Source: Pirellulimonas nuda
GTDB taxonomy: Bacteria; Planctomycetota; Planctomycetia; Pirellulales; Lacipirellulaceae
Assembly: GCF_007750855.1 (NCBI RefSeq)
Contig: NZ_CP036291.1
Coordinates: 4,526,001 to 4,590,000 of the forward strand
Direction of reading: 5' to 3'
DNA length: 64,000 nucleotides
In this document: positions 1-64,000 of the stretch, piece after piece
Position numbering within the stretch: the stretch's first letter is position 1
Layout: each line of letters begins with the position of its first letter
Translations under genes and position numbers: made by a program
The notes under the pieces: model-generated
Database searches by the model: none
What the model was told of the DNA's origin: nothing
What the model saw: the letters and a program-made list of their open reading frames with translations, nothing else

Positions 1-726
1 CCGCGGGAACGCGACCACGCGCAAGCGGAACAGGCGTTTGCGGTTGGCGCCGCCGATCTGAGCGGCGACGTCGGCGTCGGCGCCGACGTAACGGTAGTCT
101 AGCACCCGCGCGCTCGTGCCCCGCCCCGCCCCGTCGAGCATCGTCAGCAACGCGCCGTTGAAGTAGCCCTCGGTCTGCGGCAGGGTGACTTCTACGGGCA
201 GGCCCGAGACGGGGTCGGCCTCGAGGGCCACCACGTGCGACGGATCGGCCACGCCGGCCGTGGGCGCGGTGAGATCTTCTACGAACAGGTCGACGATCTG
301 CCCCGCGGTCCGCCCCAGCGGCGTGCCGCTGGCCACGGCGCCGGCGTACTGGGCGCTGACGAGCGTCTCGGCCGGCAGGGCGGCGTACACCCGGCCCACG
401 AAGCCGTCGGTGCCGTACATGTCGCGCAGCAGGCTGTGGTAGCGGATCACCGAGTAGGGGTTGCCCGTGTCGCGCAGCAGTTGCCGCACGGCCCGGTCGG
501 TGAGGTCGCCCGGCTGCAGGCTGGAGCGGCTCTTCTGTGCCACTACCTTGGCGCCGCTGCGGTACTGCGAGCTGACCACCAGGAACGCCGTGCCGACCAG
601 CAGGAACAGCGTCAGCAGGCTCAGCACCACCAGCAGCAGCACGCCGCGACGCCGCTCGCGCAGCGCACGCCGGCGACGATTGGCGACCGCGCGGCGACGC
701 GTGGTGTGGAGTTCATTCAATGACAT
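1..726 (-). CDS. PilX/GspK-like pilus assembly protein, C-terminus beyond the window
   Basis: The reading frame is open from an ATG at 726 to the window edge, 242 codons, so the C-terminus is missing. The start is preceded by GGAAGGA seven bases upstream. The N-terminus is very arginine-rich (residues 10-27) and is followed by one hydrophobic helix beginning GVLLLVVLSLL at about residue 28, then a long soluble part. This layout, without a FTLVE prepilin box, resembles PilX/GspK-type minor components. It is the last visible gene of the pseudopilin series on the same strand, 133 bases after the preceding gene, which supports a role in the pilus or secretion machine. The family assignment is by architecture and context only. 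Confidence 0.6.
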   Translation of the reverse strand, partial: MSLNELHTTRRRAVANRRRRALRERRRGVLLLVVLSLLTLFLLVGTAFLVVSSQYRSGAKVVAQKSRSSLQPGDLTDRAVRQLLRDTGNPYSVIRYHSLLRDMYGTDGFVGRVYAALPAETLVSAQYAGAVASGTPLGRTAGQIVDLFVEDLTAPTAGVADPSHVVALEADPVSGLPVEVTLPQTEGYFNGALLTMLDGAGRGTSARVLDYRYVGADADVAAQIGGANRKRLFRLRVVAFPR

Positions 727-859
727 AGTTCCGTCCTTCCAAAGTTAGAGCGCCTGGCCCGCGCTCCGCTGTGCTTCGCGAGGCACCAGGCGTTAGGTCG
801 AAGTCGTTAGCATCAGAAACGTGCTAACGACTAATCCCTAACACCTGACACCTAGCTCC

Positions 860-2293
860 TCAGTCGCCCCACGCCGTGCCCGACGTGAGACGCATGGTTC
901 TTGTGTGTACCCCGACCACGCCGGGGAAGATGCCCACGCGGAGGTCGTTGGAGAGTTGGTTTGTGTTGGTCAGGTCCAACACGGCGCCCGGAAACCACGG
1001 CCAGTCGGGGCCGCGGAGCGAGACGATGCGTTGGGTCAGTGGGTTGGGCGTCAGGCCGCCGATTGGCGTGTTGCTGGGGACCTCGACCGCGGTCACCCGG
1101 TACCAGGCCAGGAAGACGGCCGGCGCGGCGGGGGTGCTGCCGGGGCGGGGGCCGACCAGCATCACGTACTGCCCCTTGCGGAGCTGCAGGAAGGGGTCTT
1201 CGGCGGGCTCGCCCGACACCGAGGTGGGCGTCCGCTCGAGCAGCAGCTCGCCGCCGCCGACCCCGCGGCTGATCACCCGGGCCGAGACGACCCGCTCCGA
1301 GGCCCGCAGCAGGCTCACGTCTCCCAACTGGCGCCCGCGGAACACCACGGCCGAGACCTCGTAGTCGAAGGCCGTGGGGTCGAGCGCCAGCGCGTTGCGC
1401 TCAACATTGGACGAGGGCGCCACGCTCAGCATCCAAGAAAACTCTCCCTTGGACTGGCGCTGCACGGCGACGCCGCCGAACACCGAGAGCCGCTGCTGGA
1501 TGGGCCGGGCCGGGTCGTCCGGCACCTCCAGCGCGAGGTCGTCCGAAGAGATGCAGATCGACTCCGCCTGGCGTTTGCCCAGCGGGTAGTACTCGAAGAA
1601 CGGCGCCGTGTTGTCGTTGTCGAGGGTCGCGATGCTCATCCGATGGACCGGCCAAGTGAGCACGCTGGTGGTCCACGGCGCCCACGCCGCAGAGGAGAAC
1701 CCCGCACCACGCGCCGTGATCGGGATGTTGCTCGCCTGGATGTTGGAAGACATGTTCGTGCCGGAGAACAGGGCCGCGTTGGCGACCGCCAAGGGATCGA
1801 TGACGTAGGCCGAACCGTTTAGGTGGTTCAACTGCGCCGGCGTCAGCCCCCTGGCGAGGTCGATCTGCAGCCCGTAGTCGAACGGCAACGCGAACCGGGT
1901 GCGCCACTTGGTGGCGATCTGCCCCGCGGGAAGCGGGGTGGCGCCGGAGGTGGGACGGCTCAACGTGCTGTCGCCGCGCTCGCACGCCACCCAGTTGCTG
2001 GGATTAAGCCAGCCACGCGCCGCCGCGTCCGCCAGCGCCGCCTGGGCCACCGCGTCTGCGCTGTCGTAGGTGTCGCCGGCCTGCACGTAGTGGCCGCCGA
2101 CCGGGAAGATGGCCGCCACGCCCAGCAGGCCCAGCGCCAGGATGCCCATCGAGATGAGCACCTCGACCAAGCTAATGCCAGCGCGGGAGGACGCAAAAGG
2201 TGTCAGGAACCTTTTCGGACGAGATTTGCACGCGGCTTCTAGCGCCTTCCCACCGAAAAGGTTCCTGACACCTTTTTTAAGTCTCGTTTGCAT
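860..2293 (-). CDS. PilV/GspI-like type IV pseudopilin
   Basis: A 477-residue protein with a prepilin methylation box G|ISLVEVLISMG at about residues 39-49 followed by the hydrophobic pilin helix. The large C-terminal region is probably a globular head. It would be cleaved after the glycine by prepilin peptidase and placed in the inner-membrane pseudopilus. The start at 2293 has GGAGG eleven bases upstream and lies one base after the stop of the preceding gene, so the two are probably translationally coupled. The roughly 39-residue leader is far longer than usual and is encoded largely by a palindromic repeat (KGVRNLFG and its mirror PKRFLTPF), so the leader seems to be repeat DNA that entered the gene. 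Confidence 0.8.
   Translation of the reverse strand: MQTRLKKGVRNLFGGKALEAACKSRPKRFLTPFASSRAGISLVEVLISMGILALGLLGVAAIFPVGGHYVQAGDTYDSADAVAQAALADAAARGWLNPSNWVACERGDSTLSRPTSGATPLPAGQIATKWRTRFALPFDYGLQIDLARGLTPAQLNHLNGSAYVIDPLAVANAALFSGTNMSSNIQASNIPITARGAGFSSAAWAPWTTSVLTWPVHRMSIATLDNDNTAPFFEYYPLGKRQAESICISSDDLALEVPDDPARPIQQRLSVFGGVAVQRQSKGEFSWMLSVAPSSNVERNALALDPTAFDYEVSAVVFRGRQLGDVSLLRASERVVSARVISRGVGGGELLLERTPTSVSGEPAEDPFLQLRKGQYVMLVGPRPGSTPAAPAVFLAWYRVTAVEVPSNTPIGGLTPNPLTQRIVSLRGPDWPWFPGAVLDLTNTNQLSNDLRVGIFPGVVGVHTRTMRLTSGTAWGD
2195..2276. repeat. Palindromic REP-like element inside a pseudopilin leader
   Basis: Two perfect 24-base arms at 2195-2218 and 2253-2276 (core aaaaggtgtcaggaacc) in inverted orientation with a 34-base spacer. 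The element lies wholly within the leader codons of the pseudopilin gene that starts at 2293 and keeps the frame open. Confidence 0.9.
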
Positions 2294-2294
2294 C

Positions 2295-3788
2295 TTATCG
2301 GCCTCCTGCTTTGGCCGACTCTCGCACCAGGGCGCGGGCGGCGTTGATCTCTGTCGCGCGGCGGGCGAGGGGGCTGAGGCTGCTGTTGATGGCCGTGGGG
2401 TTCACCGCGGCGTTGGGGACGGTGGTCACCGCGCCGGTCTGGGCGCCGATCACGACCCACTCGCTGTTGAGGTTCAGCCAGTTGATCTTGGCCTTCGCGC
2501 TCGCCAGGTCCTGCTCGGTGCCGGTGAACGCGGTAAAGTCGACCCACGGCGCCGGGCTGTTCTCACGCATGCCGATCAGCAGGTGCACGTTGTCGGTGAC
2601 CGGCTCGGAGAAGGGGTTGGCCGAGTAGTTGTTGATGGGCACGCCACTCGTGTCCCACGCCGAGGCGCCCAGGTCGTAGGTCACGCGCTCAACGGAGCCC
2701 TCGGGAGAGAACATCAGGTAAACGGGGTTGTTGTTCTCGATGGGGTTGTTGACCTGCGAGGCCGTGCCCGTGTCGAGGTCGGGCTTGGCAAACTCGCCAT
2801 TGGTGACCGTCGCGTTGGTCGCGTTGCCAGCGATGCGGACCGTGAACCCCGAGGCCCGCAGGTCGATCGCGGCGCCGGTGGGGAGCTGGTAGGGCTGGTT
2901 GGACGTGGGGGCGGGCTGGCGGAGCAGCTTGAACCGCAGCGGCTCGGTCCAATAGGGATACTCGAGAGGGGGTAACGATGGGTTAGGGGGCACAGAAACC
3001 CGGACGCCTTGGTTGTCGTAGACAAAGCTGAACGCCGAGTGGATGTTTGTTGGCCCGCGGGCCAATAAGGTTCCGTCGGGAAAGCCGGCGGTAGCAGGAT
3101 AGCGCCCGCGGCTGTCGAGCCCCCCTTCGTTTCCATTGTCATCGATAAAGACAAACTCGGCGCCGTCGATGACGATCACGTCCCCCGGGCCGAAGAACGA
3201 GTCGGGCATGATCTCGTACGAAACGCCAGACGGCAGATTCGCAGCGCCGCTGGACTCGAGCCGCACGAACTGGATGCGGACTTGGTAGGGCTGGTTCGCG
3301 TAGAAGGCGCCCGAGTTGTCTACGTCCAACGCAATCCGCACACGTGCCGCGTCATCAAAGCCGCTGTAGGGCGCCGGCTGCTGGACGTAGTACATCTCTA
3401 GGCACACGGCGGAGTCTTCCAGCCGGCCCGTGTCTTGCGAGAGCTTCTTGAGGGCCACGCCGAACGGCCGGCCCGTTTCGATGGCCCGGCTCTGGGCGCC
3501 GGCGAGGAACGTGTTGACGCCGCGTGCCGCCTCGCGGATCACGCGTTCATCGCCGGGGGGCGAGAGCAGCGGGATCGCCGCGGCGACCAGCGTGGTGATG
3601 ATCACCATCACCACCAGCAGCTCGACCAGCGTCATTCCGCCTGCGGCGGAGGGGGCGAGCGGCGAGCGGCGAGGGGCGAGGGATGAGAAAGGGGACTGGC
3701 TCGCCTTTTCTCGCGCGCAGCCCGAACCCTCGACCATTGCCTGGGCGAAAACGTGCCTGTCCCTTTTTTCGTTGCGGCGGAGTTGCAT
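2295..3788 (-). CDS. Type IV pseudopilin with long repeat-derived leader
   Basis: From the ATG at 3788 the protein is 497 residues, with a prepilin box [18 protein letters not shown] at about residues 51-66 and a large extracytoplasmic domain. I chose 3788 because it sits one base beyond the stop of the upstream pseudopilin (3790), the same spacing as the next gene pair; a start at 3860 would overlap that gene. The leader of about 51 residues is encoded by an imperfect inverted repeat (3686-3770) plus a short repeat encoding SSLAPRRSPLAP. It belongs to a run of three near-contiguous pseudopilin genes and is probably a minor component of the pseudopilus. Confidence 0.75.
   Translation of the reverse strand: MQLRRNEKRDRHVFAQAMVEGSGCAREKASQSPFSSLAPRRSPLAPSAAGGMTLVELLVVMVIITTLVAAAIPLLSPPGDERVIREAARGVNTFLAGAQSRAIETGRPFGVALKKLSQDTGRLEDSAVCLEMYYVQQPAPYSGFDDAARVRIALDVDNSGAFYANQPYQVRIQFVRLESSGAANLPSGVSYEIMPDSFFGPGDVIVIDGAEFVFIDDNGNEGGLDSRGRYPATAGFPDGTLLARGPTNIHSAFSFVYDNQGVRVSVPPNPSLPPLEYPYWTEPLRFKLLRQPAPTSNQPYQLPTGAAIDLRASGFTVRIAGNATNATVTNGEFAKPDLDTGTASQVNNPIENNNPVYLMFSPEGSVERVTYDLGASAWDTSGVPINNYSANPFSEPVTDNVHLLIGMRENSPAPWVDFTAFTGTEQDLASAKAKINWLNLNSEWVVIGAQTGAVTTVPNAAVNPTAINSSLSPLARRATEINAARALVRESAKAGGR
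3686..3770. repeat. Imperfect inverted repeat in a pseudopilin leader
   Basis: The arm gaaaggggactggc at 3687-3700 and the arm gcctgtccctttttt at 3755-3769 are imperfectly complementary, with further pairing of cgccttttctcgc against gggcgaaaacg inside. The ends resemble the aaaggggac ends that flank the REP-associated transposase at 27079-27825. Confidence 0.6.
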
Positions 3789-3789
3789 G

Positions 3790-4953
3790 TTACTCGCGGA
3801 TACGGGTCGCGATGAGGTGGTTGGTGAGGTTGTCGGCGGCGCCGCTACCGAGCGATTCACCGGCCAGGTTGCGGTTGGAGTAGTCGCCGAACGGCTTCAG
3901 GTAGTAGAGGCTGTTGGCGAGGCTGAACGGCGCCAACGATGCACGCCACGGGACGTCGGCGTCCGCGGGCGCCGACAGGCCCAGCACCTCGTCCCCCCCG
4001 CCGGAGACGATCAGCGGCAGCAGCCGGTACGCGTACGGGTCGCGGCGGAAGATGTCGAGCGGGTCGTGGTCGGCGGCCGCCTTCTCGCGCCAGTCGTTGT
4101 CGTTCAAGAAGTTCCTGGCGTTCATTTGCACGTCCGACTGGTAGGAGGGCGCCCAGCGCAAGAACGCGATGGGCTTGCCCCAGCCGTCCAGGAACTCGGG
4201 GGCGCCGTCGCCGTCGGTGTCGCCGACCTCGCTCTCTTTGAACAGCGATGGCGCCTCGCCGTCGGCGGTGGCGTTCATGATGAACAGGTAAAAGCACTCG
4301 GCCGATTGATTGGCGAGGATCTCGTCCTTCGTGTTGGTCATGCCCGTCTTGGCGTTCGTGGCGACGTTGAGCTGCCTCAAACGGCGACGGTAGAGCGAGT
4401 TGAGGCTGGGAGCGCGTTCCAGATAAACCGGGGCGGGGTAGTTCGCCGCAGTAATGTCCGCCAGCGCCACGTCGCTCCAGCGGTCGGGCATCTCCATCAG
4501 CATCAGCTCTCGCAGGCCGTACAGCCGCACGTCGGCCAGCGCCTGGCCGCGTTGGCGTCGCTGCGCCGCGCTGAACGTTGTGTCCAACGCGCCCTCAACA
4601 CTCTGATTCAGCTCGACCCGGCGGTTGGCGTAGCCGTCGATGTGCTCCACCATCAACGCGTGCAGCCGAGTGATGACCGACTGCGTCCGCGCCCGCCGAG
4701 CCGTCTCCCCCGCCGCGGCGCCAACGCCCAGCATCAGCGTCGCCAAGATGCTGATGATCGCGATAACAATCAACAACTCCACCAGCGTCACGGCCCTGCG
4801 GGCGGGGGATTGTCCGCTGGCGCGGACGGGGATTGTCCGCTGGCGCGGACGGGGTTTGTCCGCTGACGCGGACGGGGTTGGGGGGACGCGCAGGGCGATG
4901 CGGTAGCTCGGCTGAGCTGCGAGATCGTTCGTGTTTTGGAGAGTAGGTTTCAT
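3790..4953 (-). CDS. Type IV pseudopilin, GspG/H-like N-terminus
   Basis: A 387-residue protein with the pilin helix VTLVELLIVIAIISILATL starting at about residue 56. The residue before the predicted cleavage site is alanine rather than the usual glycine. Near residue 245 is a DTDGDGAPEFLDGWG stretch, an aspartate-rich loop like the calcium-binding loops of major pseudopilins. The leader is unusually long and about 23 of its codons come from three 23-base tandem repeats. It is the first gene of the tightly packed pseudopilin triplet; 156 bases of repeat-rich DNA separate it from the GspG-like gene upstream. Confidence 0.75.
   Translation of the reverse strand: MKPTLQNTNDLAAQPSYRIALRVPPTPSASADKPRPRQRTIPVRASGQSPARRAVTLVELLIVIAIISILATLMLGVGAAAGETARRARTQSVITRLHALMVEHIDGYANRRVELNQSVEGALDTTFSAAQRRQRGQALADVRLYGLRELMLMEMPDRWSDVALADITAANYPAPVYLERAPSLNSLYRRRLRQLNVATNAKTGMTNTKDEILANQSAECFYLFIMNATADGEAPSLFKESEVGDTDGDGAPEFLDGWGKPIAFLRWAPSYQSDVQMNARNFLNDNDWREKAAADHDPLDIFRRDPYAYRLLPLIVSGGGDEVLGLSAPADADVPWRASLAPFSLANSLYYLKPFGDYSNRNLAGESLGSGAADNLTNHLIATRIRE
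4805..4873. repeat. Three 23-bp tandem repeats in a pseudopilin leader
   Basis: Copies at 4805-4827, 4828-4850 and 4851-4873. Each contains the palindrome gtccgctggcgcggac; the third copy differs at two positions. A single unit would shift the frame, but three units total 69 bases, 23 codons, so the gene stays in frame. Confidence 0.9.
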
Positions 4954-5009
4954 TGCTTGTTTCGCAGCTTCAATCGCCCCCTCTGCAACGCTTGCGCGTC
5001 CGTCCCCCT

Positions 5010-5109
5010 AGCCCCATCCGCCGCAGGCGGATAACCCCCAGCCCGCAGGGCTAACCCCCGTTCGCCGCAGGCGAACACCCCCCTCCGCCGCAGGCGGACC
5101 GCAGGCGGA
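5010..5109. repeat. Cluster of short palindromes between pseudopilin genes
   Basis: Successive small hairpins such as atccgccgcaggcggat, agcccgcagggct, gttcgccgcaggcgaac and tccgccgcaggcgga lie head to tail, separated by runs of cccc, ending at the stop codon of the GspG-like gene. Confidence 0.85.
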
Positions 5110-6186
5110 CTAAGGTTGGCTGTCCTCCAGCGTGCTGTCGGTGAAGTTGGTGAGCGTGTCGGCTAGGTATTCGGAGGCGGCGAAGGGGCCGGCTGGGTAG
5201 AGCAGCGGGGACACGCCGCTGGCGTTGACTTGTGGCAGGACGCCCCAGCGGTGGTCGATGCCGCAGTGCAGGATCTGGAACTTGCCGGCGTTGGCGAAGA
5301 CCGAGTTCTGGATGTTCGCGGTGGGGTTCGTGCGTTTGATGGCGTACACGTTCTGAAGCTGCGACCAATCGGAGGCCTGGCCGGAGAACGCCACGGCCGG
5401 GCCGGCCGCCGGCGGGTCGTTCTGCAGCGTCAGGCCGCTCACCTGCGGCGCGGCCATGTAGACCAGCGGCTGGGGCGACCCGGGCGCCAGGTAGCTCCAG
5501 AAGTTGATGCGGCGTGAACGCCCATTGAACGTTGGGTCGGGGTACACCAGGTAGCGGTTGTCGGTCTGGTCGAAGTAGCCGTCGGGGTCGCGCGGCGCGA
5601 GCTGCTCTGGCTTGATGCCGAGCGCCCAGCGGCGGTTCTCGATCGGGTCGGCCTGGGCCATGGGAGAGTTCAGGTTGGCCGAGTCGATGTACGACGGGCC
5701 CCCCTCGCCCGAGATGGGGAAGTTCACGTCGCTGCTGAACCCGCCGAGCCAGAACACCACCGCCTCGGAGCCGGTCATGCCGCCGGGCAGGTTCGGGTTG
5801 CCCGAGGTCGCCACGCCGGCCAGGGCGCGGACCAGGCCGTCCGGCTCGCGGCTGCGGGGGAAACGCTTGGCCAGGTAGCGGCGCAGCTCGTTGTACACGG
5901 CGGTCTCGTCGACCGGCCCGGCGCCGTCCGTCTGGCAGTTGGGGGGGTAGACGCCGCCGGAGTTGTTCTTGTCGTCTTCAATGGCCTGGTCGAAGCTGTT
6001 GATCTCTGCCTTGATGCGCGTGCGTGCGGCGGCCTTCATGGCGTTCACGGCGGCCACGGTGATCAGGCCGGCGAGGATGCCGATGATGGTGATCACCACC
6101 AGCAGCTCGACCAACGTAAAGGCTGAGTGATGAGTGCTGAGTGATGAATGACGCGCAAGCGGGGCGCGGGCTGGTTGGTTGTTCAT
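5110..6186 (-). CDS. GspG-like type II/IV major pseudopilin
   Basis: From the ATG at 6186 (AAGGACG about nine bases upstream) the protein is 358 residues. The prepilin box [19 protein letters not shown] begins at about residue 25, and the following AINSFDQAIEDDKNNSGGVYPP-type stretch is typical of GspG-like proteins, where an alpha helix leads into the globular head. The leader contains HSSLSTHHSA, a low-complexity sequence, and the residue before the cleavage site is alanine. It lies between pilC and the pseudopilin triplet, and is therefore the best candidate for the main pseudopilus subunit. An in-frame ATG at 6270 is possible but has no better ribosome site. Confidence 0.8.
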   Translation of the reverse strand: MNNQPARAPLARHSSLSTHHSAFTLVELLVVITIIGILAGLITVAAVNAMKAAARTRIKAEINSFDQAIEDDKNNSGGVYPPNCQTDGAGPVDETAVYNELRRYLAKRFPRSREPDGLVRALAGVATSGNPNLPGGMTGSEAVVFWLGGFSSDVNFPISGEGGPSYIDSANLNSPMAQADPIENRRWALGIKPEQLAPRDPDGYFDQTDNRYLVYPDPTFNGRSRRINFWSYLAPGSPQPLVYMAAPQVSGLTLQNDPPAAGPAVAFSGQASDWSQLQNVYAIKRTNPTANIQNSVFANAGKFQILHCGIDHRWGVLPQVNASGVSPLLYPAGPFAASEYLADTLTNFTDSTLEDSQP

Positions 6187-6290
6187 GATTGGCGTCCTTG
6201 AAATCAATTCACTCATAGAAGGTTTGTCCGTCGCAACACAGCCGCTCAACGCCTGCGCGTCATTCATCACTCCTCATTCATCACTCATCG
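6121..6290. repeat. Inverted repeat bracketing the start of the GspG-like gene
   Basis: The arm at about 6121-6157 (gctgagtgatgagtgctgag onward) is nearly complementary to the arm at 6254-6290 (cattcatcactcctcattc inside it). The start codon at 6186 and its ribosome site lie in the loop; the left arm encodes part of the leader peptide. Confidence 0.75.
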
Positions 6291-6292
6291 CT

Positions 6293-7621
6293 CTAAGTAA
6301 GTCCTTCAATCAGCTTCACCAGCGGCAGGAACAGCGCGATGACGATGAAGCCGACGGCGCCGCCGAGGAAGATGATCAGCAGCGGCTCCATCAGCTTGGT
6401 GAGGCTGTCGGTGAGCACGGCGACTTCTTCGTCGTACACGTCGGCCACCTTGTAGAGCATGGTGTCGAGCTCGCCGGTCTCTTCGCCGACGTCGACCATG
6501 TTCACCACGATGTCGTCCAGGATGCGGGCCTTCTGCAGCACCTTCAGCAGGTACAGCAGGATGCCGATCCCCGGGATCACGAACGCCCAGAAGAAGGCGG
6601 CGACCGGGTGGAACGAGATGAACGAGTTTTCTTTCATCGGCTTGGCGATGGATTCGCCCTCGCGGATCGCCTCGCTGATCTTGCTGTAGAGCCGCTCGAA
6701 GATGGCGTTGCCGGAGGTGTCGCGGGTGATTTGCAGCGCCTCGAGGATGGGGACGCCAGAGGAGACCAGCGTGCCCAGGGTCCGCGCGGTGCGGGCCAGC
6801 GTGTTCTTCTCGATCAGGGCGCCGAAGATGGGGACCTTGAGCGTGAACTGGTCCCAGCCGATGCGCCCGTGCTTGAACTTGCGGATCATCTTGATGAACA
6901 GCCAGATCGACACCGGGATCATCGGGATCAGGTACCAGTAGTGCACCACCCACTCGCTGGTGCCGACCAGCATGAGCGTCATGTTGGGGAGCTCGAGGTC
7001 GAACTCGTCGAAGATCTTCTTAAACTCCGGGACGATCTTCAGCATGATGAACGTGAGGATGCCGACGGCGACGGAGACCACCACCACCGGGTAGACCATG
7101 GCGCCCTTGACCTTGCGCTTGAGCGATTCGCTCCGCTCCTGGAAGTCGGCCAGACGCTGGAGGATGAGCTCGAGGGCGCCGCCCGCCTCGCCCGCCTTGA
7201 TCATGTTCACGTACAGGCGGTTGAAGCACTTGGGGCTCTTGGCCATCGCTTCGCTGAGGGTGTCGCCCCCCTCGATCGCTTCGCAGGTGTCTTCGAGCGA
7301 GTACTTCAGCCGGCCCGGCTTGGCCTGGCTGGCGAGGATCCGCAGGCTGCGGAGGATCGGCAGGCCCGCGTCTTGCAGGATCGAGAGCTGCCGGGTGAAG
7401 GCCGTGAGGTCGCGGCTCTTCACGCCGCCGAACACGAAGCCGCGCTTCTTCTTGACGGGGCCGGCCTCGGCCTTCTTGCGGGCCTTCTTCACCGTGATCT
7501 TGGTGACGAAGTAGCCCATCTGACGGATCGTGTTCTGGGCTTCTTCCTCGCTCGCCGCATCGATCACGTCTTCGATCTCGGCGCCGGTGGCGTCCATCGC
7601 CTTGAATTGAAATGTCGGCAT
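6293..7621 (-). CDS. pilC: PilC/GspF-family inner-membrane assembly protein
   Basis: 442 residues with two T2SSF domains. The first has the typical LTAFTRQLSILQDAGLPILR (about residues 70-90) and the second FTLKVPIFGALIEKNTLAR (about 257-275). Membrane helices are seen near residues 174-195, 217-245, 320-340 and 415-435. The end LMEPLLIIFLGGAVGFIV is diagnostic. Between the domains there is an additional hydrophobic stretch (HPVAAFFWAFVIPGIGILLY) beyond the usual family pattern. It forms the membrane platform that couples the PilB and PilT ATPases to pilin polymerisation. It is followed by the GspG-like gene, an order common in pilus loci. Confidence 0.93.
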   Translation of the reverse strand: MPTFQFKAMDATGAEIEDVIDAASEEEAQNTIRQMGYFVTKITVKKARKKAEAGPVKKKRGFVFGGVKSRDLTAFTRQLSILQDAGLPILRSLRILASQAKPGRLKYSLEDTCEAIEGGDTLSEAMAKSPKCFNRLYVNMIKAGEAGGALELILQRLADFQERSESLKRKVKGAMVYPVVVVSVAVGILTFIMLKIVPEFKKIFDEFDLELPNMTLMLVGTSEWVVHYWYLIPMIPVSIWLFIKMIRKFKHGRIGWDQFTLKVPIFGALIEKNTLARTARTLGTLVSSGVPILEALQITRDTSGNAIFERLYSKISEAIREGESIAKPMKENSFISFHPVAAFFWAFVIPGIGILLYLLKVLQKARILDDIVVNMVDVGEETGELDTMLYKVADVYDEEVAVLTDSLTKLMEPLLIIFLGGAVGFIVIALFLPLVKLIEGLT

Positions 7622-7659
7622 GGTTGTCTGGTGGGTTACTTAGTGAACCACAGAGCGGT

Positions 7660-7835
7660 CAACGAATGGGACGCGGATTGTCGCGGATGAAACGGATTAC
7701 GACGGATCAAGCAGGGCACAAACGCTGTGATGAATTTAAACGACTTGAAACGCCGTACAGCGGGGGCGACTCAAGGATCCTTGGATCTTTCTCAATCCGA
7801 TTTATCCGCGATGATCCGCGTTCTATTTTCTGATG
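7660..7835. repeat. Dispersed ATCCGCG-type repeat between pilB and pilC
   Basis: The gap 7622-7908 holds gacgcggattgtcgcggatg near 7668 and, inverted, gatttatccgcgatgatccg near 7800. A related short copy, tccgcgtaatccgcgacgat, lies at about 9719-9738 in the gap between pilT and pilB. No gene is visible in either gap. Confidence 0.6.
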
Positions 7836-7908
7836 TCTTCGAGTGACGCAGTTGATTCAGTTGCTCAAACGTTTCACGGTTTCGGCAGGCGGGGCCTGCC
7901 CTACTCTC

Positions 7909-9636
<1,728 letters not shown>

Positions 9637-9761
9637 GTTGGAAACTCCGGAACGCTAAGAATTAGTTTGGGGGCAAAGAATCGGACGCGGGTTACGACCG
9701 TGTTTCATCGTGATGGATCCGCGTAATCCGCGACGATCCGCGTCCCGTTCGTTGCTAAGGG

Positions 9762-10892
9762 TTAACTCTCGTACGGGTCTGCGCTGGCGTCGAAGGCGCT
9801 CTTCTCTTCTTCGGCGAAGCGTTTGGCCAAGTCCTCGACGCTGTTGCACTTGCCCAGCGCGTCTTCTTTGGTCACCAGGCCTTCTTTCCAGGCCTTGAAG
9901 ATGTGGTCGTCCAGAAGCTGCATGCCGTGCTTCTGGCCGGTTTGGATGGACGACGTGATGCGGAAGATCTTGTTCTCGCGGATCAGGTTCGCGATGCCCG
10001 GGGTGACGATGAGCGTCTCGAACGCCGCGACGCGGCCGCCGCCGATCTTCTTGAGCAGTTGCTGGGAGAGGATGCCGATGATCGCCGACGCGAGCTGGGT
10101 GCGGATCTGGTCCTGCTGGTGTGTGGGGAAGACGTCGATGATGCGGTTGATGGTGCCCGCGGCGCTGGAGGTGTGCAGCGTGCCGAACACGATGTGGCCC
10201 GTTTCCGCGGCGGTGATGGCGGCCTCGATGGTCTCCAGGTCGCGCATCTCGCCCACCAGGATCACGTCGGGGTCTTGCCGCAGGGCGCGGCGGATGGCCT
10301 CGGAGAAGCTGGTGACGTCTGTCCCCACCTCACGCTGGTTGATCGTGCTCTTCTTGTGGTTGTGCTGGAACTCGATCGGGTCTTCGATCGTGATGATGTG
10401 GTGGTCGACGTTCTCGTTGAGGTAGTCGACCATCGCCGCCAGCGAGGTCGACTTGCCCGAACCGGTCGGTCCCGTGACCAGCACCAGGCCGCGGGGCCGC
10501 ATGATGAGCTTCTTGAACACCTCGGGGAGCTTGAGCTGGTCCATCGTCCACAGGTCGACCGGGATCTGCCGGAGGACCATGGCCACCTTGCCCCGCTGCC
10601 GGAAGATGGACACACGGAAGCGGGCGGCGTCGCCGAACGCGAAGCCGAAGTCTGCGCTGCCGGTCTCTTGGAACTCTTGTTGGCAGCGGTCGGGCGTGAT
10701 GCTCTTCATCAACGCCATCGTGTCTTGGTCGTCCAGCACCTTGGTCTTGAGCTTCTGCATCCGCCCGCTGATGCGGAACACCGGGGGCTGCCCCACGGTG
10801 ATGTGGATGTCGCTCGCCCCCTGCTTGATCGCAGCGGCAAGCAGCTTGTCGATCAGGATCGTGCCGGTGTTGGCCGGGGATTCGGTGCTCAT
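9762..10892 (-). CDS. pilT: PilT twitching-motility retraction ATPase
   Basis: 376 residues, close to the usual PilT length. It starts ILIDKLLAAAIKQGASDIHI and has Walker A GPTGSGKSTSLAAMVDYLN at about residue 142, the Walker B region DPDVILVGEMRDLETIEAA at about 212 and the His box HIVFGTLHTSSAAGTINRI. The PilT mark FETLIVTPGIANLIRENK lies near 305. It lacks the zinc CxxC pairs and MshEN domain of PilB, as expected. Its role is ATP-driven pilus disassembly, so the locus probably encodes a retractable pilus rather than only a secretion pseudopilus. A candidate promoter lies about 340 bases upstream. Confidence 0.95.
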   Translation of the reverse strand: MSTESPANTGTILIDKLLAAAIKQGASDIHITVGQPPVFRISGRMQKLKTKVLDDQDTMALMKSITPDRCQQEFQETGSADFGFAFGDAARFRVSIFRQRGKVAMVLRQIPVDLWTMDQLKLPEVFKKLIMRPRGLVLVTGPTGSGKSTSLAAMVDYLNENVDHHIITIEDPIEFQHNHKKSTINQREVGTDVTSFSEAIRRALRQDPDVILVGEMRDLETIEAAITAAETGHIVFGTLHTSSAAGTINRIIDVFPTHQQDQIRTQLASAIIGILSQQLLKKIGGGRVAAFETLIVTPGIANLIRENKIFRITSSIQTGQKHGMQLLDDHIFKAWKEGLVTKEDALGKCNSVEDLAKRFAEEEKSAFDASADPYES

Positions 10893-11431
10893 GCTGGCTC
10901 GTGCCTGGCGGCGTTTACGGGGGCCTTACGGACGGGTGGGGGCAGCGACCGCACGGGGAACCGCGTGGCGCCGCCCAGAAAACGCTTGAAAACCATGGCG
11001 CACAAGGCCGTTGGCAGAATCGGCGCGGGTCGCCGGGGCGACGCCTGCTGCTGAATCGGCCTGCCGGCCTCGATCGCGGTTAACCGCGGCTCTTGTGCTC
11101 TGTTCCTTGGCGGCGGACCCGGCGGTAGTGAAGAGCCCCGCTGTTCCGCCCGCCCCTCTGCCAGACGCCTTCCGCTGCCTGGGGGTTGTTGAGCGCCGGT
11201 TGCCCGCCGTCGCCCTGCCTTTCCGACCCGAAAGCATTATTGTCGCAGTAGCGTGCTAGCTCAAGTGTTTTGCTGAGCACGATTTAGGCGCAAAGAGCCT
11301 CGCAGTGGCGGTTCGCTGGGCATCCACCTGCCGCGCAAACCAGCACAACCGTCACCCGCGAACGGGCCCTGCCCCGCGCCTCGCGGCGGTCCACACGGGG
11401 GGGGGGCGGTAGGCGCCAGAGGGGGCCGCCA
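10893..11431. other. Long gap between pilT and the second pilB-like gene
   Basis: No convincing gene. Short open frames here have no ribosome site or recognisable composition. It contains a promoter-like pair at 11236-11264 reading toward pilT, and a GC-rich end with a run of nine or more G bases near 11397-11407. Confidence 0.6.
11236..11264 (-). promoter_or_regulatory. Candidate sigma70-type promoter for pilT
   Basis: On the minus strand TTGAGC, a 17-base spacer and AATAAT match the -35/-10 pattern. The leader to the pilT start would be about 340 bases, which is long, so this is a prediction only. Confidence 0.35.
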
Positions 11432-13132
11432 TCAGCCCATCTTTTTGGCCACGCGGAAGACTTCCTCGACCGTGGTGATGCCGGCGCAAACCTTGTCGAT
11501 CCCGTCCTCGAAGAGCGAGCGCATCCCTTCTTTTGCAGCGGCTTTACGGATATCGACGGTCGACGCGCTCTTGAAGGTGAGCTCCCGGATCGTGTTGTTC
11601 ATCAGCAGCAACTCGTAGATGCCCAGGCGCCCGCGGTACCCGCTGCCGCCGCAATGATTGCACCCGCGGCCCTTCATAAAGTTGGCTTTGGCGACCTGCT
11701 CGGGGGTGATGCCGGCGGTCTCGATTTCGTAGTGCGTTGGGGTGTACGGTTGTTTACATTTCGAGCACACAACGCGGACCAATCTTTGCGCCAAAATTCC
11801 GATCACGCTGCCTGCGACGAGGTACGAGGGGACGCCGAGGTCGGTCATTCGTGACACGGCGCCGGGCGCATCGTTGGTATGGAGCGTACTGAAAACCAGG
11901 TGTCCAGTCAGAGAAGCCTGGATTCCCATCGAAGCTGTCTCATAGTCGCGCATTTCGCCCACCAGGATCACGTTTGGGGCTTGCCGCAACATCGCCCGGA
12001 TGATCCGTGAGAAATCCAGCCCGATGCTGTGCTTCACCTCGACCTGGTTGATGCCCGCCAGGTAGTACTCTACCGGGTCCTCGGCGGTGATGATCTTCCG
12101 GTCGGGCCGGTTGAGCTCGTTCATCGCCGCGTAGAGCGTGGTGGTCTTCCCAGAGCCGGTCGGGCCCGTGACCAAGAAGATGCCGTTGGGGCGGCGGATG
12201 AGGTTACGGAAGTTCTTGAAGTCGGCCTCACCCAGGCCGAGCTGCCGGACCCCGATCTTGATGTTGTCTGGGTCCAAGAGCCGCATCACGCAGCTCTGGC
12301 CGTGGTTGGTAGGGAGCATGCTGATCCGCAGGTCGAGCTGCTTGCCGCCGGCGGTGATCTTGATCCGGCCGTCCTGGCACCTGCGGCGTTCCGCAATGTC
12401 CATCCGGGCGAGGATCTTAATGCGGGAGAGCAGCGCCCCCAGCAGACGCCGCGGTGGGCTGTCGCGTTCGACCAGCACGCCGTCGATCCGGTAGCGGATC
12501 CGCACCCGGTCCTCGAACGGCTCGACATGGATGTCGGAGGCCCGCAGCTGCACCGCCTCGGCGATCATGAGCTGCACAAACCGCACGATCGGAGCGCTCG
12601 CCTCGTCCACTTCTTCGTCGTCGGAGTCGGCGTCGTCCCCCTCGGTCTCGGTGAAGTCGATGGCCGTGTCGGTGAACTCTTGCAGCATGGAGTCGGCCGA
12701 CTCGTCGCCCATCTGGCCGTAGTTGCGGTTAATCGCTTCGAGGATGCTCTCCCGCGTCGCGATGCCGATGTTGATCTTGCGGTTGAGGATGAACTGCAGC
12801 TTGTCGAACGTCTCGTAGTCGTCCGGGTCGCTCACCAGCACCTTGAGGGCGTCGTCCTCCTCGGCCAGCGGGATCACCGCGTTTTCGCGGGCGACCGACT
12901 CGGGGACCAGTTCCACCACGGCGGGGGGGATCGGCACGTCTCGCAGGTCGTAGAACTCGTACCCGTGCATGTCCGCGAGCGCCTGCGAAACCTGCTCGCT
13001 GGTGGCGTATCCCTGCGAAACCAGGGCCTCTTGCACCTTGCTGTGGTTCTTCTTGGAGAGCGCCTCGGCTTCGGCAAACTGCTCCTTGCTGACCACCCGC
13101 TTTTCGATGAGGAACTTGCCAAGGGGGGTCAT
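11432..13132 (-). CDS. Second PilB/GspE-type ATPase
   Basis: 566 residues with the same plan as the product of 7909-9636: MshEN-like N-terminus (LGKFLIEKRVVSKEQFAEAE), an acidic linker (DFTETEGDDADSDDEEVDE) at about residues 155-173, Walker A GPTGSGKTTTLYAAMNEL at about 325, Walker B NVILVGEMRDYETASMG at about 394, and two zinc CxxC pairs (CSKCKQPY at about 457, CNHCGGSGYRGRLG at about 492). It is a paralog, not a duplicate. It may power a different pilus or secretion mode. It is the first gene of the minus-strand series and is separated from pilT by 539 bases. Confidence 0.93.
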   Translation of the reverse strand: MTPLGKFLIEKRVVSKEQFAEAEALSKKNHSKVQEALVSQGYATSEQVSQALADMHGYEFYDLRDVPIPPAVVELVPESVARENAVIPLAEEDDALKVLVSDPDDYETFDKLQFILNRKINIGIATRESILEAINRNYGQMGDESADSMLQEFTDTAIDFTETEGDDADSDDEEVDEASAPIVRFVQLMIAEAVQLRASDIHVEPFEDRVRIRYRIDGVLVERDSPPRRLLGALLSRIKILARMDIAERRRCQDGRIKITAGGKQLDLRISMLPTNHGQSCVMRLLDPDNIKIGVRQLGLGEADFKNFRNLIRRPNGIFLVTGPTGSGKTTTLYAAMNELNRPDRKIITAEDPVEYYLAGINQVEVKHSIGLDFSRIIRAMLRQAPNVILVGEMRDYETASMGIQASLTGHLVFSTLHTNDAPGAVSRMTDLGVPSYLVAGSVIGILAQRLVRVVCSKCKQPYTPTHYEIETAGITPEQVAKANFMKGRGCNHCGGSGYRGRLGIYELLLMNNTIRELTFKSASTVDIRKAAAKEGMRSLFEDGIDKVCAGITTVEEVFRVAKKMG

Positions 13133-13262
13133 AACACGGGCCGTGCGGAGTGCGGATCGGGTCGGAAAGAGGGGCAGAATTGCGCTAAACCCCTACAGGA
13201 TCAAGACTAATGGCGGGGGTTGGGGGTGTCAACAAACCTCGCAGTTTCGTGAGTACACGAGC

Positions 13263-13379
13263 GAGCCGGGGCGTCCCCGCCCCCGGCGCGGCGCGATCAA
13301 TCGTCCATCGCACGGTGCTGCGGGCGCCACGCAGTAGCGGGTTCATTGAGCGTCGCCGGGGGTGGGGACACCCCGGCTC
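13263..13379. repeat. Large REP-like palindrome
   Basis: The arm agccggggcgtccccgcccc from about 13264 pairs imperfectly with the arm ggggtggggacaccccggct ending at about 13377. The same agccggggcgtcc core recurs in the element at 18310-18415. Confidence 0.8.
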
Positions 13380-13393
13380 ACACGCGATTTGGA

Positions 13394-14197
13394 TTAATGT
13401 CCGGTCTCGCGCGGCGGGACGTGCCCCTCGGCGCGCGGCGGCCGCTTCTGCGACTTTTCGCTGTCTCCGTCGCGCTTGCGGGCCTCGGGCTTGTCTGGCT
13501 TGGACTTGGGGGCGGCCTTGGGGGCGTCCATCTTCCGGGCCGACTGCCGGAGCTTGGCCGCCGCCGACCGTAGGCCGTCGGCCTCGTTGTACAACTCTAG
13601 GTTCTCGAGCCCGTGGGCGTGGCGTTCCAGCTCGAAGGCCATATCGCGGAGCACGCGTTGCTTGCTGGCGGCCGCGGGGGGGGTTGGGGCGTACGGGTTG
13701 TGCATCGCCGGGCCGGCCGAGTGTGGCGGGCCCTGCGTGGGGGGCCCATGAAGCATGGGTTGCGCCCATTGCTGCCCAGCTTGGGGGCCGGCATGAGAGC
13801 CGGCATGAGAGGGACCCGCCGGCCCCGGCGGAGCAAACATCCCGGGAGGGGCGTCCCTGGGGCGGTCTTGCGGAGCGATCGGCCGGCCCGCGGGACGCTG
13901 GCGCGCGTCGGTGTCGCGGCGTGACCGCTGGTCTTGCTGCGGCTCACGGGTCTCCCGCCCGTCACGGGTCTCCCGCGCTTCACGAGTCCCCGCGACGCGT
14001 TGCACTTGATCGCGGAACTCCTGGTCGCTGCCGGGCCTACGCAGCTCGGGGTGCTCGCGTTGGTAGCTCTCGCGTACCTGCGCGATCTGTTCGGCGATGC
14101 GAGCCGCCTGCGCATCGCGAGCCTGGGAAGGCTCGTCCGCCGCCACCGGAGTCACCGCCAAGAAACAAACCCCAATCCAGCCCAATCGCGATCGCAT
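13394..14197 (-). CDS. Secreted low-complexity protein of unknown function
   Basis: 267 residues from the ATG at 14197 (AGGAG seven bases upstream; a GTG just before it is less well spaced). A signal peptide with probable cleavage after VAADE-type residues (near 20) precedes a charged, glutamine- and arginine-rich region, a Pro/Gly/His-rich middle, and a helical segment at about 170-225 (VLRDMAFELERHAHGLENLEL) that could be a coiled coil. The C-terminus is lysine-rich. I do not recognise a family. It stands alone between two inverted-repeat regions, with glycosyltransferase genes on the far side. Confidence 0.65.
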   Translation of the reverse strand: MRSRLGWIGVCFLAVTPVAADEPSQARDAQAARIAEQIAQVRESYQREHPELRRPGSDQEFRDQVQRVAGTREARETRDGRETREPQQDQRSRRDTDARQRPAGRPIAPQDRPRDAPPGMFAPPGPAGPSHAGSHAGPQAGQQWAQPMLHGPPTQGPPHSAGPAMHNPYAPTPPAAASKQRVLRDMAFELERHAHGLENLELYNEADGLRSAAAKLRQSARKMDAPKAAPKSKPDKPEARKRDGDSEKSQKRPPRAEGHVPPRETGH

Positions 14198-14367
14198 CAC
14201 AATGCTCCTAAGAAAAGATGTTACTGCCGGCGTGTCACTTTACTCGCCAAGACTCGTCCGTGTCGTCTGTGCTATACGTGGCACATTCCGTCTTTGTGCT
14301 TCTTTGTGCCTTTTCGTGGCAATCGTCGTCCGTGGTTGACGCCGGCGGCTGCTTGCTCTGGTGCGGG

Positions 14368-15603
14368 TTAGGGCGACGGCTCGCCGGTGAATTCTGCTGC
14401 GTCGTCCTCGGCGATCTGCCGCAACCGGCTGGGGAAATCGGGCAGCGCCGCCATCACTCGGCTCCAGGTCGGCAGCGCCGCGGCCCCGGTCGGATCGTCC
14501 AGCACCGCCTGGCCGGCCGTGGCGATGAGCGCCGCGAACGCCTCGATCGCTTGCTCCTCGCTGTGCCGGTCGTACTCTAAGCTATTCATCATTGCGTCGG
14601 CGTGGTATTGCCGCACCGCGTCTTGGGCGAGCCGCAAGAAGGCTGCTTGCAGGGTCATCAGGTGGCCCTGGCTCAAGACCTGCCCGCGGCTGGCGAGCGT
14701 CCGCAGGATGCTCTGGATGATCTGCGAGCCCATCTTCAGCAGACCCGAATGCGGGTCGCTGCGGTCCAGCGGCTGGTGCTTGTGCTCGTACAGCCTGCCG
14801 AGGTCGACCTGGCAGACCCGCTTGGGAGACGTGTTGCGGAACACCTCGGCCAGCACGCCGACCTCTAATCCCCAGTCGCACGGGATGCGGTTGGAGCGGG
14901 CCAGCGTGGCGCTGATGGCGAACTCGCCCGACAGTGGGTAGCGGAAGCTCCGCAGGAACACCAGGAACGGGTCGCTCCCCAGCACCGCGATCATCGCCCG
15001 CAGCAGCGGCGTCATCAGCAGCCGCACCACGCGGCCGTGCATGCGGTCGGTCACGCGGGCGTAGTAGGCCTTGGCGAACTCGAAATCGACGCTGGCGTGG
15101 GCCATCGGCAGGCAGAGCCGCACCAGCATCTCGTTGTCGTAGTTCACGATGTCGCAGTCCTGCAGCACAAACGCCTTGAGCCGCGGGTCGGCCAGCAGGA
15201 AGCCGAAGGCGGTCCACACCGCCCTCCCCTTGCCGGGCTGCGAGACGTCGAACCCCGCGTCGGTAAGCTCCGCAAAGGCGGCGGCGCCGCGGGGGCCGTC
15301 GGTCCACAGCACGTGCGCCCGCGGGCCGAGCTGCGAGACGATCCTGCGGCACTCGCGGTAGTCTTCGACCGAATCGGCGCGGTTGAGCAGCACCAGCGTG
15401 GTGTCGATGTAGTCCGCCGCGGCCAGCTTCTGAGCGATCCGCGCGAACGGCTCTGCCCGCATGTCGCTGGCCGTGACCGGCAGCAAGAGGCCGATGGGGT
15501 GGCGCTGGACCGCCGCGCGGAGGTTGGCCTCGATCTGCTCTGGGTGCACGGTCCCCAGCTCGTGGAGCGTGGTGATCGGACCGTGCTGGGCGAAGTCGGG
15601 CAT
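14368..15603 (-). CDS. gpgS: GT81 glucosyl-3-phosphoglycerate synthase (GpgS)
   Basis: 411 residues. The family pattern is visible in order: nucleotide-sugar site region PGKGRAVWTAFGFLL at about 127, a metal-binding DCD in FVLQDCDIVN (DxD equivalent) at about 151, HGRVVRLLMTPLLRAMI at about 193, PLSGEFAIS at about 225, DWGLEVGVLAEVF at about 243, and VDLGRLYEHKHQPL at about 267. GpgS transfers glucose from NDP-glucose to 3-phosphoglycerate, the first step to glucosylglycerate and mannosylglucosylglycerate. It faces away from two GT4 genes and a HAD phosphatase, 222 bases apart, which fits such a pathway. Family assignment is confident; exact donor is not. Confidence 0.8.
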   Translation of the reverse strand: MPDFAQHGPITTLHELGTVHPEQIEANLRAAVQRHPIGLLLPVTASDMRAEPFARIAQKLAAADYIDTTLVLLNRADSVEDYRECRRIVSQLGPRAHVLWTDGPRGAAAFAELTDAGFDVSQPGKGRAVWTAFGFLLADPRLKAFVLQDCDIVNYDNEMLVRLCLPMAHASVDFEFAKAYYARVTDRMHGRVVRLLMTPLLRAMIAVLGSDPFLVFLRSFRYPLSGEFAISATLARSNRIPCDWGLEVGVLAEVFRNTSPKRVCQVDLGRLYEHKHQPLDRSDPHSGLLKMGSQIIQSILRTLASRGQVLSQGHLMTLQAAFLRLAQDAVRQYHADAMMNSLEYDRHSEEQAIEAFAALIATAGQAVLDDPTGAAALPTWSRVMAALPDFPSRLRQIAEDDAAEFTGEPSP

Positions 15604-15631
15604 GGCGGTCAGTATAGCATGCCTTGGCCAG

Positions 15632-15715
15632 CAGCCGACGGGTTGCGCCCCGTCGGGGTGGCTGAGAAGGTGACGCCCACCGGATCGCGCCGACGGGGCG
15701 TAACCCGTCGGCTAG
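15632..15715. repeat. CCGACGGGG composite palindrome, copy 1
   Basis: Two hairpins, agccgacgggttgcgccccg near 15633 and its mirror gacggggcgtaacccgtcgg near 15692, separated by a short linker. It lies in the divergent gap between gpgS and the GT4 gene, so it may sit close to both promoters. Related copies lie at 37725, 42484, 47255, 61962 and 63757. Confidence 0.9.
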
Positions 15716-15825
15716 TTCCGGGGTTTGATTGGCGGAGATGTGCCAGCGGCGCGGTCCAGTTGACACAGCAACCCCAGTTGGCGAGCCTGAGAGGGCTACG
15801 CACCTATCTACCGTCACCGCCGCCA

Positions 15826-17406
15826 ATGCAACTCGCGATCGCGCACTACCACCTCGACTCGGGGGGCGTAACCCAGGTCATCCGCAACCAGTTGCGTGCG
15901 CTGGCGGCCTGCCCCGCCGCGAGCCGGCCCGAACGCGTGGTGGTGCTGTACGGGGGGCGACGCGGCGGCTGGCCGGCGCCGCAGCCGGACGAGACGCCCC
16001 CGTTTGAGCTGGAGCTGGTTCCCGTGGCGGAGCTGGAGTACTCCGAGTCGGCGTCGGCCAGGCCCGACGCCATGGCCGATCGGCTGCACCAGGTGCTCGG
16101 CGACCACGGCATGAAGGTCGATCAGACGCTGATCCACTTTCACAACCACTCCCTCGGCAAGAACGGATCGGTGCCCGGCGCGCTCGCCCTGCTCGCCGAC
16201 CGCGGCTACCGGCTGCTGCTGCAGGTGCACGACTTCATCGAAGACTTCCGCCCCGCCAACTACCGGCGGCTCGAGCGGTCGTTGGGGCTCCGCGACCCGC
16301 AAGCGATCGCCCGGGTTCAGTACCCGCAAAACCCGTCGATCCACTACGCCACGCTCACCACGCGCGACTCGGACCTGCTGCTCCAGGCCGGCGTCGCCGC
16401 CGAGCGCGTCCACCTGCTCCCCAACCCGGTGGTCGACTTCCACAAGGCGCCCCCGCGCGACGAGGCCCGCGCGCGGGTCGCTCAGCGGCTGGGGCTCAAA
16501 CAAGGCCAACGGCTGCTGGTCTACCCGGTGCGCGGCATCCGCCGGAAGAACCTGGGAGAGATGCTGCTGCACGCGGCGCTCGATGGGGGCCAAACGATGG
16601 CGGCGCTCACGCTCCCCCCCATCAGCCCGGTCGAGCTCCCCTCGTACGACCGCTGGCACGGGCTCTCCGAACGGCTGCGGCTGCCGTGCCGCTTCGACAT
16701 CGGCGGCCTCGGCCGGCTGGAGTACGAGGACTCGCTGGCGGCCTCCGATGCGCTTCTCACCACCAGCGTCGCCGAGGGCTTCGGGCTGGTGTTCCTCGAG
16801 GCGTGGCTCGCGGGCCGACCCCTCACCGGACGCAACCTGCCGGAGATCACGGGGGACTTCGAAACGCTCGGCATGCGTTTCGACCTGCTCGACCCAGACA
16901 TCAAGCTGCCGGTCGACTGGCTGCCGATCGACGAGGTCCGCGAAGCGATCGGCGAGCTGCACGAGTGGGTCTGCCGCGACTACGGGTTCGCCACAGACGG
17001 CGCGCCGCTGGCCGACGAGCGCCAAGCGCAGCTCGCCGCGATCGGCGCCGAGGGGACCATCGATTTCGCCCAGCTCCCCACCCACTGGCAAGCAGACGTC
17101 GTCACGCGTATCCGGCAGGAGGGCGCATCGGCGATCGATCGGGTGCTGGAGCTCAACCCCACCGTCGCGGCGGGGCTCAAGGCCACGGCCCAGTCGCACC
17201 GCGAGACGATCGAGTCGAACGCCGCGGTCGTCCGCCAGCACTACTCTCCCCAGTCCATCGGCGGGAAGCTCTGCGCCACGTACGCCGCGGTGCAAGAGGC
17301 CCCGGCGGGGCCCTGCGCCGCAGACCAGGGGGTCGTCGACGGCGCCGTGATCTTGCGGCACTACCTGCGCGCCGACCGCCTGCACCCCGTGCGGACCGAG
17401 GCCTAG
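15826..17406 (+). CDS. GT4-family glycosyltransferase, candidate solute pathway enzyme
   Basis: From the ATG at 15826 the protein is 526 residues and starts directly with a GT-B fold (LAIAHYHLDSGGVTQVIRNQ). HNHSLGKNGSVPGAL lies near residue 105. The C-terminal domain has the donor-site motif EGFGLVFLEAW, an E-x7-E pattern, at about 320. A longer open frame extends upstream to 15037 but lies opposite gpgS and is not needed. It is followed after three bases by the HAD phosphatase gene, so they are co-transcribed. Together with gpgS it is a candidate mannosyl- or glucosyl-transferase acting on phosphoglycerate glycosides (inference). Confidence 0.8.
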   Translation: MQLAIAHYHLDSGGVTQVIRNQLRALAACPAASRPERVVVLYGGRRGGWPAPQPDETPPFELELVPVAELEYSESASARPDAMADRLHQVLGDHGMKVDQTLIHFHNHSLGKNGSVPGALALLADRGYRLLLQVHDFIEDFRPANYRRLERSLGLRDPQAIARVQYPQNPSIHYATLTTRDSDLLLQAGVAAERVHLLPNPVVDFHKAPPRDEARARVAQRLGLKQGQRLLVYPVRGIRRKNLGEMLLHAALDGGQTMAALTLPPISPVELPSYDRWHGLSERLRLPCRFDIGGLGRLEYEDSLAASDALLTTSVAEGFGLVFLEAWLAGRPLTGRNLPEITGDFETLGMRFDLLDPDIKLPVDWLPIDEVREAIGELHEWVCRDYGFATDGAPLADERQAQLAAIGAEGTIDFAQLPTHWQADVVTRIRQEGASAIDRVLELNPTVAAGLKATAQSHRETIESNAAVVRQHYSPQSIGGKLCATYAAVQEAPAGPCAADQGVVDGAVILRHYLRADRLHPVRTEA

Positions 17407-17409
17407 GGC

Positions 17410-18285
17410 GTGACCGACGATCAGCTTGTGCGCCTAATCGCCCAGCTCAGCAGGCCCCTCGCGCCGCTTCCGACCGACGTGGAGGCGGCCCCCACGCCCC
17501 TGGACGGCGTGCGCGCGCTGCTGCTTGACGTCTACGGGACCCTGCTGGCGAGCGCCAGCGGCGACATCAGCCTGGCCGACCCGCTCGCGCGCAGCGACAT
17601 GGCCGTCGACGCGCTGGCGGTGTGCGGGCTGCACCGCTGCATCGACCGCGACGGCTTGGTCGAGCGCCTGCACGACCAGATCGCTGCCCAGCACGCCCGG
17701 CTGCGTGAACAGGGGGTCGAGTTCCCGGAGGTCGACATCGTCGCGGTGTGGCGGCGGCTCCCGTGGGCCGAACCGCCCGACGACGCGGCGCTGCGGCGCG
17801 TGGCCGTTGAGTACGAGTGCCGGGTGAACCCGGTGTGGCCGATGCCCGAGGCCGCAGAGCTGCTGGCCGAGCTGCGCCGCTGCGGCGTCGCGGTAGGGAT
17901 CGTCAGCAACGCCCAGTTCTACACGCCGCTGGCGGTCGAGGCGTTGCTGGGGGCGCCGCTGGGGGCGTTGGGGTTCGACCCCTCGCTGTGCGTCTGGTCG
18001 TTCGAGCACCTCCAGGCCAAGCCGGGCCGGTTCCTGTACGACGAGGCGGCTGGGCGCCTGGCGGCCCACGGCATCGCGCCCGGCGAGGCCCTGATGGTGG
18101 GCAACGACCTGCGGAACGACATCGCCGCCGCCCAAGCAGCGGGGCTGCGAACCGCGTTGTTCGCCGGCGACGGGCGCTCGCTGCGCATGCGCCACGGCGA
18201 TCCGCTGGTCGAGGGGGTGCGGGCAGACGCCGTCGTCACCCGGCTCTCACAGCTTCTGACGGTCATGCGGCTTGCACCACGGTGA
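17410..18285 (+). CDS. HAD-superfamily phosphatase
   Basis: 291 residues from a GTG start, three bases after the upstream stop. HAD motifs are intact: motif I LLLDVYGTLLA at about 37 with the nucleophile aspartate (the haloacid-dehalogenase style DxYGT, not DxDGT), motif II VGIVSNAQF at about 162, motif III lysine in QAKPGRFLYD at about 203, and motif IV GNDLRNDIAAAQAAG at about 233. Its position between two GT4 genes and near gpgS suggests it removes the phosphate of glucosyl- or mannosylglucosyl-3-phosphoglycerate, the step assigned to GpgP or MggB. This is an inference from context; sequence alone gives only HAD hydrolase. Confidence 0.8.
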   Translation: MTDDQLVRLIAQLSRPLAPLPTDVEAAPTPLDGVRALLLDVYGTLLASASGDISLADPLARSDMAVDALAVCGLHRCIDRDGLVERLHDQIAAQHARLREQGVEFPEVDIVAVWRRLPWAEPPDDAALRRVAVEYECRVNPVWPMPEAAELLAELRRCGVAVGIVSNAQFYTPLAVEALLGAPLGALGFDPSLCVWSFEHLQAKPGRFLYDEAAGRLAAHGIAPGEALMVGNDLRNDIAAAQAAGLRTALFAGDGRSLRMRHGDPLVEGVRADAVVTRLSQLLTVMRLAPR

Positions 18286-18309
18286 TGGGGACGTACAGTT
18301 GCGGGGGAG

Positions 18310-18415
18310 AGCCCCCGAGCAGCGATCGCAGATCGCGACGGGCCGGGGGCGAGGACGCCCCGGCCCGCACGTCGCTCCTTGTGAGCCGGGGCGTCCTCGC
18401 CCCCGGCCCGTCCGT
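18310..18415. repeat. REP-like palindrome
   Basis: The arm gggccgggggcgaggacgcc near 18341 pairs with the arm ggcgtcctcgcccccggccc near 18391. It fills the gap between the HAD phosphatase and the next glycosyltransferase and shares its core with the element at 13263-13379. Confidence 0.9.
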
Positions 18416-18447
18416 GTAATGACGACAACACACGCACCCCGCGCCGA

Positions 18448-19734
18448 ATGAACCCCATCATCCCACCCTCCGGCCGCAACATCGGGTTCGTCGGCACCCG
18501 CTTCGCCGGCACCGACGGCGTCTCGCTCGAGGCCGCCAAGTGGGCCAAGGTGCTGTGGGACCACCGCCACGTAAGCCACTGGTACGCCGGCAAGCTCGAC
18601 ACCGACCCGGCGGTCAGCATGCTGGTGCCGCACGCCTGGTTCGGCCACCCAGACATCGACTGGATCAGCGAACGCGCCTTCGGCGCAGTGCGGCGCGACC
18701 CGGAAGTGACCAGGCGGATCTTCGCCCTGGCCGAGCACCTCAAGCGGACGCTGTACGAGTTCGTTGAGAGGTTCTCCATCGACATCATGGTGGTGCAGAA
18801 CGCGTTGTGCATCCCGATGAACATCCCGCTGGGGGTGGCCATCTCGATGTTCTGCGCAGAGACCAACTTCCCCACCATCGCCCACCACCACGACTTCTAC
18901 TGGGAGCGGGACCGCTTCAGCGTGAACTGCGTGGGCGACCTGCTGCGGATGGCGTTCCCCTGCACCGTCCCGTCGATCCAGCACGTCACCATCAACAGCG
19001 AGGGGCAGCGCAGCCTGTCGCACCGCCGGGGCGCCTCCAGCGTGCTGGTGCCCAACGTGCTGAACTTCGAGACCGAGCCCCCCGGCATCGACGATTTCAA
19101 CCGCGACTTCCGCCAAGCGATCGGCATCGAGCCCGACGACATCTTGTTCCTGCAGCCCACGCGCGTCGTCCCCCGCAAGGGGATCGAGCACTCCATCAAC
19201 CTGATCAAGGCGCTCGAGAACCCGCGCTGCAAGCTGGTGATCTCGCACGAGTCGGGCGACGAGGGGCACGCCTACCGCGACTCGCTGCAGGAGCTCGCCG
19301 AGCAGCAGGGGGTCGACCTCCGCTACGTGCCGACCCGCATCGGCGAGGAACGCGGCTACAACGAGCAGGGCGAGAAGATCTTCCTGCTGGCCGACGCCTA
19401 CGCCCACGCCGACTTCATCACCTACCCCAGCCTGTACGAGGGCTTCGGCAACGCCCTGCTCGAGGCGTTCTACTACCGCAAGCCGGTGCTGGTGAACCGC
19501 TACTCGATCTACGTAACCGACATCGAACCACGCGGGTTCGACGTGGTCGCCATGAACGGCTACCTCACCCGCGAGGTGGTGCAGGGGGTCCAACGCGTCA
19601 TCACCGACCACGCCTACCGCGACGCCATGGTGGCCAAAAACTACGAGCTAGGCCGCCGGTTCTTCGGCTACGCCCTGCTGCGGCGCAAGCTGCGGGCGCT
19701 GATCACAAACGTGACCGGCGCGGACGAGCTATAG
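18448..19734 (+). CDS. GT4-family glycosyltransferase, candidate MggA-like enzyme
   Basis: 428 residues, a GT-B enzyme. [20 protein letters not shown] opens the N-terminal domain, [20 protein letters not shown] lies near residue 133, the phosphate-contact loop [18 protein letters not shown] near 235, and the donor motif [20 protein letters not shown] near 328 has the E-x7-E pattern. It is the last gene of the gpgS-linked set. A mannosyltransferase acting on glucosyl-3-phosphoglycerate (the MggA step known from Rhodopirellula) is the natural proposal, but either of the two GT4 enzymes could do it. Confidence 0.82.
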
Positions 19735-19789
19735 CCCGGCCGGCGCCTGACCTGGGCAACGGATCGAAGAAAACTCCCGCAAGCATCAA

Positions 19790-19965
19790 GCGAACCACAG
19801 AGCCACTGAGAACACAGAGACGGACGGGAGAAGTACCGACGTCGTTCTTCTATCGCAAAGGCGCAAGGAAGCTGAAATGCAGCAATTCCGAAGGGTGCGC
19901 AACCTTGCGTCTTCGCGAGAGATTTTCTCCGTTGGCCTCTGTGTTCTCAGTGGCTCTGTGGTGAA
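19790..19965. repeat. ACCACAGAG-type long inverted repeat
   Basis: The arm accacagagccactgagaac from about 19794 mirrors the arm ctcagtggctctgtggt ending near 19961. The loop has caaaggcgcaaggaag and cttgcgtcttcgcgagag-type segments. A relative lies at 58305-58530. The gap 19735-19991 holds nothing else visible. Confidence 0.85.
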
Positions 19966-19991
19966 GTGTAGGCGTAATCCTTGAGCGGCTG

Positions 19992-20615
19992 CTACGCGGG
20001 AAGCCCCGCCGGCATCTCCGGCGCCGCGGCGCGTGAGAGCAACGCCATCCGCCGGCGTACGTGCGCGATGATCGCGCCGTGCACGGCCACCGCCACCCCC
20101 AAGGCCAGCAGGTGGTCGTGAACATCGGCGCCGGCGGCGCGCGACACTACGTAGGTGCTCAGCAGCCCCACCGGCAAGAAGACCGCCACGCTGGTCAGCA
20201 GCCCGGGGTTGTACTGACGCTTGACGATCGCCGGGACGATGTGCCCCACCGCGTTGAGCATCGGCAGGTACAACGCGATCAGCCCCAGCGAAAGGTCGAC
20301 AAACGTCGCCAGGTAGAGCGCCGCCAGGTCGACCCCCCAGACAAACAGCGAGTTGATCCAGAACGTCGCGATCGGCGTCAGCACGTCGCGCCCGTGGCCG
20401 ATGTTGGCGTTCACCCACAGGCGGAAGCGGTCGTGGTTGTGCTCCTCAAACTGGTGCAGCATGTAGATGGGTAGCTGCAGGTACACGAGCCCCAGCGCCA
20501 GCCCCGCAAACCGAAACACGAAGGGGGCGAGCAGCGCCAGCAACCCGGCCGCGAACAGCGCCGCGCTGGGCCACTGCCACTTCCCCACCAGCCAGTCGAG
20601 CATCCGTCCGAACAT
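19992..20615 (-). CDS. HXXEE-domain integral membrane protein
   Basis: 207 residues with AAGGAA ten bases before the ATG. Mostly hydrophobic, with about five or six membrane helices. The HXXEE signature appears as MLHQFEEHNHDRF at about residues 53-65 with a further conserved-looking histidine in AVGHIVPAIVKRQYNPGLLT near 122-141, the typical end of this family. The domain is of unknown function and is found in many bacterial inner-membrane proteins; the histidine and glutamates suggest a metal or catalytic site in the membrane. It stands alone between a long inverted repeat and the sulfatase region. Confidence 0.75.
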   Translation of the reverse strand: MFGRMLDWLVGKWQWPSAALFAAGLLALLAPFVFRFAGLALGLVYLQLPIYMLHQFEEHNHDRFRLWVNANIGHGRDVLTPIATFWINSLFVWGVDLAALYLATFVDLSLGLIALYLPMLNAVGHIVPAIVKRQYNPGLLTSVAVFLPVGLLSTYVVSRAAGADVHDHLLALGVAVAVHGAIIAHVRRRMALLSRAAAPEMPAGLPA

Positions 20616-20835
20616 GAGCCCCGTTCCTTTGCAACCGCCGAACCGCCGGCGACGCGCACGCGCCGCCCCCGGAGATAATCTAGGCCGCGATCGGAGCGCC
20701 CGCCGGCCGACCGCAACCGCTTTGAAGCAAAGGGGTTATCCCCTTGGCTGCGGGCTCGCCCCTGCTGCACGGGCGGCCGGCCTAGTAGAAGCGAGCCCAG
20801 GCCGTATGGAGCCCCGGTCGTAACCGACAAGGCGC

Positions 20836-20872
20836 CAAAAAAAGCGGGCGGCCCACTTGGGCCGCCCGCCGC
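20836..20872 (-). terminator. Rho-independent terminator of the sulfatase gene
   Basis: On the minus strand GCGGGCGGCCC-AAGT-GGGCCGCCCGC forms a perfect stem followed by seven T, 24 bases after the stop of the sulfatase gene. Confidence 0.92.
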
Positions 20873-20896
20873 TAAGCGCGTCGCAAGCCTGCCGCG

Positions 20897-22624
20897 TCAG
20901 TCGCTCGGGTGGCCCGAGTTGTGGATCTGACGCTTCTGCGCCTCAATCTGCGCCATCACCTGAGCCAGGTTGTACGACGGGGGCGCCTGCATCGGCGGGA
21001 ACTCCTGGAACGACTCCAGGTGCCGCAGCGCGATGCCCTGGCTGATCGGCAGCAGGTTCCAGTCGTAGATGTACGCGGTGCTCGGCGACGCGAGCGCCCC
21101 CTGTATCGAGGCCGCGGTCTTCTGCCAACTGCCGACCGCCTGCTCGAAGGGGTCGCGCTTGATGTTGTTCACCAGCGTGAAGTTGTAGGTGATCAGCGGG
21201 TCGAGCCAGCCGTCCGGGCCGGGCGCCGCCATCGAGTAGTAGAACTTCCAGTTCTTGTACCGCACGGCCGACAGCGTGGCGCCCGAGTAGTAGATGAACG
21301 TCTCGCGGGCCGACTTGTCGGTCTTGCCAGTCAGGTAGTCGATCTGGTTGACCCCCGCCAGCTTCGTCTTGGCGAACTTCGGGTACTTGCCGGCCTGGAT
21401 CGTCTTGTCCAGCTCGTCCCCCTTGGGCCCGCCGGCGATCTCTGCCAGCGTTGGCAGCCAGTCGTACGACGCGAACATCTCCTTGTAGAGCGTGCCCGGC
21501 TTGATGTGGCCCGGCCAGCGGATGACACACGGCGCCCGGTAGCCGCCCTCCCAGGCCTGCCCCTTCTGGCCCTTAAAGGGGGTCACGCCGCCGTCGGGGA
21601 AGCTGATCGCCTCGGCGCCGTTGTCGGTGGTGAACACGACGATCGTGTTGTCGAGCTCGCCCATGTCCTCAAGCTTCTTCAGCACGTAGCCGATGTTGTC
21701 GTCCATCTGCTTCATGCCGGCCTCGTTGGCGCCCCAGTCCTTGCCCCCTTTGACGCCGATCATGTCCTCGTACTTCTTCGACAGCACGGTCGTCACGTGC
21801 ATGCGGGCCGGGTTGTACCAGCAGAAGAACGGCTTGCCGGTCTTCTTCGGGGCGTTGCGGTCGAGCCAGTCGATCACGTGATCGGAAATCTCTTCGTCAA
21901 CCGTCTTCGACCTCTCGAGCGTCAGCTCGCCGGCGCTCTCGACTTGCTGGTTGGCCTGCGTGCCGTCCGAGGAAGCACAAGAAAGGATCGGCCGCGGCGG
22001 GATCAGGCTGATGGTGGTCTTGGCGTCCACCGATCCCTTGGGGGGCGTGAGGCCCGGGATCGGGGTGTTCAGCCCGGGGGGCGCCACGGCCTGCTCGGTC
22101 GGCGACTTGTTGATGTCCGGGAAGCTCACCTGCTGCATCGCGTCGAGGTGGTACAGGTAACCCCAATACTCTTGGAAGCCCTGCGCGGTCGGCAGCGACT
22201 CGGCGTGGTCACCCAGGTGGTTCTTGCCGAACTGACCCGTGGTGTAGCCCTGGTTGAGCAGCACCTTCGCAAGCGTCGGCGTGCCCGGGCGCAGCCAAGC
22301 GGGGCTGCCCGGAAGCTGCGGAACGGTCAGCCCAACGCGGATCGGCTCCATCCCGGTAAAGAACGCGCAGCGCCCCGACGTGCAGCTCTGCATCGCGTAG
22401 TAGTCCATGAACCGGCCCCCTTCGTTGGCCAGTCGGTCGATGTTGGGCGTCTCGCCAACCATCAGACCCTGGTGGTAACAACCCGGCTGCATGATGCCGA
22501 TGTCGTCCCCCATGATGAACAAGATGTTGGGCTTCTTGTCCTGGGCGTGCGTACCGCTCGCACACGCCATCACCACCGCCAGCGCTAAACAGCGCCAAAC
22601 GGATCGCCGCACTTCGTTACGCAT
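20897..22624 (-). CDS. Secreted type I sulfatase
   Basis: From the ATG at 22624 the protein is 575 residues with a signal peptide (cleavage likely after SGTHAQ, near 25). KPNILFIMGDDIGIMQPGC carries the first metal aspartates. The active-site motif CTSGRCAFFTG at about residue 82 has serine where most sulfatases have proline, and the cysteine would be converted to formylglycine by a maturase not seen here. FTTDNGAEAISFPDGG near 335 supplies further metal ligands. It is exported to remove sulfate esters, probably from sulfated polysaccharides or lipids. The start at 22804 would only add repeat-like, unsupported residues. A strong terminator follows. Confidence 0.92.
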   Translation of the reverse strand: MRNEVRRSVWRCLALAVVMACASGTHAQDKKPNILFIMGDDIGIMQPGCYHQGLMVGETPNIDRLANEGGRFMDYYAMQSCTSGRCAFFTGMEPIRVGLTVPQLPGSPAWLRPGTPTLAKVLLNQGYTTGQFGKNHLGDHAESLPTAQGFQEYWGYLYHLDAMQQVSFPDINKSPTEQAVAPPGLNTPIPGLTPPKGSVDAKTTISLIPPRPILSCASSDGTQANQQVESAGELTLERSKTVDEEISDHVIDWLDRNAPKKTGKPFFCWYNPARMHVTTVLSKKYEDMIGVKGGKDWGANEAGMKQMDDNIGYVLKKLEDMGELDNTIVVFTTDNGAEAISFPDGGVTPFKGQKGQAWEGGYRAPCVIRWPGHIKPGTLYKEMFASYDWLPTLAEIAGGPKGDELDKTIQAGKYPKFAKTKLAGVNQIDYLTGKTDKSARETFIYYSGATLSAVRYKNWKFYYSMAAPGPDGWLDPLITYNFTLVNNIKRDPFEQAVGSWQKTAASIQGALASPSTAYIYDWNLLPISQGIALRHLESFQEFPPMQAPPSYNLAQVMAQIEAQKRQIHNSGHPSD

Positions 22625-22995
22625 CGAAGTTGTCCTTGGTCGAGAGGAAATCAAACTGGTCACCGCGCAAGCAGCGTACGCCTCTTTGCGGGCAGTGTAA
22701 ACGACCGGCCGGCAAAATGAGTCGGAGTCTCTATTCTCCGCCGGGCGCCCTGCCCCCGGCTTGCGTGGCCATAGCTGCCGGCGGCGTGGAGGTGGGCGAC
22801 GCACCCTTCGGCGATCCGTGCCGACGAGCGGGCGCCCACCCCGCGGCCAAGTTCTGCATCATCGACAACGCCGTGAACAACGCCGGCGCTCTTGCTTCGA
22901 TCGGCGCCTCTCCGTGCCACAGCCTGCAAGTGCTACGCTGCGGGCGTGCGGCATCGACCGCGTGCACGACGCACTTCAACCCGGAGGTCCGTACG
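22625..22995. other. Divergent intergenic region
   Basis: The gap between the divergent sulfatase and creatininase-family genes. It should hold both promoters, but I see no clear promoter pair, repeat or small gene beyond the ribosome site of the right-hand gene at 22983-22987. Confidence 0.5.
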
Positions 22996-23769
22996 ATGGC
23001 GATCCGCAATCACGTGCTGCTGGAAACCAACTACCGACGCCTGCGGGACCACCCGCCACGCGTGGCCGTGCTGCCGTGGGGCGCCACCGAGGCCCACAAC
23101 TACCACCTCCCCTACGGCACCGACGCGATCCAGGCGACCAGTTTCGCCCAGCGCGCCGCCGAGCTGGCCGCCGCCGACGGCGCCCGGGTGATCGTGCTGC
23201 CGGTCATCCCGTTCGGCAACGACCAGCAGCAGCTCGACCAGGTCTGCACGATCAGCATCACCACCCCCACCGCCACGGCGCTGCTGCGCGACATCGCGCG
23301 GTCGCTGGTGGCCCAGGGGATCGATCGGCTGGTGATCGTCAACGCGCACGGCGGCAACCAGTTCCAGCCCCTGGTGCGCGACCTGCAGTCGGAGCTGCCG
23401 ATCTTGATCGTCGTGGCCAACTTCTACCAGATGGTCCCCGACGTCCGCGCAGCGGTGTTCGACGCCCCCGGCGACCACGCGGACGAAACCGAAACCAGCC
23501 TGATGCTGCACCTGCGGCCCGACCTGGTAGAGCTACACCGGGCGGGCGCCGGAGAGCGGATCGCACCGGCGATCGACGGCCTGCGACAACCGGGCTTCTG
23601 GACGCCCCGCCCCTGGTCGGCGTGCCACCCCGACACCGGCAGCGGCGACCCCTCCCTAGCGACGGCCCAGAAGGGCCAGAGCTACTTCGACGCGATCGTC
23701 CGCTCGCTTGCAACGGCGCTGGTCGATCTATCGGCCGCCAACAAGGGCGACCTGCCGTACCTGCGGTAG
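22996..23769 (+). CDS. Creatininase-family amidohydrolase
   Basis: 257 residues from the ATG at 22996 with GGAGG eight bases upstream. The family pattern is clear: VAVLPWGATEAHNYHLPYGTD at residues 23-43 (metal-binding Glu, His and Asp), VLPVIPFGNDQQQ near 70, RLVIVNAHGGNQFQPLV near 115 (NxHGGN), and GDHADETETSLMLHLRPDLV near 160 with the metal-binding glutamate. Members hydrolyse cyclic amides such as creatinine or act in mycofactocin and similar pathways; the substrate cannot be told here. It stands alone and no partner genes suggest a pathway. Confidence 0.9.
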   Translation: MAIRNHVLLETNYRRLRDHPPRVAVLPWGATEAHNYHLPYGTDAIQATSFAQRAAELAAADGARVIVLPVIPFGNDQQQLDQVCTISITTPTATALLRDIARSLVAQGIDRLVIVNAHGGNQFQPLVRDLQSELPILIVVANFYQMVPDVRAAVFDAPGDHADETETSLMLHLRPDLVELHRAGAGERIAPAIDGLRQPGFWTPRPWSACHPDTGSGDPSLATAQKGQSYFDAIVRSLATALVDLSAANKGDLPYLR

Positions 23770-24143
23770 CGTTGCGTTACGCTGCTGCCGCAACAAATCA
23801 AGGACGGCACGCCGTGCAGTGCACACGCGAACAGATATTGGTCAAGCGGGGGTTGTGGGAGATTCTAAGGATGGGTGTCCCCGGGAGATTCTAAGGATGG
23901 GTGTCCCCGGGGGGCTCTAAGGATGGGTGTCCCCGGGAGGCTCCCCGGGAGGCTGCGGCCGAAGACCGAAGACCCGTCCGTACTCCCTCCGGGCAAAGGA
24001 AGCTGGAAGCCCCCTGGCATCGTGAAGGCGCAATAGTCACATCTTCGATCCTGAACCCCTCGGGCCGGGCCCCACGATCCGGCTCGCGAATTCAGCAGCG
24101 AATTTCAAAACACACGAACTAAGAACGAAAATAGATACAAACC
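23770..24143. repeat. Intergenic region with three 26-bp tandem repeats
   Basis: At 23859-23936 the unit gagattctaaggatgggtgt occurs with a period of 26 bases; the third copy has gggctctaagg in its place. The 22 bases before and into the first copy (23842-23863, caagcgggggttgtggga) are identical to 27843-27864 next to the REP-associated transposase. The rest of the gap, 23937-24143, holds no gene. Confidence 0.85.
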
Positions 24144-25676
24144 ATGAATATCAGAACCACGATAGCCACCGCCCTCGCCCTGACGTGCGGTTCTGCCTTC
24201 GCGCAGAACACACCGGGATTTAACGAGAAGATCCCGGAAGAAATCATGACGCCCGACAAGGTCGAGACTAGCATCGGAACGCTCAACTTCGCCGATGGCA
24301 TCCCTGATGCCGAAACCACGCAGAAGCTCTACGACAACCTCGACACGCTCCGCGCAGTCGAGACCTTCCTCAATTTCATTCCCGCCACTTCCCTCGAAGG
24401 ACTACGGTTGGGCCAGATTTCGCGAGGCGCCACCGAATGCCACCAAGTGCTCCTTTTCGAGGACTTGTTGGATTCCAATCCGCTGTTCCTCACCGGCAAC
24501 ACAGAGACCGTCTATTGCCTCGGCTTACTTGATTTGGAAAAGGACGGGCCGACCGTGGTCGAGATCCCGCCCGGCTGCGGACCGGGCACCTGTGATGATG
24601 CCTTCTTCCGCTTTGTCATCGACATGGGATTGCCTGGTCCCGATCGGGGCGAAGGAGGCAAGTATCTCATCGTGCCTCCCGGTTATGAGGGCGAAGTGCC
24701 CAAAGACAAAAAGGACGGAGGTGACTACTACGTCGCGCACTCACGGAGCTATGTGAACTGGGTGCCTCTTCGTGGGTTCCTCGTCGACGGCAAACCCGAC
24801 GCCGCCGTGAAGATGTTCAAAGACGGGGTGAAAATCTACCCACTGAGCAAGGCCGACAACCCTCCGGCCATGGAGTTCATCAACTGCTCGAAAGAAGTCT
24901 TTAACACGATCCACGCCAACAACTACAAGTTCTACGAAGAACTGAACCACGTCATCCAGCGGGAACCCATCGACTTCATTGACCCGGAACTTCGCGGCAT
25001 CGCCGCCTCCATCGGCCTCGTCAAAGGCAAGCAATTCGCCCCCGACGAGCGGATGAAGAAGATCCTGACCGACGCAGTGGCCATTGCCAACGGCACCGCC
25101 CGCGCGATCGCTTTCCGCAACCGCGATCCACGCTCGAAAATCTTCGAAGACCGCCAATGGACGAGCGGCTTTATCGGCGGCGACTATCGCTGGCTCGGGG
25201 GCGACGGCCTTGCAGGCCGTGATCTCGATGCCCGCACCTTTTTCTTCTACCTCGCCACGGTGAACACACCGGCGATGGCCATGAAGATGGTCGGCAAGGG
25301 CTCGCAGTACGCGCTCGTGTTTGTCGACAAGGATGGGGAATCGTTTGACGGCTCGCAGAACTACAAGCTTCACATTCCAGCGAACGCCCCGGCCAAGAAT
25401 TTCTGGTCGATCGTCGTCTACGATCCGCAGACACGCTCCGAACTCCAGACCAGCCAGCCCTTCCCCAGCAAGAACAACACGGGTGACAAACTTGTCGAAA
25501 ACGCCGATGGCTCGGTCGATCTCTACTTCGGCCCCAAAGCTCCCGAGGGCAAGCAAGCCAACTGGATCGCCACCGTCCCCGAAAAGGGCTGGTTCGCTTG
25601 CTTCCGTCTCTACGGCCCACTCGAACCATGGTTCGACAAGACCTGGAGACCCGGAGACATCGAACTCGTGAAATAA
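24144..25676 (+). CDS. Secreted DUF1254/DUF1214-domain protein
   Basis: 510 residues with a signal peptide (TCGSAFAQ, cleavage near 21). The DUF1254 region (about 60-190) includes KLYDNLDTLRAVETFLNFIP and TGNTETVYCLGLLDLEKDGP; the C-terminal DUF1214 region (about 385-500) includes KNFWSIVVYDPQTRSELQTS and WFACFRLYGPLEPWFDKTWR. Members are widespread periplasmic or outer proteins of unclear role, sometimes near oxidative or virulence genes. Wobble positions look less GC-biased than in neighbouring genes, so recent transfer is possible. It stands alone, just left of the low-GC patch. Confidence 0.9.
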   Translation: MNIRTTIATALALTCGSAFAQNTPGFNEKIPEEIMTPDKVETSIGTLNFADGIPDAETTQKLYDNLDTLRAVETFLNFIPATSLEGLRLGQISRGATECHQVLLFEDLLDSNPLFLTGNTETVYCLGLLDLEKDGPTVVEIPPGCGPGTCDDAFFRFVIDMGLPGPDRGEGGKYLIVPPGYEGEVPKDKKDGGDYYVAHSRSYVNWVPLRGFLVDGKPDAAVKMFKDGVKIYPLSKADNPPAMEFINCSKEVFNTIHANNYKFYEELNHVIQREPIDFIDPELRGIAASIGLVKGKQFAPDERMKKILTDAVAIANGTARAIAFRNRDPRSKIFEDRQWTSGFIGGDYRWLGGDGLAGRDLDARTFFFYLATVNTPAMAMKMVGKGSQYALVFVDKDGESFDGSQNYKLHIPANAPAKNFWSIVVYDPQTRSELQTSQPFPSKNNTGDKLVENADGSVDLYFGPKAPEGKQANWIATVPEKGWFACFRLYGPLEPWFDKTWRPGDIELVK

Positions 25677-25871
25677 GACGACGAATCATGAAGGGAGGAA
25701 TTTGGGGTCGCCCAACCGAACGACGCCCACTGAGGTGTCGCAACCTAGTTAAGGGCAATCCCTTGCGCCTCTTGGACCGGTGGACCTCTGGCTGGATGTC
25801 CCCGAGCTCAGGGAAGTAGCCTCCGGCCAAACAGCTGTGTACCCGCATCACACTGCCGGACAAGCCGGACA

Positions 25872-26141
25872 GTGGCACCCAAGCAGTGCCACCCGCCGCT
25901 GGGTGTGCTGGCGATAAATGGTTCCTTTTCAGGAGACCGGTGGGAGGCCGTGGTTAAGCAGTTGGAGATCGCTGCATCTCAGCAGGCCAAATGGGGATCG
26001 ATTAAGCTAAGCACTAGCATCAAGCTCCAGGGTGCGCTTGAGACATGGGCCAGCTACGCAGACTTCGGTAGCGACATAGTGCGACAGCGATTCCTTTTAT
26101 CGCTCTCACTCGGACTAAGCGAGACCGGCTATGCGCATTGA
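25872..26141 (+). CDS. Possible 5'-truncated gene remnant
   Basis: An open frame of 89 codons. Its first codons lie inside a repeat-like palindrome (25848-25900, actgccggacaagccggaca and gtggcac/gtgccac), so the GTG at 25872 is doubtful. The last 60 residues (KLQGALETWASYADFGSDIV and RQRFLLSLSLGLSETGYAH) look protein-like. It overlaps the next gene by 11 bases (ATGCGCATTGA), the arrangement of coupled genes. I suspect the C-terminus of a gene whose 5' part was lost to a repeat-associated rearrangement. No family recognised. Confidence 0.4.
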   Translation: MAPKQCHPPLGVLAINGSFSGDRWEAVVKQLEIAASQQAKWGSIKLSTSIKLQGALETWASYADFGSDIVRQRFLLSLSLGLSETGYAH

Positions 26142-27039
26142 ACGCTTATTTGAACGAATTCCTCCTGCCGAACTGTACGCAATTGGGCCGATTGATTGCG
26201 TTGATCGTGATGAGTGTGAACAAGTTGGAAGTTCGAAGAGCACTGTGTTTCCTTCCCATACCGATGGAGCATTTGTCTGCCGCCTTCCGGAGCGCTGGAC
26301 AACAAAACCTGGGCGCTACAGCGCAGTCTACGATGTAGTAAGTTGTTTTGGTTACAGCAATGACTGTTCATTGTCTCCACTACATGTCACTCGTCGGTGG
26401 GTACAGAGCGTTGAACGGGTGACAGTTAATGGCGGTGCGTCGGATTCGTCGTTTCTAGTAGACCCGCTTCGGCAAGGGCCCAGCATCCTGATGCAAGAGT
26501 CTGCGCACGGCATCGCAACACTGGGACTTCGCGGCTTCGCGAGTAGTGCGGCTCCTTATGATGCAGACAACTCATCCGGCACATGTCCCGGCCCGTTGAG
26601 CGTTCTCTGCGGCCGCGTTCCAGCTCCAATGACCACACGCACTCTTTCAATAGCGTTTGAAAACACATGTCCGTTTTGTGGGACTGGACCGATTGTTTGC
26701 CCAGTGTGTCATCACATACAGTGGTCGTGCGAGAAGTGCGATGAACAGGTGTTCCGTAATGCACTAGCTCAGCCTAGTCGTCCCGACGTACGGGAGAATC
26801 AACGCCGTGATTTTGCGGACGTTTTTCCGGAGACAAGTGTTCCCAATCGAGTTGGGTCCGTAATTGAATGGGAATCGCTTTCGAATGAGCACGATGTCTT
26901 TGATGGCGATGTGTTTCGAAGTGAGCACGTTTGCGAAGTGCTTATGCAGATTCATGGTCCAGTTCGTGTTTATCCCATGCAGTTGCACTTTGGTGGGGGG
27001 CTTGTCGGATACACTTATTCAACAGCAGAGCAGGTGTAA
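26131..27039 (+). CDS. Unrecognised cysteine-rich protein in a low-GC patch
   Basis: 302 residues starting at the ATG that overlaps the previous frame's stop. A zinc-ribbon-like cluster with three CxxC pairs lies at about 180-210 (CPFCGTGPIVCPVCHH then CEKCDEQ). The C-terminal 60 residues (SVIEWESLSNEHDVFDGDVF, then a Ser-x-His and HGPVRVYPMQL) look like a compact domain. Codon use is clearly AT-richer than the neighbours, a sign of foreign origin. The pattern of an acidic C-terminal domain with CxxC pairs recalls some contact-system immunity proteins, but no toxin gene is visible, so I give no function. Confidence 0.6.
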   Translation: MRIERLFERIPPAELYAIGPIDCVDRDECEQVGSSKSTVFPSHTDGAFVCRLPERWTTKPGRYSAVYDVVSCFGYSNDCSLSPLHVTRRWVQSVERVTVNGGASDSSFLVDPLRQGPSILMQESAHGIATLGLRGFASSAAPYDADNSSGTCPGPLSVLCGRVPAPMTTRTLSIAFENTCPFCGTGPIVCPVCHHIQWSCEKCDEQVFRNALAQPSRPDVRENQRRDFADVFPETSVPNRVGSVIEWESLSNEHDVFDGDVFRSEHVCEVLMQIHGPVRVYPMQLHFGGGLVGYTYSTAEQV

Positions 27040-27078
27040 TACACCCGACGGGCAATCGGGGGACGGGCGCGGGGGACA

Positions 27079-27825
27079 GAAAAGGGGACATTCTACTTAT
27101 TGACGGCGGCCTAGGCGCCGACTAGCCTGCACGGATGCCCCGCACCTCCCGCGCCTCGGCCGGCAACGTCTGCTACCACGTGCTGAACCGTGGCAACGCG
27201 CGGATGACCGTCTTCCACAAAGACGAAGACTACGCGGCGTTCCTCAAGCTGCTCGGCGAGGCCAACGAGCGGGTTTCGATGCGGCTGCTGGCCTTCTGCC
27301 TGATGCCCAATCACTTTCATTTGGTCGCCTGGCCGCGACGCGACGGCGACCTCAGCCGCTGGATGCAGTGGCTGCTCACCGCCCACGTGCGCCGCTACCA
27401 CCGCCACTACCGTTCGTCGGGCCACGTCTGGCAGGGGCGGTTCAAGGCGTTCCCGGTCGAGTCCGACGACCACCTGCTGACGGTCATGCGCTACGTCGAG
27501 CGCAACCCGATTGCGGCCAAGACAATCCCAATCCGCAAGGCGCAGAACTGGCCCTGGTCGTCGGCGGGCCGGCCCCCGAGGGGGACCGAACCGGTAGCGC
27601 TCGATCCGGGCCCGGCGCCCCGGGGAGCGTCGTGGCCCGAATGGGTGAATCAGCCGCTCGACGAGCAGGAGCTGGCGGAGCTGCAAATCAGCCTCGAGCG
27701 GGGCCGCCCGTACGGCGGCCCCGATTGGCAGCGCTCGACCGCCGGCAAGCTGGGGCTAGAGTCAACGCTCCGCCCCCGCGGCAGGCCCAGGAAGAAAACG
27801 CAGTAAAGTAGAATGTCCCCTTTTC
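27079..27825. mobile_element. REP-associated transposase unit with perfect 20-bp inverted ends
   Basis: The 20 bases at 27079-27098 (core aaaaggggacattctactt) are repeated in perfect inverted orientation at 27806-27825. The unit contains only the tyrosine transposase gene 27135-27806; the right arm begins at the last base of the coding region. It resembles a RAYT gene flanked by its own REP half-sites. Confidence 0.85.
27135..27806 (+). CDS. REP-associated tyrosine transposase (Y1_Tnp, RAYT)
   Basis: 223 residues. The HUH nuclease motif is HFH in CLMPNHFHLVAWP at about residues 55-67, and the catalytic tyrosine is in RYVERNPI at about 122. HVWQGRFKAFPVESDDHLL near 98 is typical of the IS200-like RAYT group. 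Such proteins nick single-stranded REP hairpins and are thought to spread them. It is flanked by a perfect inverted repeat, and related aaaggggac palindromes occur elsewhere in the window, consistent with action in trans. Length and domains look intact. Confidence 0.93.
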   Translation: MPRTSRASAGNVCYHVLNRGNARMTVFHKDEDYAAFLKLLGEANERVSMRLLAFCLMPNHFHLVAWPRRDGDLSRWMQWLLTAHVRRYHRHYRSSGHVWQGRFKAFPVESDDHLLTVMRYVERNPIAAKTIPIRKAQNWPWSSAGRPPRGTEPVALDPGPAPRGASWPEWVNQPLDEQELAELQISLERGRPYGGPDWQRSTAGKLGLESTLRPRGRPRKKTQ

Positions 27826-28057
27826 GTTGCCCTTTTCGTTGCCAAGCGGGGGTTGTGGGAGATTTTGAGGATGGGTTTCCCCGGGGAGGCCCCGGGGGGG
27901 CCGGGTCATCGACGTGGCGGGCGGGCTGCGGGGACCGGCATACGACGAGACCCCCCCCCCCCTGGAAGCACCGCAACGTAGTGGCCCCAAAGGCGCCCAG
28001 GGCACGATGCAAGCCGCATCGTGCCTGGGCGGGACATCCGGTTGAAGACTTTCCTTC
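27826..28057. repeat. Repeat remnants between RAYT and the spondin gene
   Basis: ccttttcgttgc is doubled at 27819-27842. The 22 bases at 27843-27864 equal 23842-23863, followed by a degenerate copy of the same unit (gattttgaggatgggtttcc). A run of more than ten C at about 27950-27961 follows. No gene. Confidence 0.75.
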
Positions 28058-28876
28058 CTAGGCCGTCCGACGCGTCCTCGCGGCGGCCAAGCCGACCAGC
28101 GCCAGGCCGCCCAGCAGCAGCGACGACGGCTCGGGCACCACCTCGAACGACACCCGCAGCACGGGCGTGTCAGCCGCCAGCAGGCTGCTGTCGAACGTGT
28201 AGCCGGCCGCTGTCACCAGCCCGTTAAACGCTTGGAGGTTCGAGAAGTTGAATGTGACCGGGTTGTTCTCGTTGACCCGGTTGTCGTTCACTCCGCCCGG
28301 CAAGAACGCGGCGTTGGCTGGGTCTTGCGTCTCGGAGCCCGCGTCCCAAATCAGCGAAGCGCTCTCCACGATCGTGGGCAAGATCAGGTTCCCCGAGCCA
28401 TCGAACACCTGGTAACGGGTCGGGCTGGCGTTGCCCAGGAAGTGGTCGTTGCTGGGGACCACCATCGTGCCGAACGTGAAGAATTGGTTCGTCGGGTCGA
28501 CCTCGAACACCGCCGAATTGATCTCTCCTGGGGTGATAGGAGGGAAGGCGGCGTCGAACACGCTGCCGAGGTTGGCGTTGGGCTCGGCGGCCTGAAAGGC
28601 GGGGAACCACGTTGAGCCCGACCCCCCCTCCGCGATGGTCACAATCGGCGCCTGGGAGATGTCTGGCTGACCCAGCAAGAACGCGGGGGCGTTGTTGTCG
28701 AACGAGTCGAACGTGCCGTTGCTGAATCCGAACCGCAGCGGCGCCAGCGACACGCTGTTGGCCGGCGCCAAGTTCTCAACGGTGACCCGTATCTGCACGG
28801 CCGACACGACCGAGGGGATCATCAACAGACCGCACGTCACTGCCGCCTGGCGGCCGAGTCGATTGAAGTTCATCAT
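28058..28876 (-). CDS. Spondin-domain protein with PEP-CTERM sorting signal
   Basis: 272 residues with a signal peptide (CGLLMIPSVVSA, cleavage near 26). The spondin-type region begins IRVTVENLAPANSVSLAPLR and continues FGFSNGTFDSFD. The C-terminus is a clear PEP-CTERM signal: VPEPSSLLLGGLALVGLAA followed by ARTRR. It should be exported and processed by an exosortase, which is not in the window, and kept in or on the envelope. CGGAG lies ten bases before the double ATG at 28876/28873; either could be used. Function outside sorting is unknown. Confidence 0.9.
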   Translation of the reverse strand: MMNFNRLGRQAAVTCGLLMIPSVVSAVQIRVTVENLAPANSVSLAPLRFGFSNGTFDSFDNNAPAFLLGQPDISQAPIVTIAEGGSGSTWFPAFQAAEPNANLGSVFDAAFPPITPGEINSAVFEVDPTNQFFTFGTMVVPSNDHFLGNASPTRYQVFDGSGNLILPTIVESASLIWDAGSETQDPANAAFLPGGVNDNRVNENNPVTFNFSNLQAFNGLVTAAGYTFDSSLLAADTPVLRVSFEVVPEPSSLLLGGLALVGLAAARTRRTA

Positions 28877-29273
28877 TGTCTCTACGCTCCGAGTTTTTTG
28901 GAAACCGCTACAAAGGAGGCCGGTACAGAGGGATTTGACGCTGCTGGCAGGGGCGGACCTCCGAAACCGCATGCCAGGGGCCTTTCGCTTTCAATTCACT
29001 GGCGACTCCGCAATACTGCCGGGGGTTCGTTGCACGTCCTCAACAAACTAGCCCAGATCGGCGTAGCCGACGGTGAGCCGTCGTACAGACGCCCGGACGC
29101 GGCGCAGCGACAGTAAGGTGGCTTACACAACCGGGGCGGTGCAGGGCCAAACGGATTGAAACCTCAACAACGTTACAGGGTCGAACCGCACCAACGATGG
29201 CTCGCACTTACGCTTCCACAGCCCGGCGGCGCCCGCTACGCAGCCACAAACTCCGCCGCGAAGCGGCAGCAGC
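28877..29273. other. Divergent gap between the spondin and Crp genes
   Basis: Nearly 400 bases that should hold promoters of two divergent genes. I see no coding frame, strong hairpin or clear promoter consensus. The sequence ccgacggtgagccgtcg near 29068 is a weak palindrome. Confidence 0.4.
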
Positions 29274-29993
29274 ATGTCTGAAACGCTCTGGTACCTGAAG
29301 CAGTGCGACCTGCTGCGGCGGATTGCGCCCGAGCAGCTAGCCCGCGCCGAGGCGTCCTGCAGGGCGCGGGAGTTCGCCCGCGGCCAGCCGATCTACATGC
29401 CGTCGGACGCGGCGTCTGGGGTGCTGCTGCTGGCTCGGGGGAGGGCAAAGATCGCCAGCTTTAGCGATGACGGCAAGCAGACCATTCTCGCATTCATCGA
29501 GCCGGGCGAGCTGTTCGGGGAGCTTGCCCTGGTGGAGGGGGGGCCCCGCGATGAGTACGCCGAAGCGGTCGAGAAATCGCTGGCCATCTTGATGCCGGTA
29601 GACGTGCTCCACCGCCTGTTAGAGACCAGCCCCACCGCGTCGCTCGGCGTGACCAAGCTCATTGGCCTCCGCCGTCGGCGGATCGAGCGCCGACTCAAAT
29701 ACCTGCTGTTCAGGTCGAACAAAGAGCGGCTGGTGAGCCTGCTGCTGGAGCTGGCGGAGCAGTATGGCCAGCAAACCCTCGAAGGGGTACGGCTCGGGAT
29801 CAAGCTCTCGCACCAAGACCTCGCCAGCATCATCGGCAGCACCCGCGAAACGGTCACGGTGCTGCTGAACGAACTGCAGGGCGCCGGCATGCTGCGTATC
29901 GGACGGCGCAAATTGCTGCTGACCAATCTGGCGGGCCTGGCGGCGAGTGTCCATTCCACCGAACCCAAACTGCCCGAGTCCGCCCTCCGCTAG
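29274..29993 (+). CDS. Crp/Fnr-family transcriptional regulator
   Basis: 239 residues. The cyclic-nucleotide-binding-like domain (about 10-125) includes GVLLLARGRAKIASFSDDG and IEPGELFGELALVEGGPRDE, equivalent to the phosphate-binding cassette but without the exact RSA of cAMP-binding Crp. The HTH_Crp domain (about 150-220) has the recognition helix in HQDLASIIGSTRETVTVLLN. There are no N-terminal cysteines for an iron-sulfur cluster, so it is not a classical Fnr. The effector is unknown. The small zinc-finger membrane gene 30105-30545 follows on the same strand. Confidence 0.92.
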   Translation: MSETLWYLKQCDLLRRIAPEQLARAEASCRAREFARGQPIYMPSDAASGVLLLARGRAKIASFSDDGKQTILAFIEPGELFGELALVEGGPRDEYAEAVEKSLAILMPVDVLHRLLETSPTASLGVTKLIGLRRRRIERRLKYLLFRSNKERLVSLLLELAEQYGQQTLEGVRLGIKLSHQDLASIIGSTRETVTVLLNELQGAGMLRIGRRKLLLTNLAGLAASVHSTEPKLPESALR

Positions 29994-30104
29994 GCATAAT
30001 GCGTGCAACCCGCCGGTAATGTGGTGGAGCATACGGAGCGTAGCGAGCAGATAGACGATACTTCAACGTCGAGATCGGCCCCCAGGCCACAGGACCCCCC
30101 TCCC

Positions 30105-30545
30105 ATGCCAACAACTCAGCCCACACCGAACGGTTCTGGCCGGAACGACTCTGGCTGGTCGAAGTGCCCCCCCGGCGCGCTGGTCGCAACCGGCGCCAGG
30201 CTCCGCTCCGCGGAGCGTGGCCGGAGGCTCCGCGCGGCCACGCTGGGCGCGTCGCTTTGCGGCACGCTCGCCGTGTGTGTGGCGCTGGGGCTGCTGTGGT
30301 CCGACCGGTCGGCCGTGAAAGAGATCGTTTGTTCGGCCTGCACACCCAGATTCGCGCAGTACGCGGCCCACCTCCAAGGCGCGCCCATGGACGCGGCCGA
30401 AGCGGCCGCCGTCGCCCACCACCTTTCTTACTGCCCCTTGTGTCGCCCCAAGTTCCAGCAGCAATACCCTGGGCTGTTGACCGAGGCTTCTCGCGAGCGC
30501 CATCCGCATTACCCGCTGGCGCAGAACGCAATCCTCGGCAAGTAG
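30105..30545 (+). CDS. Small membrane protein with HxxxCxxC zinc-finger motif
   Basis: 146 residues from the ATG at 30105; a GTG at 30003 in frame would lengthen it. A single membrane helix lies at about 44-65 (LGASLCGTLAVCVALGLLW). After it come CSAC at about 75 and HHLSYCPLC at about 106; HxxxCxxC is the zinc-site pattern of anti-sigma zf-HC2 domains, though here the finger follows the helix, so it would be outside the cytoplasm if the N-terminus is inside. It is just downstream of a Crp/Fnr gene and may be regulated with it. No exact family recognised. Confidence 0.6.
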   Translation: MPTTQPTPNGSGRNDSGWSKCPPGALVATGARLRSAERGRRLRAATLGASLCGTLAVCVALGLLWSDRSAVKEIVCSACTPRFAQYAAHLQGAPMDAAEAAAVAHHLSYCPLCRPKFQQQYPGLLTEASRERHPHYPLAQNAILGK

Positions 30546-30738
30546 CCCGGGACTCTTCCGTTGGCTATCACTGTGGACGATGGCTCTGTGGACGATGGCC
30601 GCCGACGTGGACGCCGCCACGATCCCCAGGCGAAGAAATCATTTGCCGCGATTCTTGTAAGAAATAGCCACCCGCCGTCAAACAGTCTATTGCCGCCTGC
30701 GGCGCGGCTCTGGCGACCGATCAGGGACATCGGCTGTC

Positions 30739-31873
<1,135 letters not shown>

Positions 31874-31880
31874 CAGTCTA

Positions 31881-32806
31881 ATTGCCTCCGGCGTTCTCTC
31901 CTGAGCCGGCCGCCGATCGGGTCGCAGCAGCGACCTCCGCTCCGGCTCGACAGAGGGGGGCGCCCCTCCCCCTTCGCCCTCGCATCGGCCCCTCGATTGG
32001 GCGCAGGGCCGATGCGAGGGCGAAGGCGGAGGGGCTTAACCCACTCCCAAGAAAGAAATCAAGCAATCAAACGACAAGTGCAGTGCCTTAGGTAAGACAC
32101 TATCCAGCCAACGGCGCGTGCTCTTGAAGGTCCGCGTGCCGACGTTCCCCAGGAGGCGTTGCGGGTGATCTGGGAGTTTGGGTGCCCCGGAGTTGCTTTT
32201 CTGCTGCCTCGCCTAGGCTTCGGGCTGGGATGTGGGGAGCACGCCGGCGGGCCTTTCTTTCCCCTAGTTTCTCCTCGCAAATAGCCACCCGCGGCGGGAC
32301 AATGGTCGCTGCTACCGATCTGCGCTGCCGCTGCGCCACGCCAACACGCCGACGATCGGCCGTGGCGGGTTGGGCTGCGCGGGTGGTTGGCGCCGTGAGC
32401 AGGCGCGGGGTTTTGTCCCGCAGGTGTCCGCTGGCAGGGGTCTGGTGTCCGGTGCCGGGGGACCAGCAGGGCCGAGAACCCCCTCTGTGGAGGGGCTTTT
32501 GACAGGAGACGCGTCGTTCTTTGGGTCGATTTTCCCGGGGTTTTTGCTGGGGGGGTGGGGTTTTGTCCGAAAATCGATCCGGGGAGTGGGGGGACAAAAG
32601 GACACAAGTACTCCGCTGGGGGCGGGCGGGGCTGGGGGCGTGCGACGTTGGGGGGCGCTGCTCGCTCACGCGTCGGGTTTGCATGGGGGGTATTGGTCCC
32701 TCGCTTACGCGTCGGGCCCCGATGGGGCGATTTGCAATTGGGTGGCGAGGGCGAGCGGGGGCGGTTATGTTCACTGGCGGCGATTCCTGCCACACCACGA
32801 GACGCT
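31881..32806. other. Non-coding repeat-rich stretch before the GH13 gene
   Basis: No credible gene; long open frames on both strands are artefacts of composition. It holds a strong palindrome at about 31968-32033 (cgccctcgcatcggcccctc and its mirror gggccgatgcgagggcg), and two imperfect direct repeats of ctcgctcacgcgtcgggttt near 32662 and cctcgcttacgcgtcgggcc near 32699. Many runs of G and C fill the rest. Confidence 0.6.
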
Positions 32807-34561
32807 ATGCCGCTGGATCGACTGCTCAGCACGCTCCGCCCCCGCCTCGAGCGGATCTACTCGGGCCGCGCGGACGAAGCAGCGGCGGCGATCGGCGCGG
32901 CGCTGGCCCCCTATGCTTCGGGCCCAGTGGTGGGCGACCCAGCTACGACCGGCCCAGTCGCGACCGACCCAGTGGCGGCCGGCGGCGCGGCCGCTCCCGG
33001 TTCACGCTGGACCGAGCGCGACGTCGTGCTCATCACCTACGCAGACCAACTGCGCAGCGCGGGGCGCTCGCCGCTGCGGACGCTGGGCGACTGGCTGCGT
33101 CGCGAGCGGCTGGCGGAACAGATCAACACCGTGCACCTGCTGCCGTTCTTCCCCTCCTCGTCGGACGACGGCTTCTCGGTGGTCGACTACCTGCGGGTCG
33201 ACCCCGAGTCGGGCGACTGGGGCGATGTCGAGGCGCTGGGCGACGACTTCGGCCTGATGTTCGACCTGGTGCTGAACCACGCCTCGCAGCACAGCGCGTG
33301 GTTCCAGAGCTACCTACGCGGCGAGGCGGGTTACGAGCGGTTCTTCTTCGAGGGGGACCCCGCGGCCGACCTGTCGCAAGTGGTCCGCCCGCGGAGCCTG
33401 CCGCTGCTGACGCCGTTCGACACGGCCGCGGGGACCAAGCACGTGTGGACCACGTTCAGCGCGGACCAGGTCGACCTGAACTACGCGGAGCCGGCGGTGC
33501 TGGCGCGGATGCTGGCGGCGCTGTTGGAGTACGCCCGCCGGGGGGCGCGGATCATCCGCCTCGACGCGGTGGCGTTCTTGTGGAAGACGCCCGGCACGAA
33601 CTGCCTGCACCTGCCCCAGACGCACGAGGTGGTGAAGCTAATGCGGGACGTGCTGGACCGCCTGGCGCCGGGCGCCCTGGTGCTGACCGAGACCAACGTG
33701 CCGCACGCGGAGAACGTTTCGTACTTCGGCGGCGTGGGCGCCGAGGGCGTGGGGGACGAGGCCCACATGGTGTACCAGTTCAGCCTGCCGCCGCTGCTGC
33801 TGGAGGCGTTTTCTGCCGGCGACGCGTCGGCGATCCGCGGTTGGCTGGCCAACCTGGCGCCCCCGCCGCCGGGCTGCACGTTCTTCAACTTCACCGCATC
33901 GCACGACGGCGTGGGGGTCCGGCCGCTGGAAGGGCTGGTGAGCGACGCGCGGCTGGCGTCGCTGGTCGACGCGATGCGGGCCCGCGGCGGCTTGGTGAAC
34001 ACGCGTCGCCGGCCCGACGGCAGCGACGCCCCGTACGAGCTGAACATCAGCTACGTAGACGCGTTGGCGCCGGACGACGCCGACCGGGCGCACCACCTGC
34101 GGCGTTTCCTGGCGGCCCAGGCGGTGATGCTCGCCCTGCCCGGCATGCCGGCGGTCTATTTTCACAATCTGGTCGGAACGCAGAACGACTACGCCGGCGC
34201 CCGTGCGACGGGGCAGAACCGCCGCATCAACCGACGGAAGTTTGGGTGGGAAGAGCTAGACGGGGCGCTCGCCGAGGGCTCGCTGCAGCGGGCCATCTAC
34301 GACGGCATGCGCGACCTGCTCAGCCGGCGCGTCGAGTGCCCGGCGTTGCACCCCGACGCGGCCATCGAGCTGCTAGAAACCGGGAGCGACGCCGTGCTGG
34401 CCTTCCGCCGCACCGCGGCCGGCGGCGAGACGCTGCTGTGCGCGGTGAACTTCTCGGCCGAGGCCGTGGAGATCAATTTCGGCAAGAAGCACACGCTGCT
34501 GCCGGGCGAGCACCTGTGGCAATCGGGGCCCGAGGCGCGAGCCAAGCAGTCGAGCCGGTAG
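32807..34561 (+). CDS. GH13_18 phosphorylase (sucrose or glucosylglycerate phosphorylase type)
   Basis: 584 residues from the ATG at 32807; the frame is open further upstream but only through repeat-like DNA. The TIM-barrel pattern of GH13 subfamily 18 is clear: TVHLLPFFPSSSDDGFSVVD near 109, DLVLNHASQHSAWFQ near 154, the nucleophile aspartate in IIRLDAVAFLWKTPGT near 249, the acid/base glutamate in LVLTETNVPH near 294, and FTASHDGVGVRPLEG near 363. The subfamily includes sucrose, sucrose-6-phosphate and glucosylglycerate phosphorylases. With gpgS nearby, glucosylglycerate is a plausible substrate (inference). An Ala/Gly/Pro-rich insert lies at 42-68. The stop codon lies in an inverted repeat. 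Confidence 0.85.
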   Translation: MPLDRLLSTLRPRLERIYSGRADEAAAAIGAALAPYASGPVVGDPATTGPVATDPVAAGGAAAPGSRWTERDVVLITYADQLRSAGRSPLRTLGDWLRRERLAEQINTVHLLPFFPSSSDDGFSVVDYLRVDPESGDWGDVEALGDDFGLMFDLVLNHASQHSAWFQSYLRGEAGYERFFFEGDPAADLSQVVRPRSLPLLTPFDTAAGTKHVWTTFSADQVDLNYAEPAVLARMLAALLEYARRGARIIRLDAVAFLWKTPGTNCLHLPQTHEVVKLMRDVLDRLAPGALVLTETNVPHAENVSYFGGVGAEGVGDEAHMVYQFSLPPLLLEAFSAGDASAIRGWLANLAPPPPGCTFFNFTASHDGVGVRPLEGLVSDARLASLVDAMRARGGLVNTRRRPDGSDAPYELNISYVDALAPDDADRAHHLRRFLAAQAVMLALPGMPAVYFHNLVGTQNDYAGARATGQNRRINRRKFGWEELDGALAEGSLQRAIYDGMRDLLSRRVECPALHPDAAIELLETGSDAVLAFRRTAAGGETLLCAVNFSAEAVEINFGKKHTLLPGEHLWQSGPEARAKQSSR

Positions 34562-34672
34562 CGTCAGCGCCCGGAGTGCCGGGGTGCACGCGACACATTC
34601 CCCAGACATGAGCGCCCGGAGCGCCACAGGTACACGCGACGCACTCCGGGCGCTGACGCTACCGGCTCCATG
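34552..34672. repeat. Inverted repeat overlapping the end of the GH13 gene
   Basis: The arm gagccggtagcgtcagcgcc from 34552 is the mirror of the arm ggcgctgacgctaccggctc ending near 34671. The left arm includes the last codons and TAG stop of the GH13 gene. Confidence 0.9.
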
Positions 34673-34685
34673 TTCGGCGCGGTCC

Positions 34686-34724
34686 AACAAATAAAGCGGG
34701 GCGACCGATTGGCCGCCCCGCTCG
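34686..34724 (-). terminator. Terminator of the DUF2513 gene
   Basis: On the minus strand GCGGGGCGGCC pairs with GGTCGCCCCGC and is followed by TTTATTTGTT, about 25 bases after the stop at 34750. Confidence 0.8.
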
Positions 34725-34749
34725 TGGGTTTCATGGTGTGACGCGGGGC

Positions 34750-35427
34750 CTACACCAAGTGGATGGGCAGCGCGACGCCGACGGTGGGCTCCGCGGCGTC
34801 GACCTCAACGTCGTACACGTCGCGGGCGTAGCCGGGGTAGAAGTAGTCGCGGTCGCGGGTCTCGTACCGCGGCGCGTGGGGGCGCGGGGCTTCGTAACGG
34901 GCTGCTTCGTAACGGGCTGCTTCGTAGCGGGGGCCGTCGTAGCGTTCGCGGTAGTCGGGCCGGGTGCGCACCAGACGCAGCTCGTCCTCGATTAGCGAGT
35001 CGCGCTCGTAGCGGTAGCGGGGCTCGGGCCGGTACGCCGGGCGGTAGTAGGGGCGACGCGGGATGGCCGCGTCGCTGCGGACCACGCCGTCGACGGCCCA
35101 CTTCACCAGCACCGCCTTGATAACGGTCAACGACAACCCGCCGGTTTGTTCCTGCACCAGCCACTTGGCCTCACGCCAACGGGCCTCGCTGCGGACCAGC
35201 TCGGCCAGCTCGTGGCCGGCGTGGGTCAGGCGAACGCAGGGGACGCCGGCGGCGGTGCGGTCGAGTTCCTTGACCATCCCGGCGTCGATCAACAGCCGGA
35301 GGTGGTAGCGGATGCGCTCGTCCGCGTCCTGGGCCTGGCCCGAACGCAGAGAGCCAAGCGAACAATCGGGCCCGTGGCCCTCGATATCCAGCAGCAACTG
35401 CCGGGTGAGGTCGATGTCTCGTTTCAT
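34750..35427 (-). CDS. DUF2513-family protein with Tyr/Arg-rich tail
   Basis: 225 residues from the ATG at 35427. The N-terminal 110 residues fit DUF2513: MKRDIDLTRQLLLDIEGHG, RYHLRLLIDAGMVKELDR, then LTHAGHELAELVRSEARWRE, a winged-helix-like fold often encoded by phages and mobile DNA. The remaining half is different: arginine- and tyrosine-rich, with the repeat RYEAARYEAARYEAPR at about 185-200, probably disordered. This tail is not part of the usual family. The protein is probably a DNA-binding factor. It is flanked by terminators on both sides and is likely a single-gene unit. Confidence 0.75.
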   Translation of the reverse strand: MKRDIDLTRQLLLDIEGHGPDCSLGSLRSGQAQDADERIRYHLRLLIDAGMVKELDRTAAGVPCVRLTHAGHELAELVRSEARWREAKWLVQEQTGGLSLTVIKAVLVKWAVDGVVRSDAAIPRRPYYRPAYRPEPRYRYERDSLIEDELRLVRTRPDYRERYDGPRYEAARYEAARYEAPRPHAPRYETRDRDYFYPGYARDVYDVEVDAAEPTVGVALPIHLV

Positions 35428-35537
35428 GGGTCGGCGCGCCTCCGTGTGCGCAGAGTCGGGTGGTTGAACGGAAAGAACTATGCCCATTGTGCCGGAAACG
35501 GGTCAAGATCGGTTGCGGTTCGCAAACAGGCAGCAAC

Positions 35538-35576
35538 CAAAAATGCCCCCGCAGCGCCGTTGCGCTGCGGGGGCAT
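35538..35576 (-). terminator. Rho-independent terminator
   Basis: On the minus strand ATGCCCCCGCAGCGC pairs with GCGCTGCGGGGGCAT around a four-base loop and is followed by five T. It lies about 110 bases past the end of the ribbon-helix-helix-like gene at 35683. Confidence 0.9.
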
Positions 35577-35682
35577 GGAGAGCAGATTCGCGCCGACCGT
35601 GGGCCAGCGGGTGCTGGGTCCGCGGCTCGCTGGCATTGCAAGCGTACGCCCTAGGACCTAACGCCTCGTGCCTAACGACTTC

Positions 35683-36333
35683 CTAGAAACCACCCTTGAA
35701 GTTGTAGTGCCCGTTTTCTCCCGTGGTCGACACCGAAGTGAACTGAGGTTGGGGCGGCAGGGTCTCGCGCTTCGGCGGGGTCATCGGCAATGTGCTAGCG
35801 GCCGGCATCCCGGCGGCCGGCGTGCTGTCGTTGCTGGCGACGGAGGGCTCCGGCGTGGTGCGGCGCTTGGGCGGGGCGGTCTGTTCGGTCGGGATCATGT
35901 CCTGCTCGATCACCTGAAGAAGCTTTGAGATGCAGAGCTTGTTCATGCTGGTCCGCAGGTCGTGGGCCTCGGTGCGCAGGTACTCGTGCATGCTCTTGGG
36001 GAGCCGAACGGTAATGACGCGGGTCGGCTCGCTGTCGGCGTCGGCGGTGGGCTTCTGCTCGCGCAGCTTGACCAGCATCCGCTGGACCTCGGCGTACTCT
36101 TCGCTGCGCTCGAAGGCGGTTAGCTCGTCGAAGCTGGCGAAGGTGCGGCGGGCCAGGCCGTCGATCCCCAGCACCTCGCGGAAGAACGTCACCCAGTCGG
36201 GCTGCTGATTGAACAGCCGCTGGGCGAATTGCAGGACTTGTTGATTACGACCGGTCGATGTGTTTTCGGTAAGCACGCGTGCGTCTCCATCCATGTGCTC
36301 GGAAGGTAGCGAGGCCGACTCCGGCCCCTGCAT
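35683..36333 (-). CDS. Ribbon-helix-helix-like protein of unknown function
   Basis: 216 residues; an inner ATG at 36294 (MDGDARVL) is an equally possible start. Residues about 105-145 (TRVITVRLPKSMHEYLRTEA, then DLRTSMNKLCISKLLQVI) have the beta strand and two helices of CopG/Arc-type ribbon-helix-helix domains. Before this is a helical domain (NQQVLQFAQRLFNQQPDWVT and FASFDELTAFERSEEYAEVQ). The C-terminus is Pro/Thr-rich and disordered. A role as transcriptional regulator is likely, with unknown target. No toxin partner is adjacent. Confidence 0.7.
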   Translation of the reverse strand: MQGPESASLPSEHMDGDARVLTENTSTGRNQQVLQFAQRLFNQQPDWVTFFREVLGIDGLARRTFASFDELTAFERSEEYAEVQRMLVKLREQKPTADADSEPTRVITVRLPKSMHEYLRTEAHDLRTSMNKLCISKLLQVIEQDMIPTEQTAPPKRRTTPEPSVASNDSTPAAGMPAASTLPMTPPKRETLPPQPQFTSVSTTGENGHYNFKGGF

Positions 36334-36701
36334 TCGTTGCCATCGTCACGGCCGGTCAAGCGATAGCACCAACCTGCTTGCAGTGCTGCACTTACGACGA
36401 ATGCACCCGACTGCCTATTTCCGGGCAGCAGAAGCCCGCCCTGCAGGCGTCCCCTGGGCGCCCAGAAACCGGGCAGCACCCCGAACAACATCGCCCTAGC
36501 TGTCCAGCGCCTGGGAGCTGTCCGCCAATGATCGCAAGTGTCACCTGCCAAACGACTTACGAAAAGCTGGCGAAAAACCCCGGCGACTAGACACAAAAAA
36601 CGCCGTCGGCGCCTGTGTGGCGCCGGCGGCGATTACTAGGCTTGCAGCCGAAAACTACTGCCTTACGCGCAACTAAAAACCAGTCTCTATTGCGATTATT
36701 T
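36334..36701. other. Gap with only a terminator
   Basis: Apart from the terminator at 36593-36630 the 368 bases show no gene or repeat. It should contain the promoter of the minus-strand gene ending at 35683, but no clear consensus is visible. Confidence 0.5.
36593..36630 (-). terminator. Terminator of the sugar isomerase/epimerase gene
   Basis: On the minus strand GCCGCCGGCGCCA pairs with GGCGCCGACGGC (one mismatch) and is followed by TTTTTTGTGT, about 70 bases after the stop at 36702. Confidence 0.9.
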
Positions 36702-37658
36702 TCAGGCGAGGCTGTCGCGTACCCGCTCCAACAACTGCTTGGTGAGCCGGATTCCTTCGTACTCATCCGGGGTTTTTCCTTCCCACTCGACGCCGACAAA
36801 CCCACGGTAGCCCGCTTCCAGCACGATCTTCATCATCTTGAAGTAGTCGATCTGGGACTCGTTCCCCTTGTCGTCGAACACGTGGCTCTTGGCAGACACC
36901 GCCTTGGCGTACGGCATGAGTTCCGCCACCCCTTCGTACCGATCGTACTCGTAGAAGTTGCCGAAGTCGGGCAGTGTGCCGACGTTGGGGCGATCGGCCT
37001 TCTCCATCACCCCGGCGAGCCACTTTCCGTTGGACGAGAGGCCGCCGTGGTTCTCAACCAGCACGTTGATATTGTGCCCCTCGGCAAACTCGCCCAGCCG
37101 CGCCAGGCCGTCGGCCGCTAGCTTCTGCTGCTCCTCGTAGCTGCCACTGCTAGCAGCGTTGACGCGGATGCTGTGGCAGCCCAGCAGGTTGGCCGCCTCG
37201 ACCCAGCGGTAGTGGTTCTCGACCGACTTCTCGCGGGCCGCAGAATCGGGGTCGCCGAGCTGCCCCTCGCCGTCGCACATAATCAGCAGGCTGTGCACCC
37301 CGAGGTCGTCGCAACGGGCCTTCAGCTGACTCAAGTAGGCGGTGTCGTTCGCCTTGTCCTTAAAGAAGGCGTTGACGTACTCGACAGCGTTGATGCCGAA
37401 CTCCCCCTTGGCGATGCCGGGGAAGTCCAGATTGGTGATTTTTCCCGCCCGCAACGCGTTGTGGAGCGACCACTCGGCTAGGGAGATTTCGAATAACGGC
37501 TCTCCGGGTTCGCGGCCCGCGGAGGCGGCCTGAACCTTGGTTTCTGCCGTTTTCCCCTCCTGGGCCCAGGCCGAAGCAGCCCCGCCAGCCAACCCCAAGC
37601 CGGCGGCAACGGCCACGGACTTGCCAAGAAACCGACGACGATCTTGTGGATCGGACAT
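36702..37658 (-). CDS. Tat-exported sugar phosphate isomerase/epimerase-like protein
   Basis: 318 residues. A twin-arginine signal [20 protein letters not shown] opens the protein, so it is folded before export. The rest is an AP-endonuclease-type TIM barrel: [12 protein letters not shown] near 58, [16 protein letters not shown] near 157, [20 protein letters not shown] near 195 (metal-binding glutamate), [12 protein letters not shown] near 225, [12 protein letters not shown] near 252 and [16 protein letters not shown] near 287. This xylose-isomerase-like family is much expanded in planctomycetes, usually in carbohydrate breakdown. The exact substrate is unknown. A terminator follows. Confidence 0.88.
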
Positions 37659-37724
37659 AGAGAACTCCTAGGCAGGGTGAGGATCAAAGTGCCATGAGTA
37701 TACCCAGTCCGCAGCGGTAGGCAG

Positions 37725-37805
37725 TAGCCGACCTGCTCCGCCCCGTCGGGGCCCCTGAGATCTGGACGCTGGCGGGGCCCCCGACGGGGCGTAGCCCGTC
37801 GGCTA
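37725..37805. repeat. CCGACGGGG composite palindrome, copy 2
   Basis: Two hairpins with cores ctccgccccgtcgggg and ccgacggggcgtagcccgtc, separated by about 25 bases, between the divergent isomerase-like and icd genes. Confidence 0.9.
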
Positions 37806-37898
37806 TTCTGGGCCGTGTAGAGCCGCCGAGCGCCCACTTTCCCTGCCCTGCCCCTGTGTGCGACCATAGCCGGCCGATCGCTCAATTTCTGTTTTCCG

Positions 37899-39164
37899 AT
37901 GAGACCCCAAGCCATGCCCGCATCGTCCCAGCCCGTCACTATGCAGGACGGCAAGCTCCAGACGCCCGACTTCCCGATCATCCCCTTTATTGAGGGCGAC
38001 GGCACAGGCCCAGACATCTGGCGCGCCAGCAAGCTGGCGTTGGACGCCGCGGTTGAGCGAGCCTACGGCGACGAGCGGAAGATCGCTTGGCTCGAGGTGC
38101 TAGCGGGCGAGAAGGCCTTCAAGCAGACCGGCAGTTGGCTGCCGGACGAGACGCTAGACGCCTTCCGCAAGTACCTGGTCGGCATCAAGGGGCCGCTTAC
38201 CACGCCGGTAGGCGGCGGCATCCGCTCGCTGAACGTCGCGCTGCGGCAGGTGCTCGACCTCTATGTCTGCCTGCGGCCCGTGCAGTACTTCTCCGGCGTC
38301 CCCTCGCCCGTGAAGCAGCCGGAGCTGACCGACATGGTCATCTTCCGCGAGAACACCGAAGACATCTACGCCGGCATCGAGTTCGAGGCCGGCAGCGACG
38401 ACCTGAAGAAGTTCAAGGAAGGGTTCAGCCAAACCTTCCCCGAACGCTGGAAGAAGGTCCGCTTCCCCGACACGGTCGGTATCGGCATCAAGCCGGTCAG
38501 CCAGGAAGGGACCGAGCGCCTGGTCAAGGCCTCGATCCAGTACGCGATCGACAACCAGAAGGAGTCGGTCACGCTGGTGCACAAGGGAAACATCATGAAG
38601 TTCACCGAGGGCGCCTTCCGCGACTGGGGCTACCAGTGCGCGGTCGACCACTTCGGCGCCAAGCCGCTCGACGGCGGCCCCTGGCACGTGATCGAAGGAG
38701 ACAAGATCAAGTCGCCCGGCGGCAAACTGGTGATCAAGGACGTGATCGCCGACGCCATGCTCCAGCAGATCCTCACCCGCCCGGCCGACTACGACGTCAT
38801 CGCCACGCTGAACCTCAACGGCGACTACATCTCCGACGCCCTGGCGGCCTGCGTCGGCGGCATCGGCATCGCGCCCGGCGGCAACATCAACTACGAGACC
38901 GGCCACGCCATCTTCGAGGCTACGCACGGCACGGCGCCCAAGTACGCCGACAAGGACCAGGTGAACCCCGGCAGCGTGATCCTCTCCGGCGAGATGATGC
39001 TCCGCTACCTCGGCTGGACCGAAGCGGCCGACCTGATCATCAAGGGCCTCAACGGCGCCATCGCGGCGAAGACGGTCACGTACGATTTCGAACGCCAGAT
39101 GCAGGGGGCCACGCTGCTCAAGTGCAGCGAGTTTGGCAAGGCCGTGGCGGAGCACATGGCGTAA
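37899..39164 (+). CDS. icd: NADP-dependent isocitrate dehydrogenase
   Basis: 421 residues, close to the usual bacterial length. The enzyme oxidises isocitrate to 2-oxoglutarate in the TCA cycle. The family is evident: [14 protein letters not shown] near 28, the substrate loop [20 protein letters not shown] near 101, [10 protein letters not shown] near 151, [18 protein letters not shown] near 228, [20 protein letters not shown] near 305 and [19 protein letters not shown] near 343. The serine of GIRSLN is the site phosphorylated by AceK in enterics. A second ATG at 37914 is a possible start; neither has a strong ribosome site. Confidence 0.95.
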
Positions 39165-39200
39165 GAACAATCAACGTAGAGCGTTGACGCCAACAACAAA

Positions 39201-39243
39201 CTGGGGGCGGGGCAGGCCGAGTTGCGGCTGCCCCCGCCCCCAG
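39201..39243 (-). terminator. Hairpin terminator between icd and csbD-like gene
   Basis: CTGGGGGCGGGG pairs with CCCCGCCCCCAG. On the minus strand it is followed by TTTGTTG, so it serves the csbD-like gene best, but it could also stop icd transcripts. Confidence 0.75.
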
Positions 39244-39277
39244 GATTCGGACCGCGGGCGACGGAATTCGCTGCGGG

Positions 39278-39481
39278 TCAGCAGTTGCAGCTTTTCTCGA
39301 ATTCTTTGACCTGCGCTTCCGCCTCGTCCCGAGCCACGCCGTAGTGCTCTTGCACTTTGCCCAGGAGTTTCTCCTTCTCGCCGGCCACGACGTCCCAGTC
39401 GTCACCGGTGAGCTTCCCCCACTTCTTTTGGGCTTCGCCCTTGTACTGACGCCAATTGCCCTGGATGGTGTCCCAGTTCAT
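39278..39481 (-). CDS. CsbD-family stress protein
   Basis: 67 residues from the ATG at 39481 with AGGAG nine bases upstream. The start MNWDTIQGNWRQYKGEAQKK and WGKLTGDDWDVVAGEKEKLL match the CsbD family, small hydrophilic proteins induced by general stress in many bacteria; their biochemical role is unknown. The C-terminus ends in KSCNC, two cysteines that are not typical. Single gene with its own terminator. Confidence 0.9.
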   Translation of the reverse strand: MNWDTIQGNWRQYKGEAQKKWGKLTGDDWDVVAGEKEKLLGKVQEHYGVARDEAEAQVKEFEKSCNC

Positions 39482-39837
39482 CGCACTGCTCCTTCTGCCT
39501 GGGGGAAGGATCGACCCGCTACCGGATTGAACGCCGGCCGACCACTCCCGGTTTGCCGAATAACCAGCCCCGATCCGCGGTTCTGCCCAAACCTGCGGGC
39601 GGACCCCGATGCGGGACACTGCGGGCAAGATGGGGCAAACCGTGCGCCACGTCAGCGTCGGGGGGCCGCAGAAACCGAAAAACCGGCGCCATTTGCTTGA
39701 TCGATTGCCGGTCGGCAATTTAGAGTAGGGTGCTGGCCAATCGGTGTGGCGCCCCCGGGGGCGCAGCCTACCGGTGGCCGCCGAGACGTCGTTGCCGCGG
39801 TTGTCACCCCGCTGCTCGCTGCTGCTTTTTCCCTGGA
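39482..39837. other. Divergent gap before the metalloprotease gene
   Basis: About 356 bases between divergent genes, with no clear coding frame, repeat or promoter consensus beyond the ribosome site for the csbD-like gene. Confidence 0.45.
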
Positions 39838-42156
39838 ATGACCGCTATGTTCTTGCGTCGCCGCACCTCGGGTAGCGTTGGTTTGTCCACTGCCGGCCGC
39901 TCCTCCACCAAGCGCCTGCGTTTGGAGTCGCTCGAAGACAGGCGGATGCTGGCGCTGGATTTTGTGTTCAACGTGGCGCCGGGGACCGATGACCGGATCG
40001 CGCTTGGCTTCCGAGACGCGGCCGAGATCTGGAAGAGCGTTCTCGAAGACGATGTCACGGTGGTCGTTGATATCGATGGCGGCGTGCTCCCGCCGGGCGT
40101 CATTGGCGGCACGCTCAACGTCGAGAACGAGTATCCCTACGCCGATGTGCTAGCGGCTTTGCAGGCTGACAGCTCGACCAGCTTCGACGCGTCGGCGTTG
40201 TCGATGCTTTCAGACGGGCCTCTCGACGTACTAATCAACCGTACGATCGACAACCCCAATGGCAGTTTAAATCCGGTGCCCTACGTCGATTCCGATGGCG
40301 GCCTGAACAACACCACAGTCTTCCTGCCTCGCGCTAACGCTAAGGCGCTGGGCCTGATCGACCCGCTCGACCGGCTCACCAGTGATGGGTCGATCACTTT
40401 CAGCTCTGCATTCCCGTTTGACTTCGACCGTGCTGATGGGATTACCCCGGGCGAGATTGACTTCGTCTACGTGGCGGTTCACGAGATTGGTCACCTGCTC
40501 GGCTTCGTCAGCGGGGTTGACGACCTGGAGTTTGGCAGTTTCGATCAGCTGCCCGATGATTCGTTCGCGTTCATCTCCGCGCTGGACCTGTTCCGCACAT
40601 CAGACCTGAGCCGCAGCCTCGGCGCCGACCTCGACTTCGCCGCTGACAACCGGCTGAAAGAGTTTTCGATTGACGACGGAGCAAGCTTTATCGGCAGCTT
40701 CTCGACGGGGAGGATTTTTGGAGATGGCTCGCAGGCGAGCCACTGGCAGGACGACAACATCACCAATGTCTTCCAGGGCGTCATGGACCCGAACGCGCCG
40801 GCGCCGTTCCTTCCTTCCATTCTCTTGCCACAGGACGTCATCGCCTTCGACGTGATCGGCTGGGACCCCGTTGCGGAACCCGGCGTGATCCAGGCGGTTG
40901 CGACAGGCGGTTCCACGATCGTCAGCGAAGACGGCACGGTGACCGACACCGTGCTGGTGAGCCTCAGCAAGGCGCCCAGCGCGAACGTAGTCGTGAGCGT
41001 CACCCCGTCCGACGCCACTGAAGTAAGCGTTTCGCCAACGACGCTGACGTTCACCCCGCAGAACTGGAATATTCCACAGGTCGTCAATGTCGCGGGAGTG
41101 ATTGATTCGCTCGACGATGGCGATCAGGTAAGCCGGATTGTGTTCTCGACAATCGCGTCGGTGAGCGCTCCGGAGTATCGGCTCTCGCCGAGGGTCTCTC
41201 TACCGGTCACGACCACCGGGAACGGGCTGCTGCGGATCGATCTGAGCGGCAACGCTACCATCATCCGCGAAGGGGACACGCGCAAGCTCGACGCATTCTC
41301 GATCACACTTGCTCGCCAGCCGCTCGCCAACGTCACCGTGCAGGTCGTGAGCAACGACCCGACCGAAGCGCGCGTAGCAATCACCACCTATGTGTTTACG
41401 CCGAGCAACTGGAACATCCCGAAGCAAGTGCTGGTGACGCCGATCGACGACACCGAGGACGATGGCGATCAAGTCGCGACGATCACGGTGTCGGTCGTCT
41501 CTGGCCAAGGCGACTCGGCCTTCTGGTCTGCGCCGCAAAGCCAAGTTACTGTCCGCGTGCTCGACAACGAGTCGTCGCAGTCCGTCGGAGATTTCGACGG
41601 CAACCGAGTGGTCAACGCGGCAGACCGAGAACTGCTAGTAGCGTCGTTCGGATCGAAGAATAACCTTATCGCCGACGCCAACGGCGATGGACAAGTGTCC
41701 GCCGCCGACTACACGGTTTGGCGAGACAACTTGGGCTACGGGCAGCCCCCTGTGGCGCCCCAGCAGGGCTGGGTATACGAATCCTTTGGTCACGCGATGG
41801 AGCACTCTACGGGTGGGTGCTGCTGCCCTGCGTGTTTAGGAGCGCCGGTTGAAACAGAACTTGCCAGCCAACCCGTGCAAGACGGCGTGTCTCCCTCGGC
41901 CGCGGCGTTCTTCGTGCTTGCGTCGGACGAAGACCTGTCCGGCGGTGAGATGAACGATCGCCCCCGCGTCAGCCCGTCGTCGAACCTCGCTCAGGCACTC
42001 GGCCTGCTCGAGAGCGCTGCCCAACAGCCTTCTAGTTCGACCTGGGTGGCCGACGAGGCGCTCGCGAGCCTCGTCGATGGAGACGAAGGCTCGGCTGACG
42101 AAGGATCGGACGACTACGACGATCAATCACTGGACGCCGCGCTGGTCTTGCTATAG
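39838..42156 (+). CDS. Surface matrixin-like metalloprotease with repeat and dockerin-like domains
   Basis: 772 residues from the ATG at 39838 (39847 is also possible). Residues 30-41 are LRLESLEDRRMLA, a planctomycete N-terminal sorting-type motif. The protease domain (about 40-350) has the zinc motif HEIGHLLGFVSG at about 215. Two similar beta domains follow, each with the mark LTFTPQNWNIPQ or YVFTPSNWNIPK and a DDGDQV loop (about 365-470 and 475-580). Then a dockerin-like calcium pair (GDFDGNRVVNAADRE and ADANGDGQVSAADYTVWRDN, about 582-635), GGCCCPACLG near 661, and an acidic tail. It is probably an exported, cell-surface protease. The domain order makes a passive surface-anchoring role for the tail likely. 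Confidence 0.85.
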   Translation: MTAMFLRRRTSGSVGLSTAGRSSTKRLRLESLEDRRMLALDFVFNVAPGTDDRIALGFRDAAEIWKSVLEDDVTVVVDIDGGVLPPGVIGGTLNVENEYPYADVLAALQADSSTSFDASALSMLSDGPLDVLINRTIDNPNGSLNPVPYVDSDGGLNNTTVFLPRANAKALGLIDPLDRLTSDGSITFSSAFPFDFDRADGITPGEIDFVYVAVHEIGHLLGFVSGVDDLEFGSFDQLPDDSFAFISALDLFRTSDLSRSLGADLDFAADNRLKEFSIDDGASFIGSFSTGRIFGDGSQASHWQDDNITNVFQGVMDPNAPAPFLPSILLPQDVIAFDVIGWDPVAEPGVIQAVATGGSTIVSEDGTVTDTVLVSLSKAPSANVVVSVTPSDATEVSVSPTTLTFTPQNWNIPQVVNVAGVIDSLDDGDQVSRIVFSTIASVSAPEYRLSPRVSLPVTTTGNGLLRIDLSGNATIIREGDTRKLDAFSITLARQPLANVTVQVVSNDPTEARVAITTYVFTPSNWNIPKQVLVTPIDDTEDDGDQVATITVSVVSGQGDSAFWSAPQSQVTVRVLDNESSQSVGDFDGNRVVNAADRELLVASFGSKNNLIADANGDGQVSAADYTVWRDNLGYGQPPVAPQQGWVYESFGHAMEHSTGGCCCPACLGAPVETELASQPVQDGVSPSAAAFFVLASDEDLSGGEMNDRPRVSPSSNLAQALGLLESAAQQPSSSTWVADEALASLVDGDEGSADEGSDDYDDQSLDAALVLL

Positions 42157-42244
42157 TGGTCCAGGACTGGTGGTGACCGGCAGCGGTGGCGGCGGCTCGT
42201 CGTGCAGCCGCCATCGATTCAAAGCCGCCACTGCGGTTGTCTGA

Positions 42245-42475
42245 ATGATCGCTGTCAATAACGCCCTCGGCCTGGTCGCCTGGTTCGCCCTCTGCCTTTC
42301 CGACGGCGCGCTCGGTGCAGCCGCCACCACATCAGCAGTACCGACTCGGTACGCCGGCTGGCTGCTGGCGCCCTACTCGGTATGGGTGATTTTCGCCACG
42401 GTGCTGAATATCGCTATCTGGCGGCAAAACCAAGCTAACCCCGCGTCGTGGCCGGCGATCGCAAGAAGTGAATAG
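42245..42475 (+). pseudogene. tspO remnant with internal deletion
   Basis: An open frame of 76 codons. Its first 38 residues (LGLVAWFALCLSDGALGAAA then TTSAVPTRYAG) look like the first helix and following loop of TspO/MBR proteins, and the next 30 (LLAPYSVWVIFATVLNIAIW then RQN) like the last helix. The roughly 80-90 residues that should carry helices 2-4 and the tryptophan-rich ligand site are absent, and the join is in frame. Intact TspO has five helices and about 150 residues. So this is a deletion remnant, or a two-helix protein derived from one. Confidence 0.65.
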
Positions 42476-42483
42476 GCGCACTA

Positions 42484-42510
42484 GCCGACGGGGGCGGAGC
42501 CCGTTGGCTA
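42484..42510. repeat. CCGACGGGG palindrome, half-element
   Basis: A single imperfect hairpin, agccgacgggggcggagccc paired through gttggct, between the tspO remnant and the next gene; half the size of the composite copies. Confidence 0.8.
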
Positions 42511-42659
42511 GCGGCGTTGGAGCCTGACCCTGGGGTGGGGTCGCTTCCCGACCCGGGCGGGCGGGCCTCTCAAATCCGCCTTCTGACGGCTTTCCAGTCG
42601 TGCTACCCTACCGGGCGTTGCCCGACACATCCGTTACGCCCGACCACAGGAGGGTCGAT

Positions 42660-43409
42660 ATGCGTCCCTGGCTAGCACTACTTTGCCTTGCTGTTGCCTC
42701 CCCTCTTTGTGCGGTGGAATTGCGGATCGAGACCAGGATGTACGCCGGCGACGAGCCGGACGTCATCTCTAGCAGCACGACGCTGTTCGCGGGCGACGTG
42801 GTGTACGACTTCCGAGAGGACGAGGGGCGGGTGACGATCTTCCGCGCCGGTCACGCCGGGGCGCCGGGCCGGTTTGTGTTGCTGGACACCGCCCGACGGG
42901 TGCGAACGGAAATCGACACCGACCGCCTGACGGGCGCGATGGAGAAGCTCCGCCAGTGGGCGGCAACGCAGAAGGACCCGTTCCTCCGCTTCACCGCGGA
43001 ACCGCACTTCGAGGAGACTTTCGATCGCGAGACGGGCGTCCTTACGATGACCAGCCCGCACCTCACCTACCGCATCACGACCGAGCCCGCCAAAGACGCA
43101 TCGGCGGAGCCCCAGATCAAGCAGTTCCTCGACTGGTTTGTCCAGCTCCACACGCTGCTCGAGGCGGGGCTGCCGCCGGGTCCGCGGCTCGAGGTGAACG
43201 AGGCGTTGATGCGGCACTCGGCGATAGCGCTCGAGGTGCAGCTAGCACAGCACCGAGACGACGAGACGAGCCTCCGTGCAGAGCACTTGGTGACTTGGTT
43301 GCTAAGCAAGCAAGACCGCAACCGGATCGACGAGTCGCTCGACAAGATGGCGGAGTTTCGCGAGGTGAGCAACGTCGAGTTCCAGACGGCCCGCCAAGCG
43401 CTTCGCTAG
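42660..43409 (+). CDS. Secreted protein of unknown function
   Basis: 249 residues from the ATG at 42660 with AGGAGG seven bases upstream. A short signal peptide (LALLCLAVASPLCA, cleavage near 19) is followed by a beta-rich N-terminal part (VELRIETRMYAGDEPDVISS and VVYDFREDEGRVTIFRAGHA) and an alpha-helical C-terminus (LLSKQDRNRIDESLDKMAEF). This pattern, a small periplasmic protein with a beta domain that follows a status such as trypsin-like or lipoprotein-carrier folds, is familiar in planctomycetes but I do not recognise a named family. No partners adjacent on the same strand. Confidence 0.7.
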   Translation: MRPWLALLCLAVASPLCAVELRIETRMYAGDEPDVISSSTTLFAGDVVYDFREDEGRVTIFRAGHAGAPGRFVLLDTARRVRTEIDTDRLTGAMEKLRQWAATQKDPFLRFTAEPHFEETFDRETGVLTMTSPHLTYRITTEPAKDASAEPQIKQFLDWFVQLHTLLEAGLPPGPRLEVNEALMRHSAIALEVQLAQHRDDETSLRAEHLVTWLLSKQDRNRIDESLDKMAEFREVSNVEFQTARQALR

Positions 43410-43487
43410 CGTAGTCTTGGGGCAGACCTGGCCTGGCGCCGCCACAAGACAAGAGGGGGCTTGGCCGCCCGGCCGGCGGTGCGAGCC

Positions 43488-43892
43488 CTACCCGTAGGGA
43501 AACAGGAAATCGCCCGAGGCGATGCGGGACTTCTTGCTAACCGGGTGGTTGTAGACGTACACCCAGGCGGTGACGGTTTCGCCCTGGGCGAGCGTTACCG
43601 GCAGCGGTTCACGGGTGTAGAGCGGTCGCGGGCCGAGGCACCCCTCGTATTCGTCCAAGAGCGTGAGCAGGTCGCTCTTGGGATCGAAGCGGTACACCTC
43701 GCCGTGAACGACGTCTTCTTGGTTGTCGCTCGGGACCACGCCCGGGTACTCGCCGACCAAGTAGATCGCGGCGCCGTTGAGCGTTGCGTCACCCAACAAC
43801 GTGGCCCCACGCGCCAACATGGCGTGGCTGGCATGGCGGGCGTCGCGGCGGAGCGTGCCGTAAACAAATAGAGAATCGACGGTCTTGGCCAC
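43488..43892 (-). CDS. Gamma-glutamylcyclotransferase-like (AIG2/GGCT) protein
   Basis: 134 residues. The family signature is FVYGTLRRDARHA near 9-21 (YGTLR binds the substrate), then GEYPGVVPSD near 48, VHGEVYRFD near 62, and the catalytic-type glutamate in LLDEYEGCLGP near 78. Such enzymes release 5-oxoproline from gamma-glutamyl amides or act on modified glutathione. It lies 16 bases after ilvE on the same strand and may be co-transcribed with it. Confidence 0.88.
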   Translation of the reverse strand: MAKTVDSLFVYGTLRRDARHASHAMLARGATLLGDATLNGAAIYLVGEYPGVVPSDNQEDVVHGEVYRFDPKSDLLTLLDEYEGCLGPRPLYTREPLPVTLAQGETVTAWVYVYNHPVSKKSRIASGDFLFPYG

Positions 43893-43908
43893 TTCTTTGC
43901 TGCCCGTT

Positions 43909-44766
43909 CTACTTGCCCGTTTCTTCGCGGAACCGCTTCTCTAGCCGGCGGGTGATCGGGCCAGGTTTCCCGTCGCCGATCACGCGGCTGTCGACCTTCA
44001 CCACCGGGATAATCTCAGCCGCCGTGCCGGTCAAGAAGCACTCATCCGCGATGTACACGTCGTGCTTGGTGAGCGGCCTCTCGACGGCGGGAACCCCTTG
44101 CTCCGCGGCGATCTCCAGCACGAAGTCGCGGGTGATCCCGTCGAGGATCCCGGCCTCCAGCGAGGGGGTCGATAGCCCCCCTTTTTTCACCAGGAATAGG
44201 TTGTCGCCGGTGCACTCGGCTACTTCGCCCTTGTGGTTGAGCATCAGGGCCTCGATGCAGCCGGCCTGGATCCCCTCGATCTTGGCCAGGATGTTGTTCA
44301 GGTAGTTGAGCGACTTGATCCTTGGGCTGAGCGCCGCCGGGTGGTTGCGGATAACGCTCGACGTGATGATCTCTAGCCCCTTCTCGTAGAACTCCGCCGG
44401 GTAAAGCGCTATGGAGTCTGCGATGATGATGACCTGCGGATTCGAGCATTTGCGAGGGTCGAGCCCAAGCGAACCGGCGCCGCGTGTGACGATCAGCCGG
44501 ATGTAGCAGTCCGACAGGCCGTTGGCGGCGACGGTGGCGTCGACGGCGTCGGCCATGGCTTCGCGGGTGAGGGGGATCTCGAGCCAGATCCCCTTGGCCG
44601 AGTCGTACAACCGGTCGATGTGCTGCGTCAGCCGGAAGACCTTGCCCCGGTAGGCGCGCAGGCCCTCGAACACGCCGTCGCCGTAGAGCAGCCCATGGTC
44701 AAAGACACTGACCTTGGCCTCCGCCTGAGGGACCAATTCGCCGTTGAGGTAGACTTGCTTCGCCAT
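43909..44766 (-). CDS. ilvE: Branched-chain amino acid aminotransferase
   Basis: 285 residues from the ATG at 44766. It is a PLP class IV aminotransferase: VSVFDHGLLYGDGVFEGLRA near 22, the PLP lysine in SPRIKSLNYLNNILAKIEG near 151, GEVAECTGDNLFLVKKG near 182, and DECFLTGTAAEIIPVVKVD near 242. The enzyme transfers the amino group between glutamate and valine, leucine or isoleucine. D-amino acid aminotransferases share the fold; the ECTGDN and FLTGTAAEI signatures favour IlvE. It is 55 bases downstream of the ABC transporter genes, an arrangement without obvious functional link. Confidence 0.92.
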   Translation of the reverse strand: MAKQVYLNGELVPQAEAKVSVFDHGLLYGDGVFEGLRAYRGKVFRLTQHIDRLYDSAKGIWLEIPLTREAMADAVDATVAANGLSDCYIRLIVTRGAGSLGLDPRKCSNPQVIIIADSIALYPAEFYEKGLEIITSSVIRNHPAALSPRIKSLNYLNNILAKIEGIQAGCIEALMLNHKGEVAECTGDNLFLVKKGGLSTPSLEAGILDGITRDFVLEIAAEQGVPAVERPLTKHDVYIADECFLTGTAAEIIPVVKVDSRVIGDGKPGPITRRLEKRFREETGK

Positions 44767-44821
44767 GCCCGGATTGTAGCGGGGTCGCTCTAGGAGGTCA
44801 TTAGGCCCACCCGCGGCGCCG

Positions 44822-45529
44822 CTAGGCCGCCCTGAGGCGGCCGTCGGCCACCCGGCCGTCAACCAGGGAAACCGTGCGGTCTGCGGCCGCGGACACCTCG
44901 CCGTCGTGGGTCACCAGGATGACCGTTAACCCGGTTTCTTGGTTCAGTTCGCGGAGGATTTTCAGCACCCCCTGCCCCGTTGTCTGGTCGAGGTTGCCGG
45001 TGGGCTCGTCCGCGAGCAGCAGCTTCGGCTCGGCCATCAGGGCCCGGGCGATGGCGGTCCGCTGCATCTCGCCCCCGGAGAGTTCCCGGGGCTTGTGGGC
45101 GGCCCGGGGGCCCAGTCCAACCCGTTCGAGCAGCTCGCTCGCCCTCTGGCGGAACGCGGCGCGGCGTCGCCAATAGCCCGCGAGCCCGTACCGCAGCATC
45201 ACCGGGGTGAGCACGTTCTCCAATGCGGAGAGCTCCGGGAGCAGGTGGTAGGCCTGAAAAATCATGCCGATCTGCCGGTTGCGGAGCCGGTCGCGTGCGG
45301 CGGTGCGGAGGTTGTCGATCCGCGCGCCCTCGTACCGCACCTCCCCGGAGTCGGGCCGGTCGAGGGTCGCCAGCAGGTGCAGCAGGGTGCTCTTGCCGCT
45401 GCCGCTCTGGCCGGTGATGGCGACCAGTTCGCCGGCGTCGACGGAAAAATCGACCCCCCGCAGTACCGGCACCTGCGTGGCGCCCTTGTGGTAGGTCTTG
45501 CGGACGTCGATGGCTTGAAGCAGCGGCAT
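44822..45529 (-). CDS. LolD-like ABC transporter ATP-binding protein
   Basis: 235 residues from the ATG at 45529. Walker A GQSGSGKSTLLHLLATLDRP near 40, Q loop FQAYHLLPELSALENV near 91, signature LSGGEMQRTAIARALMAEP near 147, Walker B LLLADEPTGNLD near 167, and H loop VILVTHDGEVS near 202. The sequence is typical of the LolD/MacB group that powers lipoprotein release or outer-membrane trafficking. The permease gene lies upstream, separated by 78 bases. Starting at 45604 would add only unsupported residues. Confidence 0.92.
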   Translation of the reverse strand: MPLLQAIDVRKTYHKGATQVPVLRGVDFSVDAGELVAITGQSGSGKSTLLHLLATLDRPDSGEVRYEGARIDNLRTAARDRLRNRQIGMIFQAYHLLPELSALENVLTPVMLRYGLAGYWRRRAAFRQRASELLERVGLGPRAAHKPRELSGGEMQRTAIARALMAEPKLLLADEPTGNLDQTTGQGVLKILRELNQETGLTVILVTHDGEVSAAADRTVSLVDGRVADGRLRAA

Positions 45530-45607
45530 GTTGGTCAGATGTGAGTGGTCAGTTGTGTCTGAGAAACCAGCAGCAGCCGACCTGCGGTCGGCGCTGTCGA
45601 TCACCCC

Positions 45608-47149
45608 CTACTCCCAGCGCAACGCCTGCACCGGGTGCATCCGCGCCGCGCGTCGCGCCGGGATCACGCTCGCTAGCACCGCGATCCCCATCGCCCCCAG
45701 GGCGATCCACGCAACCGTAAAGGGCTCGATGATGGTGGGGATCTCGCTGAAGTAGTAGATCGCGGGGTCGAACACCGGGCGTCCTGTGAGCCTCCCCAGC
45801 ACGTCGGCGATCTCGTTGATGTAACGCACGAACAGCAGTCCCCCGATCATCCCCACACCTGCGCCCGCGACGCCGAGCGTCAGCCCGTAACCCAGGAAGA
45901 TGTTCATCACGCTGGCGCCGCCGGCGCCGAGGCTCTTGAGCACGCCGATGTCGCGGGTCTTCTCAACGACGATCATGAAGAAGATCGCCAGGATCCCGAA
46001 GCCCGCCACCGCGATGATCAGGAACAGCAGCACGTTCAGCACCGCGGTCTCCATCTGCACCGCGGCGAGCAACGCGCCCTGCTTGTCTTTCCAGGTGCTG
46101 GCGACGTACCACTGCGGCGGGAACGCGGCCTGGATCAGGTCGCGGACCTTTGCCGGGTCTACGCCGGGCTTCACCTGGATCTGGATCGAGTTGAAGTGCC
46201 CCTTGCCCGACTCCGGGTCGAACATGCCGCGGAGCCGTTGGAGCTGAGCGAGCTCGACGAACACGAACGTGGCGTCGTACTCGTTCATCTTGCTTTCGTA
46301 GAAGTCGGTGATCGTGAACCGGGTGTTGCCGACCTTGGGGGGCCGGCCGCACATGGGGTAGGTCAGCTCAACGTCGTCGCCCGGCAGAACGTGGAAGCTG
46401 TCGGTCCCGTCGGTGTTGCGGTAGCTGCACAGCGCGATGCCGGCCACCACGCCCGGGAACTGCTCGGTAGAGGGGTCAAACACCCGGCCTTCTTTCTTTT
46501 CGCCCTCGGGCGCCTCGGCGTCTGCCGCCGCGAAGGGGTCCGCCATCGCGCTGGGCGCGGTGATCGGGGGCGCCGGCTCGCGGCCCGTCATGTTGGGCTC
46601 TCGGCTCCAACGCGCCTTCTGGCGGCGGTGCGGCCACCCTGACGTGGCGAGTTCTGTGCGGGGTTTGATCCGCGACGGATCGTCGGCTTGATGATCGACC
46701 GCGTCGTAGCCCCCGTCCTTGAGCTGGAAATCGAGCAGCTCGCGGTTCTCGGGGTGCTGCAGGTACTTGCCGAAATCGCTCACGTTTGAGTAGGTAGCGG
46801 CGTCGATCCCGATCACGTTTACCTGCCGGGTGACGTGCTGCTCGCCGACGTAGTAGCTGAGCATCGCCGGCACGTGGGCGGTGGGGCTCATCCCCTCGAT
46901 GTATTCGCCGGCCACACGCTGGATCTTCTGCATGTGGGCCTCCGGGTCGGGGGCGCCCTCGAGCGAGATCACATCGAGCACCAGATCGCTCAGGATGCCG
47001 TGGATCCGGTCCTGCATCTCGTGCGAGAAGCCGGCCATCACGGCGTTGACGACGATCATGGTGGCGACCCCCAGCATCACGCTGGTGACGCTGGCCAGGG
47101 CGATGTAGCGCGTCCGCAGGTAACGCCAGCAGAGGAGCAATTGAAGCAT
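45608..47149 (-). CDS. LolC/LolE-like ABC transporter permease
   Basis: 513 residues from the ATG at 47149 (GAGG within AGAGGAGCAATTGAAGC upstream). The N-terminal helix (YIALASVTSVMLGVATMIVV) is followed by a large periplasmic domain, and three helices follow at the C-terminus in the FtsX pattern (MIVVEKTRDIGVLKSLGAGG, then GMIGGLLFVRYI and VAWIALGAMGIAVLASVIPA). Residues about 160-230 form a Pro/Ala/Arg-rich insert that interrupts the periplasmic domain. The most likely role is lipoprotein extraction from the inner membrane with the ATP-binding protein, although MacB-like export cannot be excluded. Confidence 0.88.
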   Translation of the reverse strand: MLQLLLCWRYLRTRYIALASVTSVMLGVATMIVVNAVMAGFSHEMQDRIHGILSDLVLDVISLEGAPDPEAHMQKIQRVAGEYIEGMSPTAHVPAMLSYYVGEQHVTRQVNVIGIDAATYSNVSDFGKYLQHPENRELLDFQLKDGGYDAVDHQADDPSRIKPRTELATSGWPHRRQKARWSREPNMTGREPAPPITAPSAMADPFAAADAEAPEGEKKEGRVFDPSTEQFPGVVAGIALCSYRNTDGTDSFHVLPGDDVELTYPMCGRPPKVGNTRFTITDFYESKMNEYDATFVFVELAQLQRLRGMFDPESGKGHFNSIQIQVKPGVDPAKVRDLIQAAFPPQWYVASTWKDKQGALLAAVQMETAVLNVLLFLIIAVAGFGILAIFFMIVVEKTRDIGVLKSLGAGGASVMNIFLGYGLTLGVAGAGVGMIGGLLFVRYINEIADVLGRLTGRPVFDPAIYYFSEIPTIIEPFTVAWIALGAMGIAVLASVIPARRAARMHPVQALRWE

Positions 47150-47254
47150 GACGCGGCTCGTCTCGAAGGACCTCGGGAATCGACGGTGCGGGAGGGTAAT
47201 GGAGAGCCGAGCATCCCACCAGAGCAACGCGAGCCCCGCGGCTGGGAAGGCAGT

Positions 47255-47336
47255 ACCCGACGGGCTCCGCCCCGTCGGGGTCTTAGATTCGGTGCGGCCC
47301 CACAAGAACCCCGGCGGGGGGGCGCCCGTCGGCTAT
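47255..47336. repeat. CCGACGGGG composite palindrome, copy 3
   Basis: Two hairpin halves, acccgacgggctccgccccg and its mirror ending gcgcccgtcggctatc, between the permease and the MurE-like gene. The rest of the gap 47150-47509 shows no gene. Confidence 0.88.
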
Positions 47337-47509
47337 CGGGGTGCTTTTTTGAGTCCCTTGGGTTCTTGAAAAACACCCTTGACGCGTTTCGGGAATTCCC
47401 GCACTATCCCGACCGCCTTGCCACGGGGGCCTTCACTCTCCCGCGGCGGGCCGGACGCCAGGATGGCGGCCGACTCCTTTACTAGCATCGGCACGGAGGC
47501 CGGGGCGCC

Positions 47510-48910
47510 ATGCCCGCGACAAACCAACCGCGAATCGGCGGTCTGCATCTGGCGGCTGCGCTCCCGGGCGCCCAAGCCGTCGGAAGCCGGCAGGTTCGGG
47601 TGACCGGCTGCACGTGCGACCCCCGCAAGGTTCGTCCCGGCGACGCGTTTATCGCTATCGACGGCCCCCAGGGAGACGACTGCCGCGGGGTACAACTCGC
47701 CGCCAAACGGGGCGCCGCGGCGGTAGTGGCCGAACGGCTGCTGCCGATCGGCGCCACTCCGCAGTTCCTGGTAGAAGACGCACGCCACGCCTTCGGCGCC
47801 CTCTGCCACGCGCTCGTCGGGCATCCCACTGCATCGATGCCAACCATCGCGGTGACCGGCAGCCTAGGAAAGTCCGCCGTCGCGGCGCTCGCCAGTTCGA
47901 TCATCTCCCACGCCGGCGCCCAGCCTTCGCTCAGCCTGGGGGCCGACACTTGCCTTGGCTCTGCCGCTGCGGCCGCGCGTTGGCTTGCAGACACCATGGT
48001 CTCCGGCGCCACCCACGCGGTTGTCGAGGCCTCGGGAACCCAGCTAGCCGCGGGCGCGTTGCTTGGCGCCTCGCTTGACGCGGTATGCGTCACAAACCTA
48101 AAAGCAGACCGGGGTCACGGCGGCCAGTCGCCCGACGCCCAACGCCGCCAGATGCTCGCCTCGCTCGAACTGCTGGCGCCCGAGGGCATCGCGGTGCTCA
48201 ACGCAGACGATCCGGATTGCGTCCGGGCGCTCGCCGAGCGCGACGGGCCGACGGTAACCTTTGGCGTGTCGCCGGGCGCGGACGTCTCGGCCACGCTTGT
48301 CGAGCGTAACGCCAGCGAGCAGGTCTTCATCCTGCACTCGGGCGCCGATTCGGCGGCCGTCAGGACCGAGGTGATCGGCGACGCCCACATGCAAAACTGC
48401 CTGGCCGCGGCCGCGATCGGCCTGGCCTACGGCGCCGACCTAACCAGCATCGCCGCCGGCATCGAGGCGGTCCGCAAGCTACCGAACACGATGCGGCCGA
48501 TCCGCAGCGGCCAAGGTTTTCCGGTCTTCCTAGACGGCGCCCGCTCGCCGGCCGCGCTCCGCGGCGTGCTTGAGACGGCACGCGAGGTCGCCTCGGGCCG
48601 AGTGCTGTGCGTCGCTTCGCTGAACGGAGAGACTTCGCTCGAGTCGTCGACGGTAGCGGCGGCGTTGAGCGACCAGACGTACTTGATCGCGGACAACGGT
48701 CCGCCGCGGCCGGGCGCGCCCGGACGATGGTTTGACGATCGTTTCACCGCACTAGCCTTGGCGCTCGCGGTGGCAGAGCCGGGCGACTGCCTGGTTCTCG
48801 CCGGGCACCGAGCCGACTCGCGGATCGAAGGACTAACCGAACACGAAGTTGTGACCACGCTGCTCCGTCAACGCGGAGCGCAAGAGTTGCAGGCGGCAAG
48901 AGCGGCGTAG
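47510..48910 (+). CDS. Divergent MurE-like Mur ligase homologue
   Basis: 466 residues with the three Mur-ligase domains. Domain 1 has VTGCTCDPRKVRPGDAFIAI near 31. The P-loop is TGSLGKSAVAALAS near 120, where Mur ligases have TGTNGKTT. VLNADDPDCVRALAE near 227 and MQNCLAAAAIGLAYGADLTS near 292 follow the pattern. But key residues are lost: the EVSSHAL-like motif is VEASGTQLA, the NxxxDHLDxH stretch is NLKADRGHGG, and the DYAHTP motif is LDGARSPAAL. It may have a different substrate or be regulatory. It is followed after 379 bases by a MurG-like gene on the same strand. Confidence 0.75.
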   Translation: MPATNQPRIGGLHLAAALPGAQAVGSRQVRVTGCTCDPRKVRPGDAFIAIDGPQGDDCRGVQLAAKRGAAAVVAERLLPIGATPQFLVEDARHAFGALCHALVGHPTASMPTIAVTGSLGKSAVAALASSIISHAGAQPSLSLGADTCLGSAAAAARWLADTMVSGATHAVVEASGTQLAAGALLGASLDAVCVTNLKADRGHGGQSPDAQRRQMLASLELLAPEGIAVLNADDPDCVRALAERDGPTVTFGVSPGADVSATLVERNASEQVFILHSGADSAAVRTEVIGDAHMQNCLAAAAIGLAYGADLTSIAAGIEAVRKLPNTMRPIRSGQGFPVFLDGARSPAALRGVLETAREVASGRVLCVASLNGETSLESSTVAAALSDQTYLIADNGPPRPGAPGRWFDDRFTALALALAVAEPGDCLVLAGHRADSRIEGLTEHEVVTTLLRQRGAQELQAARAA

Positions 48911-49289
48911 GAAGGTCGAACGCTGAAAGCTAACCGCTAACAGCATTAATTGAACCATTTGAGGGCTTCATCGTCGGCTTGGGAAAGATTGCGGGGTCTC
49001 GCCCGGCCACCCTCCCCTGGGTTGGAGCATACTTCTCGCGGCACGACGGCTACTGGGTCAGTCGTCCGTCGCGGGCGCTTCACGATGAAGCTCAGAGCCG
49101 GGCGCCGGGGCAGCTTGCTGCCCCGGCTGCCCGGTGGAACACGGCGGCTCGGAGTCGGCCAATCAGCGCCGGCTTCGGGCCGCTTTTGTTGAGCTACCAG
49201 CGGTCGGCTTTCAGCCCGAGTTGCGGGCCGTTCGCCGAACGCTGGAAGCAGACCGCCAAAACAACCTCCCCGAACCGAGTAGTCGTCCC
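48911..49289. other. Gap between the MurE-like and MurG-like genes
   Basis: About 380 bases. A frame open from 49134 is continuous with the MurG-like gene, but the upstream part lacks any MurG similarity, so I placed the start at 49290. No repeat or promoter seen. Confidence 0.45.
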
Positions 49290-50426
49290 ATGCGCGCCCG
49301 GATGCACGTACTGTTCGCTGGTGGGGGCGACGAGCGTCGCCTCTACCCCGGCCTCTCGATCGCCGAGTCGCTGCGCGACATGATCCCGGAAGTCGAGATC
49401 ACGTTCGCCGGGTCGGGCCGATCGGACGAGAACCGCCTGGTGCGTTCGGCCGGACACCGGTACATCGTCGCCCCGTCGAAGCCGGCGCCCCACTCCACCC
49501 TGGAAGCCGTCCGGTTCGTCACGGACAACGTGGCCGGCTACCTCGCCGCGCGGTGGATGCTGCGCGAGCACCAGGTCTCGTTGGTGGTCGGCCTGGGGGG
49601 CGCCCCCGCGGCTACCGTGGTGCGGGCCGCTCACAGCCGAGGCGTGCCGTTTGTGCTCGTAGAGCGCGACCTGGAGCCGACCCGCACGGCACGGAAACTG
49701 GCCGACGCGGCCGAGGCGGTCTGCCTGGCCTACGAACAAACCGAGCCCCACCTGCCGATCGGGGCCCGAGCGATCTTCACCGGCGCCCCCGGGCGCCCAA
49801 CGTTCCACCGCCTCCACCCCCGCGCCAAGGCGCGGGCCGAGCGCCACGACGACGAGTCGGTCGCGCGGTACGGGTTCGACGAGCGGCGCATCACGGTGCT
49901 GGCGTGCGGCGAACTGAACGACGCGATGCCCGAAGCGCTGCGGCTGATCGGCGACCGGCTGCGGGGCTGGCGCGTGGTTCACCAGACCGGCGAGGGCTGC
50001 TTGGTGGAGACCGAGGCCCGTTACCGGGCCGCCGGGGTCGATGCGCTCGTGCTCGCCTACATGGACGAGGTCGCCAGCGTGATCGACGAGAGCGACATCC
50101 TGATCTGCGGCGCCGACGGCACGTCGTTGGCCGAGGCCGCCCTGGCGGCGACCCCCGCGGTGGTGGTTCCCTTCGGGGGGCTCGAGTCTTCGCAACGTGA
50201 GAACGCCGCGGCCGGCGCGCACGGCGACGCCATCCGTGTGGTCCACCCCGAGGCGGGCCGGCTGGCCGAATCCATCGCCGCCGCCGTTTCGCCGCTGGTG
50301 GACGACGCCGAGCTGCGGCGCCGCTGCGCGTTGAACGCCGCCTCTCAGGCCCACCCGGGCGCCCCGGACGCGGTGGCGCAGGTCTGTTGCGAGGCCCTTG
50401 GCGCCCTGCGCGCCGCGGCCGCGTAG
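49290..50426 (+). CDS. Divergent MurG-like glycosyltransferase (GT28)
   Basis: 378 residues from the ATG at 49290; a second ATG at 49302 is as likely. The MurG order is visible: VLFAGGGDERRLYPGLSIAE near 7, VVGLGGAPAATVVRAAHSRG near 93, EQN-like region VERDLEPTRTARKLADAAEA near 122, TGAPGRPTF near 165, WRVVHQTGEG near 225, and DILICGADGTSLAEAALAAT near 266 with the donor-site glutamate pattern. The GGTGGHxxP loop of true MurG, including its histidine, is replaced by GGGDERRLYP. It probably transfers a sugar to a lipid carrier, but not necessarily the MurG reaction. It follows the MurE-like gene. Confidence 0.75.
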   Translation: MRARMHVLFAGGGDERRLYPGLSIAESLRDMIPEVEITFAGSGRSDENRLVRSAGHRYIVAPSKPAPHSTLEAVRFVTDNVAGYLAARWMLREHQVSLVVGLGGAPAATVVRAAHSRGVPFVLVERDLEPTRTARKLADAAEAVCLAYEQTEPHLPIGARAIFTGAPGRPTFHRLHPRAKARAERHDDESVARYGFDERRITVLACGELNDAMPEALRLIGDRLRGWRVVHQTGEGCLVETEARYRAAGVDALVLAYMDEVASVIDESDILICGADGTSLAEAALAATPAVVVPFGGLESSQRENAAAGAHGDAIRVVHPEAGRLAESIAAAVSPLVDDAELRRRCALNAASQAHPGAPDAVAQVCCEALGALRAAAA

Positions 50427-50617
50427 GGCGTGCTCCCCTTACTGTCGCTTCAGAGCGAGCCTCGGCGCGACCGAAATCGCGCGTGCCCCGCCCTCAGAGG
50501 GGTCTCGCGGCCCTCTGGTTGCATCGGGCGGCTCCGCGTGGCAATCTAGTACAGTCCGGCCGCTGGCGTGCTCTTCTGTGGGCCGGGATGGCCGCCTTTC
50601 TCGGGAGATTTCCACCG

Positions 50618-51742
50618 ATGATCCGCATCGTTTGCTCGTTGTCTGTCCTATTGCTTTGCGCAGGCTCTATCTGTTTGGGAGATTCGATGGTGTCGAAAGC
50701 GTCGTTCGGAGAAACCTCGGATGGGAAGAACATCGATCTTTACACAGTCAAGAACCCCAGCGGGATGACCATCCGCTTGATCACGCGCGGCGCGACGCTG
50801 ATCGGCGTCGATGTGCCCGACCGCGACGGCAGGTTCGACGACGTGGTGTTCGGGTTCGACACCGCCGAGGAGTACGAGAGCGATAAGTATCAGTACTTCG
50901 GCTGCACCACCGGGCGTTGCGCCAACCGGATCGCGGAGGGCAAGTTCATCCTGGACGGCAAGGACTACCAGCTCGCGGTCAACAACGATCCCAACCACCT
51001 GCACGGCGGCGCCCAGCGGAGCCTGGACAAGGTCGTCTGGGCCGCCGAGCCGTTTGAGAAGCCCCACGCGCGGGGAGTGAAGTTCAGCTACACCAGCCCC
51101 GATGGCGAAGAGAACTACCCGGGCGAGCTAGCGATCGAGGTCACCTACACGCTAACGGACAAGAACGCGATCCGCATCCAGTACAAGGCGACCACCGACA
51201 AGGCGACCCCCGTCAACCTCACCAACCACTCCTACTTCAACCTCTCCGGCGCCGGCGACCCCACGATCAACGACCACGTGCTAACGATCAATGCAGACCG
51301 CTACACGCCGGTGGACGACACGCTGATCCCCACGGGCGAGCTGGCGAGCGTTGAGGGGACCCCGTTGGATTTTCGCACCCCGACCCGCATCGGCGAGCGC
51401 GTCGATCAACTCAACGACACAGCCGCTCTGGGCTACGACCACAACTTCGTGCTCAATCAGGATGCAGAAGGCGAAATGACCACGGCGGCCGTGGTGTACG
51501 ACCCCGCCTCGGGCCGGGTGCTGACGGTGCGCACCACCGAGCCGGGCGTCCAGTTCTACGGCGGCAATTTCCTGCGGGGCGACACGGGCAAAGCCGGCAA
51601 GCCGTACGCCTACCGCAGCGGCTTGTGCCTCGAGACGCAGCACTTCCCGAACTCGATCAATACGCCCGATTTCCCGAGCGTGGTGCTGGAACCGGACCAG
51701 ACGTACACGCAAACGTGCGTGTACGCGTTCAGCGTGCGGTAG
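50618..51742 (+). CDS. galM: Secreted aldose 1-epimerase (galactose mutarotase)
   Basis: 374 residues from the ATG at 50618 with GGGAG twelve bases upstream. A signal peptide (SLSVLLLCAGSICLG) suggests export. Family motifs: TRGATLIGVDVPDRDG near 50, NRIAEGKFILDGKDYQLAVN near 100, HLHGGAQRS near 127, the catalytic histidine in PVNLTNHSYFNLSG near 195, YDHNFVL near 276, and the catalytic glutamate in RSGLCLETQHFPNSINTP near 330. The enzyme interconverts alpha and beta hexoses. The export signal fits extracellular polysaccharide degradation. Single gene. Confidence 0.92.
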   Translation: MIRIVCSLSVLLLCAGSICLGDSMVSKASFGETSDGKNIDLYTVKNPSGMTIRLITRGATLIGVDVPDRDGRFDDVVFGFDTAEEYESDKYQYFGCTTGRCANRIAEGKFILDGKDYQLAVNNDPNHLHGGAQRSLDKVVWAAEPFEKPHARGVKFSYTSPDGEENYPGELAIEVTYTLTDKNAIRIQYKATTDKATPVNLTNHSYFNLSGAGDPTINDHVLTINADRYTPVDDTLIPTGELASVEGTPLDFRTPTRIGERVDQLNDTAALGYDHNFVLNQDAEGEMTTAAVVYDPASGRVLTVRTTEPGVQFYGGNFLRGDTGKAGKPYAYRSGLCLETQHFPNSINTPDFPSVVLEPDQTYTQTCVYAFSVR

Positions 51743-51797
51743 CGCGGCATCCCGCCCGACCCATGCCGTAGGGCCGCGTGCCGAAGGGCTCCGCGGA

Positions 51798-52196
51798 CTA
51801 CGACGAGAGCTCGAAGTCGATGACTTGCTTTCCCCCCTTCACCTCGGCGGTGAGGGGTTCGCTGCGGTCGGCGTATTTCTGGGGGATGCGGCCTCGACTG
51901 CGTCCATATTCTGTGCGTGTGTCCTGGAGCGATACGCGACAGGTCCCGATCCCGCACCCGCGGATGTCTCGCAGATAAATCAGCTCGTAGGCGCCATCGT
52001 CGTTGGTGATGCCGAAGGCGGAGCGGGCGCCGTCTGGTTTAAAGACGACATGAACGTCCGGCATCGGTTGTCCGTCGAGCGTGATGGTCCCGGTGACGTA
52101 TCCGAGGGACGGACGATCGCCCGTGCCCCAGCAACCGGTGGTGAGAGCCATCAGACCGAAAATCAGGCAGGTCTTTTGCAAGGGTGTCCGTATCAT
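51798..52196 (-). CDS. Small lipoprotein with carboxypeptidase regulatory-like fold
   Basis: 132 residues. A lipoprotein signal with lipobox LTTGC at 18-22 is followed by GYVTGTITLDGQPMPDVHVV, VFKPDGARSAFGITNDDGAY and ELIY, a transthyretin-like CarboxypepD_reg pattern. Such small lipoproteins usually follow DUF1559 genes in planctomycetes. Its ATG overlaps the TGA of the split DUF1559 gene (ATGA, 52193-52196), so translation was coupled before the ISAs1 insertion. Its expression may now depend on the insertion or on a new promoter. Confidence 0.85.
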   Translation of the reverse strand: MIRTPLQKTCLIFGLMALTTGCWGTGDRPSLGYVTGTITLDGQPMPDVHVVFKPDGARSAFGITNDDGAYELIYLRDIRGCGIGTCRVSLQDTRTEYGRSRGRIPQKYADRSEPLTAEVKGGKQVIDFELSS

Positions 52197-52680
52197 CGCA
52201 GGTCCTCGATGGAGGCGAGCTCAATTCGACCGGTCGAAGGATCGTGAAACTCGCCGCCGGCGGCGCTGCCAAACGCTCCAAAGACCTCTTCGTCGGCGTT
52301 CTCGCTGACGAAGTGGGTCGATCCGTCGACCATGCAGAAGTTGGCGCCGCCGGGGTGTTCCGAGCCGGGCGATTGGACGGACAGGTTGTTGAGGCCCCCC
52401 GCGGGGTTGTCGCGCGCGTTCCCACCGAACTGTGCCGGCGCCACGCCAAAAACGGTAGGAGCGCCGGCGAGCGCCCATCCATCGACACTCCGATAGGAAT
52501 TGGCGTTCCGGTTCAAGCCAAGGGGATCGGTATCGGAATAGATACGGTGGACTTCGCCCAACAAGATCGTCTTGGAGGTGCCGTCCAAGACCTTGGCAAT
52601 CCGTATGCCCGGTCCGCCGGGCCTAGAGCCGAACTGCATAGCGCCGGCGTCTCTACGCCCCTCCCCGATGGACACGAGAT

Positions 52681-53941
52681 CAGGGCGATTGCACGTTAAC
52701 TCATGCCCCGCAGAGCACTTCGAGTCGGTACTGATCGCTCCATGCCGCGGTGAGGCGTTTGTTCTTTACGCCGAGCTTTCGGGAGGTGTTGTTCTTGAGG
52801 AGGCTCAGCGCCGTTCTGCGCAGCAGGCTGAGGTTGGCGTCGGCGTGTCCCTTGCGGACGCGGCATTGGTCTTCGCCGAACGTCACGTCGAGCTGCCAGT
52901 GGAGTGAGTTCTCGATCCCCCAGTGGCCGCGCACCGCCTCGGCGAACTTCTTGCCGCTCATGTAGCGGCTAGTGATGTAGTAGCGCGTGTCGAATGTCTG
53001 TGCGCCGTCGCTATGGGTGGTGATGCGGACCGCCATGCCGATCGCCTTGAGCCCACGCCACTTCTCACGCTCGGGAAACCCCTCCGGCAGCTTCGTCAGG
53101 TAGTAGTAACGGTCTTCCTCGCGGCCGTGCCCCTTCTCGTGCGACTCGTGCCGTCGGCACGCCACGTTCCGGCAGTCGTCTTCCAGTTGCGCGGTGAAGA
53201 ACGCATCGATCGCTTCGCACAAGTTCGGCTGGTTCCCCTTGGTCGCCAGCACGTAGTCGCCGCCCCCTTCGACGATCCGCTCGGCGATCTCCCGTTGACA
53301 CCCCATCGCGTCGATGGTCACCAAACACCCCTTGATTTCCAGCATCTCAAGCAGCCTTGGGATGGCTGTGATCTCGTTGCTCTTGGCGTCGGTGACGACC
53401 TGCCCCAGGGCGATATGATTGGCGGTCGCCCAGGCGCTCACCATGTGGATCGCCGCCTTGCTGCTCGCTGCGTCGAAGCTGCGCCGCAGCGTCTTACCAT
53501 CGATCGCGATCACCTGGCCGTCGGTGACCTCATGCAGCGCGGTGACCCAGCTCAAGAAGCACTTCTCGAACTCGGCCGGGTTGAGGGCCGCGAAGACCGC
53601 GTTGAAGCGGTCGTGCGAAGGCACGCCCGCCGACAGGTCCAAGAACTTCGCCAGCCACCCTCTCTTCTCCCTCGACCACGCGGCGATCGACACGAAGTCG
53701 TCCGCCCCGCTTAGGACCGCGCACAACGCCATCACCACAACGTTCACCAACGGGTAGATCGGCTCACGCCGACGCGGATCGGTTAGCCCCTCGAAATGCC
53801 TCGCGATCCCTGCCTCGGAAACCTCGGCCACAACAATCCCTCCGACAAGAACGCAAACATGACGCAAGCGGCGCTCCCAACGAAATCATGTTCGACTCGC
53901 CGTAAGTCTCGCAGACTACCCAGCGTGGCGCAATCGCCCTG
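52681..53941 (-). mobile_element. ISAs1-family insertion sequence with 10-bp target duplication
   Basis: 1261 bases, bounded by CAGGGCGATTGC at 52681-52692 and its mirror at 53930-53941. The target duplication gacacgagat is at 52671-52680 and 53942-53951. The element carries a single transposase gene and is complete. It splits the DUF1559 gene after the codons for DLVS. Confidence 0.95.
52701..53867 (-). CDS. ISAs1-family transposase
   Basis: 388 residues. The N-terminal DUF4338/DDE_Tnp_1-associated part ([40 protein letters not shown]) leads to the DDE domain: D in [14 protein letters not shown] near 122, D in [16 protein letters not shown] near 183, and E in [20 protein letters not shown] near 318. 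It catalyses cut-and-paste transposition of its element. No frameshift or stop is visible, so it may be active. Confidence 0.95.
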
Positions 53942-54746
53942 GACACGAGATCGACGTGCAAGTTGTGATCTCCGGTTGTGGTGCTGAGCGAGCTGCCCCG
54001 CGAAATGCACGCGCCGTAGTCGTTCCCCCCCAGCGGCAGCAGGCCCTGGTTCCGCATGGCGTTCATCGGACGATCCTCCCCACGCAGCGTCGTCCGGCGA
54101 CTGGGGCAGTAGAGCTCGGGGAGTTCTTGCTGGGCGAGGGCTAGATTCGACCCGCGGAGGTTCGTGCTGAAGTCCCACTGGTCGTGCAACGCTCCTCGCT
54201 CGATCAGAGGAAGCAATTCGACAACCCAGCTCGTGTAGGGCGACTTCGGCGTGCCGGTGGGATTTGTCCCCAGGGCCACTGTGTTCTCTTGCCTCGACGG
54301 CGTGGCGGAGCCCCCGGAAGGATTAATGGCGAACGGAAGTCCGATCTTGCCCGCGGCCGGTAGGGTCTTCTGACCCGACTCGTAGTTCAGCGCGGCCAGC
54401 CCCAACTGCTTCAGCCGGTTGGTGCAATCCGCGCGCCGTGCCGCCTCGCGTGCGGACTGGACCGCGGGGAGCAGAAGCGCCACCAGGATGCCAATAATCG
54501 CGATCACCACCAGCAACTCTACTAGCGTAAACGCGTGACGACGACCGCCCCGTGAACGAATCGCCAGTGTACGAAACGATAGAGACATGAACGAGATCCC
54601 GTGAAAATGAGTGCCCCAGATACATCATTATTGACCAAGAGTCGCTTCGTGGCTAGCCATTTCCAGCCCCGTGGACGACCTATCCCGAGGCGCCGGCGGC
54701 TGTTCGAAGTCCGCCACGACGGCTATCCTTTTTAGCCCATTCCGCC

Positions 54747-56240
54747 GTGTCCCTCTCTGCTGCTGCTATGCCCCGTGACTTCCTCCAAGGCGCCCGCGAC
54801 TACTACGACGTTGCGGTCATCGGCTCCGGCCTCGCCGGCCTGACCGCCGCCAACGTGCTCGCGCGCCAAGGCCGAAGCGTGCTGCTGCTGGAGCAACACT
54901 ACAAGCTCGGCGGCATGGCCACCTGGTTTAAGCGCCCGGGCGGGCACATCTTCGACATCTCGCTGCACGGCTTCCCGTACGGCATGGTCAAGAGCTGCCG
55001 GCGTTACTGGAGCCGGGAGATCGCCGACAGCATCGTGCAGCTCGACGGCGTGCGGTTTGACAACCCGATGTTCTCGCTGTGGACCAGCTTCACTCGAGAC
55101 GACTTCACCAAGCAGCTAGTCGAGAAGTTCAAGGTCGATCCTGCGACGGTCGACGCGTTCTTCGACAAGGCCCGCGGGATGAACTTCTACGACGACCAGC
55201 AGACCACCACCCGTGAGCTCTTCGACGAGTTCTTCCCGGGCCGCGAGGACGTCATCCGCCTGCTGATGGAGCCCATTACCTACGCCAACGGCAGCACGCT
55301 GGAAGACCCCGCCATCAGCTACGGCATCGTCTTCAGCAACTTCATGTCGAAGGGGGTGTTTACGTTCCAAGGGGGGACCGACAAGCTTGTGAAGCAGATG
55401 GAGGACGAGCTGAAGAAGAGCGGCGTCGACATCCGCATCCGCTGCGACGTCGAGAAGATCAACGTCGGGCGTGACGGGGTGGAGTCGATCGAGGTGAACG
55501 GCCGCACCATCCGCTGCGGCGCGGTGGTCAGCAACGCCAACCTCCGCCAGACCGTGTTCAAGCTGATCGGCGAAGAGAAGTTCGACCGCGGCTTCATCGA
55601 CGACGCCCGCGCGGTGCGGCTAAACAACAGCAGCACCCAAGTTTACATGGGGCTTAAGGAAGACGACCGGCTCGACGTCTCCGAGCTGGGCGACCTGCTG
55701 TTCAGCAGCACGGCGCCCACGTTCGAGACCGAGGCGCTGCTGAGCCGAGACATCACCAGCCGGACCTACTCGTTCTACTACCCGAAGACGCGTCCCGAGG
55801 GTCGGCCGCGTTGCCTGGTGGTCTCCAGCACCAACGCCCGCTACGAGGACTGGGCGGGCCTACCCGAAGACGAGTACCAGGCCAGCAAGCAAGACCTGTG
55901 CGAGACCACCCTCGAAGCGCTCGACAAGTACGTGCCGAACATCCGCGAGCGGGTGGTGCACGTCGAGGCGAGCACGCCACGCACCTTCCAGCACTACACC
56001 GCCCACTTGGCCGGGGCGAGCTTCGGCACGAAATTCGAGGGCCTCGCGGTGAGCCGCGCGCTGCCCGAACAGATCTCCGGGCTGTACCACGCCGGCAGCG
56101 TGGGGATCATCATGTCGGGCTGGCTGGGGGCGATGAACTACGGCGTGATCGTGGCGAACGAGGTGGATAACCTGCTGATGTCGAGGGGGTCGCGATCGAC
56201 CAGCGGCTTCGAGGAGTCGGTCGCCGGCGAGAAGTCGTAG
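54747..56240 (+). CDS. FAD-dependent oxidoreductase, phytoene-desaturase type
   Basis: 497 residues, or 490 from the ATG at 54768. The N-terminal FAD-binding motif [20 protein letters not shown] near 21 with [11 protein letters not shown] is canonical. The C-terminal part holds [20 protein letters not shown] near 447, the end seen in CrtI-like enzymes. Middle stretches [20 protein letters not shown] and [20 protein letters not shown] fit carotenoid desaturases and isomerases. The family oxidises carotenoid precursors or similar lipids; the actual substrate is unknown and no other carotenoid gene is visible. It is convergent with the toxin-antitoxin pair. Confidence 0.85.
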
Positions 56241-56246
56241 GCCGGC

Positions 56247-56567
56247 CTAAGCGACCACCGTCACCCTGCACTTTGGCAAATCGTCCGGGGCGGCGAGCAG
56301 CTTAGGCACAAGCGGGCGGATGTCTTCAAAGTCGTTGCTGGGGGCCTTCAGGACGATGACGGCAATTGGCAGGTTTCTCTGGCTCTGTTGGTACGGAAGA
56401 TTGGTGTCATTCGTTACCAAGGCATCGAAGCCTTCCGCTGCCGCGAATTGCAGTAGCTCGCCGTTCTTTATGCCCCTCCAACCACGATAGGCAACGGTCT
56501 CGCAATCGTGACCGGTTATCTCGTGACGCAGGTCATGAGTGACATTCTCGTCAAGCAGTATCTTCAC
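56247..56567 (-). CDS. DUF5615 PIN-like toxin candidate
   Basis: 106 residues. ILLDENVTHDLRHEITGHDC, near the start, and DALVTNDTNLPYQQ near 49 give the aspartates of a PIN-like/Mut7-C nuclease fold, the DUF5615 family. It overlaps the upstream DUF433 gene by four bases (ATGA), the classic arrangement of such toxin-antitoxin pairs. The toxin is the downstream gene. Likely an RNase held in check by the upstream protein (family knowledge). Confidence 0.85.
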   Translation of the reverse strand: MKILLDENVTHDLRHEITGHDCETVAYRGWRGIKNGELLQFAAAEGFDALVTNDTNLPYQQSQRNLPIAVIVLKAPSNDFEDIRPLVPKLLAAPDDLPKCRVTVVA

Positions 56568-56779
56568 GACACCGGCACTTCCGGGAGCATCTTAGCCTCC
56601 ACTTCGTCGAGCAGATCCACAACTTGGCTCCGCTCAACCGTCGGAAACTGTTCGAGAAAGTACTCGATGCTCCGATTATGCTTCAGGGCATCGAACAATG
56701 ACACCACCGGCACCCGCGTCCCCGCGAAGCAAGGGGTGCCGCCCTGGATTTCCGGATCGACGCTGATGACGGTGCTCAT
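56564..56779 (-). CDS. DUF433-family antitoxin
   Basis: 71 residues. VISVDPEIQGGTPCFAGTRV followed by PVVSLFDALKHNRSIEYFL and FPTVERSQVVDLLDE is the full DUF433 pattern, a DNA-binding helix-turn-helix of VapB-like antitoxins. It is the first gene of the pair with the DUF5615 gene. The pair probably autoregulates its own promoter. Confidence 0.9.
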   Translation of the reverse strand: MSTVISVDPEIQGGTPCFAGTRVPVVSLFDALKHNRSIEYFLEQFPTVERSQVVDLLDEVEAKMLPEVPVS

Positions 56780-56865
56780 GTTTAAATTATAGCACCCTTC
56801 GGCCCGCGGCTAGCAAGCCCTACATCGCTCGGCGGAAAGCTGACCGCTGAATGCTGACCGCTCCG

Positions 56866-58287
56866 TCACTGGAACAGCCGCCAGCCGCACCACTCCATCC
56901 AGTTCACGATCCACGGGTGCGTCCACGGGTTCCACGTCGGGTAGCTGGCCGACAGGCAGGAGAACGCCAGCAGCACCAAACCTACCGCGCGGCCCAGGCG
57001 GCCCGCCCCTTCGGCGCCCGCGGCCAGCAGCACCAGCCACATAGGGGTGAACCAGAACATCCACCGCAAGCCGCTGGTCATGCCGCCGTAGTTGCGGTCC
57101 TCGAGCGGCCGCAAGCCCGTGTAGAACACCAGGCAGACGCCCGAGAGCAGCAGCACCGCCGCGGCTACCTCACGCCTCGATGCGTCGCCGCGACGCAGCC
57201 AACGCACGCCCCCCAACAGGCTCAGCAGCCACACCGGCGTCAACGAGAAGACGCCGTGGTGGCCGACAAGGCAGTGCAGCGCGTAGACCCCTTTGGATTC
57301 TTCGCCCTTGTCGATCCCTTGGCGGTCCGACCAGTAGCTAGTGAGCGTGCGGCCGTTGCGCTCGACGCTCCAGATGTACCAATTGTCTTCGGGGTCGGTC
57401 TCGCTGCGGTGGGCGTACGGAGGGCGCAGCGAGTCGTGGGCCCAGACGTTGGTCGCGAAGAAGGCGGCCGCCACGGCCAGCGTGCCCGGAACGAACCACA
57501 GCAGCGTCCGCCGCCAGTCGAGCCACAGGAACCCGAGCGACGCCAACCCCACGAGCGATAGCGCCGGGAGCTCGTTCACGGCCGCGAACGCCGCAGCGAG
57601 CCCCCCCACGATGAACAACCACGCCGGCCGATCGGGCCGCTGCCGCAGTCTCACCCAAACGTACAGCACCCCCGCGGCGCAGACCGCCGCGGGCAGGTGG
57701 TTGTTCAGCACCACCGCAAACGTGGTGATGAACGTGCCGAAACACCCCGCGGCCACGGCCAACAGCTTTGCCCAGTCGTCCGCGATCAACCGCTCAAGAG
57801 TCGCCGCGACCAACGCCAGCATGAGGGCCACCGGCAGCACGTTGATCGTTAGCAGCATCAGCCGCCCGACGGCGTACGGCTCGTCCCCCAGCGACCAACC
57901 GGTCAGCTTGTGGATGGCCCAATACTCGGCCGCGATCATCGCGACTAGCAGCGGCGGCTTGCTGGAGTAGAAGTGCATCTGGCCGTCGCGGCCGCGGTGG
58001 TAGACCTTGTCGATCGAGTCCCAGTTTGGCTCGTCGAGGATGTCGTCGATCTCCCACCGCCCCTGCTCCACGAGCGCCCGGACCGCCATCCAGCGGCTGC
58101 GGTCGTTGGAGCTGAGGAAGGGGCGCTGCAGGTCGACGCCGTCGCGTCGCTCGTCGAGCGCGATGACGTTCACCGAGTTCACCGCCAAGTTCCGCCCCGC
58201 CATCTGCCCCGTGGCGGCGGCGATCAGCAGTGCATAGACGGACCAGCGCAACTGGGCTCCGGCTTGGCGATCAGTTTTTTCCAACAT
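56866..58287 (-). CDS. Integral membrane protein, probable GT-C-fold glycosyltransferase
   Basis: 473 residues with about ten membrane helices, e.g. LLLTINVLPVALMLALVAAT near 140 and PAWLFIVGGLAAAFAAVNEL near 210. The first extracytoplasmic loop has DRSRWMAVRALVEQGRWEID and KPPLLVAMIAAEYW; the SxKPPL pattern is seen in ArnT/PMT-type (GT39/GT83) glycosyltransferases. Together with the GT2 and flippase-like genes on the same strand it may glycosylate a lipid or exported protein. I do not recognise a precise family. Confidence 0.7.
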   Translation of the reverse strand: MLEKTDRQAGAQLRWSVYALLIAAATGQMAGRNLAVNSVNVIALDERRDGVDLQRPFLSSNDRSRWMAVRALVEQGRWEIDDILDEPNWDSIDKVYHRGRDGQMHFYSSKPPLLVAMIAAEYWAIHKLTGWSLGDEPYAVGRLMLLTINVLPVALMLALVAATLERLIADDWAKLLAVAAGCFGTFITTFAVVLNNHLPAAVCAAGVLYVWVRLRQRPDRPAWLFIVGGLAAAFAAVNELPALSLVGLASLGFLWLDWRRTLLWFVPGTLAVAAAFFATNVWAHDSLRPPYAHRSETDPEDNWYIWSVERNGRTLTSYWSDRQGIDKGEESKGVYALHCLVGHHGVFSLTPVWLLSLLGGVRWLRRGDASRREVAAAVLLLSGVCLVFYTGLRPLEDRNYGGMTSGLRWMFWFTPMWLVLLAAGAEGAGRLGRAVGLVLLAFSCLSASYPTWNPWTHPWIVNWMEWCGWRLFQ

Positions 58288-58304
58288 TGCGCTCCAGCAA
58301 GAAT

Positions 58305-58530
58305 AACCACAGAGCCACAGAGGTTACGGAGAAGGACGGAGACGGATGGGGGAAAGCTCTCGCAGAGGCGCGGGGGCGCAGAGGTGAGATGGGGACGCGT
58401 GTTTGATTGCTTTGATTCATGTTTATGGATGTTCACATGATCGATTGTTTCCATGTCTGCGCCCCTGCGCTTCCGCGAGAGATACTTCTTCCTCCGTCCG
58501 TCTCTGTTTCCTCAGCGGCTCTGTGGTTCA
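58305..58530. repeat. ACCACAGAG-type long inverted repeat
   Basis: The arm accacagagccacagaggtt from 58307 is the mirror of ctcagcggctctgtggt ending at 58527. The loop has copies of cgcagaggcgcgggggcgca and, mirrored, tgcgcccctgcgcttccgcg. A relative lies at 19790-19965. The right arm contains the last codons and stop of the GT2 gene. Confidence 0.88.
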
Positions 58531-59483
58531 CTTTTTTTCGTGCGTTCGGCGATTGAGTACGTGTCTCGGTCTCGGAGCTGATGCGCAGTGAGCATCTCTC
58601 CCAGCAGCCCCACCGAGAGGAACTGGGCCCCGATGACGAACAGCCCCAGCGCGTAGTACAGCATCGCGGTTTCGTGCAGGTGGATCGGCTCTGCAGAGAT
58701 CGCCCGCGTGACGCACCAGGCCACGGCCAGGTAGCCCAACCCCAGAGCGCCCATCAAGAACGCGAGCAGCCCGATGGCGCCCAGCAGGTGCTGCGGGCGG
58801 TCGCCGAAGCCGGTGATGAACTTGACGGTCATGATGTCCAGCAGCCCCTTGATGAGCCGCGTCACGCCGTACTTCGAGTGGCCGAACTCGCGGGGGCGGT
58901 GGTGCACCCCTACTTCGGCGACGCGGTAGCCGCGGGCGTCGGCCAGCACCGGCACAAACCGGTGAAGCTCGCCGTACAGGCGTACTTCCTTCAACACCTC
59001 CGCCCGGTAGCACTTGAGGCCGCAGTTGTGGTCGTGCAGCCGAACGCCGCTGATCCAGCTCACCAGCGTGTTGAACCCCAGCGAGGGCAGCGTCTTGTGC
59101 CACGGGTCCTTGCGGTCCACCTTCCAGCCGCTCACCACGTCGGCGCCGTCGTCGATCGCCGCCAGCAGCTTGGGGAACTCCGCGGGGTCGTCCTGAAGGT
59201 CGGCGTCTAGTGTGAACACGATCGGCGCCGTGGCGGCCCGGAACCCGGCGCTGAGCGCCGCGGCCTTGCCGAAGTTGCGACGCAGGCGGATCCCCTCGAT
59301 CCGCGGGTCGGCGACCGCCAACTCCTCGATCACCTCCCACGAACTGTCGGTCGACCCGTCGTCCACCATCACGACCTGCAGGTCGTAGTCGTTGGCAGCG
59401 GCGACGTCAGAAATCTGTTCCACCAGCCGCGACAAGCTCTCCGCCTCGTCGATCAGCGGGATGACAACGCTGATGGGACGCAT
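58512..59483 (-). CDS. GT2 glycosyltransferase, polyprenyl-phosphate type
   Basis: 323 residues. The GT2 domain has SVVIPLIDEAESLSRLVEQI at the start, DDGSTDSSWEV near 41, LRRNFGKAAALSAGF near 67, and the metal site LDADLQDDPAEF near 92. REFGHSKYGVTRLIKGLLDI near 207 and two C-terminal membrane helices (LLGAIGLLAFLMGALGLGYL and LYYALGLFVIGAQFLSVGLL) match undecaprenyl-phosphate sugar transferases such as ArnC and GtrB. The last six residues SEPQSR and the stop codon are encoded by the inverted repeat at 58305-58530, so the C-terminus was rewritten by the repeat. Confidence 0.92.
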   Translation of the reverse strand: MRPISVVIPLIDEAESLSRLVEQISDVAAANDYDLQVVMVDDGSTDSSWEVIEELAVADPRIEGIRLRRNFGKAAALSAGFRAATAPIVFTLDADLQDDPAEFPKLLAAIDDGADVVSGWKVDRKDPWHKTLPSLGFNTLVSWISGVRLHDHNCGLKCYRAEVLKEVRLYGELHRFVPVLADARGYRVAEVGVHHRPREFGHSKYGVTRLIKGLLDIMTVKFITGFGDRPQHLLGAIGLLAFLMGALGLGYLAVAWCVTRAISAEPIHLHETAMLYYALGLFVIGAQFLSVGLLGEMLTAHQLRDRDTYSIAERTKKSEPQSR

Positions 59484-59566
59484 AGGCCGGAGCTAGGCTA
59501 TTTGCAATGACCAAGCATCGATGATCGGGGGGCGACTCCCGGAGCATCGCTTGCGCGCGGCGGTCA

Positions 59567-60520
59567 CTAGGGCTTTGGTGTTTGTTGGTCCGCGGTCGGC
59601 GCCGGCGCCGACCGCACGGTGGTCCACAGGATACCACACAGCCCCGCCTCGGTGATAACCCAGATCAGCCGAGTCGCGGCGGCGGCGACCAGCGCGGTCT
59701 CGGCGCCGAAGCGTGGGGCGAGCATCTCGAGCATGAGCGCGTCGCGGACGCCGGCCCCGCCGGGGATCATCGATAGAAAGCCCGCCACCACGGGGAGCGT
59801 GGCCGCCTTCAAGCAGGTGACGTACCCGCTCAGGTCGAAGGGCGAGACGGACGACGAGCAGCAACGGATCACGCATTGCAGGCTCACCGCGATCACGCAC
59901 CAAGCCAGGCAGGCGGCCGGCCAGCCCGCCAACGCGGCGGCCCAGGTGATCCGTACCGGGGGGTGGTCGGGCCGGAGCCGCTTGCCGACCAAGCGCAGCA
60001 TGATGGGGTTAGCGACCGGCGGGAGCGTCGGGAGCGCGCAACCGACCGCGATCAGCGCCGCGAGGGTTGAGTGCCAAGCCGGGCCGTCAGAAAAGGCCAG
60101 CAGGCCGGCGGCCATGGCGCCGCCGACCGCCATGAAGGTGAGGGTCTCAACGAACACCGAAGCGGCGATCGGCCCCGCGTCGCCCCCCGCGGTGCGTACG
60201 GCCGCGGTGCGCAGCACCACCACCATCGCCTTGCCGGGCACATACTTGCCGAGATTGCCGTAGTAGTAGGCCGGCACGACGACCCGCGCCTTGTGGGGCT
60301 GGCCGAACGCCCGCAACACCAGCCCCCAGTACCACGCCATCGGCGCCATGCCGACCACGTAGACCAGCGCCGCGGCGAGCGCCCACTCGGGCCGAATGGC
60401 CAGCTCCGCGCCGCTCAGACTCCCCCAAGCCCGGGCGACCGTACGCCACACAAACAGGCCCACCAGACCAAGCACGGCTACACGGAGGACCATCAGCAGC
60501 GTGCGTCGCGGAATGTTCAA
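59567..60520 (-). CDS. UPF0104/LPG-synthase-like flippase family membrane protein
   Basis: 317 residues with about eight membrane helices. The family signature is YYGNLGKYVPGKAMVVVLRT near 86 and VVAGFLSMIPGGAGVRDALM near 248, the latter with the conserved GGxGxRD/E glycine cluster of UPF0104 proteins (AglD-like, LPG synthase membrane domain). These proteins often sit with polyprenyl-phosphate glycosyltransferases and may help move lipid-linked sugars. It is 83 bases upstream of the GT2 gene on the same strand. Confidence 0.88.
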   Translation of the reverse strand: MNIPRRTLLMVLRVAVLGLVGLFVWRTVARAWGSLSGAELAIRPEWALAAALVYVVGMAPMAWYWGLVLRAFGQPHKARVVVPAYYYGNLGKYVPGKAMVVVLRTAAVRTAGGDAGPIAASVFVETLTFMAVGGAMAAGLLAFSDGPAWHSTLAALIAVGCALPTLPPVANPIMLRLVGKRLRPDHPPVRITWAAALAGWPAACLAWCVIAVSLQCVIRCCSSSVSPFDLSGYVTCLKAATLPVVAGFLSMIPGGAGVRDALMLEMLAPRFGAETALVAAAATRLIWVITEAGLCGILWTTVRSAPAPTADQQTPKP

Positions 60521-60736
60521 CGTGATGGGCCTGCTGGTGGCGCTGCGTGGGAATCAGTGATCGGTACAATCGGGCGGCCAACCGCCGGCGGAGTCGACCA
60601 GAGGGCGAACCGGGAAGTCCATCACGCACCAGGCCGTTGCCCCGCTAACCATTGCGTATCCTGTCCGTCCGGCCAATCCCGACCCGCTGCCGATGCGTTT
60701 CGGCAGGCCCGCGGCAAACCTGTCCCTGAGTCCGTC

Positions 60737-61948
60737 ATGCCGAAAAAGAAATCGAAACCCTCCCCGGCGCGGAAGGCCGCGATGGAGATTCTGACGCCCC
60801 GCTCGGGGGCCGCCAATGCCTTTGTCCCCCGGGTGGTGTCGCTGATCGCCCTGCTGGCGGTGGTGTTGCTGACCGGCGCCCTGTTCTTCCGGGTGGTGGC
60901 CCAGTTCGTGGTGCCGCTGTTCCTGGCTGGGGTGTTGGTGGTGGTGTTCGAGCCGGTGCACCGCTGGTTTACCGAAAAGCTCCCGGGGCGGCGCTACGCC
61001 GCGGCCGGGGCGACCACCACCGTCGTCATGCTCACCGTGCTGATCCCAACGATCTGGCTCGGCGTGCAGGCCTACTTGGAAGGCCGCCAGGTGGCCCTGT
61101 ACTTGGTAGGGGAAGGCCACCAAGGGACGCTGGCCGAGTCCTTTGAGAAGCGGATCGTCGACGCCAAAGAGTTCTACAAAGACCAAATGGGCACCGAGAA
61201 AGACCCCGATTTCGCACCGCTGGGCGCCGCGATCGCCCGCTACGCGGGCACGGCCGGCCTCAACACGGTGCTCGCCGCGGTTGGGATCGTCGTCGGCTTG
61301 GTGGTGATGACGGTGGCGCTGTTCTACTTCTTGGCCGACGGCCCGGCGATGATCGAAGCCCTGACCCACCTCTCCCCACTGGACGACGAGTACGAACACG
61401 AGCTGTTGCAGAAGTTCTCCGAGGTCAGCCGTGCCGTGGTGGTCGCCACCCTGCTGTCGGCCGTGGTCCAGGGGTTGCTGGGCGGGATCGGGTACTACTT
61501 TGCGCTCGAGGCGGGGGCGCCCATCCTGCTATTGACGGTCCTGACCATCGTGCTAGCAATCATCCCCTTTGTCGGCGCCACGGCCGTCTGGATCCCGGTT
61601 TGCATCTGGATCTTCTTGTTCCAGACCGACATCGGGCCCGACGGCGAGGTGCAGCGCCACTGGGCCGCGGTAATCGGCCTAGCGATCTACGGCACGGCGG
61701 TGGTTTCGTCGATCGACAACGTGATCAAGCCGATGGTGCTGCACGGCAACGCGAAACTCCATCCGCTGCTGGCGCTATTGAGCGTGCTAGGAGGGGTCAG
61801 TGTGCTGGGACCGGTGGGGATCTTGGTCGGCCCGATGCTGGTGGCCTTCCTGCAAGCGATGCTCGGGATGCTGCGACGAGAGCTCGACCGCTTCAACGCC
61901 GAACACGCCGAGGCAGAAGCCGAAGCAGCCCAGCCCCAACCCGCGTAA
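60737..61948 (+). CDS. AI-2E family transporter
   Basis: 403 residues from the ATG at 60737. Hydrophobic helices follow the AI-2E/PerM pattern: RVVSLIALLAVVLLTGALFF near 32, VVAQFVVPLFLAGVLVVVFE near 52, FYFLADGPAMIEALTHLSPL near 195, VVVATLLSAVVQGLLGGIGY near 230, and IDNVIKPMVLHGNAKLHPLL near 320 (the typical PxxxGxxxxxHP pattern). The family includes the autoinducer-2 exporter and sodium/proton antiporters; the substrate is unknown. The tail is Ala/Glu-rich. It is divergent from the flippase-like gene. Confidence 0.9.
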   Translation: MPKKKSKPSPARKAAMEILTPRSGAANAFVPRVVSLIALLAVVLLTGALFFRVVAQFVVPLFLAGVLVVVFEPVHRWFTEKLPGRRYAAAGATTTVVMLTVLIPTIWLGVQAYLEGRQVALYLVGEGHQGTLAESFEKRIVDAKEFYKDQMGTEKDPDFAPLGAAIARYAGTAGLNTVLAAVGIVVGLVVMTVALFYFLADGPAMIEALTHLSPLDDEYEHELLQKFSEVSRAVVVATLLSAVVQGLLGGIGYYFALEAGAPILLLTVLTIVLAIIPFVGATAVWIPVCIWIFLFQTDIGPDGEVQRHWAAVIGLAIYGTAVVSSIDNVIKPMVLHGNAKLHPLLALLSVLGGVSVLGPVGILVGPMLVAFLQAMLGMLRRELDRFNAEHAEAEAEAAQPQPA

Positions 61949-61961
61949 AGTGAGAGCAGCG

Positions 61962-62042
61962 GGCGGGCTCTGCCCCGTCGGTGTGGCAGAGTAATGCGTG
62001 CTCGGCGAGCCGCCACCGACGGGGCGGAGCCCGTCGGCTATC
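61962..62042. repeat. CCGACGGGG composite palindrome, copy 4
   Basis: Two hairpin halves, ggcgggctctgccccgtcgg and its mirror ccgacggggcggagcccgtc, separated by about 30 bases, just after the AI-2E gene. Confidence 0.9.
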
Positions 62043-62168
62043 CCCGTTCTTGTCCCGGGACGCTGGGAAAGTGAGGCAATCCGACTAGGGCGATCCGCAG
62101 CGATCCGCTAAACTCCCCTCGTAGCCGTGCGCGCTCGTGCGCGTACGCCGCCCGAAGCAGGAGTTCGG

Positions 62169-63734
62169 ATGATAGACGCAATCAGGATTGCATTCGCGAC
62201 GCTGGCGATCGTGGCAGCGCCCAACCTCGCCGCGCCCGATCTCGCCGTGGCCGCCGAGCTGTCGTTGCCCATCGACCGCAGCGGGCTAGTACCGGTCGAG
62301 AACATCCCCCGCGAACAGCCCAGCGGGCCGACCGAAAGCCGCTGGACCAACCCCACGATCGTCCCGGCCTACCGGGTCGAAAAGCCGGTCATCGCCCCCA
62401 GCCCAATACGCCACACCGTTTACCAGTCGGGGGCCGCGGGCAGCTACTACGGCGCGCCGCCGACCGCCGGACAGGTCGAGTCTGGATTCCAGCAGGGCGT
62501 GCAAGCCACGCAGCAGTACGCGGCGCAAGCCCAACAATACGCCGGGCAAACGCAGCAGTACGCCGCCCAGGTTCAGCAAGGCGCCACGGCTGCCCAGCAG
62601 GAGTGGACGCAAGCCACCCGCACCGCCCAGAACACCTGGACCCAGCCGGCCGCAGAGCAGCCCCAGGGTGTGTTTCAGAAGCTCGGCGAGGGGACGGCCA
62701 ACCTGATGCGTGGCACGGTGAGCGCGATCGATGGCACGGGCCAGAACATCAAGTCGGGTTTCCAAAGCATGGTGGGGACCAATCAGCCCCCCCCCGCGGC
62801 CCCCGGCAGCGGGCAGTACAACCAGTATTCCTATCTGAGCCCCCCACCGCCGGCGACCCCCCAACAACAGCCCTACATCCCGCCGACCCAGACCCGGTTC
62901 CCACAGCCCGCGGCAACCAGCGCTCAGGGGGCGCCCCCAGCGTATTCTTGGCCAGCGGCGCAACAACCCGCGACGTCGCCGCAGATGGGCGCCGACCCGC
63001 GTATGGCCGCGGCCGACCCCCAGCGGGCCGGTGTCGCGGGTTTCGACAGCCAGCTCTCTATCCCCCCGCCCCCGGTTGAGAGCTACTCGACCACGGGAAG
63101 CGAACGCTACGCGAGCCCGACCGCGGCAGCGCCGCGGTCGCAGCTCAATGGCCTCGAGCCGGTTGAGTCGTATGGTCGCAGGCCGACCGCCGCGGCGGCG
63201 CCCGCCCCGAACGGGTCGTTCGAGGGCCCCAGCCTGACGCCGAATTGGGACACGCCCCCGGCCGGCAACGGCTCAAACCCCGCGTCCGGCGCCGGTTGGC
63301 CCGACGCAAAGTCCGATCCTTGGCCGACGAAGACAGCCTCCGACCAAGGGGGTTGGGGAGGAAGCGGGGCCGCCGATTGGGGCAGCGGTCAGTCGTCGTC
63401 TGGCTTCCCGCCTCCTGCGCAGCAGCCCCCGCCCGGGGTCGGCAACGGCGGGTTCGCCGGTCAGTCCAACGGCGGAGCGGACGCCGCCGCGGTGTCCTGG
63501 ACCCTCCAGAATGGCGCAAATCCCAACGGGGCCAACCCCAACGGCGGCAACTTCCAAGAGCAAACGGCCCCTGTCCCAGAACGCCCCTGGGAGTGGCTGG
63601 TGTTCGCGTCGCTGGCCGCCCTGGCGTCGCTGGCCGCCAACCTCTACCTGGGGATGAACTACATCGACCTGCGGAACAAGTTCCGCTCGGCGCTACGCCG
63701 GTCTGGCCGTGGCTACACCCGCGCCGCCGCCTAG
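62169..63734 (+). CDS. Secreted repeat protein with C-terminal membrane helix
   Basis: 521 residues from the ATG at 62169 with AGGAG six bases upstream. A signal peptide (FATLAIVAAPNLAAPDLAVA) precedes a Gln/Tyr/Ala-repeat region at about 105-140 (TQQYAAQAQQYAGQTQQYAA), an amphipathic stretch, and a long Pro/Gln/Gly-rich disordered region. Near the C-terminus is one membrane helix, EWLVFASLAALASLAANLYL (about 481-500), ending GMNYIDLRNKFRSALRRSGR with positive residues. It is probably an inner-membrane-anchored protein with a long disordered periplasmic arm. No family recognised. Single gene. Confidence 0.75.
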   Translation: MIDAIRIAFATLAIVAAPNLAAPDLAVAAELSLPIDRSGLVPVENIPREQPSGPTESRWTNPTIVPAYRVEKPVIAPSPIRHTVYQSGAAGSYYGAPPTAGQVESGFQQGVQATQQYAAQAQQYAGQTQQYAAQVQQGATAAQQEWTQATRTAQNTWTQPAAEQPQGVFQKLGEGTANLMRGTVSAIDGTGQNIKSGFQSMVGTNQPPPAAPGSGQYNQYSYLSPPPPATPQQQPYIPPTQTRFPQPAATSAQGAPPAYSWPAAQQPATSPQMGADPRMAAADPQRAGVAGFDSQLSIPPPPVESYSTTGSERYASPTAAAPRSQLNGLEPVESYGRRPTAAAAPAPNGSFEGPSLTPNWDTPPAGNGSNPASGAGWPDAKSDPWPTKTASDQGGWGGSGAADWGSGQSSSGFPPPAQQPPPGVGNGGFAGQSNGGADAAAVSWTLQNGANPNGANPNGGNFQEQTAPVPERPWEWLVFASLAALASLAANLYLGMNYIDLRNKFRSALRRSGRGYTRAAA

Positions 63735-63756
63735 CTCCCGCCCCCGGTCCCGCCAC

Positions 63757-63782
63757 TAGCCGACGGGCTACGCCCCGTCGGC
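63757..63782. repeat. CCGACGGGG palindrome, single hairpin
   Basis: tagccgacgggctacgcccc and gtcggc form a near-perfect hairpin after the last gene. The rest of the window, 63783-64000, shows no gene. Confidence 0.85.
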
Positions 63783-64000
63783 CCCCCCGGCCCCTTCATC
63801 AGCGCGCGCTCCGCGACGGCAGTCGCACCGCAGCAGCGCCACCGCAGGCCCGGCGGCAAACCGCACCGCCTGTCTCTCTTTTTTCCCATTTTTCAGTACC
63901 AATCCCGCCCTCCGGCAGACTTACGTCTCTAGAGGCCGCGTACTAATGCGTGGGGCCTGCTTGTCGAAGACTTTTCCAGCCAAGCTATCTGTCGATGGAC

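Follow-up and report, generated by a model that had tools for sequence, protein, structure and literature searches.

Insertion breaks genes, and repeat elements are therefore found outside them as a rule. Cyanobacterial STRR heptamers, consisting of tandem 7-nt units, are mostly intergenic, and Rickettsia palindromic elements (RPE) sit inside mature proteins. Likened by description to the repeats analyzed here, the TAACTGA heptamers of Beggiatoaceae are tandem 7-nt units found mostly between genes (PMC4679880). The G-rich heptamers of Xanthomonas and Nostoc (GGGAATC and GGGGA(C/T)T), as described in PMC4692102, lie between co-oriented ORFs, with the G-rich strand in sense orientation behind a stop codon and in antisense orientation ahead of the following ORF; they form convergent pairs, 70 of them in Xcc and 75 in Xac, and are under-represented in coding regions. 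REP elements usually exceed 100 copies per genome (PMC2817692) and also occur inside genes, including near N-termini (PMC3733652). In-frame translated repeats are already known from the enterobacterial RU-1, RU-2 and RU-3 (ERIC/YPAL-type units), small inverted-repeat elements fused in frame (Delihas 2007, PMC2759123), and from RPE, stem-loop elements in frame within protein genes (PMC2229807); the repeats described below are a variant of these precedents in pilin leaders. No report of repeats in planctomycete pilin leaders appeared in the titles and opening lines of abstracts of the literature surveyed, which covered the field in part, and triplex-type repeats, as presented in PMC4666352, showed no link.

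In Pirellulimonas nuda, four consecutive pseudopilin genes (P1 to P4) carried four different repeats between the start codon and the prepilin cleavage site, all of which had been claimed in a sequence-only reading of the 64-kb stretch analyzed (the window). The genes follow, on the reverse strand, a gspF-like gene (6293–7621, reverse strand; Pfam T2SSF 3.4e-58). P4 (5110–6267, reverse strand) has its ATG at 6267, 25 nt past the gspF stop codon, a leader at 6121–6267 (49 aa) and an N_methyl match of 1.8e-6, obtained with a shorter form starting at 6186. P3 (3790–4953, reverse strand; leader 4792–4953, 54 aa; N_methyl 6.1e-6) contains no further in-frame ATG, GTG or TTG in its leader. The ATG of P2 (2295–3788, reverse strand; leader 3636–3788, 51 aa; N_methyl 9.7e-5) lies 1 nt past the P3 stop codon, and that of P1 (860–2293, reverse strand; leader 2177–2293, 39 aa) 1 nt past the P2 stop codon, with no second start codon within the P1 leader. 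The N_methyl methylation and cleavage motif was over the cut-off in P2 to P4 by hmmscan, while P1 scored below it by hmmscan (20.1 bits, cut-off 21.2) and above it in the genome search (24.6 bits). By their N-terminal motif, P1 to P4 are type IV prepilin-like genes, with predicted cleavage by prepilin peptidase. Their leaders were unusually long, as had also been noted, the other pilin-like genes of the same genome having a median leader of 14 aa. The names gspE, polyketide synthase, PEP-CTERM, GspJ-like and GspK-like were given by eye, and gene calls outside the named genes came from a simple codon-usage script.

The P1 leader held a perfect REP doublet (2195–2276), its arms (2195–2218 and 2253–2276) forming an exact 24-nt inverted repeat with 34 nt spacing and AAAAGGTGTCAGGAACCTTTT within each arm. 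The arm is a 21-bp near-palindrome that occurs as inverted pairs, with further opposed pairs at 5270289/5270324 and 6014082/6014128; 19 genome copies were found at up to three mismatches and none of the reversed control. The P1 doublet is a REP-like repeat flanking a Y1/RAYT-type transposase gene, exact copies lying on either side of a Y1_Tnp gene (3.1e-16; L243, 1219–1869). In its near-palindromic arm, its inverted pairs and this flanking position it resembles REP/BIME elements and their RAYTs as described in PMC2817692 and PMC3733652, but its 19 copies fall short of the more than 100 per genome usual for REPs, and it lies in frame in a leader. Visual inspection of the arm and of the bases directly flanking it showed no GTAG or CGTC tetranucleotide, which places the element outside the GTAG/CGTC super-families. 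Copies of the P1 type were also in frame, at an uncleaved place, in two polyketide-synthase-like genes (named by eye), which counts against the explanation favoured below. The gene next to another REP cluster (L242, 1539–2057) proved to be AIG2-like rather than a transposase.

Inside the P3 leader were three tandem 23-bp units with the palindromic core GTCCGCTGGCGCGGAC (4805–4877, forward strand), and a palindromic CCGCCGCAGGCGG-type array (5012–5106, forward strand) lay upstream of the P3 start; two 30-nt partner arms (4793–4822 and 5022–5051) were 83% complementary. The core pattern gave 19 matches at up to one mismatch, six of them exact (three being the P3 leader units), against 10 for the control. 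The P4 junction element was an inverted repeat of 46 nt (85% complementary), with a 3' arm of 7-bp period (TGAGTGA type; 6124–6169, forward strand) inside the leader and a 5' arm (6242–6287, reverse strand) containing ATG 6267. With that ATG, the inverted repeat spans the start codon, and the leader takes in the 3' arm together with the inner portion of the 5' one; with ATG 6186 (22-aa leader) it includes the 3' arm alone. The earlier reading had described a single arm in this leader. RNA-fold z-scores (30 dinucleotide shuffles) were -5.8, -5.3 and -9.0 for P1, P3 and P4, respectively.

P2 was the weakest of the four cases, because its fold was not unusual (z = +0.5, same shuffles) and its imperfect REP-like doublet (3688–3769; arms 3688–3710 and 3747–3769, read from the sequence) formed no clear multicopy family (14 matches at up to one mismatch, 12 for the reversed control). 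The P2 leader also contained, adjoining the cleavage site, a 7-bp-period array of GGGGCGA type (3651–3683, forward strand), absent from the sequence-only reading; by the array criterion used here, the arrays of P2 and P4 were the only 7-bp arrays in the window. Upstream of gspF, the untranslated junction also held an inverted repeat (7671–7821, arms near 7671–7706 and 7793–7821; read by eye), and another lay in the junction after P1 (778–856; 35 nt, only 74% complementary). That one mobile family accounts for all four leaders was rejected, because inspection showed no relation between the REP of P1, the 23-mer of P3 and the heptamer elements, and the P2 doublet formed no clear family. Positions 1–10000 gave no Rfam match to a known structured RNA at gathering scores.

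Orthologous loci were found by gspF; of 547 relatives of this gene that were confirmed, the best 80 were kept. In 70 of the resulting 81 loci, pilins were recognized by a motif. Comparison of orthologues, a check that the earlier reading had proposed, revealed heptamer arrays in 66 of 212 leaders from 30 of the 81 loci, with mostly different units between genomes. Across these 212 pilin genes, arrays covered 12.3% of leader bases, counted over at most 150 nt of open reading frame ahead of the cleavage site, and 0.01% of mature bases (0 of 212 mature-part windows with an array). Enrichment was limited to lag 7 and its multiple 14, lags 4–6 and 8–13 reaching at most 0.32%. Leaders with arrays had a median of 49 aa compared with 20.5 aa for those without (assigned start in 43 of 56 and 96 of 132 genes, respectively). 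The arms kept a fixed polarity, purine-rich arrays making up 26 of 31 far from the cleavage site and 6 of 39 near it, and arrays were also found in untranslated operon junctions. Two further sets comprised 91 matches (30 loci read) and 34 matches (30 loci).

The elements shared with the Xanthomonas and Nostoc heptamers, as presented in PMC4692102, the tandem 7-nt units, co-directional junctions, fixed strand polarity and convergent pairs; they differed in comprising many unit families, many without G-runs, and in lying in frame inside translated prepilin leaders. The heptamer-armed elements thus behaved like those repeats but fell outside the family for want of G-runs. The commonest units (AATCCGC, AATGATG, AATGCGG and AAACATC) had on inspection no run of three G, and such unit composition rules out G-quadruplexes as a common principle. 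Like RPE and RU elements, to which they are likened by description, the inverted-repeat elements were in frame with ORFs. Compared with RPE as described in PMC2229807, clear in-frame heptamer copies here concentrated in leader or signal N-termini. RU-1, RU-2 and RU-3 are, by their description in PMC2759123, a direct precedent for the cases L424 and L417, the prepilin leaders and the recurrent single-operon hotspot being features of the present elements only as far as that account extends.

We consider it probable that these are intercistronic elements located at junctions and translated in frame within the leader, where they would be found mainly by insertion and tolerance. At least two sorts of element, RAYT-type REP doublets and inverted repeats whose arms consist of 7-bp repeats, sit at the junctions of a gspE-gspF-pilin operon. 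Since the pilin ORFs abut or overlap, the stretch from the ATG to the cleavage site is the only spare DNA, and an element falls in the leader for lack of other room. In frame, it would be translated and then lost when prepilin peptidase removes the leader, of which no more than the last few residues ahead of the cleavage site would have to be kept. The sequences themselves establish the identity, position, frame and recurrence of the elements, the operon hotspot and the polarity of the arms. A cleaved leader in an abutting operon would in this way allow a whole hairpin element to be translated at little cost.

The earlier reading had regarded the leader itself as a tolerated landing site for repeat DNA. 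This agreed with the repeats inside translated leaders and with the clear copies of relatives in pilins or signal-peptide-like N-termini, but tolerance was not sufficient, because other pilin-like leaders of the same genome had no comparable repeats. Among 89 other sites (motif matches in stretches fetched around 94 N_methyl matches of the genome search), fold z was below -3 in none and below -2 in three, and the stretches around them (L157–L241) contained no heptamer array; repeats as a property of all prepilin leaders were thus rejected for this genome. P1 to P4 are set apart as internal genes of an operon whose junctions, untranslated ones included, are decorated. In three relatives, arrays were present in 12 of 15 operon junctions versus 7 of 200 other junctions of co-directional genes (p 1.4e-12; the P. 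nuda genome left out), the zones compared running from the previous stop to the cleavage site in the operon and over the gap and 180 nt of the gene that follows in the background, which for G003 consisted of two contigs (380 kb) instead of spaced samples. When two first junctions of more than 300 nt were left out, the operon count was 10 of 13 (p 1.2e-10). Such a hotspot counts against weak selection on the leader alone, which would not predict it. Array density was 12–13% in leaders and 0.09–0.36% in intergenic DNA of the background stretches, a difference hinting at selection or local copying.

REP/BIME hairpins in operons have been proposed to tune mRNA translation or decay. Selected intercistronic hairpins that tune translation or decay of the pilin transcript, the leader being merely their host, could likewise account for the hotspot, for the elements of untranslated junctions and for the convergence of different element classes on the same places, and fold z was below -3 in 24 of 65 array leaders versus 9 of 146 leaders without arrays and 1 of 211 mature windows. 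We regard this as the less likely explanation, though a serious one. Fold z was above -2 in 35 of 65 array leaders, and 36 of 66 had no clear reverse-complement partner at a score of at least 12 (29 at a score of at least 10) in the interval searched. Units were not conserved, 146 of 212 leaders had no array, and arrays were mostly missing from distant loci (22 of 137, versus 42 of 71 in loci whose gspF showed 74% identity or more). Hairpins may well form in the cell and the repeats may have a regulatory role, but insertion and tolerance would be the main reason for their presence. The 66 array-bearing leaders offer a natural series for asking what junction hairpins do.

The elements probably turn over quickly, as orthologous junctions mostly hold different units and one unit often stands at several junctions of an operon: 61 distinct 7-mers were found among the 66 leaders of 30 loci, and units were shared (at most one difference) in 26 of 57 pairs within an operon and 62 of 556 pairs of the same gene across genomes. 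One element might arise in an operon and be carried to the remaining junctions when similar pilin N-terminal sequences recombine or undergo gene conversion. Sharing of operon units with background arrays of the same genome was lower (11 of 168), and four leaders of one relative (L053) had alignable copies of one element of about 90 nt, both consistent with local copying; yet that element was dispersed over its genome (at least 84 BLAST matches, both strands) and the P1 to P4 junctions hold four different elements, so that we find this route rather improbable.

Still less probable is that the upstream starts are wrong and that the repeats occupy untranslated spacers before short leaders. The short leaders of other pilin-like genes would fit such an error, as would the possible misannotation of many N-terminal intragenic REPs (raised in PMC3733652) and, in some genes (e.g., L053 pilins, L408 and L418), a possible TTG or GTG start that coincides with or follows the element. 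The codon-usage gene caller did not include the leaders in its genes and classed the repeats of the window as intergenic, which is expected of repeat DNA and equally of untranslated DNA. Against wrong starts, in-frame stops at -30 to -90 of 67 array genes numbered 4 of 1340, versus 39 and 35 of 1340 in the other frames (Fisher 2.7e-9), a depletion that was weaker in genes without arrays (38 of 2900 versus 193 of 5800). In 16 of 56 array genes the ATG overlapped the preceding stop codon as ATGA (offset -1), and P1, P3, L417, L424 and L409 had no start codon downstream of the element. The stop-codon asymmetry and the abutment of stop and ATG indicate that the leaders are translated. Long odd leaders such as NAECGM...HSAIRNP would then be repeat DNA, and start sites need care in annotation.

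Chance low-complexity sequence in GC-rich DNA, where short two-copy matches are common, is refuted for P1 and the heptamer arrays by the matchless reversed control of the P1 REP and by an enrichment confined to period 7 and its multiple (more than 1000-fold over the mature part of the same genes), the P2 doublet being the least secure.

The dispersed element of the L053 genome lay in frame within six leaders of pilins and within three N-termini resembling signal peptides (40 of 143 candidates scored; 30 loci, 23 distinct sites, 22 classified, with one short locus passed over), signal peptides being judged by eye. Selection of its heptamer variant to avoid stops was rejected, the same variant occurring in copies outside reading frames. 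The clear in-frame N-terminal heptamer copies seen in relatives were in pilins or signal-peptide-like N-termini, with predicted cleavage. A similar repeat seems in this relative to have become part of the signal peptides of exported proteins, suggesting a simple route from repeat DNA to a functional protein segment. More tentatively, dispersed inverted repeats might be a standing supply of exchangeable cleavable N-termini, bringing a start codon and leader to junctions and being repeatedly adopted as prepilin leaders and even Sec signal peptides, so that the leader and signal-peptide repertoire would be partly rewritten by repeat DNA. For one signal-peptide case, ordinary signal peptides were seen in 12 of 12 inspected orthologues (those showing the leader-alignment motif among 19 loci, L466–L484). 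The 3' arm of the L053-genome element encoded the hydrophobic core FIIHHSSFII of both a PQQ-propeller protein and a trypsin/PDZ protease.

The gspF-like gene (T2SSF) of Pirellulimonas nuda (one-contig genome of 6.6 Mb) was followed on the minus strand by four pseudopilin genes, P4 (5110-6267), P3 (3790-4953), P2 (2295-3788) and P1 (860-2293). The sequence-only reading had described a different repeat in each leader (start codon to prepilin cleavage site) and taken this weakly selected segment for a tolerated landing site; re-reading of the sequence and repeat searches recovered every repeat it had named, in the leaders or junctions of the four genes. Counted from the upstream ATG, the leaders spanned 49 (or 22), 54, 51 and 39 residues in P4, P3, P2 and P1, respectively, and no alternative start codon was present in those of P1 and P3. 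P2 and P1 both started 1 nt past the preceding stop codon, so that their elements can only lie within the reading frame. P3 and P4 elements straddled the start, one arm lying around or before the ATG and the other in the leader. Inverted repeats were also present in the junctions ahead of gspF (by eye) and behind P1 (arms 74% complementary).

The four elements were of different kinds. The P1 arm AAAAGGTGTCAGGAACCTTTT had 19 genome copies at up to 3 mismatches (0 for the reversed control), which stood in opposed pairs and also flanked a Y1_Tnp gene. The P1 element is a REP-like (short palindromic repeat) doublet with a candidate RAYT (REP-linked Y1-type transposase), with a low copy number and no GTAG/CGTC tag read. 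The P2 doublet resembled that of P1 but formed no clear family in the genome copy search, and few further exact copies of the P3 core were found. Tandem 7-bp (heptamer) arrays made up the P4 element and part of the P2 element.

Orthologous loci were retrieved with gspF from planctomycetes (by record titles), the 80 named loci fetched being the best 80 of 547 confirmed. Their pilin leaders, as printed, held differing inverted 7-bp repeats in frame (e.g., NAECGM...HSAIRNP, MFDV...STIKHQTSNI). Across 81 loci and 212 pilin genes, arrays (12/14 matches at lag 7 across 21 nt) covered 12.3% of leader bases, 0.01% of the mature part and 0.5% elsewhere, and were present in 66/212 leaders, spread over 30 loci, versus 0/212 mature windows. 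At the remaining lags between 4 and 13, coverage of leader bases was at most 0.32%, and lag 14, a multiple of 7, gave 11.4%. Arrays were more frequent at a gspF identity of 74% or more (42/71) than below it (22/137), and leaders with arrays were longer (median 49 aa versus 20.5 aa).

Array density along the loci was highest at operon junctions, including untranslated ones. In loci 9 kb or longer, arrays accounted for 13.1% of leaders, 2.5% of intergenic DNA, 0.02% of other coding DNA and 0.3% of the first 150 nt of other genes. In background stretches from three genomes, arrays made up 0.09, 0.36 and 0.28% of intergenic DNA and almost none of the coding DNA; the intergenic share was 0.20% in P. 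nuda with the operon masked and 0.32% in a fourth genome. In three relatives, arrays were found at 12/15 operon junctions versus 7/200 other co-directional junctions (p 1.4e-12); two of the 15 were first junctions longer than the 300-nt background limit, and leaving them out gave 10/13 (p 1.2e-10). With P. nuda added, the counts were 14/20 versus 13/330. The leader repeats are junction elements, with the gspF-pilin operon as their hotspot; this concentration points to local copying or to a hairpin under selection at the junctions. Of the arrays beginning at a distance from the cleavage site, 26/31 were purine-rich; those close to it were mostly pyrimidine-rich (6/39 purine-rich). The same polarity is reported for Xanthomonas and Nostoc heptamers in PMC4692102. 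A partner arm scoring at least 12 was found for 30/66 array leaders, and RNA-fold z values below -3 were obtained for 24/65 array leaders, 9/146 other leaders and 1/211 mature windows; none of 89 other pilin-like sites in the P. nuda genome reached a z of -3.

The units themselves varied, with 61 distinct canonical 7-mers among the 66 leaders (related variants counted separately). A unit was shared (at most 1 difference) by 26/57 pairs within an operon, 62/556 pairs of the same gene across genomes and 11/168 comparisons of operon with same-genome background arrays. Such turnover fits a history in which elements were gained independently and often then copied inside an operon or genome.

Reading-frame statistics indicate that the leader repeats are probably translated. 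Upstream of the cleavage site, at -30 to -90, array genes had own-frame stops at 4/1340 codons versus 39/1340 and 35/1340 in the other frames; depletion was weaker, with the same trend, in genes without arrays (38/2900 versus 193/5800). The ATG overlapped the previous stop (ATGA) in 16/56 array genes and 23/132 others. Against translation, a codon-usage gene caller placed the leaders outside called genes. In some relatives TTG or GTG occurred at or past the element, so that single cases of a translated leader can be wrong.

All four pilin leaders of one relative's locus (L053, genome G046) carried one alignable element of about 90 nt, with at least 84 matches on both strands of that genome (40 of 143 candidates scored). 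Among 22 distinct sites classified, 17 were flanked by co-directional genes and 3 by convergent ones, and 2 overlapped a called gene. Nine sites were in frame within an N-terminus: the four L053 pilins, a DUF1559 pilin (L408), another gene that looked pilin-like by eye (L418), a trypsin/PDZ protein (L417) and a PQQ propeller protein (L424), both with signal-peptide-like N-termini, and L409, with a hydrophobic N-terminus preceded by no later start codon and no Pfam family matched. A possible TTG or GTG past the element or at its end was seen in the four L053 pilins, L408 and L418. The 3' arm encoded the hydrophobic core of both L417 and L424, with no start codon found from this arm to the mature part; 12/12 inspected L424 orthologues had ordinary signal peptides (by eye), none with an array. 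The element would thereby become prepilin leaders and putative signal peptides. Elsewhere in G046, an ATG lay 3' of the element at L432 (SufBD-like neighbour), L412 and L434, and TTG and GTG did so at a DnaB gene (L419). For the L030, L036 and L038 genomes (30 loci of 91 matches), those copies that fell within a called gene's open frame were in pilins. Among the loci printed for the L031 genome, a pilin was likewise the only clear instance in frame, and L442, L444 and L459 there had an ATG past the element.

Insertion plus tolerance most likely explains position and frame. Elements would insert at operon junctions or be copied there, remaining untranslated wherever a sufficient gap precedes the next start; between abutting ORFs, an in-frame element would be best accepted by genes that lose their N-terminus, so that prepilin leaders would become the visible host. 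Heptameric junction repeats, REPs inside genes and RPEs are already in print, and PMC2759123 describes a signal peptide partly made up of a repeat unit; the literature searched yielded no report of prepilin leaders being occupied repeatedly in one operon of many genomes.

REPs do not follow the leader rule strictly, as P1-type copies also stood in frame in a pair of paralogous polyketide-synthase-like genes (L246 ~512 and L247 ~489, named by eye), encoding KVPDTF apparently in the KS-AT linker (by eye), and in a PEP-CTERM-like protein (L245 ~498, by eye), where KRFLTPF was encoded within the C-terminal tail. This tail may be another end open to processing.

The P. nuda genome had 15 Y1_Tnp matches, two of them (L014 and L015) broken by a TAG codon. 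A RAYT-like Y1_Tnp gene in the window (27135-27806, within 27080-27824) was flanked by an inverted repeat of its own, AAAAGGGGACATTCTACTT / AAGTAGAATGTCCCCTTTT, a second REP-like family distinct from the P1 doublet. A 26-bp tandem repeat (3.2 copies, 92% matches) lay at 23857-23939. In a relative (G017), the P2 leader of locus L387 contained the REP-like peptide repeats KKVPDPALL / KKVSDPALL, suggesting that P2 leaders in other genomes, too, repeatedly carry REP-type elements. A pilin-adjacent gene in the L038 genome (L339), with GILLLVVLSLLTLFLM... and GspK-like by eye, had the repeat-like leader VVSRESLVVSFRKQRATRDSRLTTRNS.
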